Made by a program: the position numbers and the translations under genes. Below, in pieces: positions 1 through 32,632 of a stretch of DNA of 32,632 nt. The notes beneath the pieces are model-generated. The model was given only the letters and a program-made list of their open reading frames with translations, searched no databases and was not told the origin of the DNA. Within the stretch, counting starts at the first letter, position 1; each line of letters begins with the position of its first letter. The DNA is from Planctomycetota bacterium (GTDB taxonomy: Bacteria > Planctomycetota > Phycisphaerae > WQYP01), in assembly GCA_021831565.1 (NCBI GenBank), contig JAKBMM010000035.1, forward strand, positions 1 to 32,632. Direction: 5' to 3'.

Positions 1-305
1 ATACCTTGCGCGGCCGCGCGGAGGCCAGAAACACTCTGGCACAACCACTATTTACCACATCATTTTAAAATGCGCAAATTTCGCGGACGCGAATTATTTG
101 GTGAGAATCTACATGCAATTGCCCTGACGGACGGCCATGGATTTCCATCCACGGCTGCGGGGGTGGCGACCATGGAGCAGCCGCGAGGATCGCAATCCCG
201 CGGCCGTTTTCCGCGCCGCCGTGAACGGTTACGAAAAATCGTGGGGCGGTTCTCTCCATCCGTTGCGCGCCAGTGCTCTGTCACACCTGTAGGTGTGACA
301 GAGCA
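1..305. other. intergenic region without a supported gene
   Basis: Small open frames on both strands here lack a ribosome binding site and any recognisable protein motif. The stretch holds a GCGGCCGC site at 10-17, a short GCCAGA/TCTGGC hairpin at 24-40, and most of the perfect palindrome at 272-307, which is listed separately. The region lies 3' of plsC on the minus strand. Confidence 0.5.
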
Positions 306-307
306 CT
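272..307. repeat. 36-base perfect palindrome carrying a dispersed 19-base repeat
   Basis: The arms AGTGCTCTGTCACACCT (272-288) and AGGTGTGACAGAGCACT (291-307) pair perfectly around a GT centre. The element touches the plsC stop codon (306-308, read on the minus strand). Its right half, TGTAGGTGTGACAGAGCAC at 288-306, recurs exactly at 15031-15049. No T-run follows on either strand, so a standard Rho-independent terminator is not supported. A repeat-family hairpin or protein-binding palindrome is equally possible. Confidence 0.75.
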
Positions 308-1127
308 AAGCCGAAAGTTCGCGTGACACCACCAGCCGTCGCCGGCCCGCCTGCATATCGCTCTCGAATCGCTTGCGGGAAGCCTCGGCATGGGGCGATT
401 GGAGTCGCTGCTGAAGTTGGATCATCTCTCGCCGGATGCGAACGGCGATTTCATCCGCGGAAAGCCCGGCGAGCTGGTCATGGGGAATCTCCCGGCCATA
501 AAGCAGGCGGATGCTCCGGAGGCGCGGCCAGCGTCGACCGCGCGGCCAGGCCTCGAACGCCCCCTCAATGACGATGGGAATCACCGGCGCCCGCGCCCGG
601 CGCACGATGATCGCCACGCCCGCCGCGATTGGGCCGATGGTTCCATCGGTGGTACGGGTGGCTTCGGGAAAAATATTGACAAGGTACCCCTTGTCGAGGC
701 GTGCAATCGCCTCGCGCATGGCGGCGGAATCCGCCCGTCCGCGCCGCACCGGAAAAGCGTTGGTTCGCTCGAAGACATATTGAAGCCAGCCGCCGTTAAA
801 CAACGATTCGCGGGCCATGTAATGAATCTGCCGCGCCAGGGCGATGCCGATAAGCCAGGGGTCCAGCAGGCTCTGATGATTGGTCACCAGAAGCGCGCCG
901 CCGCGGCGGGGGATGTTTTTCCGGCCGGCGATACGCACATGAAAGAAAAGCACGGCGATCACTTGCAGGAACATCTTGCCGACCTGCCAGAGTGCTACCT
1001 GGACCCAGCCCGTTCCCTCGCCGCGGTAGGTGTAGGATATCCGCGGAACCGGCGCGCCAGGCGCCGATTGGTCATCACCGGTCGGCGGATCGGACAAAAT
1101 TTCTTTCGGCTTCGGCCCGTCGCTCAT
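306..1127 (-). CDS. plsC: 1-acyl-sn-glycerol-3-phosphate acyltransferase (PlsC family)
   Basis: Predicted to acylate lysophosphatidic acid to phosphatidic acid at the inner face of the cytoplasmic membrane, a step of phospholipid synthesis. The 273-residue product has a hydrophobic helix near residues 50-64, the catalytic NHxxxxD motif as NHQSLLD (83-89), and the second acyltransferase motif as FPEATRT (153-159), where FPEGTR is usual. The ATG at 1127 was chosen because it overlaps the cmk stop codon as ATGA, which indicates translational coupling; the frame is open further upstream but would then run inside cmk. The first 40 residues are not part of the fold and are probably a flexible extension. 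The family assignment is firm; the exact acyl acceptor is inferred. Confidence 0.88.
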   Translation of the reverse strand: MSDGPKPKEILSDPPTGDDQSAPGAPVPRISYTYRGEGTGWVQVALWQVGKMFLQVIAVLFFHVRIAGRKNIPRRGGALLVTNHQSLLDPWLIGIALARQIHYMARESLFNGGWLQYVFERTNAFPVRRGRADSAAMREAIARLDKGYLVNIFPEATRTTDGTIGPIAAGVAIIVRRARAPVIPIVIEGAFEAWPRGRRWPRLRSIRLLYGREIPHDQLAGLSADEIAVRIRREMIQLQQRLQSPHAEASRKRFESDMQAGRRRLVVSRELSA

Positions 1128-1870
1128 GGATGGACGCTCCTCCACAGGCGAGATATCATCGCCGCGACCACCTCTTCCAGCGACATACTTGTCGTATCGA
1201 TCACGATGGCGTCGGATGGCATGACCAGCGCTCCGGTTGGGCGGTTTCGGTCGCAAGCATCTCTCTGTTGGAGCTGTGGAAGTACGTCGCGTTCGTCGGC
1301 GCTGATTCCCAGGGATCGCAGTTGGGCCGTGCGCCTCCGGGCGCGCTCCCGAATGTCCGCGTCCAGATAAAATTTATACTCCGCGCCCGGAAATACAACC
1401 GTCCCCTGATCGCGTCCTTCCGCCACCAGCGAACCGGCTTGCGCGGCGATTTGGCGCTGCCGCTGCACCAGCTCCGTCCGCACGGACGGATTATCCGCCG
1501 CGACGCAGGTCCACTGCGTGACATCGGGCCGGCGAATATTTTCCGACACGTTGCGCCCATCCATTTTAAGTTGCGCTGGGCAAACGGAGAAATCAAACGC
1601 GAGATGGAGACGCCTGGCTCGGCGGGCAATGGCCGACGGATTATCGATAATGCCTTGTTCTATGGCGTCGAGCGCCACCGCCCGGTACATGGCGCCCGTA
1701 TCGAGATGTTGAATTCCCAGCTTCCTTGCCAGCAGTTGAGCCGCCGCCGATTTACCCGATCCGGCCGGTCCGTCAATAGTTATAATCAAGTTCCTAACTC
1801 CCGGAGATCTCTTGCCAAACGCCGAAATTCGTTCTATATTACTTTCGTGAGAGCGAGCGGGACAATCCAT
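1124..1870 (-). CDS. cmk: cytidylate kinase
   Basis: Phosphorylates CMP and dCMP with ATP in pyrimidine nucleotide salvage. A P-loop (GPAGSGKS, residues 34-41), the LDTGAMYRAVA motif (56-66) and an EGRDQGTVVFP motif are the signature of bacterial Cmk. The ATG at 1870 has an AAAGGGG ribosome-binding sequence about 8 bases upstream and gives 248 residues. A TTG at 1789, preceded by GGGAG, would give 221 residues, the usual family length, beginning directly at the first beta strand. The true start is therefore uncertain; the extra 27 residues look nonconserved. It overlaps plsC by four bases. The leader contains a strong hairpin (1919-1949) and a four-codon open frame (1884-1898). Confidence 0.9.
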   Translation of the reverse strand: MDCPARSHESNIERISAFGKRSPGVRNLIITIDGPAGSGKSAAAQLLARKLGIQHLDTGAMYRAVALDAIEQGIIDNPSAIARRARRLHLAFDFSVCPAQLKMDGRNVSENIRRPDVTQWTCVAADNPSVRTELVQRQRQIAAQAGSLVAEGRDQGTVVFPGAEYKFYLDADIRERARRRTAQLRSLGISADERDVLPQLQQRDACDRNRPTGALVMPSDAIVIDTTSMSLEEVVAAMISRLWRSVHP

Positions 1871-1918
1871 AACGAATTCCCCTTTAGCTCTGATCCATAC
1901 GACCTTCTCTCCCCTCCG

Positions 1919-1955
1919 GTAGGCGAGCTGCCATTTGGTGCTCGCCTACTTTTTT
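1919..1955 (+). terminator. Rho-independent terminator-like hairpin in the cmk/peptidase gap
   Basis: GTAGGCGAGC (1919-1928) pairs perfectly with GCTCGCCTAC (1940-1949) around an 11-base loop and is followed by six T residues (1950-1955). Read on the plus strand this is a textbook terminator, but no plus-strand gene precedes it. On the minus strand the same stem lies in the cmk leader, just upstream of a GGAGGGG sequence. It may block antisense transcription toward the peptidase gene, or be a structured leader. Confidence 0.6.
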
Positions 1956-2107
1956 CTTTCTCGTGCAATTATCGTATAGCCCGATAAAATCACTGTTAAC
2001 TATAACCGCGGTTGGCCATGAAGGGCCCCTGGGGCGGGCATACACGGATAACCAGGTGGGTTCGCCGTCCGTTTTCGCCGACCGTCCGAGAACGTTTGGA
2101 GCCGAAC

Positions 2108-3487
2108 ATGCTGGATAGTGTTCTCGTTTGGATTGAAAAAAATCGCCGCGCCTGGCTCGACGATCTTAAACAATGGCTCAATATTGCCAGTGTTTCCGCT
2201 GTATCCGCGCATGATAACGATACCGCCGCCGCGGCTGAATGGGCCATGTCGTACCTTCGTGGCGTCGGCCTGAACGTCCGGAGGATCGCCACGCCGCGCC
2301 ATCCCTGCGTTCTGGCCACCACGCCCGATGATCTTTGCCCGCCGGGCGCTCCCACCATCCTGTTTTACGGGCACTATGATGTCCAACCGCCGGAACCGCT
2401 GGAAAAATGGATCAGCCCGCCATTCACGGCTACGGTGCGCGACGGAAAAATCTACGCGCGCGGCGCCAGCGACGACAAAGGCCAGGTTTTCTGCCACTTG
2501 GCCGCTCTGATGGCCTGGAGGCAAATCGCCGGCGAGATTCCTCTGCGCCTGATGGTATTGCTGGAAGGTGAAGAGGAGATTGGTTCGATCAACTTGGCGG
2601 ATGTGATTAAGGATCACGTCGACGAACTCAAAACCGCCCGGGTGTTAATCGTCAGTGATTCCAATCAATTTGCCCCCGGTATTCCCGCCATTACCACCGG
2701 TTTGCGCGGCCTAGTGTATTACCAGATCGAATTAACCGCCGCCGCCGAGGACCTCCACAGCGGCGTGTACGGCGGAGCGGTGGCCAATCCAGCCAATGTG
2801 TTGACGCAAATGCTCGGCCGCCTGCACGATTCGCAGGGACGGGTTGCTGTTGACGGCTTCTATGACGACGTAGTGTTACCGGAGGAATCTATCCGCCGGC
2901 AGTGGGCGGAGTTGCCCTTCGACGAAAATGAATTCGTCCGCCGGCTCGGCGTGCCGCAGGTCTCCGGCGAAGCCGGATTTTCAACGCTCGAACGCCGCTG
3001 GTGCCGGCCTACGCTCGACATCAACGGCCTGACCAGCGGCTACCAGGGGCCGGGCGCTAAAACCGTTCTTCCCTGCTCGGCCAGCGCCAAGGTTTCCATG
3101 CGATTGGTTCCCAACCAGAATCCCGACCGCATTTCCACCGCCTTTGAACGTTGTCTGGCGGTTCTCAAACCGCCGGGAGTGCGTCTGACGCTTACGCGGT
3201 TGAACGCCACGCCGGCCGCGGTGACTCAGATTGACTCACCGGCCATTACTGCCGCCGCCGCCGCCCTGGAAATCGGTTTTGGAAAAAGCCCCGTCTTCAT
3301 GCGTGAGGGCGGATCCATTCCAGTGGTCAACTGGTTCAAGGAACTTCTGGGAATCGATTCGGTCCTCATTGGTTTTGGTTTGCCGGACGACAATTTGCAC
3401 GCCCCGAATGAGAAGTTTGATCTGAACTGCTTGTACAGTGGCATTCGCACTGCCGCAGCACTCTATGATCGGCTTGGCGGAATCTAG
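2108..3487 (+). CDS. M20 family metallopeptidase (dipeptidase-like)
   Basis: A 459-residue dizinc exopeptidase of the M20 family, probably cytoplasmic and acting on dipeptides or small peptide-like substrates. Metal and catalytic residues are in place: HYD (89-91), the SDDKG segment with the bridging aspartate (122), the glutamates of LLEGEEEIGS (151-160), a later SDSN aspartate, and a C-terminal histidine in DNLHAPNE. A dimerisation (lid) domain containing the DLHSGVYGG segment sits between the two halves of the catalytic domain. The ATG at 2108 has GGAG six bases upstream; the frame is open back to 2012, but that extension is rich in Arg and Pro and looks noncoding. The closest families are PepV/CNDP-like dipeptidases; the substrate cannot be read from the sequence. 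Confidence 0.88.
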   Translation: MLDSVLVWIEKNRRAWLDDLKQWLNIASVSAVSAHDNDTAAAAEWAMSYLRGVGLNVRRIATPRHPCVLATTPDDLCPPGAPTILFYGHYDVQPPEPLEKWISPPFTATVRDGKIYARGASDDKGQVFCHLAALMAWRQIAGEIPLRLMVLLEGEEEIGSINLADVIKDHVDELKTARVLIVSDSNQFAPGIPAITTGLRGLVYYQIELTAAAEDLHSGVYGGAVANPANVLTQMLGRLHDSQGRVAVDGFYDDVVLPEESIRRQWAELPFDENEFVRRLGVPQVSGEAGFSTLERRWCRPTLDINGLTSGYQGPGAKTVLPCSASAKVSMRLVPNQNPDRISTAFERCLAVLKPPGVRLTLTRLNATPAAVTQIDSPAITAAAAALEIGFGKSPVFMREGGSIPVVNWFKELLGIDSVLIGFGLPDDNLHAPNEKFDLNCLYSGIRTAAALYDRLGGI

Positions 3488-3510
3488 CCGACGGTAGAGA
3501 AGTGTTAGAG

Positions 3511-3538
3511 TTGCAAAGAGGAAAATACCTAGTATACT
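3511..3538 (+). promoter_or_regulatory. candidate sigma-70 promoter for cysD-cysNC
   Basis: TTGCAA (3511-3516) and TATACT (3533-3538) are separated by 16 bases, matching 4/6 and 5/6 of the TTGACA/TATAAT consensus. The cysD start is about 50 bases downstream. Sequence match only. Confidence 0.45.
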
Positions 3539-3590
3539 GGTCGGAATAGTATGTTAATCGTCTGAATAGTTTTTGGAATCAAAACAGTTT

Positions 3591-4496
3591 ATGACTTACA
3601 CCCTGACTCACATCAAAGAACTCGAGGCCGAGAGTATCCACATCATGCGGGAAGTGGTTGCGGAGTTTGAAAATCCGGTGATGCTTTTTTCCAGCGGCAA
3701 GGATTCTTCGGTCATGTTGCGCTTGGCGCTCAAGGCATTTTATCCCGGCCTGCCGCCATTTCCTTTCCTGCACATCGACACCACATGGGATTTCAGGGAG
3801 GTTTACGAATTTCGCGACAAGATGGTGCGGGAATACAACCTTAAATTGCTGGTGCATACCAACTGGGACGCGATTAAAGCCGGTATCAACCCGTTTGCCT
3901 CCGGCAGCGTAAAGTATACGCACAACATGAATCTTCAGGGGTTGCTCCAGGCGCTCAAGAAATACCGGTTCGACGCCGCCTTCGGCGGCGCCCGCCGCGA
4001 GGAGGAAAAATCGCGCGCCAAGGAACGCATTTTTTCGTTCCGCGACAAGCATTACCAATGGGACCCCAAGAACCAGCGCCCGGAGATGTGGAATCTTTAC
4101 AACACGCGTCTCAATCAGGGCGAGAGCATTCGCGTGTTTCCGCTGTCCAACTGGACCGAGCTGGATATCTGGCAGTACCTTTATCTGGAGAATATCCCGA
4201 TCTGTCCGCTGTATTTCACCGCCGAACGGCCCGTGGTGCAGCGCGACAACCAACTGATTTACGTCAACGACCAGCGCTATCCGCTCCGGGATGGCGAAAA
4301 ACCTGTCGCCAGACGAGTGCGTTTCCGCACCCTGGGATGCTACCCGCTGACGGGGGCCATTGAATCGCAGGCCGACACGCTGCCCAAAATCATCGAGGAG
4401 ATGCTGCTGTTCAAGCAGTCGGAACGCGCCGGCCGGGCGATCGATCATGACGAACAAGGCTCGATGGAGCAGAAAAAACGTGAGGGGTATTTCTGA
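3591..4496 (+). CDS. cysD: sulfate adenylyltransferase subunit 2
   Basis: The catalytic subunit of ATP sulfurylase, which forms adenylylsulfate (APS) from sulfate and ATP, driven by GTP hydrolysis in CysN. The N-terminal half carries the PP-loop (SSGKDSS, residues 34-40), and the [24 protein letters not shown] and [10 protein letters not shown] segments are characteristic of CysD. Translation from the ATG at 3591 gives 301 residues, the usual length; an in-frame TTG at 3573 would add six. Neither start has a clear ribosome binding site. The stop codon overlaps the cysNC start by one base (TGATG), so the two are a coupled operon. No cysH or sulfite reductase gene is in the window, so the fate of APS/PAPS is unknown. 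Confidence 0.95.
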
Positions 4497-6442
4497 TGAC
4501 CCTGTTGGAACAGGCGCAACCCGAAGACATCCACGGTTATCTGGCCCGCCACCAGAAAAAAGAGATGCTGCGTTTTTTAACCTGCGGCAGCGTGGATGAC
4601 GGCAAAAGCACGCTCATCGGCCGGCTGTTGCATGACACCAAGATGATCTACGAGGACCAGCTTGCCGCCGTTCGCCGCGACAGTGTCAAGCACGGCACGA
4701 CCGGCGGTGATGTCGACCTGGCGCTGCTGACCGACGGTCTCAAGGCGGAGCGCGAGCAGGGTATCACCATCGACGTGGCCTACCGGTATTTTTCAACGGA
4801 TCGGCGCAAGTTCATCATCGCCGATACCCCCGGCCACGAGCAGTACACGCGCAACATGGCGACCGGCGCCTCCACGTGCCAGTTGGCGATCATTTTGGTG
4901 GATGCCCGGTATGGCGTATTGCCGCAGACCAAGCGGCACAGCTTCATCTGCTCGCTGCTGGGTATCGGGCACCTGGTGGTGGCGATCAACAAGATGGACC
5001 TCGTGGATTACTCGCAGGATCGCTTCAACCAGATCAAAACCCAGTTCGCCGAATTCGCCGACAAGCTCGACATCAAGGATGTACACTTTATTCCCATCTC
5101 GGCGCTCAAGGGCGATAACGTGGTCACAATCAGCGCGCACATGCCGTGGTACCAGGCCGGCTCATTGTTGAACCACTTGGAAACGGTCCACATCGCTTCC
5201 GATCGCAATCTGGAGGATTTCCGCTTTCCCGTGCAGATCGTGCGGCGGCCGAACCTGGATTTCCGCGGCTTCGCCGGTACCATCGCCTCGGGAGTGGTCC
5301 GCCGCGGCGACGCGGTGATGGCTCTTCCTTCCGGGCGTAAAAGCCGGGTCCAATCCATCTTGACCTACGACGGCGATCTGGCGGAAGCCTGCTGTCCCAT
5401 GGCCGTCACGCTGACCCTGGAGGACCAGATCGACATCAGCCGCGGCGACATGATTGTGCACCAGGACAATCCGCCGCATTTCGGCCAGGAGTTTTACGCC
5501 CGTGTGGTATGGATGAGCGAAAAGCCATTGGATCCGACCGGCGGCTACCTGATTAAGCAGACCACGCGCACCACGCCGGCGGAAATCACTCTGCTCAACG
5601 GCATCGACATCCACACCCTGACGGAAAAACCGCTTGATACGCTCCGTCTGAATGAAGTGGGGCGGTGCGCCATCGCCACAACACAGCCGCTCGCTTTTGA
5701 CCCCTACCGCCGCAACCGCGCCACGGGAGCGTTTATCATCATCGACCGGCAAACGAGCGATACGCTCGCCGCCGGTATGATTCTGGAACGCGAACAGGCC
5801 AGGGGGCCGGCCGATCATTGGCTCGCCGCGCCCGCGCCGGCCGACCGGCCGCAAAGTCGCGTTACGCCGCTTCGACGGCGCGAACGTTTGAATCAAAAGC
5901 CGGTAACGATTTTGTTGACGGGTTTAACCGGCTCCGGCAAGGCGACCATCGCTTACGCCCTGGAAGAACGGCTCTTTGAAGAAGGGCGCATGGTGACGGT
6001 TCTGCACGGCCAGGAATTGCGCCGCGGCATCACCAACGACCTGGGTTTCGGAGCCGATGACCGTTCGGAAAACCTGCGGCGCGTGGCCGAGGTCGCCCGC
6101 ATTCTCAACGATACCGGTCTGATCTGCATCTGCGCATTGCTGGCGCCACATGCGGCGGTGCGGGAAAAAGTCCGGCGGCTTATCGGGCCGGATCGCTTCC
6201 TGGAAATCTGGCTCTCCGCGCCGCTGGAAGTGTGCAAGCAGCGCGACCCGCTCGGCCTATATCAGTTGGCGCAAACGGGTCAGATTAAAAATTTTCCGGG
6301 CGTGAGCGCCCAATACGAACCGCCGATCCACGCGGATATGGTGCTGCCCACGCATGAGCTGGAGGTAGGCCAAAGCGTCGAGAAAATTGTCGAGTTGCTC
6401 GCGCAGCGCGGATTTATCGGCGACTTGACGCCGCAGATATGA
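4496..6442 (+). CDS. cysNC: bifunctional sulfate adenylyltransferase subunit 1 / adenylylsulfate kinase-like fusion
   Basis: The N-terminal part is the EF-Tu-like GTPase CysN that powers ATP sulfurylase: G1 GSVDDGKST (31-39), G3 DTPGHE (110-115), G4 NKMD (165-168), followed by beta-barrel domains. From about residue 465 an APS kinase (CysC) domain follows, which normally makes PAPS from APS. This domain keeps [23 protein letters not shown] and IKNFPGV, but its P-loop reads GLTGSGKAT (476-484), with Ala483 where Ser/Thr usually binds magnesium, and the usual DGDN is HGQE (504-507). Sulfurylase function looks intact, whereas kinase activity is doubtful. The 648-residue length is normal for the fusion. 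It is translationally coupled to cysD. Confidence 0.93.
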
Positions 6443-6476
6443 TGGTATTCCTGCCTTCCCGGCGCTGTGGGGCGTC

Positions 6477-6678
6477 GCTGATTCGAATCCGCCGACGCAC
6501 TGGAGGCGCAGCGCCCCGAGCAGTTTACGCAGGTCGCCGGCCTGGCGCCTCTCCGCCAGCCATTGTTTGGCGTGGCCGAGTTGCAGTTCCACATGGCCGA
6601 AGCCCGCCGCGGCGTACGATTCCAGCCTCTGTGCCCAGAAGATTCCGCTACGCGGGGCGAGTTGTATCGGTACTGGCG
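6477..6678 (-). pseudogene. N-terminal relic of a sugar phosphate isomerase/epimerase-like gene
   Basis: On the minus strand, one uninterrupted frame from about 6678 down to 6477 reads like the first beta-alpha units of a xylose-isomerase-like TIM barrel. It has a short first strand (PIQLAPRSG), then an AAAGFGHVELQL segment of the type that closes helix 1 and opens strand 2, a helix with DLRKLL, and a third strand ending GGFE. Resemblance stops there: the remaining two thirds of the gene are missing and the frame runs on into antisense of cysNC. The right edge abuts the truncated cyclase-like frame. Recognised by pattern only, without alignment. Confidence 0.4.
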
Positions 6679-7127
6679 TAGAGGATGACGATATTGGTTT
6701 CTATGGACCGGCGCTCGCCGAGGCCTATCACCTTGAGAGCGAGCTCGCCGATTATCCTCGAATCGTCATCTCCGACCCCCTCAGCGATTTTATTAAATTG
6801 TGCCCACTCGAGCAGACAGGGATCGCCGACAAGTACATCCAGGACTTTTTTAAGATTTGCCAGTCGCTGATCGCACAGGACGCGGATGGGCAAACAATCA
6901 TCGATTACTTGGGCAAAGGCAGCCGTGAACTGTTTTCGAACTCACCAACGCTGGCCGGCGCACATCGAGATTGCGTCAATAAGTCCCGTGAATTCGTGGA
7001 GGCGGAGTTTTACCGGCTCTGTATTATGGAGGCCTCGAGACCTCGGGCGGAGGAAAAACCTCGGACAAGCCCAGCCGAAAAATACGTCCGCCTGAAGAGT
7101 TATTTTGAAAGTCGGATACAATTTTGA
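6567..7127 (+). CDS. 5'-truncated hypothetical protein resembling degenerate nucleotide cyclase domains
   Basis: The frame opens with a TTG and has no ribosome binding site. Its first 35-40 residues are antisense to the isomerase relic and probably not native. From about 6690 onward the product looks real: GFYGPALAEAYHLESE followed by ADYPRIVIS resembles the C-terminal part of small hypothetical proteins with a degenerate class III cyclase-like fold, in which an RGA..G segment, GPAL.EAY.LE and YPRI occur in this order. The remaining ~130 residues are helical and charged. The N-terminal part of the domain, including any metal-binding aspartates, is absent. It ends 65 bases before the HNH gene start and could be the remnant of a two-gene unit. 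Function unknown. Confidence 0.5.
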   Translation: MAWPSCSSTWPKPAAAYDSSLCAQKIPLRGASCIGTGVEDDDIGFYGPALAEAYHLESELADYPRIVISDPLSDFIKLCPLEQTGIADKYIQDFFKICQSLIAQDADGQTIIDYLGKGSRELFSNSPTLAGAHRDCVNKSREFVEAEFYRLCIMEASRPRAEEKPRTSPAEKYVRLKSYFESRIQF

Positions 7128-7192
7128 AAAATATAGCCGACGCGTCAACATACGGCCGCTGGGGGAGGAAGGTCGTTTTCAGGAGAATCGCA

Positions 7193-7858
7193 ATGTCAAT
7201 TCCTCAGAACCACATTGACAAACTGCTCTCAGATTGTGGCCGGCGCTGTTGCATTTGCAGGCTATTCAAGCCTCTGCACCTTCAGGTGCATCATATACAG
7301 CCGCGTGAGGATGGAGGAAGCGACGAGCCGGAGAACCTTATCGCTTTATGCGTCAATTGCCATAGCAGCATCCACACGAAAACATGCATGACTCGCCACT
7401 TCACGGCGGCGGAACTCCAGCAGCACAGGGAGAACACCATTGCATTCGTTCGTGAGGGCCGGTTCGTGGAAAATAGCGAACCGCCCACAAACGCCGACGC
7501 CATAGTGGCGGCAATATTCTCCGCCCTCGCTAAACCGGCCGCGCCAAAAGTGGACATCCTGCCCGAAGCAATAGAGATACTCATAATGGCAGCAAACTCC
7601 GGCGGCACTATTTTGCCATATCAATACGATAATGGATGGGTGTTGGTTTGCGGCCAGAAGGAATTCGGTGGAGATGAAACTGATCCTCGAACACAAGCCA
7701 CGTATCGTAAGGCTTTCAACGAGCTTGTCGAGTCTGGCTTGGTGGAACACGCGCAACGGAACGTCTTCGGGGTATCCCATGATGGCTATCTCCTGGCAGA
7801 TCAGCTTATCGCTGCGGAACGCCTCCGCATGGCACACCCCGATGGAAACCCCGCCTGA
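7193..7858 (+). CDS. HNH endonuclease with C-terminal helical/winged domain
   Basis: The 221-residue product has an N-terminal HNH nuclease: a zinc pair C19xxC22, the HH motif (33-34) in QVHHIQPREDGGSDEPENL, and C53xxC56 directly followed by histidine. This is the compact zinc-stabilised HNH fold that cleaves DNA. Residues from about 120 to the end form a second domain ending in a segment with winged-helix character (TYRKAFNELVESGLVEH), perhaps for substrate recognition or sensing. The ATG at 7193 has AGGAG seven bases upstream; the frame is open to 7124 but that leader has no comparable site. Its position behind the cyclase-like fragment and before a toxin-antitoxin pair suggests a defence role, which is inference. 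Confidence 0.75.
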   Translation: MSIPQNHIDKLLSDCGRRCCICRLFKPLHLQVHHIQPREDGGSDEPENLIALCVNCHSSIHTKTCMTRHFTAAELQQHRENTIAFVREGRFVENSEPPTNADAIVAAIFSALAKPAAPKVDILPEAIEILIMAANSGGTILPYQYDNGWVLVCGQKEFGGDETDPRTQATYRKAFNELVESGLVEHAQRNVFGVSHDGYLLADQLIAAERLRMAHPDGNPA

Positions 7859-7921
7859 TACCATCGGCCGGCGGGCCTTCGTAAATCTTGGCGTTCTTGG
7901 CGGTTTATTTTGTCGATTCTG

Positions 7922-7950
7922 CTGACCGCTGAAAGCTGATCGCTTACAAT
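7922..7950 (+). promoter_or_regulatory. candidate promoter for the MNT/HEPN pair
   Basis: CTGACC (7922-7927) and TACAAT (7945-7950) are spaced by 17 bases and match the sigma-70 hexamers at 4/6 and 5/6. The mntA-like start codon lies 43 bases downstream. Sequence match only. Confidence 0.45.
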
Positions 7951-7992
7951 GTCCGCCATGGCCAACGGCTAAATAAGACAGGAGTTGGAATC

Positions 7993-8277
7993 ATGAACCC
8001 ATGGTTAAAAGATCACCGCGACGAAATTCTTTCGGCGGCCAGGAAGTACGGTGCCCGCAATGTGCGCGTGTTCGGCTCTATGTTGCGGGAAGATTACCGG
8101 CAGAAAAGTGATGTGGATCTGCTGGTGGAATTCGAGGCCGGTCGAAGCCTGCTGGATCTCGTCGGCATGAGGATCGACCTGCATGACGCGCTCGGGCGCA
8201 GCTTCGACATTGTCACCGAAAAGAGTCTGCACCGGCTCATCCGGGATCGTGTACTCCGGGAGGCGGTGCAGTTGTGA
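7993..8277 (+). CDS. mntA: MNT-type nucleotidyltransferase antitoxin (MntA-like)
   Basis: A 94-residue minimal nucleotidyltransferase. The core motif GS-x10-DxD is present with G28-S29 and D40/D42 (DVDLLV), the residues that bind metal and the nucleotide triphosphate. In characterised MntA-HepT pairs this protein neutralises the HEPN toxin by adding AMP to the tyrosine of its RxxxxHxY motif. A GGAG sequence lies eight bases before the ATG. The stop codon overlaps the GTG start of the adjacent HEPN gene (GTGA), as is normal for this two-gene system. The protein looks full-length and intact, although its partner is frameshifted. Confidence 0.85.
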   Translation: MNPWLKDHRDEILSAARKYGARNVRVFGSMLREDYRQKSDVDLLVEFEAGRSLLDLVGMRIDLHDALGRSFDIVTEKSLHRLIRDRVLREAVQL

Positions 8278-8631
8278 TCGACGAACCGAAGAATCCAAAA
8301 CTAATATCTGGTACACGCTTTAGAATGCATCGAGCGTGTCCGAAGCTACACGCCCGGCGGCCGGCCGGCTTTTCTGGACTCAACACTCATTCAGGATGCG
8401 GTTTACCGGAACTTCGAAGTGATCGGAGAGGCAATCAAACGCATTCCAAGTGAGATTCGCGCGATGGACCCGGCCATCCAATGGAAAAAGATCGCGGGTC
8501 TGCGGGACGTGATTATTCACCAATACGAGGGCATCGACGCGGAATTGGTATGGTCTATTATTGAGCGTGATCTTGAGCCGTTGGGGCGCCGCCTGCAAGC
8601 ATTGCTGGATCGATTGGGTGAAATGACGTAG
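8274..8631 (+). pseudogene. hepT: HEPN ribonuclease toxin (HepT/DUF86-like), frameshifted
   Basis: The gene begins at a GTG (8274) overlapping the antitoxin stop. After about nine codons the frame is lost at 8301-8305 (CTAATAT, where CTATAT would keep frame): removing one base joins it to a long frame that reads as a classic DUF86/HEPN protein through ECIERVRSYT, FLDSTLIQDAVYRNFEVIGEAIKRIP and the catalytic RxxxxHxY motif RDVIIHQY (from 8503), ending at 8631. The active site and the tyrosine targeted by MntA are preserved. As read, the intact toxin cannot be made by normal translation; a GTG at 8419 would give only the C-terminal 70 residues. A sequencing error at the A doublet is a real alternative. 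Confidence 0.78.
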
Positions 8632-8639
8632 CCCCTGCT

Positions 8640-8667
8640 CTATTTTTCGCCTGGAGCGAAAAAATAG
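8640..8667. terminator. hairpin between convergent hepT and murD
   Basis: CTATTTTTCGC (8640-8650) pairs with GCGAAAAAATAG (8656-8667) around a five-base loop, with one extra A in the second arm. The stem itself carries the T and A runs and there is no separate T-tail. Its position between converging genes favours a bidirectional terminator. Confidence 0.4.
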
Positions 8668-8746
8668 GCATTGGCCCTGCATTGCCGTTTTTTCTCCATG
8701 TACGGATACGTATTACCAAGGCCCGCCTCCCGCCAATCGAAAGATT

Positions 8747-10138
8747 TCACGGCGTCGCCCGTGCCAGCGCGGCGAAGCGCTCGCCCCGCTCTTCATAATT
8801 TACGAACTGGCCGTAGGACGCGCAGCCGGGCGAAAGCACCACGGCGGTTAATTCCGGTTCGCCGGCCGCGTTCGGGCTGATCCATTGCCGGGCGGCGGCA
8901 ATCGCATTTTCCAATGTGTCGACATAAGCGCAGCGATTTGCCGGCGACAAGCCGGTATTGTTGACCCCCGCGACGAGCGCCTTGCCCGTGGCGCCGATGC
9001 CCAGAACGCCGCCCGCCGTCGCGGCCAGTTGCCTTGTGAATTCCGTCATGTCGGCGTGCTTGTCATAACCGCCCACAATCATCACGAACGACCGCGCGGG
9101 AAAAGCCGCCAACGCCACCATGGCGGCTTCGGGGGTTGTCGCCTTGGAATCGTTGAACCAGCGGACATCGCGTCCCGGCGCCGGGCGGCTGGTGTGCACC
9201 AGCTCGAGGCGGTGTGGCAAACCCGTAAAACGGCCCAGCGCCGCCAGGGATTCGCCGGGTTCGCCGGCAAGCCGCAGGGCGCCGAGAACGGCCAGGGCGG
9301 CACGGGCGTTGGATTGGTTGTGCCGACCCGGTACGGCCAGGTCCAGGGGCGGCAGGCCGGCGGTGGAATAGAAACTTACGTCCGCCGGTGTCAGGGCGGA
9401 CCAGGAGCGAATCACGTCATCTTCGTCGTTCAGAATGGCGAAATCGCCGGGCCTCTGGAAACGCAGGATATTTTGTTTGGCCGCGGCGTATGATGGCAGT
9501 GAACCATAACGGTCCAGATGGTTGGCCCGCAGATTGGTCACCACCGCCACGTGCGGTGAGAATTGCACCCACGGCGTATTTTCCAGCATGAAACTGGAAA
9601 GCTCCAGCACCACCAGATCTTCAGCCTTGATTTCCCGGAGTTCGCCCAAAAGGGATCGGCCGATGTTTCCTCCCATCCAGCAGCGTCGGCGGTCCCGCCT
9701 TGGCGGATGTTCATGACTGTTTTGCAGCGCCGCCGAAAGCAAATGGTGAATCATGGCCGTGGTGGTGGATTTGCCGACGGTGCCGGTGATGCCGATGATC
9801 TTCGCCGGGCAACGTTGAACGAAAATATTCATTTCCGTTGTCAGGGTAATCTTCAGCCGCAAAGCCCGCTGGAAAAATTCCGAGCGTGTCTTATCGACGG
9901 CGGGATTGACCACCAGCAGATCACATTTTTCAAGAACGGCCGGATCGTGGGAACCAAGCTGATATTCAATGGGCAGATCGGCAAGCTGCGCCATTGCGCC
10001 TTGGAGAGTCGCCGCCGGCGACTGGTCCGTCACCATCACACGGGCGCCCTGGCCGGCGAGCCAGCGGCTTACGCCGACGCCGCCGCCGAAACGGCCCAAA
10101 CCCATGACGACGACATTTTTCCCCGCAAAATCCAACAT
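8747..10138 (-). CDS. murD: UDP-N-acetylmuramoylalanine--D-glutamate ligase
   Basis: Adds D-glutamate to UDP-MurNAc-L-Ala in cytoplasmic peptidoglycan precursor synthesis. A Rossmann-like N-terminus (VVVMGLGRFGGG) precedes the ATP-binding GITGTVGKST (116-125), the NLRANHLDRYGS segment of the Mur ligases (from 202), and the third-domain motifs NDSKATTPEA, GGYDKHAD and LSPGCASYGQFVNYEERG. All are typical of MurD. The 463-residue length fits. The ATG at 10138 lies two bases after the pyrF stop; the open frame continues upstream within pyrF and is not coding there. A short Arg-rich insertion follows the P-loop helix (around residues 140-153). Peptidoglycan synthesis is consistent with Phycisphaerae. 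Confidence 0.92.
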   Translation of the reverse strand: MLDFAGKNVVVMGLGRFGGGVGVSRWLAGQGARVMVTDQSPAATLQGAMAQLADLPIEYQLGSHDPAVLEKCDLLVVNPAVDKTRSEFFQRALRLKITLTTEMNIFVQRCPAKIIGITGTVGKSTTTAMIHHLLSAALQNSHEHPPRRDRRRCWMGGNIGRSLLGELREIKAEDLVVLELSSFMLENTPWVQFSPHVAVVTNLRANHLDRYGSLPSYAAAKQNILRFQRPGDFAILNDEDDVIRSWSALTPADVSFYSTAGLPPLDLAVPGRHNQSNARAALAVLGALRLAGEPGESLAALGRFTGLPHRLELVHTSRPAPGRDVRWFNDSKATTPEAAMVALAAFPARSFVMIVGGYDKHADMTEFTRQLAATAGGVLGIGATGKALVAGVNNTGLSPANRCAYVDTLENAIAAARQWISPNAAGEPELTAVVLSPGCASYGQFVNYEERGERFAALARATP

Positions 10139-10140
10139 GA

Positions 10141-11067
10141 TTACAAGTCCAGCACCGCCGCGATTTGGGTCTTGGTTCGCAACGTGGCCTGTTCGACCGC
10201 CTGAATCCAGTCTTCCGGCGGCAAGTGCTGATACGGGCTTTCGCGGTAAGCAAAAATGATGGATCGGCTGGCCGAAATCACCGCGCCGGCGCCATGGCGA
10301 AAAGCCGGGGCGCAATCGGTCAGGCTGCCGTTCTGGGCGCCGATTCCAGGGATGAGAAATGGTGTGTGCGGCATGACTCTGCGCAGCCGGGCAATCGACT
10401 CGCCGCTGGTGGCGCCTACCACGGCGCCGACGCTGCTCCAGCCGTGCGCGCCGATCAAGTCCCGTCCCCACAGGCCGATCAGCCCGGCTGTGTGCATGAA
10501 CAGCGGACGTCCATCCGCGGTGGGAATTTCCTGAATTTCACCCGCGCTGGCGTTGCTGGTCCGCAGGAGCACAAAAACGCCCTTGTCCTGGCGGCGGGCG
10601 ACGTCCAGGAATGGCGCGACGCCATCGAATCCGAAATAGGGATTGATGGTGATGGCGTCGGGACCCATGAACTTATCACCATCTGTAAATTCAGAGTCGG
10701 CCAGGGCGGCCTGGGCGTACTGGGCCGCGGTGTGGCCGATGTCGGCGCGCTTCACGTCGCCGATAACCAGAAGTCCCAGCGCCTTGGCTTGCTGGATCAG
10801 ATGGATGTAGGCTTGTACGCCGCGCCAATGGTAGCGTTCGAAATAAGCGCTGTTGATTTTAACCGCCGGTACGTGGGGCGCCACGGCGCCGAGCACGCAC
10901 CGGGCGAATTGGAGGATGGCTTCGACACGGGCGGTTGGATCGTTCCCGCCGCACCGACTCGTCACGGCGGACGGCAGGCTTTCGTATACGGGGTCAAGGC
11001 CGACGATGAGGGGAGTCTTTTTTTTGTCTATCGCCGCCAGGAGGCGATCGGCGAAATTCATATTCAT
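10141..11067 (-). CDS. pyrF: orotidine 5'-phosphate decarboxylase
   Basis: Decarboxylates OMP to UMP, the last step of de novo pyrimidine synthesis. The long 308-residue form with VGLDP near the N-terminus, the catalytic DVKRADIGHTA segment, INPYFGFDG and a LLRTSN segment identifies the type 2 PyrF subfamily, also common in actinobacteria and planctomycetes. The start ATG overlaps the stop of the TPR gene (ATGA) and the stop is two bases from murD, so the three genes are probably one transcript. All key Lys and Asp residues are visible. Confidence 0.93.
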   Translation of the reverse strand: MNMNFADRLLAAIDKKKTPLIVGLDPVYESLPSAVTSRCGGNDPTARVEAILQFARCVLGAVAPHVPAVKINSAYFERYHWRGVQAYIHLIQQAKALGLLVIGDVKRADIGHTAAQYAQAALADSEFTDGDKFMGPDAITINPYFGFDGVAPFLDVARRQDKGVFVLLRTSNASAGEIQEIPTADGRPLFMHTAGLIGLWGRDLIGAHGWSSVGAVVGATSGESIARLRRVMPHTPFLIPGIGAQNGSLTDCAPAFRHGAGAVISASRSIIFAYRESPYQHLPPEDWIQAVEQATLRTKTQIAAVLDL

Positions 11068-12488
11068 CCGCCCGGGCCGTGCTTGACGCTTTTGAATCCC
11101 GATTTACCGGAATTTCCAACTCGTCCGGAGTGGTCGCGGCGGCGCAACACTTTTCGGATGAGCCGGCGAAACATCGCCGGCAGGGCCAGCGTATGGACCC
11201 GCAACGATTCCAGGCGAAGGCGCTGGGAAATCTGGCGAAGCTGCGGATCATCGGGGGCGATATCCAGGGCTTCCCGCAGCCAGTAGCGGGCGCGGACGCA
11301 ATCGCGTTTGCTCAGGTAGGCCAGGGCGAGGTTCGACATGGCCAGCATGTATTTGGGCTGGATTTTCAGCGCCAGTTTGCATTGCGCAACGCCTTCGTCG
11401 AGCCGGCCGGCCAGCAACATGCTCACCGCAAGGCTGTGGCGTGCGTCCGCGTTGCGCGGATTGGTTTCCAGAAGGCGGCGAAATGCGGTCTGGGCGGAAT
11501 CCAACTGGCCCAGGTCCATGAATAAGTGTCCCAGTTCCAGCAGGTTTTGTTCGTCCAGGTCCCGCTGCGCAAGCTCGCAGTTGGCGTGGTGGAGCGCCTC
11601 GGCGCGGTTCTTGATTCGATAATAAATTTGCGCGATTTGCAGGTGGGCGCCGCCAAAATGACTATCCCGGGCCAGGACGAATTTGAATTTCTCCAGTGCC
11701 TGACGGTAATCACCTTCTCCTTCCGCCAATATGCCCAACTGGTAGTGGGCGGTGCATTCTTCCGGATCCAGATCGAGAACCTGCCGGAACTTTTCCGCGG
11801 CTGCGGTTCTTTGGTCCATCTCCATGAGCAACTCGCCGAGGTCCAATAAGGTGTCCACGTTGCCGGGATCGGAGCGCAGTTCTTCTATCAGGTGGCGGCG
11901 GGCCTCGGGGAGCTGGCCCTTGGCCCAGTGAACGTCAGCCATGCGGGCGTGGACCTGGGGATAGTCAGGCTCAATTTCCAGGACCTGCCGCCAGCACCAG
12001 AGAGCTTTATCGTATATCCCACGGGCAAAAAGCGATGCGCCCATGTTGTAGTAGCAGATCGGGCATTTTTCACGATATTGCCGGGCCAGGTAGAACATTT
12101 CCTCCGCCCGCTCGTGATCGCCCAGCTCGCTATAAGCCACAATGCGGTTGCAGTAGCACGGTTCGAATGACGGATCGATGGACTCGGCGCGCTCAAAGAA
12201 GCGGATGGACGGGCGATATTGGCCGGTACGCACGCAGTCGGCGCCCGCGGCGACGAGCAGTTCCAGATCGTCCGGATCGATTTCCAACGCGTGCTGATAA
12301 GCGGTCAGAGCTTCTTCGAATCGCTCCATCATGTCCAGGGTAAGGCCGAGGTTGAAATACCAGGCGCTGATGTTGGGATTAATTTCAATAGCCCGGCGGA
12401 GCTCCGAGACCGCTTCTTCCCAGCGACCTCGCTCATATAGCTCGTGGGCCCGCTCTACGCGCTGCTCCGCTTCCTGCCAGTCGCTCAT
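11064..12488 (-). CDS. tetratricopeptide repeat protein
   Basis: A 474-residue protein built almost wholly of TPR units, about eleven 34-residue repeats from residue 5 to about 410, with the usual W/L-G-Y-A-P pattern (for example RWEEAVSELRRAIEINP). No signal peptide is seen, so it is probably a cytoplasmic scaffold for protein complexes. The C-terminal 60 residues are basic (RRLIRKVLRRRD) and not TPR; they could bind nucleic acid or membrane lipid. GGAG lies ten bases before the ATG. It is coupled by ATGA to pyrF. Several repeats contain unusual cysteines (SFEPCYCNR, KCPICYYN). The partner is unknown. Confidence 0.85.
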   Translation of the reverse strand: MSDWQEAEQRVERAHELYERGRWEEAVSELRRAIEINPNISAWYFNLGLTLDMMERFEEALTAYQHALEIDPDDLELLVAAGADCVRTGQYRPSIRFFERAESIDPSFEPCYCNRIVAYSELGDHERAEEMFYLARQYREKCPICYYNMGASLFARGIYDKALWCWRQVLEIEPDYPQVHARMADVHWAKGQLPEARRHLIEELRSDPGNVDTLLDLGELLMEMDQRTAAAEKFRQVLDLDPEECTAHYQLGILAEGEGDYRQALEKFKFVLARDSHFGGAHLQIAQIYYRIKNRAEALHHANCELAQRDLDEQNLLELGHLFMDLGQLDSAQTAFRRLLETNPRNADARHSLAVSMLLAGRLDEGVAQCKLALKIQPKYMLAMSNLALAYLSKRDCVRARYWLREALDIAPDDPQLRQISQRLRLESLRVHTLALPAMFRRLIRKVLRRRDHSGRVGNSGKSGFKSVKHGPGG

Positions 12489-12563
12489 GCTGATTCAGCT
12501 CCGTTACGCGCCTTTTATGCTATCAAAGTGCGTCACGCAATCCAAGCAAGAAAAAATGGATAA

Positions 12564-13169
12564 TTAAATCCGGCCCGTGAGGATATCGACCAGTTCTTCC
12601 AGGCCGAAGAGTATGGAGCCGCCAAAGGTATAACCACTCGCACCGCCGGCGGCCGACCCCGGTGACGACATTCGGTCCCGGATCGTCTCGATGCGTTCGT
12701 GCCGTTGTTCGAGTGCCATCTCGGCCAGGGCAAGTTTCTCGCGTACCTGCACCAGGCGCGGATCAGTGGTCGTTAGCAGTTCGTGGAAGAGTCTTTGAAC
12801 CAGCGGCAACTTGCCTACGTCCAGCCATACGCCGTCGCATTTGCGGCAAAATTGCAGGTTCACGGGGATCATCGGATGCAGGCGGTCAATGGCAAGCTGG
12901 ACATGGCAGTCCGGGCAGGAAAGAGGGGTTTTGGTGTCGGACTCACTCGCCAGTGCCGCCAAATCCTGGAGGTTCACGGTGGTGGAATTCGCCGGCGCCG
13001 GTGCGCCGCCGGCTGCGGAAGCCGGGGCCGGGGAAGAGACGGCTCGAACCAGATGCATCAAGCCCGCCCGCGCCACCCAATCCCCGAAACAACTGCTGCA
13101 CGTTTTGATGCGCACATCGTTTTTGATCACCACGGTCAAAAACACGAAGCAGGTTGGGCAACGAGCCAT
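12564..13169 (-). CDS. double zinc-ribbon protein (zf-TFIIB type)
   Basis: The 201-residue product holds two TFIIB-like zinc ribbons. The first has CPTC (4-7) and CSSC (24-27), followed by FGDW. The second has CPDC (85-88) and CRKC (108-111), followed by DGVWLD, the usual ending of this family. The linker (45-65) is rich in Ala, Pro and Gly, and a predicted helical, charged segment (about 125-165) follows the second ribbon. The tail is Gly-rich with a short hydrophobic end. Such proteins bind zinc and probably protein or nucleic acid; no enzymatic role is evident. It lies 75 bases upstream of the TPR gene on the same strand. Confidence 0.75.
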   Translation of the reverse strand: MARCPTCFVFLTVVIKNDVRIKTCSSCFGDWVARAGLMHLVRAVSSPAPASAAGGAPAPANSTTVNLQDLAALASESDTKTPLSCPDCHVQLAIDRLHPMIPVNLQFCRKCDGVWLDVGKLPLVQRLFHELLTTTDPRLVQVREKLALAEMALEQRHERIETIRDRMSSPGSAAGGASGYTFGGSILFGLEELVDILTGRI

Positions 13170-13306
13170 GAACCACCGCCTGATCGGATACGAAAGGGCG
13201 CTCGTTCGGCCGGGCGCACAGCATTATTGTGCCACATGGGAAGATAATAAGCCAAGGAAAATCGACACCGTTGCAACCGTTGAAGCGGCGTTCCCGTTTT
13301 GGCCGA

Positions 13307-14734
13307 TCAACCGGCAACCGGGGCAAGCATGCCGGCGGGTGGGGAAACGCAAGGCGGCGTGACCGCGGGCTTGCCGGGAGCGGAGGGCGCCGCTCCCGTG
13401 GGCTCCAATCGTCGCAATGATGCCGTGGCCGGACGGCCGGCGGCGACAGCTTCGCGGACGCGGTAGAGACCGTGGAGAAGGTCCCGGACGGTGCGGTAGG
13501 GAATATTTTTACTATCGGTCGGCCGCAGCACGTCGTCGGTGAGCTGCTGGAGGTGACGGGCTTCCAGGCTGTTGGGGTTGTAACGGATCAGGCCCTTGAA
13601 GTCGGGATTGGAATGGGGCTTGTTCATCTGCACGGATAGATAGAACAGATCAACCGCCCTGTCCACGCGATGCATGCCGTGGCGAAGCACGTGGGAGGTT
13701 ACCAGTCCCTGTTCGCTCATACGGGAAAGCACGCGCTGAATCTGGCTGGTGCGCATCATTTCCTCGTAAAGATTAAAAAGCAGAGAATGATCGGCGAACT
13801 TTTCACCGACGCGCACCGCCGAGCCGAAGTCGACCAAACCGACTCCTTGTTCGGTGCACACAAAATTGTCCAATCGCAGATCCAGGTGAATCACACCGGC
13901 TTTCTCGTGCAGGACGGCAAGCAGTTCGGCGCTTTGAATGGCGAAGTCGAGCTGCCCGAGGCCCGCGCCGCCGTTGCGCAGCCAGTTCATGTAAAGCGTG
14001 CGGACAAAGCCGCGGGAATCCCGCTCGACTCCCAGGCAGCGCGGCACGCGGTCGCAGAACGGCTGCGGAAGGTGGCGCTGCAAAATACGAAGCATGGAGG
14101 CTTCCCGCGTGAGGAACACGGGAAATATTTTCTCTGTGAATTGCACGGCGCGGCGGTGTATTTCGTCCAACGGCGAATCGGGAAATTTCCGGCGCAGACG
14201 CGACACCGTGCTGTCCACCGTCGGAATCCGCTTGATGACCACATACTGTTCGTCGAGCGGGTTGCGCTTGCCCAGACGCACCGCGTAGGTGAAACGTTCG
14301 CTTGCTTCGCCGGGCTTGAGCAGGTCCACCTTGCGGGCGACCAGGTAGTGCGCCTTGCGGGATAAGCCCGCGATGGCTAGGCCGAACGGACCCGTGCGAA
14401 TGACCGCTGCGGGTTCTTCCAGCACGAAACCGTCCCAGCGGCCCAGGCGGCGCTCCCATTCGTCCATGGGCCGCGCTTGGCTGGAAATCATCACCACGCG
14501 GCCGCCCCAGCGCAGATGGGGAAACACATCTTCCGGCGCCAGAGTCGACTCCGCGGGCAGAAACAGAAAATAAGGTAGTCCGCCGTCATGATCGTCAGAA
14601 CTCATTTTCATCGCCGCACGATATTCCGGATCCCCCATGAAACGGTGCTTTTCGACGAGTTTGAGCAAAGGGCAAGAGGCCGTAAGCCGCCGTATGTCTT
14701 CGAGGGACGGTTTATCGTCAGGCGCCAGGGGCAT
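13307..14734 (-). CDS. protein kinase-like / lipopolysaccharide kinase-like protein with an extra N-terminal domain
   Basis: Residues about 150-400 form an atypical eukaryotic-like kinase, possibly of the Kdo/WaaP or RIO-like group: an ATP-binding lysine in VVIKR (168), a helix-C glutamate candidate in REASML (211), the catalytic loop HLDLRLDN (283-290) and DFG (302-304). The N-terminal 130 residues are a separate domain with an LPYFLFLPAE segment and an HLRWGGRVVMIS segment, reminiscent of a degraded Rossmann or methyltransferase fold. The last 50 residues are Pro/Ala-rich and low in complexity. The ATG at 14734 was chosen because GGAG lies five bases upstream; an ATG six codons earlier has none. 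Substrate unknown: sugar, lipid or protein are all possible. Confidence 0.75.
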   Translation of the reverse strand: MPLAPDDKPSLEDIRRLTASCPLLKLVEKHRFMGDPEYRAAMKMSSDDHDGGLPYFLFLPAESTLAPEDVFPHLRWGGRVVMISSQARPMDEWERRLGRWDGFVLEEPAAVIRTGPFGLAIAGLSRKAHYLVARKVDLLKPGEASERFTYAVRLGKRNPLDEQYVVIKRIPTVDSTVSRLRRKFPDSPLDEIHRRAVQFTEKIFPVFLTREASMLRILQRHLPQPFCDRVPRCLGVERDSRGFVRTLYMNWLRNGGAGLGQLDFAIQSAELLAVLHEKAGVIHLDLRLDNFVCTEQGVGLVDFGSAVRVGEKFADHSLLFNLYEEMMRTSQIQRVLSRMSEQGLVTSHVLRHGMHRVDRAVDLFYLSVQMNKPHSNPDFKGLIRYNPNSLEARHLQQLTDDVLRPTDSKNIPYRTVRDLLHGLYRVREAVAAGRPATASLRRLEPTGAAPSAPGKPAVTPPCVSPPAGMLAPVAG

Positions 14735-14911
14735 GTATTCTCCAACTTCCATAAGATATCGGGGCGGACTACGACTCCGCTCGCAACCCGCCGAGCCAAC
14801 CCTAAAAAATCATCGGTGGCGCAATGATTGCATCGTGAGAATTTCCGGCGTATCGATGGTGTTTCCGCGCCGAAAGAAGGGGCGATAACCGACGCGGTTT
14901 ATCGCTCCGCC

Positions 14912-15027
14912 CGCAGGGTTGGCCTGAAACCGGCCATCTGCGGTGTCGCACCGGCTCAATGGGTTTACGAACCCGGCTTTCGCCGGTGACTCCTTGCATC
15001 TGGCCGGTTTGAGGCCGATCAACCCGC
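14912..15027. other. long nested hairpin (candidate structured RNA or repeat element)
   Basis: The arms 14921-14941 and 14996-15016 pair at 18 of 21 positions. Outside them GCAGGGTT pairs with AACCCGC; inside them CACCGGC pairs with GCCGGTG, and GGGTT-TACG-AACCC (14961-14974) forms a tetraloop hairpin. A competing CCGGC-TTTC-GCCGG hairpin (14973-14986) is also possible. No open frame or known riboswitch motif was recognised. It is followed after three bases by the dispersed 19-base repeat, and lies between the divergent kinase and pntAA genes. It may be a non-coding RNA, a leader structure, or a palindromic mobile repeat. Confidence 0.6.
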
Positions 15028-15030
15028 AAC

Positions 15031-15049
15031 TGTAGGTGTGACAGAGCAC
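15031..15049 (+). repeat. second copy of the dispersed 19-base repeat
   Basis: TGTAGGTGTGACAGAGCAC is identical to 288-306, where it forms half of a perfect palindrome. Here the other arm is absent, but a long nested hairpin ends three bases upstream. Confidence 0.7.
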
Positions 15050-15089
15050 CACTAGGCCGGCGATTTTCGACGCAACGGCTGGGGCTTGC

Positions 15090-15117
15090 TTGCCGGTTTT
15101 GGAAAATTGCGCATAAT
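15090..15117 (+). promoter_or_regulatory. candidate promoter of the pnt operon
   Basis: TTGCCG (15090-15095) and CATAAT (15112-15117) with a 16-base spacer match sigma-70 hexamers at 4/6 and 5/6, about 28 bases before the pntAA start. Confidence 0.45.
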
Positions 15118-15144
15118 TGTCTTTTTGGATTTGGAAGATCGTAA

Positions 15145-16302
15145 ATGATTGTGGTGATACCGAAAGAATCTTTTGATGGCGAGCGGCGTGTGGCTCTGAC
15201 GCCGCAAAGAGTCGCGAGTTTGCGCCAAGCCGGTCTGGAAGTTCACCTCGAAGCCGGCGCCGGGGCGGCTGCGGGTTTTCCCGATTCCCAATACCAACAG
15301 CAGGGCGTGACGATTGTGGTCGATCGTACCAAGCTGCTGGCCGCGGCGGACGTCATTTTGCAGGTTCGTACGCTCGGCGCGAATCCCCAGGCCGGACTTG
15401 CCGATCTGGCCTTCTATAAACCAGGTGTTGTACTGATCGGTTTTGCCGAACCGCTTACCGAACGCGCGGCGATCGAAGCGCTGGCCCAAAGCGCAGCGAC
15501 CCTGCTGGCCATGGAGTTGATACCCCGTATCAGCCGCGCTCAGAATATGGACGCTCTGTCCTCCATGGCGAATCTCGCCGGCTACAAAGCCGTATTGTTG
15601 GCGGCCGAACACCTGCCCAAAATATTTCCGATGATGGTGACCGCCGCCGGCACGATTACCGCGGCCAAGGTGCTGGTCATCGGCGCCGGCGTGGCCGGTC
15701 TGCAGGCCATCGCCACGGCGCGCCGCCTGGGGGCCGTGGTCAGCGCTTACGATGTTCGTCCCGCGGTCAAAGAGCAGGTGCAGAGCCTCGGCGCCAAGTT
15801 CGTTGAGCTCCCGCTGGAAACCGGCGCGGCTCAAACCGCCGGCGGTTACGCCCAGGAACAATCGGCCCAGCAGCAGCGCCGCCAGCGCGAGTTGATGATC
15901 CGTGTGGTGGGTGAATCCGACGTGGTGATTACCACCGCCGCCGTCCCCGGAAAAAAAGCGCCCGTGTTGATCACTTCCGAAATGCTCCAGGCCATGGCGC
16001 CCGGCTCGATCGTGGTTGATCTGGCCGCGAGCCGCGGCGGCAACTGCGACTTGACCCGGCCGGATCAGACGATTTGCGCCTATGGCGTGCGCATTTTCGG
16101 TCCCACCAATCTGCCGGCGACGCTGGCGTTGCACGCCAGTCAACTGTATGCGAACAATGTCGCCAATCTGCTGCTGCACCTGATCAAGGACAAACAAATG
16201 GTCGTCAATACCGATGACCCGATCACGCGTGATATCCTGGTGTGTCGCGCGGGTCGCGTGGTTCATCCCACCGTGCGCGAGTCGCTGGGAATCACCGGGT
16301 AA
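15145..16302 (+). CDS. pntAA: NAD(P) transhydrogenase subunit alpha part 1 (NAD-binding)
   Basis: The soluble NAD(H)-binding subunit (domain I) of proton-translocating transhydrogenase, which passes hydride between NADH and NADP+ using the proton gradient. At 385 residues it belongs to the AlaDH/PNT family: an N-terminal PKE..DGERRVALTP segment, the mobile loop region QNMDALSSMANLAGYKAV, and the Rossmann motif GAGVAGLQAIATARRLGA. It is the separate-subunit form rather than the fused E. coli-type alpha chain, and is followed at once by the membrane parts. Alanine dehydrogenase is a relative, but the downstream pntAB and pntB genes settle the assignment. Confidence 0.93.
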   Translation: MIVVIPKESFDGERRVALTPQRVASLRQAGLEVHLEAGAGAAAGFPDSQYQQQGVTIVVDRTKLLAAADVILQVRTLGANPQAGLADLAFYKPGVVLIGFAEPLTERAAIEALAQSAATLLAMELIPRISRAQNMDALSSMANLAGYKAVLLAAEHLPKIFPMMVTAAGTITAAKVLVIGAGVAGLQAIATARRLGAVVSAYDVRPAVKEQVQSLGAKFVELPLETGAAQTAGGYAQEQSAQQQRRQRELMIRVVGESDVVITTAAVPGKKAPVLITSEMLQAMAPGSIVVDLAASRGGNCDLTRPDQTICAYGVRIFGPTNLPATLALHASQLYANNVANLLLHLIKDKQMVVNTDDPITRDILVCRAGRVVHPTVRESLGITG

Positions 16303-16317
16303 ATCAAGGAGGTTTTT

Positions 16318-16611
16318 TTGGGCGCTACGCTGGAATCCAATTTGTTCGTCTTTGTACTCGCGGCGTTCCTGGGTTACGAGGTGGTCCGCCGTGTTTCACC
16401 GCAGTTGCACACCCCTCTGATGTCGCTGACCAATGCGATCTCCGCGATTTCCGTCGTGGGCGCCGTCACCTTGGCCGGTGCGGGTCATGGCGAGGTTCTG
16501 CTCATTATCCTCGGAACGATCGCCATGGCTTGCGCCATGATCAACGTGGTCGGCGGATTCATGATCACGGATCGAATGCTCAAAATGTTTAAAAAGCGTA
16601 AGGAAAAGTGA
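16318..16611 (+). CDS. pntAB: NAD(P) transhydrogenase subunit alpha part 2 (membrane)
   Basis: A 97-residue membrane subunit with three predicted transmembrane helices (about 7-25, 37-58, 60-82), matching the PNT 4TM domain that forms part of the proton channel with PntB. The start is a TTG at 16318, set by a perfect AAGGAGG at 16306-16312 five bases upstream; no ATG lies at a suitable place. The gene sits between pntAA (15 bases) and pntB, whose start overlaps its stop (TGATG). Confidence 0.9.
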   Translation: MGATLESNLFVFVLAAFLGYEVVRRVSPQLHTPLMSLTNAISAISVVGAVTLAGAGHGEVLLIILGTIAMACAMINVVGGFMITDRMLKMFKKRKEK

Positions 16612-18053
16612 TGCCTCTTGTGAATTTCCCCGCCGGCGTCGGTGTGGTTGCGCCGGTGGGTTCATCGCACCTGGCCGCGTCGCCATGGTACGTGACGATC
16701 ATCTATTTGGCGGCCGCGGCCCTGTTTGTCCTTTCCCTCAAGTGGCTCAATTCCCACAAGACGGCGCGGCGCGGTGTAAAGGCGGGCGAAATCGGCATGA
16801 TCGCCGCCATCCTGGCCACCCTCTTTTTGCCCGAAGTGCGGCATTACAACTGGATTCTCGCGGCCGGCATCGTCGGCGCGGCCATCGGCGCTCTGCTGGC
16901 GTTGCTCACGCCCATGACCGCGGTGCCGCAGCAGACCGCTCTTTCGCACGCCTTCGGCGCTCTGGCCGCCGCCCTGGTCGGCACCGCCGAATATTTCGCC
17001 CACTATCCCCATCTTTCCCCCGTGACCAGCGGCTCGATCGCTTTTGAAACCCTGCTGGGATACCTGACCTTCACCGGCAGTCTTGTGGCCGCCGGCAAAC
17101 TCCAGGAGGTGCTGCCCACCCGGCCGATCGGCTATAAGTTCCAGAATCCCATCAACCTTTCGGTCCTTGCCGCCGCGGTGGTCTGCGGCGTACTGATGGT
17201 CGTCGCGCCGCGGCACGAGATGGTCTTTCCGATCTTCATCGGCCTGTCCCTGCTTTTCGGCGTGCTGCTGATCATTCCGATCGGCGGCGGAGACATGCCC
17301 ACCGTCATCGCCCTCCTGAACAGCTACGCCGGTCTGTCGGCCTCGGCCATGGGTTTCGTGGTCAACAACAAGCTGCTCATCATCGCCGGCGCGCTGGAGG
17401 GATCGTCGGGCTTCATCCTCTCCATGATCATGTGCAAGGCCATGAATCGCTCGTTCCTCAACGTGCTTTTCGGCCAGGCCAAAATTGAGAAGGCCGCCAA
17501 GGCCGATGATATTTACGGCGGCAAGATCAAGAGCGTCACGGCCGAAGAGGTGGCCGCGATTTTGGACGGCGCCCGGCGCGTGGTGATTGTGCCCGGCTAC
17601 GGTTTGGCCGTGGCCCAGGCGCAGCACGCCACCGGCGAACTCTTCGAACTGTTGGATTCGCGGGGCGTGCAGGTGGAGTTTGCGATTCACCCCGTCGCGG
17701 GACGTATGCCCGGCCACATGAACGTGCTCCTGGCCGAAGCGGATATCCCCTACGACCGGCTCAAGGAGATGGACCAGATCAACTCGCAGTTCGAAGACGT
17801 GGACGTGGTGATCGTCAACGGGGCCAACGACGTGGTGAATTCGGACGCGCGCGACAACCCCAACAGCCCCATCGCCGGGATGCCGATTCTCAACGTGGAC
17901 AAGGCCCGCACCGTGGTGGTCATCAAACGCAGCTTGAGTCCCGGCTTCGCCGGCATCCCCAATCCTTTATTCGCCAAGGACAATTGCCTGCTGTTCTTCT
18001 CCGACGGCAAAAAAGCGACCATGGCCATTATTCAGGCTCTTAAAGAGCTTTGA
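16611..18053 (+). CDS. pntB: NAD(P) transhydrogenase subunit beta
   Basis: The beta chain carries most of the proton channel and the NADP(H)-binding domain III, and with PntAA/PntAB supplies NADPH. Several transmembrane helices occupy roughly residues 25-285; the soluble C-terminal domain has the VIVPGYGLAVAQAQ nucleotide-binding turn, IHPVAGRMPGHMNVLLAEA, VIVNGANDVVNSDAR and IKRSLSPGFAG, all diagnostic of PntB. AAGGA six bases upstream favours the ATG at 16611 over an in-frame GTG at 16608. Length 480 residues, usual for the family. Confidence 0.95.
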   Translation: MPLVNFPAGVGVVAPVGSSHLAASPWYVTIIYLAAAALFVLSLKWLNSHKTARRGVKAGEIGMIAAILATLFLPEVRHYNWILAAGIVGAAIGALLALLTPMTAVPQQTALSHAFGALAAALVGTAEYFAHYPHLSPVTSGSIAFETLLGYLTFTGSLVAAGKLQEVLPTRPIGYKFQNPINLSVLAAAVVCGVLMVVAPRHEMVFPIFIGLSLLFGVLLIIPIGGGDMPTVIALLNSYAGLSASAMGFVVNNKLLIIAGALEGSSGFILSMIMCKAMNRSFLNVLFGQAKIEKAAKADDIYGGKIKSVTAEEVAAILDGARRVVIVPGYGLAVAQAQHATGELFELLDSRGVQVEFAIHPVAGRMPGHMNVLLAEADIPYDRLKEMDQINSQFEDVDVVIVNGANDVVNSDARDNPNSPIAGMPILNVDKARTVVVIKRSLSPGFAGIPNPLFAKDNCLLFFSDGKKATMAIIQALKEL

Positions 18054-18174
18054 TGCGGCCGAGTACAAACCTGATGAACCTGTTACAATGTCGGTTGATG
18101 GGGCGGGACGGTTGCCGATAGCTGTAGTGACCGATTCTCCCGGTGTGCCGGGACAAGGATAGGGAGATTGGCAG

Positions 18175-19077
18175 GTGGGCATGGTATTAACACAACAGTC
18201 TTTTTTCTTTCCCAGTCTGGATAGCATCGTCAATGTGGCCAGCGTACCCCAACGGAGCGTCTTCCGTTATCCCGGTGGAAAAACATGGCTGGTGCCGCAG
18301 GTTCGGCGCTGGCTGGCGGCCCGGTCTTCCCCCCGCCTCTCGAGAGGCGAGAGAAAGGCGGGGCTTTTCCTTGAGCCTTTTGCCGGTGGCGGTATCGTTG
18401 GCCTCACGGTGGCGTTCGAGGGTTTGGCTGAGCGGGTATTGCTCGTCGAACGGGATCCCGACGTCAGCGCCGTGTGGCGTGTGATATTGAACGGACAAGC
18501 GGAATCGCTCGCGCAACGCATCCGAGAATATTCATTGACCCGGGATAATGTCCGCCTTGCTCTTGCCGCTCGTCCGCGGACACTGATGGACCGCGCCTTT
18601 CTGACGCTGTTGCGGAACCGCGTGCAACATGGCGGCATAATGGCGCCGGGCGCCAGCATCATGAAAGACGGCGAAAATGGGAAAGGAATCGGTTCACGCT
18701 GGTATCCGGAGACGCTCGCCAGGCGAATCCAGGAGATTTCAATACGGCGTGATCGCATCGGATTCGAGCAGGCCGACGCCTTCGCCATGATTGACTTTTA
18801 CAAGCAGGCGCAAAATATCTTATTCTTTATCGATCCGCCTTATACCGTCGCCGGAAAAAGGCTTTACCGTTTTTCTCAAGTGGATCACCCGCGACTTTTC
18901 CATCTGATGCGGACGGTCCGTGGTGATTTTCTCATGACCTACGATGATACGACGGAAGTACGGCGTTGGGCCGCTGACTGCGACTTTGACGTTGAAAAGG
19001 TCGCCATGAAGAGCCGCCAGCACACGGAAAAATATGAATTACTCATCGGGAAGAACCTGGATTGGACCCGTGGCTGA
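18175..19077 (+). CDS. DNA adenine methyltransferase (D12 class, Dam/M.DpnII-like)
   Basis: A 300-residue N6-adenine methyltransferase. It shows FRYPGGK (30-36), the FLEPFAGGG SAM-binding motif (65-73) and the catalytic DPPY (220-223), in the order of the alpha class. The start is probably the GTG at 18175, with GGGAG eight bases upstream; an ATG two codons later is possible. A CCCGG/CCGGG hairpin (18139-18152) lies in the leader. The gene converges on the NotI-like endonuclease gene and their 3' ends overlap by 39 bases. This pairing suggests a type II restriction-modification system in which the methylase protects host DNA. The target sequence cannot be read, but it should contain an adenine. 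Confidence 0.88.
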   Translation: MGMVLTQQSFFFPSLDSIVNVASVPQRSVFRYPGGKTWLVPQVRRWLAARSSPRLSRGERKAGLFLEPFAGGGIVGLTVAFEGLAERVLLVERDPDVSAVWRVILNGQAESLAQRIREYSLTRDNVRLALAARPRTLMDRAFLTLLRNRVQHGGIMAPGASIMKDGENGKGIGSRWYPETLARRIQEISIRRDRIGFEQADAFAMIDFYKQAQNILFFIDPPYTVAGKRLYRFSQVDHPRLFHLMRTVRGDFLMTYDDTTEVRRWAADCDFDVEKVAMKSRQHTEKYELLIGKNLDWTRG

Positions 19078-20130
19078 TTCGGCGCCGCCCCGGCGCGCCG
19101 TGACTTCGCCGTCATTTCCAAGCTTTTCAGTTATCTTGGCTTCAAATTCCATCAGCGAAACGGGCTGGCCGCCGGTCAGGCCCTCCACAGCGCCTTCGAG
19201 TGTTACGTTATAAGGGGATCCCATCATGAGTCTGATGGGATCACGGGTCTCGTCAAAGCTCGCCACGAACCACGCAATATCGGCGTTGGACAGATCCGAA
19301 ACGGTCCGCATGGAACCGAGGTTTCGGAAAAATGCCGCATCCACCACCACCGCCATCTTTTTTCCCCAGCGCCGCAGTGTCGGCACCTTGATTTGCAATT
19401 GCGGCATGAGCCTCTTCGGACCGCTGCTGCGATAGTCCGGTCTTCGCACACGGTCGGGGAATGGCAAGCCGGATCCTGCAAAATTGCGGATATGTTCAAA
19501 AAGCAGCCGCATCTTCTCGCCCGAGAAATAGACCGCCTGGATTTCAAGCGCACACCATCGCATGGGTGGAACATCAGGATGCACCAACACGCAGTCAATA
19601 TTTCCCACATCTTCCCGCACTCCGCTACGAGCTTCATCTGATTCTTCCGCAACAGGATTGTTTCCCATTTGTCCCGTGCCGATTGGTTGCGGGCGCTGTA
19701 AAAATCGTACTTCTTTCACAATTCGTGGTTGAGAAGTTCCCACCAGAGCTGATCCAACGGAATGGTAGATCGTTTCCGCCTGGTCAAAACGCGACGGGCA
19801 CACAACTCGCAAGTCGCCTTCCTGGCCGGAAACCGCTTCGGCAGAGCTCCCATGGCCGGTTTGCTTGTATAATCGTAGGGAGCAGACGCCGCCTTTCTTC
19901 CAGCATCGCCGCGGTTTATCGGGGCGACTTAAAAACGGGCATTGCATTTCAATGGGGTGGTCGGGCCCCATGGCGATTTCGGCTAATCGACGACGTTTCG
20001 TCCTGTCGAGTCGTAGAAAGGATTGACCATACCACTCTCCAATTCCGAATCGTGGCGCCATTTCATTTTTACTTACACTTTTTTTCATCGCCGCCTGATT
20101 GACTCCCATCTCGGCAAATTTTATCCGCAT
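19039..20130 (-). CDS. NotI-like type II restriction endonuclease
   Basis: Probably the cleavage partner of the adjacent adenine methylase. The N-terminal part (GIGEWYGQSF) and the cysteine arrangement CPF (64), CWKKGG (76), GVCSL (83) and VVCP (111) resemble the NotI family, in which four cysteines bind an iron atom. A PD-(D/E)xK-type centre is suggested by D179 followed by E196-x-Q198 (CALEIQ), with Gln in place of the usual Lys. The length, 363 residues, is close to NotI. The ATG at 20130 has AAAGG four bases upstream; ATGs at 20088 or 20058 and a GTG at 20157 remain possible. A very stable hairpin (20170-20203) precedes the start. The family call is from memory of motifs, not alignment. 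Confidence 0.68.
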   Translation of the reverse strand: MRIKFAEMGVNQAAMKKSVSKNEMAPRFGIGEWYGQSFLRLDRTKRRRLAEIAMGPDHPIEMQCPFLSRPDKPRRCWKKGGVCSLRLYKQTGHGSSAEAVSGQEGDLRVVCPSRFDQAETIYHSVGSALVGTSQPRIVKEVRFLQRPQPIGTGQMGNNPVAEESDEARSGVREDVGNIDCVLVHPDVPPMRWCALEIQAVYFSGEKMRLLFEHIRNFAGSGLPFPDRVRRPDYRSSGPKRLMPQLQIKVPTLRRWGKKMAVVVDAAFFRNLGSMRTVSDLSNADIAWFVASFDETRDPIRLMMGSPYNVTLEGAVEGLTGGQPVSLMEFEAKITEKLGNDGEVTARRGGAESATGPIQVLPDE

Positions 20131-20169
20131 GTTACCTTTTTCGATACCACACGTCACCGCACCCCTGAC

Positions 20170-20203
20170 CGCGGGCCTGTGACCGGCCCGTCACAGGCCC
20201 GCG
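20170..20203. promoter_or_regulatory. 14-base perfect inverted repeat upstream of the endonuclease gene
   Basis: CGCGGGCCTGTGAC (20170-20183) and GTCACAGGCCCGCG (20190-20203) pair perfectly around CGGCCC. There is no T-run on either side. It lies 40 bases before the presumed endonuclease start on the minus strand and about 200 bases before the sigma factor on the plus strand, so an operator or leader hairpin for the restriction gene is possible. Confidence 0.6.
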
Positions 20204-20400
20204 TGCAAAAATTGGCACGACATCGGTTTGACGCCGCCCCCGCCGCAAAGTATCATGTAATGACTTGTTTTGAGCTGTGAAACGGATTTCCAACTCTCCG
20301 CCACGGTTCATGCGCCAGGGGAAGGCCCTTCTAAAGAGAGCGACTCGTTCATTTAAGTAGTGCTATTTTGCGCCATCGCTTGGTCCGAAGGAGATGGATT

Positions 20401-20970
20401 ATGGACGCAGGCATTTCCACCAATACCGAAACAATCGTGCAACGGTGCATGGGAAGGGTGCGTCATTGGCGGACCCCGCCGAACTGGTCAACGTCTGACT
20501 GGCTCAAGGAGGCGACCGCCCAGGCGACGCTGGCGGCCTGGAGCCGCCGCCAAACCAATCGCGCCGCCGGGAGCGGCGGTGTTTCCGGCGATGGCGATGA
20601 TGGGGCTGCCAAGCCGTCTTACGGCTATGTGCTGGGCAACGTTTTGACTCGCTATCGCCAGGAATGGTCGTATGCCCGCCATTGTTCTCGCGCTCTGGCT
20701 TATGAATCGCCCGCGGCGGAACGGGGCGACGGGGAAAGCGAGGAGATGATCGCGCGCCTGGAACCACTTGTGAAGAAACTCCCGGAATCGGATCAGCATC
20801 TGATTCACCAGCTTTACTGGGAAAATTGCACCGAGACCCAAATTGCCGGATATCTTGGCGTGAGCCAGCAGGCGGTAAGCAAGCGTAAACGGCGGCTGCT
20901 ATCGCAATTGGCAATAATGCTTTCGCAATTGTTCATAATTTTGCTCTGCAATTACTCGAGTCTGGGATAA
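20401..20970 (+). CDS. small sigma-70 family (ECF-like) sigma factor with hydrophobic tail
   Basis: A 189-residue protein. The region around 33-48 (DWLKEATAQATLAAW) and 76-95 (YVLGNVLTRYRQEW) is a weak match to sigma region 2, and 119-170 is a clear region 4: KLPESDQHLIHQLYWENCTE, then a helix-turn-helix with TQIAGYLGVSQQAVSKRKRR. The last 20 residues are strongly hydrophobic (AIMLSQLFIILLCNY), which is unusual and could anchor or regulate the protein. AAGGAG seven bases upstream fixes the ATG at 20401. A phage or plasmid RNA polymerase-like regulator is an alternative. The tandem PEP-CTERM genes follow on the same strand after 373 bases, but control of them is only suggested by position. Confidence 0.7.
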   Translation: MDAGISTNTETIVQRCMGRVRHWRTPPNWSTSDWLKEATAQATLAAWSRRQTNRAAGSGGVSGDGDDGAAKPSYGYVLGNVLTRYRQEWSYARHCSRALAYESPAAERGDGESEEMIARLEPLVKKLPESDQHLIHQLYWENCTETQIAGYLGVSQQAVSKRKRRLLSQLAIMLSQLFIILLCNYSSLG

Positions 20971-21343
20971 AGAATCCCGATTTACATGATTTCTCATTCC
21001 GAGCTCACGTTGCAACTAATTTTTTCGTTCTCATCTTTCCGGTTGTAAAAATCGCCTACCCCGCAATTAAGGATATTGAGCGAGACACTTGAGCGAGTCT
21101 CCCGCCTCCAGCCTGATGGTCGGAGGATGTGTCAGTCAGCCGGCACATTTTATGTGCCGCGCGATATACAGGTCGGCAAACTGCGGCGAATCTCTCGCCG
21201 CGGGTGTTCAATCGCGCGTGCGCGTCGAAAACGCCTTGGCGCGGTGAATCGGCATTCGGAAATTTCGGCCATGGTCGGAGATGGCGGTCATCTTCGGCGG
21301 GGGTAACGGCCCTGAAGGGCCATTGTGTGATTAGGGGTATTTT
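20971..21343. other. intergenic leader with several hairpins
   Basis: No gene was recognised. The segment contains CGGCACAT-TTT-ATGTGCCG (21141-21159), GCGGCGA-ATCTC-TCGCCGC (21183-21201) and the palindrome at 21308-21321. None has a T-tail. From about 21241 the sequence is the start of a duplicated unit that recurs at 22441. Confidence 0.5.
21308..21321. promoter_or_regulatory. GGCCCT-GA-AGGGCC palindrome, first copy
   Basis: An inverted repeat of six plus six bases lies 22 bases before the start codon of the first PEP-CTERM gene. It is kept in the same place before the second gene (22508-22521). It may be an operator or a small mRNA hairpin near the ribosome binding site. Confidence 0.45.
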
Positions 21344-22300
21344 ATGAAAGTCTCTAACAAGGTGGTGGGTCCATCGTTGGCGCTGTTTGCGGTTGCGGCG
21401 GGTGCGGCAGTGTTCGCCGCCGGGAACGCGCGGGGTGCTCCTTCTCTCGGGCAGATTCTCAAGTTCGATCAGCAGCCGCTCAATAACGTGAACATCAACG
21501 GAGCGGTGTACAACGGCCATGATGAAGCGAGTTGGGCGAGCATCAACACTGCTTCGGGCGGCTACAGCGGCCCCGGCGTCGCCGATGATTTCGCCGATCT
21601 CTACAACACTCCGGTTGTCCGCATAAGTTGGTGGGGATCGTACTCTGCGCCATCAGGAACGGTTATAACGCCGGTTCCGAACTTTCTGATCTCTTTTGAA
21701 GCGGACGTTCCCGTGTCTCCCAACAACCCATTCAGTCATCCCGGCTCGCCTCTATTGGTGCAGACCCTGACCCGCGACACGAGCGGAGGCCTGCCGCCGG
21801 CGGATCAATTTACGGAACAGTCGGTGTCGGGCGCTAGTAATTTATACTTCTATAATGGCGAGCTGTCTATTCCATTCCCAGAGCAGGCCAACACCGTTTA
21901 CTGGCTCAAGATCGCGGCCCTACTCCCCAGCCCCAGCCCCAGTGTAACATGGGGCTGGCATAACCGCGACTACACCACGCAAGATACGCTGGCTTCGACG
22001 CCGCCGGCGGTGACACCCGGCGAACACAATGCGAATACGGCCGCATTTCCCGTCTGGAGTTTCCAGGATGACGCGGTAACCAGCGCCTTGAACTATTTTC
22101 CCGCGAACGGCGTGGTCGATGAAACTAACTTTAAACCGCTGTTCTACCAAGACACCGTGGATGGCCCCACGGGCATCAGCAGCTTCTCGGAAGATATGGC
22201 CTACCAGCTTTACACCACGCCCGAACCGGCAACGCTGGGTTTGGTGGTCGTAGGTGGCTTGGGATTGCTGTTGAAGCGCAAGCAGACGCGTTCCGCCTGA
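21344..22300 (+). CDS. PEP-CTERM sorting domain protein, tandem copy 1
   Basis: A 318-residue secreted protein. An N-terminal signal peptide (about 1-31, ending AAGNARGA) is followed by a large beta-rich, Asn/Ser-rich domain without cysteines, and a C-terminal sorting signal: PEPATLG, a hydrophobic stretch (LGLVVVGGLGLLL) and KRKQ (from about 293). In PEP-CTERM systems exosortase recognises this signal and the protein goes to the surface or exopolysaccharide. AGGGG lies seven bases before the ATG. About three quarters of the protein is identical to the next gene. Function beyond surface display is unknown; the domain resembles no enzyme that could be recognised. Confidence 0.85.
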   Translation: MKVSNKVVGPSLALFAVAAGAAVFAAGNARGAPSLGQILKFDQQPLNNVNINGAVYNGHDEASWASINTASGGYSGPGVADDFADLYNTPVVRISWWGSYSAPSGTVITPVPNFLISFEADVPVSPNNPFSHPGSPLLVQTLTRDTSGGLPPADQFTEQSVSGASNLYFYNGELSIPFPEQANTVYWLKIAALLPSPSPSVTWGWHNRDYTTQDTLASTPPAVTPGEHNANTAAFPVWSFQDDAVTSALNYFPANGVVDETNFKPLFYQDTVDGPTGISSFSEDMAYQLYTTPEPATLGLVVVGGLGLLLKRKQTRSA

Positions 22301-22334
22301 GCGATTCAATGTCAATAAATTCATAGCCTCAAGT

Positions 22335-22361
22335 CCGGCCCGAGAAAACAACGCGGGCCGG
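22335..22361 (+). terminator. hairpin after PEP-CTERM copy 1
   Basis: CCGGCCCG (22335-22342) pairs with CGGGCCGG (22354-22361) over an 11-base loop; only a short GTTT follows. The same element, more perfect, follows copy 2 (23523-23551). Weak termination signal. Confidence 0.4.
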
Positions 22362-22507
22362 GTTTGGGGGGTATCGGCATAAAGGAAAGCAATATTACCA
22401 CCGCGGCGCTGTTCGGGCTGAATCTCAACCCGTCCGTGGAGCGGCGAATAGGTATTCGGAAATTTCGGCCATGGTCGGAGATGGCGGTCATCTTCGGCAG
22501 TGGTAAC

Positions 22508-22521
22508 GGCCCTGAAGGGCC
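22508..22521. promoter_or_regulatory. GGCCCT-GA-AGGGCC palindrome, second copy
   Basis: Identical to 21308-21321 and placed 17 bases before the second PEP-CTERM start codon. It lies within a conserved upstream block that begins about 22441. Confidence 0.45.
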
Positions 22522-22538
22522 ATTGTTAGAGGTGTTTT

Positions 22539-23495
22539 ATGAAAGTCTATGGTAAGAAGATGGTCGGTCCATCGTTGGCGCTGTTTGCGGTTGCGGCGGG
22601 CGCGGCTATGTTCGCCGCCGGGAACGCGCGGGGGGATCCTTATCCTTGGCAGATTCTCAAGTTCGATCAGCAGCCGCTCAATAACGTGAACATCGGCGGA
22701 GCGGTGTACAACGGTACTGATGAAGCGAGTTGGGCGAGCTTAAACAGTTCGGGCGGCTTCAGCGGCCCCGGCGTCGCTGACGATTTCGCCGACCTCTACA
22801 ACACTCCGGTTGTCCACGTAAGTTGGTGGGGATCGTACCTGTCAACGACAACCGCGCCAACGCCGGTTCCGAGTTTTCAGCTCACGTTTGAATCGGACGT
22901 TCCCGCTTCTCCCACCAACTCATTCAGTCATCCCGGCTCGGTTCTGCTGACGCAGACCCTGACCCGTTCGACGAGCACGGGATTCCTGCCGCCGCCGGAT
23001 CAATTTACGGAACAGTTGGTAACAGGCACAAGCAATCTATACAAGTATAACGGCGAATTGTCGATCCCATTCCCGGAGCAGGCCAACACCGTGTACTGGC
23101 TCAAGATCGTGGCTCTGCTGAACCCCAACAGCACCAGTACATGGGGCTGGCACAATCGCAACTACACTCTGCAGGATACGCTGGCGTCGACGCCGCCGGC
23201 AGTGTCCCCCGGCGAGTACAATGCAGCTCCGGCTACCAGCCCATTTCCCGTCTGGAGTTTCCAGGATGACGCGGTAACCAGCGCTTTCAGCTATTTTCCC
23301 GCGAACGGCGTGGTTGAGGAAAGCAGCTTTACACCGTTGTTCTACCACGACACCGTGGACGGCCCCACGGGCATCAGCAGCTTCTCGGAAGATATGGCCT
23401 ACCAGCTTTACACCCCCGAACCGGCCACGCTGGGTTTGCTGGCCGCGGGCGGATTGGGATTGCTGCTCAAACGCAAGCGAATGCGTTCCGCCTGA
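22539..23495 (+). CDS. PEP-CTERM sorting domain protein, tandem copy 2
   Basis: A paralogue of the preceding gene with the same length (318 residues), a near-identical signal peptide, and a PEPATLGLLAAGGLGLLL tail ending in KRKRMRSA. Conserved blocks such as ILKFDQQPLNNVNI, GPGVADDFADLYNTPVV, LSIPFPEQANTVYWLKI and FPVWSFQDDAVTSA match copy 1, while loops with Ser/Thr/Pro differ. The start codons are 1195 bases apart, and upstream and downstream flanks are also duplicated, so a tandem segmental duplication is clear. Expected to be exported and anchored by an exosortase encoded elsewhere. An AGAGG sequence about six bases upstream is the ribosome binding site. Confidence 0.85.
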   Translation: MKVYGKKMVGPSLALFAVAAGAAMFAAGNARGDPYPWQILKFDQQPLNNVNIGGAVYNGTDEASWASLNSSGGFSGPGVADDFADLYNTPVVHVSWWGSYLSTTTAPTPVPSFQLTFESDVPASPTNSFSHPGSVLLTQTLTRSTSTGFLPPPDQFTEQLVTGTSNLYKYNGELSIPFPEQANTVYWLKIVALLNPNSTSTWGWHNRNYTLQDTLASTPPAVSPGEYNAAPATSPFPVWSFQDDAVTSAFSYFPANGVVEESSFTPLFYHDTVDGPTGISSFSEDMAYQLYTPEPATLGLLAAGGLGLLLKRKRMRSA

Positions 23496-23522
23496 GCGAT
23501 TAAATAAATTCATAGCCTCATG

Positions 23523-23551
23523 CCCGGCCCGCGAAAGCAACGCGGGCCGGG
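23523..23551 (+). terminator. GC-rich hairpin after PEP-CTERM copy 2
   Basis: CCCGGCCCGCG (23523-23533) pairs perfectly with CGCGGGCCGGG (23541-23551) around AAAGCAA. No T-run follows, so it may protect the mRNA 3' end rather than terminate strongly. Confidence 0.4.
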
Positions 23552-23581
23552 GTTGGGGGTATCGGCATAAAGGAAAGCAAC

Positions 23582-23740
23582 ATGACTACCACGGCACGGC
23601 TCTCCATGAGCGTGAATCGCCCCCTGCCCCTGCGAATTTTTTCCCTGCCGCTGGCGGCGGCAGCGCCGATTCTGGGGTGGTTGATCTGGATGATGGTCCA
23701 ATGCGATTGCCGGCCGGGCGACCGTTGGCGGCGCGCTTAG
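23582..23740 (+). CDS. candidate 52-residue single-pass membrane microprotein
   Basis: A short open frame with an AAAGGAAA sequence just upstream of the ATG. The product begins with a basic, short segment, has one hydrophobic helix (about residues 20-39: SLPLAAAAPILGWLIWMMV) and ends CDCRPGDRWRRA. It follows the hairpin of PEP-CTERM copy 2 and precedes a terminator at 23767. The same flank after copy 1 keeps the ribosome binding site, but ATG is replaced by ATT and the rest diverges, so it is intact only here. No known family was recognised; a chance frame cannot be excluded. Confidence 0.4.
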   Translation: MTTTARLSMSVNRPLPLRIFSLPLAAAAPILGWLIWMMVQCDCRPGDRWRRA

Positions 23741-23766
23741 CTCCAAACAATATCCGTATCCGCTGA

Positions 23767-23803
23767 CCCGGCGGAGCGTTACTCTCCCGCCCCGCCGGGT
23801 TTT
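23767..23803 (+). terminator. Rho-independent terminator before the third PEP-CTERM gene
   Basis: CCCGGCGG (23767-23774) pairs with CCGCCGGG (23792-23799), followed by TTTT. The loop of 17 bases is long, but the position after the small gene and before a new transcription unit supports it. Confidence 0.55.
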
Positions 23804-23863
23804 GTGAAACGGTGAAAGTTTTCAAAGCCCAGACGTAACGTTATTATTTTAGGAGTCTTACAC

Positions 23864-24634
23864 ATGTCAAACATCACAGTGAAAATTTTATGCTTGGCGG
23901 CGGGCGCCGCGTTGCTTCTGCCGGCCAGCGCGAAAGCCGACTTTGAACTTGAACTGGCCGTACCCAGCGGAGGCACACTGGTGAACGTAGCAAGTACTCC
24001 GTCCACCTCTTTGTCCTATTCAACCCCCGCCGGCGGATTCGGCGGTTTTTCGGGAACCGTAAGCGCGATGACCAATGATCCCGCCGGCGGCACATCGTCG
24101 TCGGGTTACATCTCCTTCGCCACGATCAACCTGACCAATAATAACCCGGGCCAAGCCGGCATAGAGTTGCTCCTGGGAGATACAGGTTTTACGGGACCCG
24201 GCACCAATCCCGCCTCGTTGACCCTTTCTCAAAGCGGCGGCGGTGAACTCACCGGTAGCATTCTCACCATGACCATGCAGAGCTTCGCCGATCCGAATAA
24301 CGGCCAGAACACGACATCCGGATCGGGCGTCGCCGCGACACCGGTAAGTTCGGCGTCTTTGACAAACAACATCACCAGCCCCGTATCTTTCACGCTGTTA
24401 CCGGATACGCCCACGACGACGCTGACCAAAACACAGTTGGACTATTCACTCACGAATGTGGTGGATATTACGTTATCGCCTGGGGCAGGCGTAAGGTTCG
24501 GTCAGCTCAACGACAATGGAACCACGCTGACCGATAATCCGCAGGGATCGATTCCCGAACCGGCCACGCTGGCTTTGCTGGCCATGGGCGGACTCGGATT
24601 GCTGGCGCGGCGGAGAAAGAGAGTAGAGAGTTGA
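23864..24634 (+). CDS. PEP-CTERM sorting domain protein, third
   Basis: A 256-residue secreted protein: signal peptide (about 1-25, ending ASAKAD), a beta-rich Thr/Ser/Gly/Asn body without catalytic motifs, and a C-terminal PEPATLALLAMGGLGLL followed by ARRRKR. AGGAG lies nine bases before the ATG. It is not a copy of the two preceding genes, but its last 48 bases plus flank are shared with the next gene, suggesting exchange of the sorting-signal end. Expected location is the cell surface or extracellular matrix. Confidence 0.82.
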   Translation: MSNITVKILCLAAGAALLLPASAKADFELELAVPSGGTLVNVASTPSTSLSYSTPAGGFGGFSGTVSAMTNDPAGGTSSSGYISFATINLTNNNPGQAGIELLLGDTGFTGPGTNPASLTLSQSGGGELTGSILTMTMQSFADPNNGQNTTSGSGVAATPVSSASLTNNITSPVSFTLLPDTPTTTLTKTQLDYSLTNVVDITLSPGAGVRFGQLNDNGTTLTDNPQGSIPEPATLALLAMGGLGLLARRRKRVES

Positions 24635-24655
24635 AAGTAGAACTGCGGCTGCGCC
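24608..24655 (+). repeat. 48-base direct repeat, copy A
   Basis: This segment covers the last codons (the RRRKRVES tail) of the third PEP-CTERM gene and 21 bases after the stop. It matches 25444-25491 at 46 of 48 positions. Confidence 0.75.
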
Positions 24656-24753
24656 ACGCTAAGCCGGCCAGCCGGCAGACCGTCCCTGAATTCCCGACCC
24701 ACGCGGTACGGGCCGGGGGATACATAACAATACTTTTTGCAAGGGAGATTTTT

Positions 24754-25470
24754 ATGCGGTTCAAGATTATCGGTTCGATGGTGCTCGCCGCGGCGGCGAT
24801 GAGTTTGGCCGCCTCGGCGGCCCAGGCGAGCTTTGTGGCGCAGTTCGAAGCCGACAACAGCGGCGCCATCACCAGTTTCACGGGCGTCGGGGGCGTTATT
24901 AATCAGTCGAATGTGACGGTCGGCACATTTGACATCACCATCTTCGACGCCACATCCAATTCCGGCACGGCGCAAAAGCCGCAGATCAGCGCCATCGGTG
25001 TGGGCGTTCAAAATAACGCGACCGCGGGTTCCGACCTGCTTGCGATCAATTTGTGGGATACCGGCTTTTCGCCGCCGCCCGGTTCTACGCTGACCCTGGC
25101 CGGTTCCGGCAGTGTGACGTTCAACGCCGCCATCAGCGGCGATTCCGTCACTTATGCCAGCGGCGCCGATCCGCTCGACGGCACATACTCTCTGACCACG
25201 CCGCCGCCGGTGCAGACGCCTTTATACACCGCGACCTATTCAAGCGGCGGTTTTCCCCAAACGCAGACACTGGTTCAGCAAACGAAAGTGTTCATTCCCA
25301 ATGGAACCAATCCCTTTTCCATGGGCAATAACCTGGAATTGAGCCTCGCGGGCGGTTCGAATGTCACCCTCAGCTACACCACCACCGTTCCCGAACCGGC
25401 CTCGCTGGGCTTACTGGCGGTGGGCGGTCTGGGGCTGCTGGTACGGCGGAGAAAGAGAGTAGAGAGTTGA
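24754..25470 (+). CDS. PEP-CTERM sorting domain protein, fourth
   Basis: A 238-residue secreted protein. The ATG at 24754 has AAGGGAG six bases upstream; the frame is open back to 24631, but that part is shared noncoding flank. Signal peptide about 1-24 (ending AAQAS), a beta-rich body, and the tail VPEPASLGLLAVGGLGLLVRRRKRVES. It has no cysteine and no enzyme motif. The tail codons and flank duplicate those of the third gene. The convergent pseudopilin-like gene follows after a short gap with a hairpin. Confidence 0.82.
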   Translation: MRFKIIGSMVLAAAAMSLAASAAQASFVAQFEADNSGAITSFTGVGGVINQSNVTVGTFDITIFDATSNSGTAQKPQISAIGVGVQNNATAGSDLLAINLWDTGFSPPPGSTLTLAGSGSVTFNAAISGDSVTYASGADPLDGTYSLTTPPPVQTPLYTATYSSGGFPQTQTLVQQTKVFIPNGTNPFSMGNNLELSLAGGSNVTLSYTTTVPEPASLGLLAVGGLGLLVRRRKRVES

Positions 25471-25491
25471 AAGTAGAGCTGCGGCTGCACC
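25444..25491 (+). repeat. 48-base direct repeat, copy B
   Basis: Nearly identical (46/48) to 24608-24655 and placed identically at the 3' end of the fourth PEP-CTERM gene. Confidence 0.75.
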
Positions 25492-25493
25492 GC

Positions 25494-25522
25494 GGGAACC
25501 TGCGTGCAAAAACAGGCTTCCC
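25494..25522. terminator. hairpin between convergent PEP-CTERM and pseudopilin-like genes
   Basis: GGGAACCTG (25494-25502) pairs with CAGGCTTCCC (25513-25522) with a single bulged base and a loop of ten. It lies in the 83-base gap between converging genes. No long T-run, so weak evidence for a bidirectional terminator. Confidence 0.4.
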
Positions 25523-25553
25523 CGGCTCCTTGCGCGGAAGTATTAGATAGGTT

Positions 25554-26303
25554 CTACTGATAGAAGTTCAGCAGCCAACTGTAACCAACCTGCATCTGGG
25601 AGAGATTTCGCCACGTAACGGACCCGTCATTGTAAAGCGTATTGCCGCCGTCAGGCTCCCCGGACTCGGAAGTAAAATGGTTGGAAGCGGGCATCGTACT
25701 GGGCCACTTCCAGTTGTTAAAGAGGCTCGCGGTGATGTCGCCGGCAAGGATACTCGAACCGGCGTCGTCCGGCGACTGGGCATATTGGATGGTGGGGCTG
25801 ACCGATCGGATGAACCAGCCGCCGGGGGTGCGTTGATACCAGTAACAATAGCCATAAGTCACATTATACCAGTTGATGGGCGTACCTTGCTGGATCAGCG
25901 CGGGCAGGTAGGCGCCGGCGGCGGCGCTGTAAGGGCCGTAATACCCGGGCTGCGTGCAGTAGAACATGGTCGCATTGGTCAATACTCCGGAAGTGTATAG
26001 CATCCCGAAGCCGCCGGGAATTGGCTGCCAAGTCTGCCGGTTGAAAGCGACGACGGTCGGCCCGAACGGAAATCCCCACTTCGTGTTGGTGGGATACTGA
26101 TCGTCAAATTCGCCGGCGTAGATGCGCAGGGACTGGCCGATGGAACGCAACTGCGCGGCACAGGCGGTTCGCTGTGCGATGTTGCGGGCCTGCACCAGTG
26201 TCGGCAGCAGCAGCGAAATCAAAATGGCGATGATCGAGATAACCACCAGCAATTCGAGAAGTGTGAAACCGCCGCGGGCGACAAGTCCTTTGGCGCTCTT
26301 CAT
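25554..26303 (-). CDS. prepilin-type N-terminal cleavage/methylation domain protein
   Basis: A 249-residue type II secretion/pilin-like protein. The prepilin signal is [11 protein letters not shown]: cleavage after Gly12, with Glu at +5, followed by the hydrophobic helix to about residue 36. The remaining domain has aromatic, Pro/Gly-rich segments with few cysteines and ends with a [14 protein letters not shown] motif like that of the many planctomycete proteins of the DUF1559-like class. GGAG lies eight bases before the ATG. It would be processed by prepilin peptidase and anchored in the membrane or assembled into a pseudopilus; the partner genes are not in the window. It converges with the PEP-CTERM genes. 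Confidence 0.85.
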
Positions 26304-26807
26304 TTTTTATGCTCCGAAAGCACAAACCATACGTTACCGTGTCGCCAAAGACCGACACCACGGTTTTTTATCCTCCGGCTCACAGGCGGCGCACCGAAAT
26401 ACAAGCCGCAGCTCATACACCCTATCGCTTTGTCGAAATGGAGCTTCGCAATAGGCGCCCTGGAAAAATATCTGTGTCGGCCGTTCCGAGAAGAATTATC
26501 GGCTGGCGGTCGGCGCGGGCAATAAAGATTTTCCACGGCCTTTTTCGTCTTTGAGCCTGTCTATTGGAAAAGGCTATTATTGCAGCGGCGAAGTCTTATA
26601 ACCAATACCAGATGTCGTCTTGCTTTTAGAAGATATACTCCGCGCCGCAGGCATGGTCTCCATGCCGTGGCTTTGAAGCCGCCCGCAAGTGACGACGGCT
26701 CGAGGGACCGTGTCGACTACTGAATTATTTTGCGTTCCTGCTTGGATCCCGGCGCTGGATGCGGAGGGAAGGCAAAAATCGCACCGGCGCCGATTCCCGT
26801 GCGGCCA
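26304..26807. other. 504-base intergenic region without a supported gene
   Basis: Open frames here are short, Arg/Pro-rich and without ribosome binding sites. A stem ACCGTGTCG ... CGACACCACGGT (with a two-base bulge) followed by six T residues (about 26335-26372, plus strand) resembles a terminator but has no plus-strand gene before it. GGCATGG-TCT-CCATGCC (26650-26666) and GGCTT-TG-AAGCC (26669-26680) form two neighbouring hairpins about 130 bases beyond the mscL stop. Confidence 0.45.
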
Positions 26808-27329
26808 TCAGAGCGCCCCCGGCGGCGCCGACGGCAATTCGCTGCAACAGAACTTGCACTTCCGGGCCGATGGCGCCACGGTTTCCAGACAGAACGGGCA
26901 CTGCCGCATCGGCGGTGCGGGCGCAGCCGGCGCCGGCCGGAGCAGCAGCCGGCTGAGAAAATAACAGATTAATCCGATCACCAGCAGGTTGGAGAACGTG
27001 AAAAGAAGATCGCCCACCAGCAACTTGTTGTCGATCCATTGACCGTTTTCATTCTTGTAGCGGCTGATGATCGGCCCCATCGTTTTCCACTGCTGGTTCC
27101 TGAAAAATAGATTCACGATCGGCATGAAAATGTCGGCATTTATCTTGCTCACCACGTTGCTGGTGGCGGTGCCGATAATGATGCCGATCGCCAGCGACAA
27201 AATATTCTGCTTGAAAAGGAAGCCGTGAAAATCGCTCAGAAAAGAGCGGGCCTTCTGCTGCAGATGATCCGGTAACTGCCGCATGTCCGCGGGAATCGGA
27301 AAGTTGCCGTCAAAATTCCCAGGTTCCAT
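26808..27329 (-). CDS. mscL: MscL-family mechanosensitive channel with C-terminal zinc ribbon
   Basis: The 173-residue product contains the MscL core: an amphipathic N-terminal helix (about 27-40, FLSDFHGFLFKQN), transmembrane helix 1 with LSLAIGIIIGTATSNVVSKI and ADIFMP (45-70), a periplasmic loop, and transmembrane helix 2 (about 108-130). After a Pro/Ala linker comes a small zinc ribbon: CPFC (144-147) and CKFC (159-162). This is rare but known in the family. The channel opens on membrane tension to release solutes during osmotic downshock. The ATG at 27329 has GGAG seven bases upstream; an adjacent ATG and a TTG at 27347 are alternatives. Confidence 0.82.
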   Translation of the reverse strand: MEPGNFDGNFPIPADMRQLPDHLQQKARSFLSDFHGFLFKQNILSLAIGIIIGTATSNVVSKINADIFMPIVNLFFRNQQWKTMGPIISRYKNENGQWIDNKLLVGDLLFTFSNLLVIGLICYFLSRLLLRPAPAAPAPPMRQCPFCLETVAPSARKCKFCCSELPSAPPGAL

Positions 27330-27384
27330 CATATTTCTCCATTTCAATTGTTGATATATCGAAAATTAAAATTAGAAGCGAAGT

Positions 27385-28116
27385 TTACTTTGCTCTTAGC
27401 AGATGATCGATCATTCCATCGAAGCGGGCGACCAAAACCTCGTCCGCCATGCCTAAAAACAGACCGGTTTCGATCACGCCGGGAATCCCCGCCAGCCTCT
27501 CTTCCAGGCGCGCGGGATTTTCCAGTCCCGGCGCGCCGGGATGCGGGCTCAAATACGCATGCACAAGAGGATTGCCATTGTCGGTTAGAAAAAGCGTTTG
27601 ATCCGCATTGCGGCGGGGAGTGGCGGTCGCGCCCATTTCCACCAGCGCCCGGATGACCGTGGGCATGGCAAACCGCACCACTTCGATAAACACGGGAAAC
27701 CGCATTCCGAGTCTTGGGACAAGCTTTTCCTGCCCCACCACGATAATGAGCTTTCGGGAGATGGAGGCCACGACCTTTTCCCGCAACAGGTCTCCTCCAC
27801 CCCCCTTGAGCAGATTCAACTGTGGGTCCACTTCATCGGCCCCATCCACCGCGATATCCGCTCGGGCGACATTCTCCAGTGTGGTCAGGGGAACATTCGC
27901 CGTGCGGGCGACACGGGCGGTGGCCAGTGAAGTGGGTATCCCTACTATGTGGAGGCCGCCTTGCGCAATCCGCCGCCCCAGTTGTCGCACAAAAGCCTGC
28001 GCCGCCCGCCCGCTGCCCAGCCCCACCACCTGGGAGTCCTCCACCATGGCTGCGGCGATCGCACCGATATTTTCCAGTTGCGCGGGGCTGGCGGCTGGCG
28101 GCATGGTTTGCGGCAT
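27385..28116 (-). CDS. rpiA: ribose-5-phosphate isomerase A
   Basis: Interconverts ribose 5-phosphate and ribulose 5-phosphate in the pentose phosphate pathway. Motifs in order: GLGSGRAAQAFV (phosphate-binding), GIPTSLAT, the catalytic DGADEVDPQLNLLKGGGGDLLREK, VVGQEKLVPRLG, and IPGVIETGLFLGMADE. The catalytic Asp, Glu and Lys are present. The start is uncertain: the ATG at 28116 gives 243 residues, slightly long for the family, with a weak AGGA before it; the frame is open to 28188, where extra residues look unconserved. Divergent from galK, with no shared pathway operon. Confidence 0.93.
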   Translation of the reverse strand: MPQTMPPAASPAQLENIGAIAAAMVEDSQVVGLGSGRAAQAFVRQLGRRIAQGGLHIVGIPTSLATARVARTANVPLTTLENVARADIAVDGADEVDPQLNLLKGGGGDLLREKVVASISRKLIIVVGQEKLVPRLGMRFPVFIEVVRFAMPTVIRALVEMGATATPRRNADQTLFLTDNGNPLVHAYLSPHPGAPGLENPARLEERLAGIPGVIETGLFLGMADEVLVARFDGMIDHLLRAK

Positions 28117-28363
28117 GGCGCGGGGTCCTGCTGCGAAAACGCTCCGTCCCAACGGCCCGCTGATTCCGAGGGTGGGTATTGCCCCCACCCGACCCGGAAA
28201 GGATGGGCCTCTGGCGGATTCGGATAAGAATATCAGAAAAATCGGCCGTGTCGTATAAATTTATTGTCGGGAGAAGCGCCGGCATTGCTTCCGGTCCGGC
28301 TGGCCCCTAACATAAACAACCGTTTTTATCAGCGGGCGGATTGTTGCGATTATGTGATGCGAT

Positions 28364-29533
28364 ATGGATATACACAAATATTATGGAGAATTCCTCCGAC
28401 GTTTCGGCGATTCCTCCTCCGCCAAGCTCATCGAAGTCCGCGCCCCCGGCCGCGTGAATCTCATCGGAGAACACACCGATTACAACGATGGCTTCGTGTT
28501 GCCGATGGCGCTGGACCGCGCCACCGTCATTCTCTGCCGCCGGCGCGACGACCGGACGATCCGCTTGTACAGCGCCGCCCTCAACGAGATGGTTGAATTC
28601 AGCGTCGATCAACCCGTGCGTAAGGATCCCCCGTCGTGGTCGCTTTACGTTCGCGGCGTGGCCGAGGCGCTTCGCGACAGGAACCTGATCACGCATGGCA
28701 TCGACGCACTGACGGCCACCGACGTGCCCCTGGGGGGGGGGCTTTCTTCCAGCGCGTCGTTCGAGGTGGCTTGTGCGTTGGCGCTGCTGTGCGCCAACGC
28801 GCGCCGCATGGATCCCGTCGAGATGGCGCTGGCCTGCCAGTGGGCCGAACATCAGTACGTCGGAATATCCTGCGGCATCATGGATCAATTTATTTGCGCC
28901 CTGGCCCAGGCGGGTCACGCCATGCTCCTGGATTGTCGGAATTTGACCTACCGGCAGGCGCCGCTGGATGATCCGGATTTGCGCGTCGTGATCGTCAACA
29001 GCAACGTCCAGCACGAGTTGGTGCACAGCGAGTACCAAACGCGGCGGAACCAGTGCCAGGCCGCGGCGGCGCACGTGCGAAAGAAATTTCCGGCGGTCAA
29101 GGCCCTGCGCGACGTGACGGCGGATATGCTCGAACAGACGCGGCCGGGCATGGATCCAACCGTTTTTCGCCGGGCCCGGCACGTTATCAGCGAAAATCGG
29201 CGAACCCTCGAATTCGCCGAATGTATGGCCCGCCAAGACTGGCCGACCTGCGGCCGGCTTCTATGCCAGTCGCATTACAGCCTGCGCGACGACTACGAGG
29301 TGAGTTGCCCTGAACTTGACGCCCTGGTCGAAATTGCCTGCTCCGTCGCGGGTGTGTACGGCGCTCGTCTGACCGGCGGCGGTTTCGGCGGCTGTATCGT
29401 TATCATGGTCCCGCGGCGGGTTGTTGATGGTCTTAGCGCCGCGCTGGCGTCGGAATATTCCCGCCGCACCAGAAAACAAGCTTCGTTTTTTATCGCCGGG
29501 GCCGGCGCGGGTGCGCGTGTGGTCCGCGGGTAA
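28364..29533 (+). CDS. galK: galactokinase
   Basis: Phosphorylates alpha-D-galactose to galactose 1-phosphate in the Leloir pathway. Signature sequences of the GHMP family are intact: GRVNLIGEHTDYN (29-41), VPLGGGLSSSAS (121-132), CGIMDQF with the catalytic aspartate, and GARLTGGGFGGC near the C-terminus. The 389 residues fit bacterial GalK. No strong ribosome binding site precedes the ATG. Other gal genes are absent from the window. Mannose or arabinose kinase relatives exist, but the N-terminal signature fits galactokinase. Confidence 0.93.
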   Translation: MDIHKYYGEFLRRFGDSSSAKLIEVRAPGRVNLIGEHTDYNDGFVLPMALDRATVILCRRRDDRTIRLYSAALNEMVEFSVDQPVRKDPPSWSLYVRGVAEALRDRNLITHGIDALTATDVPLGGGLSSSASFEVACALALLCANARRMDPVEMALACQWAEHQYVGISCGIMDQFICALAQAGHAMLLDCRNLTYRQAPLDDPDLRVVIVNSNVQHELVHSEYQTRRNQCQAAAAHVRKKFPAVKALRDVTADMLEQTRPGMDPTVFRRARHVISENRRTLEFAECMARQDWPTCGRLLCQSHYSLRDDYEVSCPELDALVEIACSVAGVYGARLTGGGFGGCIVIMVPRRVVDGLSAALASEYSRRTRKQASFFIAGAGAGARVVRG

Positions 29534-29681
29534 AAAAGCCGGGTTCCGGGATGTCTTTAGCCGCCGGGCATGACCCGCGTGTGTGCCGCGGCGATACGGC
29601 GCCAGCCGGGGGGGGGTTATCTCCGCGGGAATTTCGTGGATAAAACGTCGGCTTGCCGTTGGAATACTGGAGTTGTTCCTT

Positions 29682-30713
29682 ATGAAAGAAATTCTCGCCC
29701 ATCTGGTCGCGGGCCAAACTCTTTCCGAGCAGCAGGCCCTATCCGCATTCGAACAGATTATGTCGGGCCATGCCGAACCGGCGCAGATCGGAGCGTTCGC
29801 GGCTCTTTTGACTTTCCGCAAACTGACCGTCGACGAACTTACCGGCGCCGCCCGCGCGATGCGCCGGCATGTTGTATCCGTTGCAGCGCCGCAAGGCGCC
29901 ATCGACACATGCGGCGCCGGTGGAACAGGCTCCCGGATTTTCAATGTTTCCACCACGGCCGCCATTGTTGCCGCCGCCTGCGGGGTTCCGGTTGCCAAAC
30001 ACGCCAACCGGGCCATCACCAGCCGCAGCGGCAGCGCCGACGTGCTGCAGGCCTTGGGTGTCGGCGTGCGGGCCGACTCCGCTTTTCAACAGCGTTGCCT
30101 GCGCGAGGCCGGCTTATGTTTCTGTTACGCCCCGCAACATCATCCCGCCATGGCCCGGGTGGCGCAGATTCGCCAATCGCTCGGCTTCGCCACTATTTTC
30201 AACCTGATGGGACCGCTGACCAACCCGGCCGGCGTCTGCCGGCAGGTCGCCGGCGTGCCGCGTACCAATCTGGTGGAACAATTTCTCCACGTGCTGATGC
30301 GCCTGGGTACCGTTCGCGCCATGATTGTTTGCGGAAACGACCCGCAGGATGGTCATCTGTGTGAACTTACCATCAGCGGCCCCACCCGCATCGGTGAGTT
30401 TTCCGGCCATACGGCCCGTGTCTATAAATTCACGCCGGAGGATGCCGGCTTGAAAGAATCATCATTGGAGTCATGCCGCGTCAATTCCGCCGAGGAATCC
30501 GCCGTCCTTATTCGATCGGTTCTCACGGGTCGGACCGGACCGCCGCGCGACATGACGCTTCTTAACAGCGCTGCGGCGCTTTGGGCCGGTGGCCGGGTGG
30601 ATTCCCTTCGCGCCGGCATTCCCCTCGCCGCGGAAGCAATCGATTCCGGAAAAGCATCCGGCGTGCTGGAAAAACTCATTGCTATCAGCGGCGAAAAGTC
30701 TTCCGGGGGATGA
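29682..30713 (+). CDS. trpD: anthranilate phosphoribosyltransferase
   Basis: Transfers phosphoribose from PRPP to anthranilate, the second step of tryptophan synthesis. The 343-residue product has the helical N-terminal domain, the PRPP loop DTCGAGGTGSRIFNVSTTAA (76-94), the KHANR motif (106-110) with RSGSADVLQALGV, and HPAMARVAQIRQSLGFATIFNLMGPLTNPA. Compared with the common GTGGDG loop, Asp is replaced by Thr, and KHGNR is KHANR; anthranilate- and PRPP-binding positions otherwise look normal. The ATG at 29682 has GGAG nine bases upstream. It stands alone, without other trp genes nearby, and converges on dxs. Confidence 0.88.
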   Translation: MKEILAHLVAGQTLSEQQALSAFEQIMSGHAEPAQIGAFAALLTFRKLTVDELTGAARAMRRHVVSVAAPQGAIDTCGAGGTGSRIFNVSTTAAIVAAACGVPVAKHANRAITSRSGSADVLQALGVGVRADSAFQQRCLREAGLCFCYAPQHHPAMARVAQIRQSLGFATIFNLMGPLTNPAGVCRQVAGVPRTNLVEQFLHVLMRLGTVRAMIVCGNDPQDGHLCELTISGPTRIGEFSGHTARVYKFTPEDAGLKESSLESCRVNSAEESAVLIRSVLTGRTGPPRDMTLLNSAAALWAGGRVDSLRAGIPLAAEAIDSGKASGVLEKLIAISGEKSSGG

Positions 30714-30742
30714 TGGTTTTTGAGGCCTGTCCGGATGGAATC

Positions 30743-32632
30743 TTAATTCCGCAGGCGGGTGATTGAGCGCCGGCCACCGAGCCGGGATTTCGCGGGAGCA
30801 TCCGTCCCCAGCGGCCGGCGGCGAGCGAGAGCGTCGCGGAGCGTCGCGGCAATGCCGGCTGGATCCAGACCGATTTCCTTGAGCTGTTCCGATCGGCCGG
30901 CATGTTTGATAAACCGGTCGGGAATACCGACGCGCGTAAGCAGCCGCCCATCATGGCCGTGCACTTGGGCATATTCCAGCAGAGCCGTGCCGAAACCATT
31001 GATCATGGCGTGATCTTCCACGGTGATGATCGGCTGCGCTTTCTCGAAAAGATCGTCGAGCATGGCGCCGTCCAGTGGCTTGCAGAACCGGGCGTCCACC
31101 ACTCCCACATGAACATCCTCGTTTTCCAGAAGATTGGCGGCTCTTAGCGCCTGCGCCGCCAGCGCGCCATAGGCAATAATGGTCGCGTCTTGACCCTCTT
31201 TGAGGCGGCGCGAAACACCGCCCGTTCTGTCCATCGACCACTCCACGGCCGGCCCCAGCGGCGGCGACGGGCAATTGTCCCGCGGATAGCGTATTTCACA
31301 CGGAGAATCCAAGGTCATGGCGAATTCCAGCGCCGCATGAAGTTCGCGTTCGTCCGATGGCGCCATAAGGACCATGCCTGGCTGACTTCGCAAAAACGCC
31401 AGGTCGCAGAAGCCGTGATGCACCGCTCCGTCATCGCCGACCAAACCAGCCCGGTCCACGCAGAAGATCACCGGCAGACCTTGCAGGCACACTTCCTGAA
31501 AAATCTGGTCAAACGCCCTCTGTAAAAATGTGCTGTAAATTGCGACTACCGGTCGCAATCCGGCCTTGGTCATGCCAGCCGCCATCGCGGTGGCGTGCCC
31601 TTCGCAGATGCCCGTGTCGAAATATCGTTCAGGAAACATCGGCTTGAGTTTGATCATCCCCGTGCCGTCGGGCATGGCCGCCGTGATCCCCACCACGTTG
31701 GAATGTTTGCGGCAAAGCTGGATCATCGCCTCGGCGAAAGCCGACGTCCATGACCGGCCCGACCCCTGGTTGATCACGACGCGGCAGCCTTCCACTTTGA
31801 ACGGCTTGGGACTGTGAAACGTGGTCGGGTCCCCGCAGGCCCATTCATAACCCTTACCCTTGACGGTCTTGATGTGCAGGACCGCGGGGGCGGGAAGATT
31901 TTTCAGCTCGTTGAGTTTCTCCAGGAGGCCGGGCAGATCATGGCCGTCCACCGGTCCGAAATACTTCAACCCCAGGTCTTCAAAAATGTGTCCCGGAGCG
32001 ATGGCGTTCTTGATGCCGTGCTTGATCTGAAAACCTATGTCTGAAATCTTCTGCCCATAGGGTATGCGGTCCAGCAGATCCTGCACGCGCCGTTTGACTT
32101 CGTCGTAGGTGGTGGTCACCCGCAGATGTTCCAGGTAATTGGCGAACGCTCCCTGCGGCTCGCTGATACTCATGGAATTGTCGTTGAGAATAACCAGCAA
32201 TTGCCGTTGGAGCGTTCCGGCGTTGTTCAGACCCTCGAACGCCACGCCATTGACGATCGAGGCATCGCCCACCAGCGCCACGACCCGCGTATCATGTTGG
32301 AGAAGCGCGTCGGCGCGGGCCATACCCACCGCCGTGCTGATGGCCGTTCCCGCGTGTCCCACGCTGAAGAGATCATAGGGGCTTTCCGCCGGATCGGGAA
32401 AACCGCAGATGCCGCCGCTCTTGCGCAGCGACGAGAATTGTTGATACCGTCCCGTGATCAGCTTGTGCGGATAACACTGGTGGCCGACATCCCATAGCAG
32501 CCGATCCTGCGACATGTTAAAAACCAGATGAAGAGCCAGAATGATTTCAACGGTTCCGAGATTCGGAGCCAGATGCCCGCCGTTGGCGCTCACCGTCGTC
32601 ACAATCGTTTCGCGGATTTCCTGCGCCAGGGC
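30743..32632 (-). CDS. dxs: 1-deoxy-D-xylulose-5-phosphate synthase, partial (5' end outside window)
   Basis: Condenses pyruvate and glyceraldehyde 3-phosphate with thiamine diphosphate, the first step of the MEP isoprenoid pathway; DXP also feeds thiamine and pyridoxal synthesis. The 629 visible residues start inside the N-terminal domain (EIRETIVTTVSANGGHL), so the first ~50 residues lie beyond 32632. Visible marks: WDVGHQCYPHK, GDAS...ILNDNSMSIS (thiamine diphosphate/metal motif), GPVDGHD, the catalytic glutamate in ICEGHA, DRAGLVGDDGAVHHG, and DHAMINGFG in the C-terminal domain. The C-terminal 25 residues are basic and variable. Converges with trpD over 29 bases. Confidence 0.95.
   Translation of the reverse strand, partial: ALAQEIRETIVTTVSANGGHLAPNLGTVEIILALHLVFNMSQDRLLWDVGHQCYPHKLITGRYQQFSSLRKSGGICGFPDPAESPYDLFSVGHAGTAISTAVGMARADALLQHDTRVVALVGDASIVNGVAFEGLNNAGTLQRQLLVILNDNSMSISEPQGAFANYLEHLRVTTTYDEVKRRVQDLLDRIPYGQKISDIGFQIKHGIKNAIAPGHIFEDLGLKYFGPVDGHDLPGLLEKLNELKNLPAPAVLHIKTVKGKGYEWACGDPTTFHSPKPFKVEGCRVVINQGSGRSWTSAFAEAMIQLCRKHSNVVGITAAMPDGTGMIKLKPMFPERYFDTGICEGHATAMAAGMTKAGLRPVVAIYSTFLQRAFDQIFQEVCLQGLPVIFCVDRAGLVGDDGAVHHGFCDLAFLRSQPGMVLMAPSDERELHAALEFAMTLDSPCEIRYPRDNCPSPPLGPAVEWSMDRTGGVSRRLKEGQDATIIAYGALAAQALRAANLLENEDVHVGVVDARFCKPLDGAMLDDLFEKAQPIITVEDHAMINGFGTALLEYAQVHGHDGRLLTRVGIPDRFIKHAGRSEQLKEIGLDPAGIAATLRDALARRRPLGTDAPAKSRLGGRRSITRLRN

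What the first reader, a model, noticed from the sequence alone, without database searches (positions are those of the whole stretch)
18175..20130. NotI-like endonuclease paired with an adenine methyltransferase
The endonuclease has four cysteines spaced like the iron-binding cysteines of NotI and an E-x-Q active-site variant, but its partner methylase is a D12-class N6-adenine enzyme. NotI's GCGGCCGC site contains no adenine, and GCGGCCGC occurs in this window (10-17 and 16710-16717). The system therefore probably has another, adenine-containing target, giving a potentially new specificity within this rare-cutter family. The two genes converge and overlap at their 3' ends by 39 bases.
Basis: partly seen in the sequence, partly recalled or inferred. 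Interest (0 to 1): 0.6.

Follow-up and report, generated by a model that had tools for sequence, protein, structure and literature searches.

The report
NotI-family restriction-modification cassette, target unknown
This is a small mobile bacterial DNA-defence cassette, a relative of the rare-cutting enzyme NotI with its protective methylase; the pairing occurs in many bacteria, and the argument that it must cut a new adenine-containing site does not hold, because the methylase's closest studied relative modifies cytosine.

Summary
A methylase (18175-19077, +) and an endonuclease (19039-20130, -) overlap tail to tail by 39 bp. The endonuclease is a true NotI-family member: Pfam NotI 212 bits, and its AlphaFold model matches only NotI (3c25) in the PDB. 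The Cys4 set and the D...E-x-Q site are almost invariant. The pair is a 2.17-kb insertion, absent from the same locus in a same-genus genome, and it recurs across many phyla and on plasmids.

"D12, therefore adenine, therefore not a NotI-type site" is unsafe: the methylase's nearest solved relative by sequence and fold is M.CbeI, which was annotated "D12 N6-adenine" but shown to make N4-methylcytosine in GGCC, the core of GCGGCCGC. GCGGCCGC in the window proves nothing, since host sites would be methylated.

New here: every family member with enough flanking DNA has exactly one of two partners, the D12-fold methylase or an unrelated m5C methylase. Endonucleases up to 83% identical carry different kinds, with at least 3-4 swaps on the tree. 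So either both act on cytosine, or the site holds A and C. Site-avoidance tests did not reveal the site. New member of a known kind, specificity undetermined.

The parts
18175..19077 (+). D12-fold (alpha-class) amino-methyltransferase, 300 aa; GTG start, ATG at 18181; motif I EPFAGGG at 18373-18393, DPPY at 18832-18843
   Evidence: Pfam PF02086 E 6e-10; AF2 pLDDT 89.7, top PDB folds M.CbeI then Dam; motifs near-invariant in 39 homologues
19039..20130 (-). NotI-family PD-(D/E)xK endonuclease, 363 aa from ATG (372 aa from GTG at 20157)
   Evidence: Pfam PF12183 212 bits; AF2 pLDDT 88.7, only significant PDB fold hits 3c25 A/B
19039..19077 (.). 39-bp tail-to-tail overlap of the two coding sequences
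   Evidence: most convergent homologous pairs overlap by 3-119 bp
19798..19941 (-). region holding the conserved Cys4 set (C73, C85, C92, C120), probable structural metal site
   Evidence: each Cys kept in 54/55 homologues, other Cys columns variable
19537..19596 (-). catalytic stretch D188 ... E205-x-Q207 (PD-(D/E)xK variant with Q for K)
   Evidence: 54/55, 55/55, 55/55 conserved; Q for K also reported in NotI (PMC4081073)
18062..20226 (.). whole inserted cassette, 2165 bp, GC 0.557
   Evidence: same-genus genome G001 joins window 18061 to 20227 with nothing between
18049..18060 (.). left boundary, TTTGATGCGGCC, imperfect copy of the right boundary
   Evidence: empty site in G001 has one copy, TTTGACGCCGCC
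20227..20238 (.). right boundary, TTTGACGCCGCC

Best explanation
A horizontally moving type II restriction-modification cassette of the NotI family. Shown: a NotI-fold endonuclease with a PD-(D/E)xK (E-x-Q) site and a conserved Cys4 set, and a D12-fold methylase with intact AdoMet (EPFAGGG) and DPPY motifs, inserted as a unit of about 2.2 kb next to pntB and travelling as a pair across phyla. Inferred: the endonuclease dimer cuts a palindromic site in incoming phage or plasmid DNA, and the methylase puts a methyl group on an exocyclic amino group in the same site of host DNA. My lean on the target base: N4 of cytosine in a GC-rich, GGCC-type site (about 0.5), rather than N6 of adenine in a site holding both A and C (about 0.4). 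The exact site is unknown.
For: R-M identity: endonuclease; methylase. Pairing: every family member with enough flank has one methylase partner; endonuclease and D12 distances co-vary (Mantel r 0.64, 0 of 2000 permutations). Mobility: empty site in the same genus; plasmid copies. Cytosine lean: closest solved relative is the GGCC-m4C enzyme M.CbeI; a D12 of the same wider clade sits next to a HaeIII-family (GGCC) endonuclease on a Nostoc plasmid; family members alternatively use a m5C methylase with nearly the same endonuclease; NotI itself cuts a GGCC-centred site.
Against: No activity shown. M.CbeI is only about 20% identical, and uncharacterised D12s score closer to the family than M.CbeI does (115-140 against 58 bits), so m6A is not excluded. 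The presumed recognition segments differ from those of M.CbeI. NotI is remote (TM about 0.5, 14% identity, no sequence-level hit in the PDB), so its site need not be shared. No site stood out in avoidance tests.
Confidence: 0.88

Rival explanations
1. One reading: the methylase is an N6-adenine enzyme and the endonuclease cuts a new, adenine-containing site.
For: Pfam D12 label and PADLOC type II methylase models; Dam and DpnM are next-best folds; most characterised D12 enzymes are m6A (general knowledge); public annotation says DNA adenine methylase.
Against: Closest characterised relative by sequence and fold makes m4C. Dam matches only at the N-terminus with 17 bits. If true, the site must also hold a C protectable by m5C, since 83% identical endonucleases have m5C partners.
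Confidence: 0.4
2. The methylase is an orphan or regulatory enzyme, only by chance next to the endonuclease.
For: Another D12 methylase and several N6_N4 methylases exist in the genome.
Against: Adjacency holds across dozens of genomes and many phyla, with co-varying distances and joint absence at the empty site.
Confidence: 0.03
3. A decayed, inactive remnant.
For: Draft genome in 86 contigs; no expression data.
Against: Both frames open, all catalytic and Cys residues intact, high-confidence folds.
Confidence: 0.06

Closest known systems
R.NotI (PDB 3c25; Pfam PF12183)
   Same: Fold (only significant PDB match, E 3.5e-7), E-x-Q active site, conserved Cys4 set
   Different: 14% identity, TM about 0.5; site unknown; Cys spacing apparently different; partner methylase of NotI not compared
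M.CbeI (PDB 7m6b; N4-cytosine, GGCC) and its relative DmtB
   Same: Full-length homology, DPPY and TYDD segments, same Pfam D12 label, top fold match
   Different: About 20% identity; partner endonuclease CbeI (GGCC); presumed recognition segment differs
E. coli Dam / DpnM (N6-adenine, GATC)
   Same: D12 fold, FxGG and DPPY motifs
   Different: Sequence match only in the N-terminal part, 17 bits; lacks the RLY...TYDD segment shared with M.CbeI
'NotI family restriction endonuclease' + 'DNA adenine methylase' plasmid pairs (pIJB1, Aeromonas 4-kb plasmid, Thermus pTbrSNM4-1c)
   Same: Same two gene families side by side; already annotated so in public records
   Different: Same-direction rather than convergent genes; endonuclease 48% (pIJB1, Aeromonas) or 36% over part of its length (Thermus) identical

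Membership tests
NotI endonuclease family (PF12183) | Pfam model score above cut-off | tested here: met
   212 bits against 22
NotI endonuclease family (PF12183) | NotI fold | tested here: met
   AF2 model, only significant PDB hits 3c25 A/B, E 3.5e-7, probability 1.00, TM about 0.5
NotI endonuclease family (PF12183) | D...E-x-Q catalytic residues | tested here: met
   D188, E205, Q207 conserved; Q in NotI per PMC4081073
NotI endonuclease family (PF12183) | Cys4 iron site | tested here: inconclusive
   Four near-invariant Cys; geometry, metal and NotI spacing not checked
NotI endonuclease family (PF12183) | Cuts GCGGCCGC | not testable with these tools
   Needs in vitro mapping; no avoidance signal
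D12-fold amino-methyltransferase (PF02086) | Pfam model, FxGG and DPPY motifs, Dam-like fold | tested here: met
N6-adenine D12 enzymes (Dam/DpnM kind) | Full-length homology to characterised m6A members | tested here: not met
   Dam and DpnM hit only at the N-terminus, about 17 bits
N6-adenine D12 enzymes (Dam/DpnM kind) | m6A product | not testable with these tools
   Needs methylation assay
Alpha-class N4-cytosine enzymes (M.CbeI kind) | Full-length homology including the TYDD segment | tested here: met
   57 bits, profile positions 34-291; alignment
Alpha-class N4-cytosine enzymes (M.CbeI kind) | m4C product at GGCC | not testable with these tools
   Needs methylation assay
PD-Lambda-5 defence system | Subunits A and B together | tested here: not met
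   Methylase hits the B model (E 1.8e-39); endonuclease hits no PADLOC model

The most novel reading that the evidence does not exclude
A NotI-fold family with a shared target site in which nearly identical endonucleases are protected interchangeably by chemically different methylases (an alpha-class D12-fold enzyme or an m5C enzyme), with a specificity different from NotI's: a new rare- or medium-cutting restriction specificity with a documented history of partner swapping.
Probability: 0.4. Interest if true: 0.5.

Novelty: new member of a known kind. Interest (0 to 1): 0.33.

Why it matters
NotI is the main rare-cutting enzyme of its fold, and no other NotI-family specificity is known to me. 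A family spread over many phyla and on plasmids could yield further rare cutters. The repeated swap between a D12-fold and an m5C methylase behind 80%-identical endonucleases constrains the site and is a clean natural case of partner exchange. It also warns that 'D12 = adenine' annotation can mislead predictions of specificity.

Tried and rejected
Sequence search of the PDB with the endonuclease or its family profile: no NotI hit; the link came from Pfam and fold comparison. Palindrome avoidance in about 1 Mb of the own genome against two relatives: general avoidance only. CTGGCCAG stood out (O/E 0.57), but carriers such as G016 are not low in it, so it was rejected. Site depletion inside 65 cassettes: GCGGCCGC 2 seen, 9.1 expected, p 0.006, not significant after 30 tests and not the most depleted. 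CGATCG as target (a m5C CGATCG motif is reported in Rhodobacter sphaeroides, source of the PvuI isoschizomer RshI, PMC6256690): no member of this family turned up from that species and there was no clear avoidance, so it was dropped. No paper giving a specificity or methylome for this family, or the chemistry of M.NotI, was found. Phage records hold no relative of the endonuclease.

Full report
Check of the observation. The two genes are present as described: methylase 18175-19077 (+) and endonuclease 20130-19039 (-), 39 bp of tail-to-tail overlap. Pfam names them NotI (PF12183, 212 bits) and D12 methylase (PF02086). GCGGCCGC occurs three times in the window, not two, which is what chance gives.

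The endonuclease. A scan of 84,980 species genomes gave 67 loci, of which 66 hold a recognisable relative. In a 55-sequence alignment the four cysteines (C73, C85, C92, C120) are each kept in 54, D188 in 54, and E205 and Q207 in all 55, while other cysteines vary. The AlphaFold2 model (pLDDT 88.7, pTM 0.83) has only two significant PDB matches, both chains of NotI bound to its DNA (3c25, E 3.5e-7, probability 1.00, TM about 0.5, 14% identity). Sequence alone does not reach NotI in the PDB, so the relation is real but distant. Q in place of the usual K is also reported for NotI, as is its Cys4 iron site (PMC4081073).

The pair as a unit. In every relative with enough flanking DNA there is exactly one methylase next to the endonuclease. 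Most have a D12-fold enzyme of the same family as here (43-79% identical), usually convergent and often overlapping at the 3' ends; eighteen have a C5-cytosine methylase (PF00145) instead; none has both. Endonuclease and D12 distances co-vary (Mantel r 0.64, 0 of 2000 permutations). The same-genus genome G001 carries the empty site: window 18061 joins directly to 20227, so a cassette of 2165 bp was inserted (or lost) between pntB and a sigma-factor gene, with an imperfect 12-nt repeat at its ends. Related pairs sit on plasmids, where public annotation already reads 'NotI family restriction endonuclease' and 'DNA adenine methylase'; divergent family members with m5C partners occur on other plasmids.

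Partner swapping. Endonucleases 77-83% identical have different partner kinds: L018, L021 and L022 with the D12 type, L025, L032 and L063 with m5C. The tree needs 4 changes, at least 3 forced by well-supported branches. If specificity is conserved at that identity (inference), the site must be protectable both by the D12-fold enzyme and by m5C: either both act on cytosine, or the site holds A and C.

Why 'D12, therefore adenine' fails. The methylase model (pLDDT 89.7) matches M.CbeI best (7m6b, E 5e-15), ahead of E. coli Dam (3e-13). The family profile finds M.CbeI over its full length with 57 bits; Dam and DpnM reach about 17 bits, at the N-terminus only. M.CbeI was itself annotated as a D12 N6-adenine enzyme, has DPPY, and was shown to make N4-methylcytosine in GGCC (PMC3425538). 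A relative of the same wider clade lies beside a HaeIII-family endonuclease. However, uncharacterised D12 enzymes score closer to the family than M.CbeI, so m6A stays open. The own genome has no C5-cytosine methylase but has several N6_N4-type ones.

Search for the site. Palindrome avoidance in about 1 Mb of the own genome, in the pooled loci, and inside 65 cassettes gave no site that survives controls. The specificity is undetermined.

Verdict. An ordinary-looking but well-supported NotI-family restriction-modification cassette. Shown: family, fold, intact motifs, pairing, mobility, partner swapping. Inferred: cleavage, protection, defence role. Unknown: the site and whether the mark is m4C or m6A.

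Noticed in passing
window 20170-20203: 34-nt near-perfect palindrome (CGCGGGCCTGTGACCGG/CCCGTCACAGGCCCGCG, 94% complementary, no loop) inside the cassette, just upstream of the endonuclease start; unique in about 1 Mb of the genome. Possible operator or terminator.
   Followed up: partly
window 18138-18154: 17-mer TCCCGGTGTGCCGGGAC, also found 12 times in about 1 Mb of the own genome, there within a conserved dispersed repeat of about 100 nt; absent from samples of three relatives.
   Followed up: partly
loci L002-L068: The tail-to-tail overlap of endonuclease and D12 methylase genes is recurrent (up to 119 bp) and often 106-119 bp in Acidobacteriota loci; a regulatory role by antisense transcription is possible.
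   Followed up: partly
G001:C64 (L075, L216): The same-genus genome lacks this cassette but holds a different NotI-family pair (46% endonuclease, 59% methylase) on another contig, suggesting repeated gain and loss.
   Followed up: partly
L081 (pGES-GZ, Klebsiella) and similar plasmids: Divergent NotI-family endonuclease with m5C methylase on a Klebsiella plasmid; related methylases on plasmids of Xanthomonas, Pseudomonas and Aeromonas.
   Followed up: partly
window 21344-22300 and 22539-23495: Two adjacent, closely similar 318-aa proteins with a C-terminal segment that looks like a PEP-CTERM sorting signal (no family search run), a tandem duplication next to the cassette.
   Followed up: no
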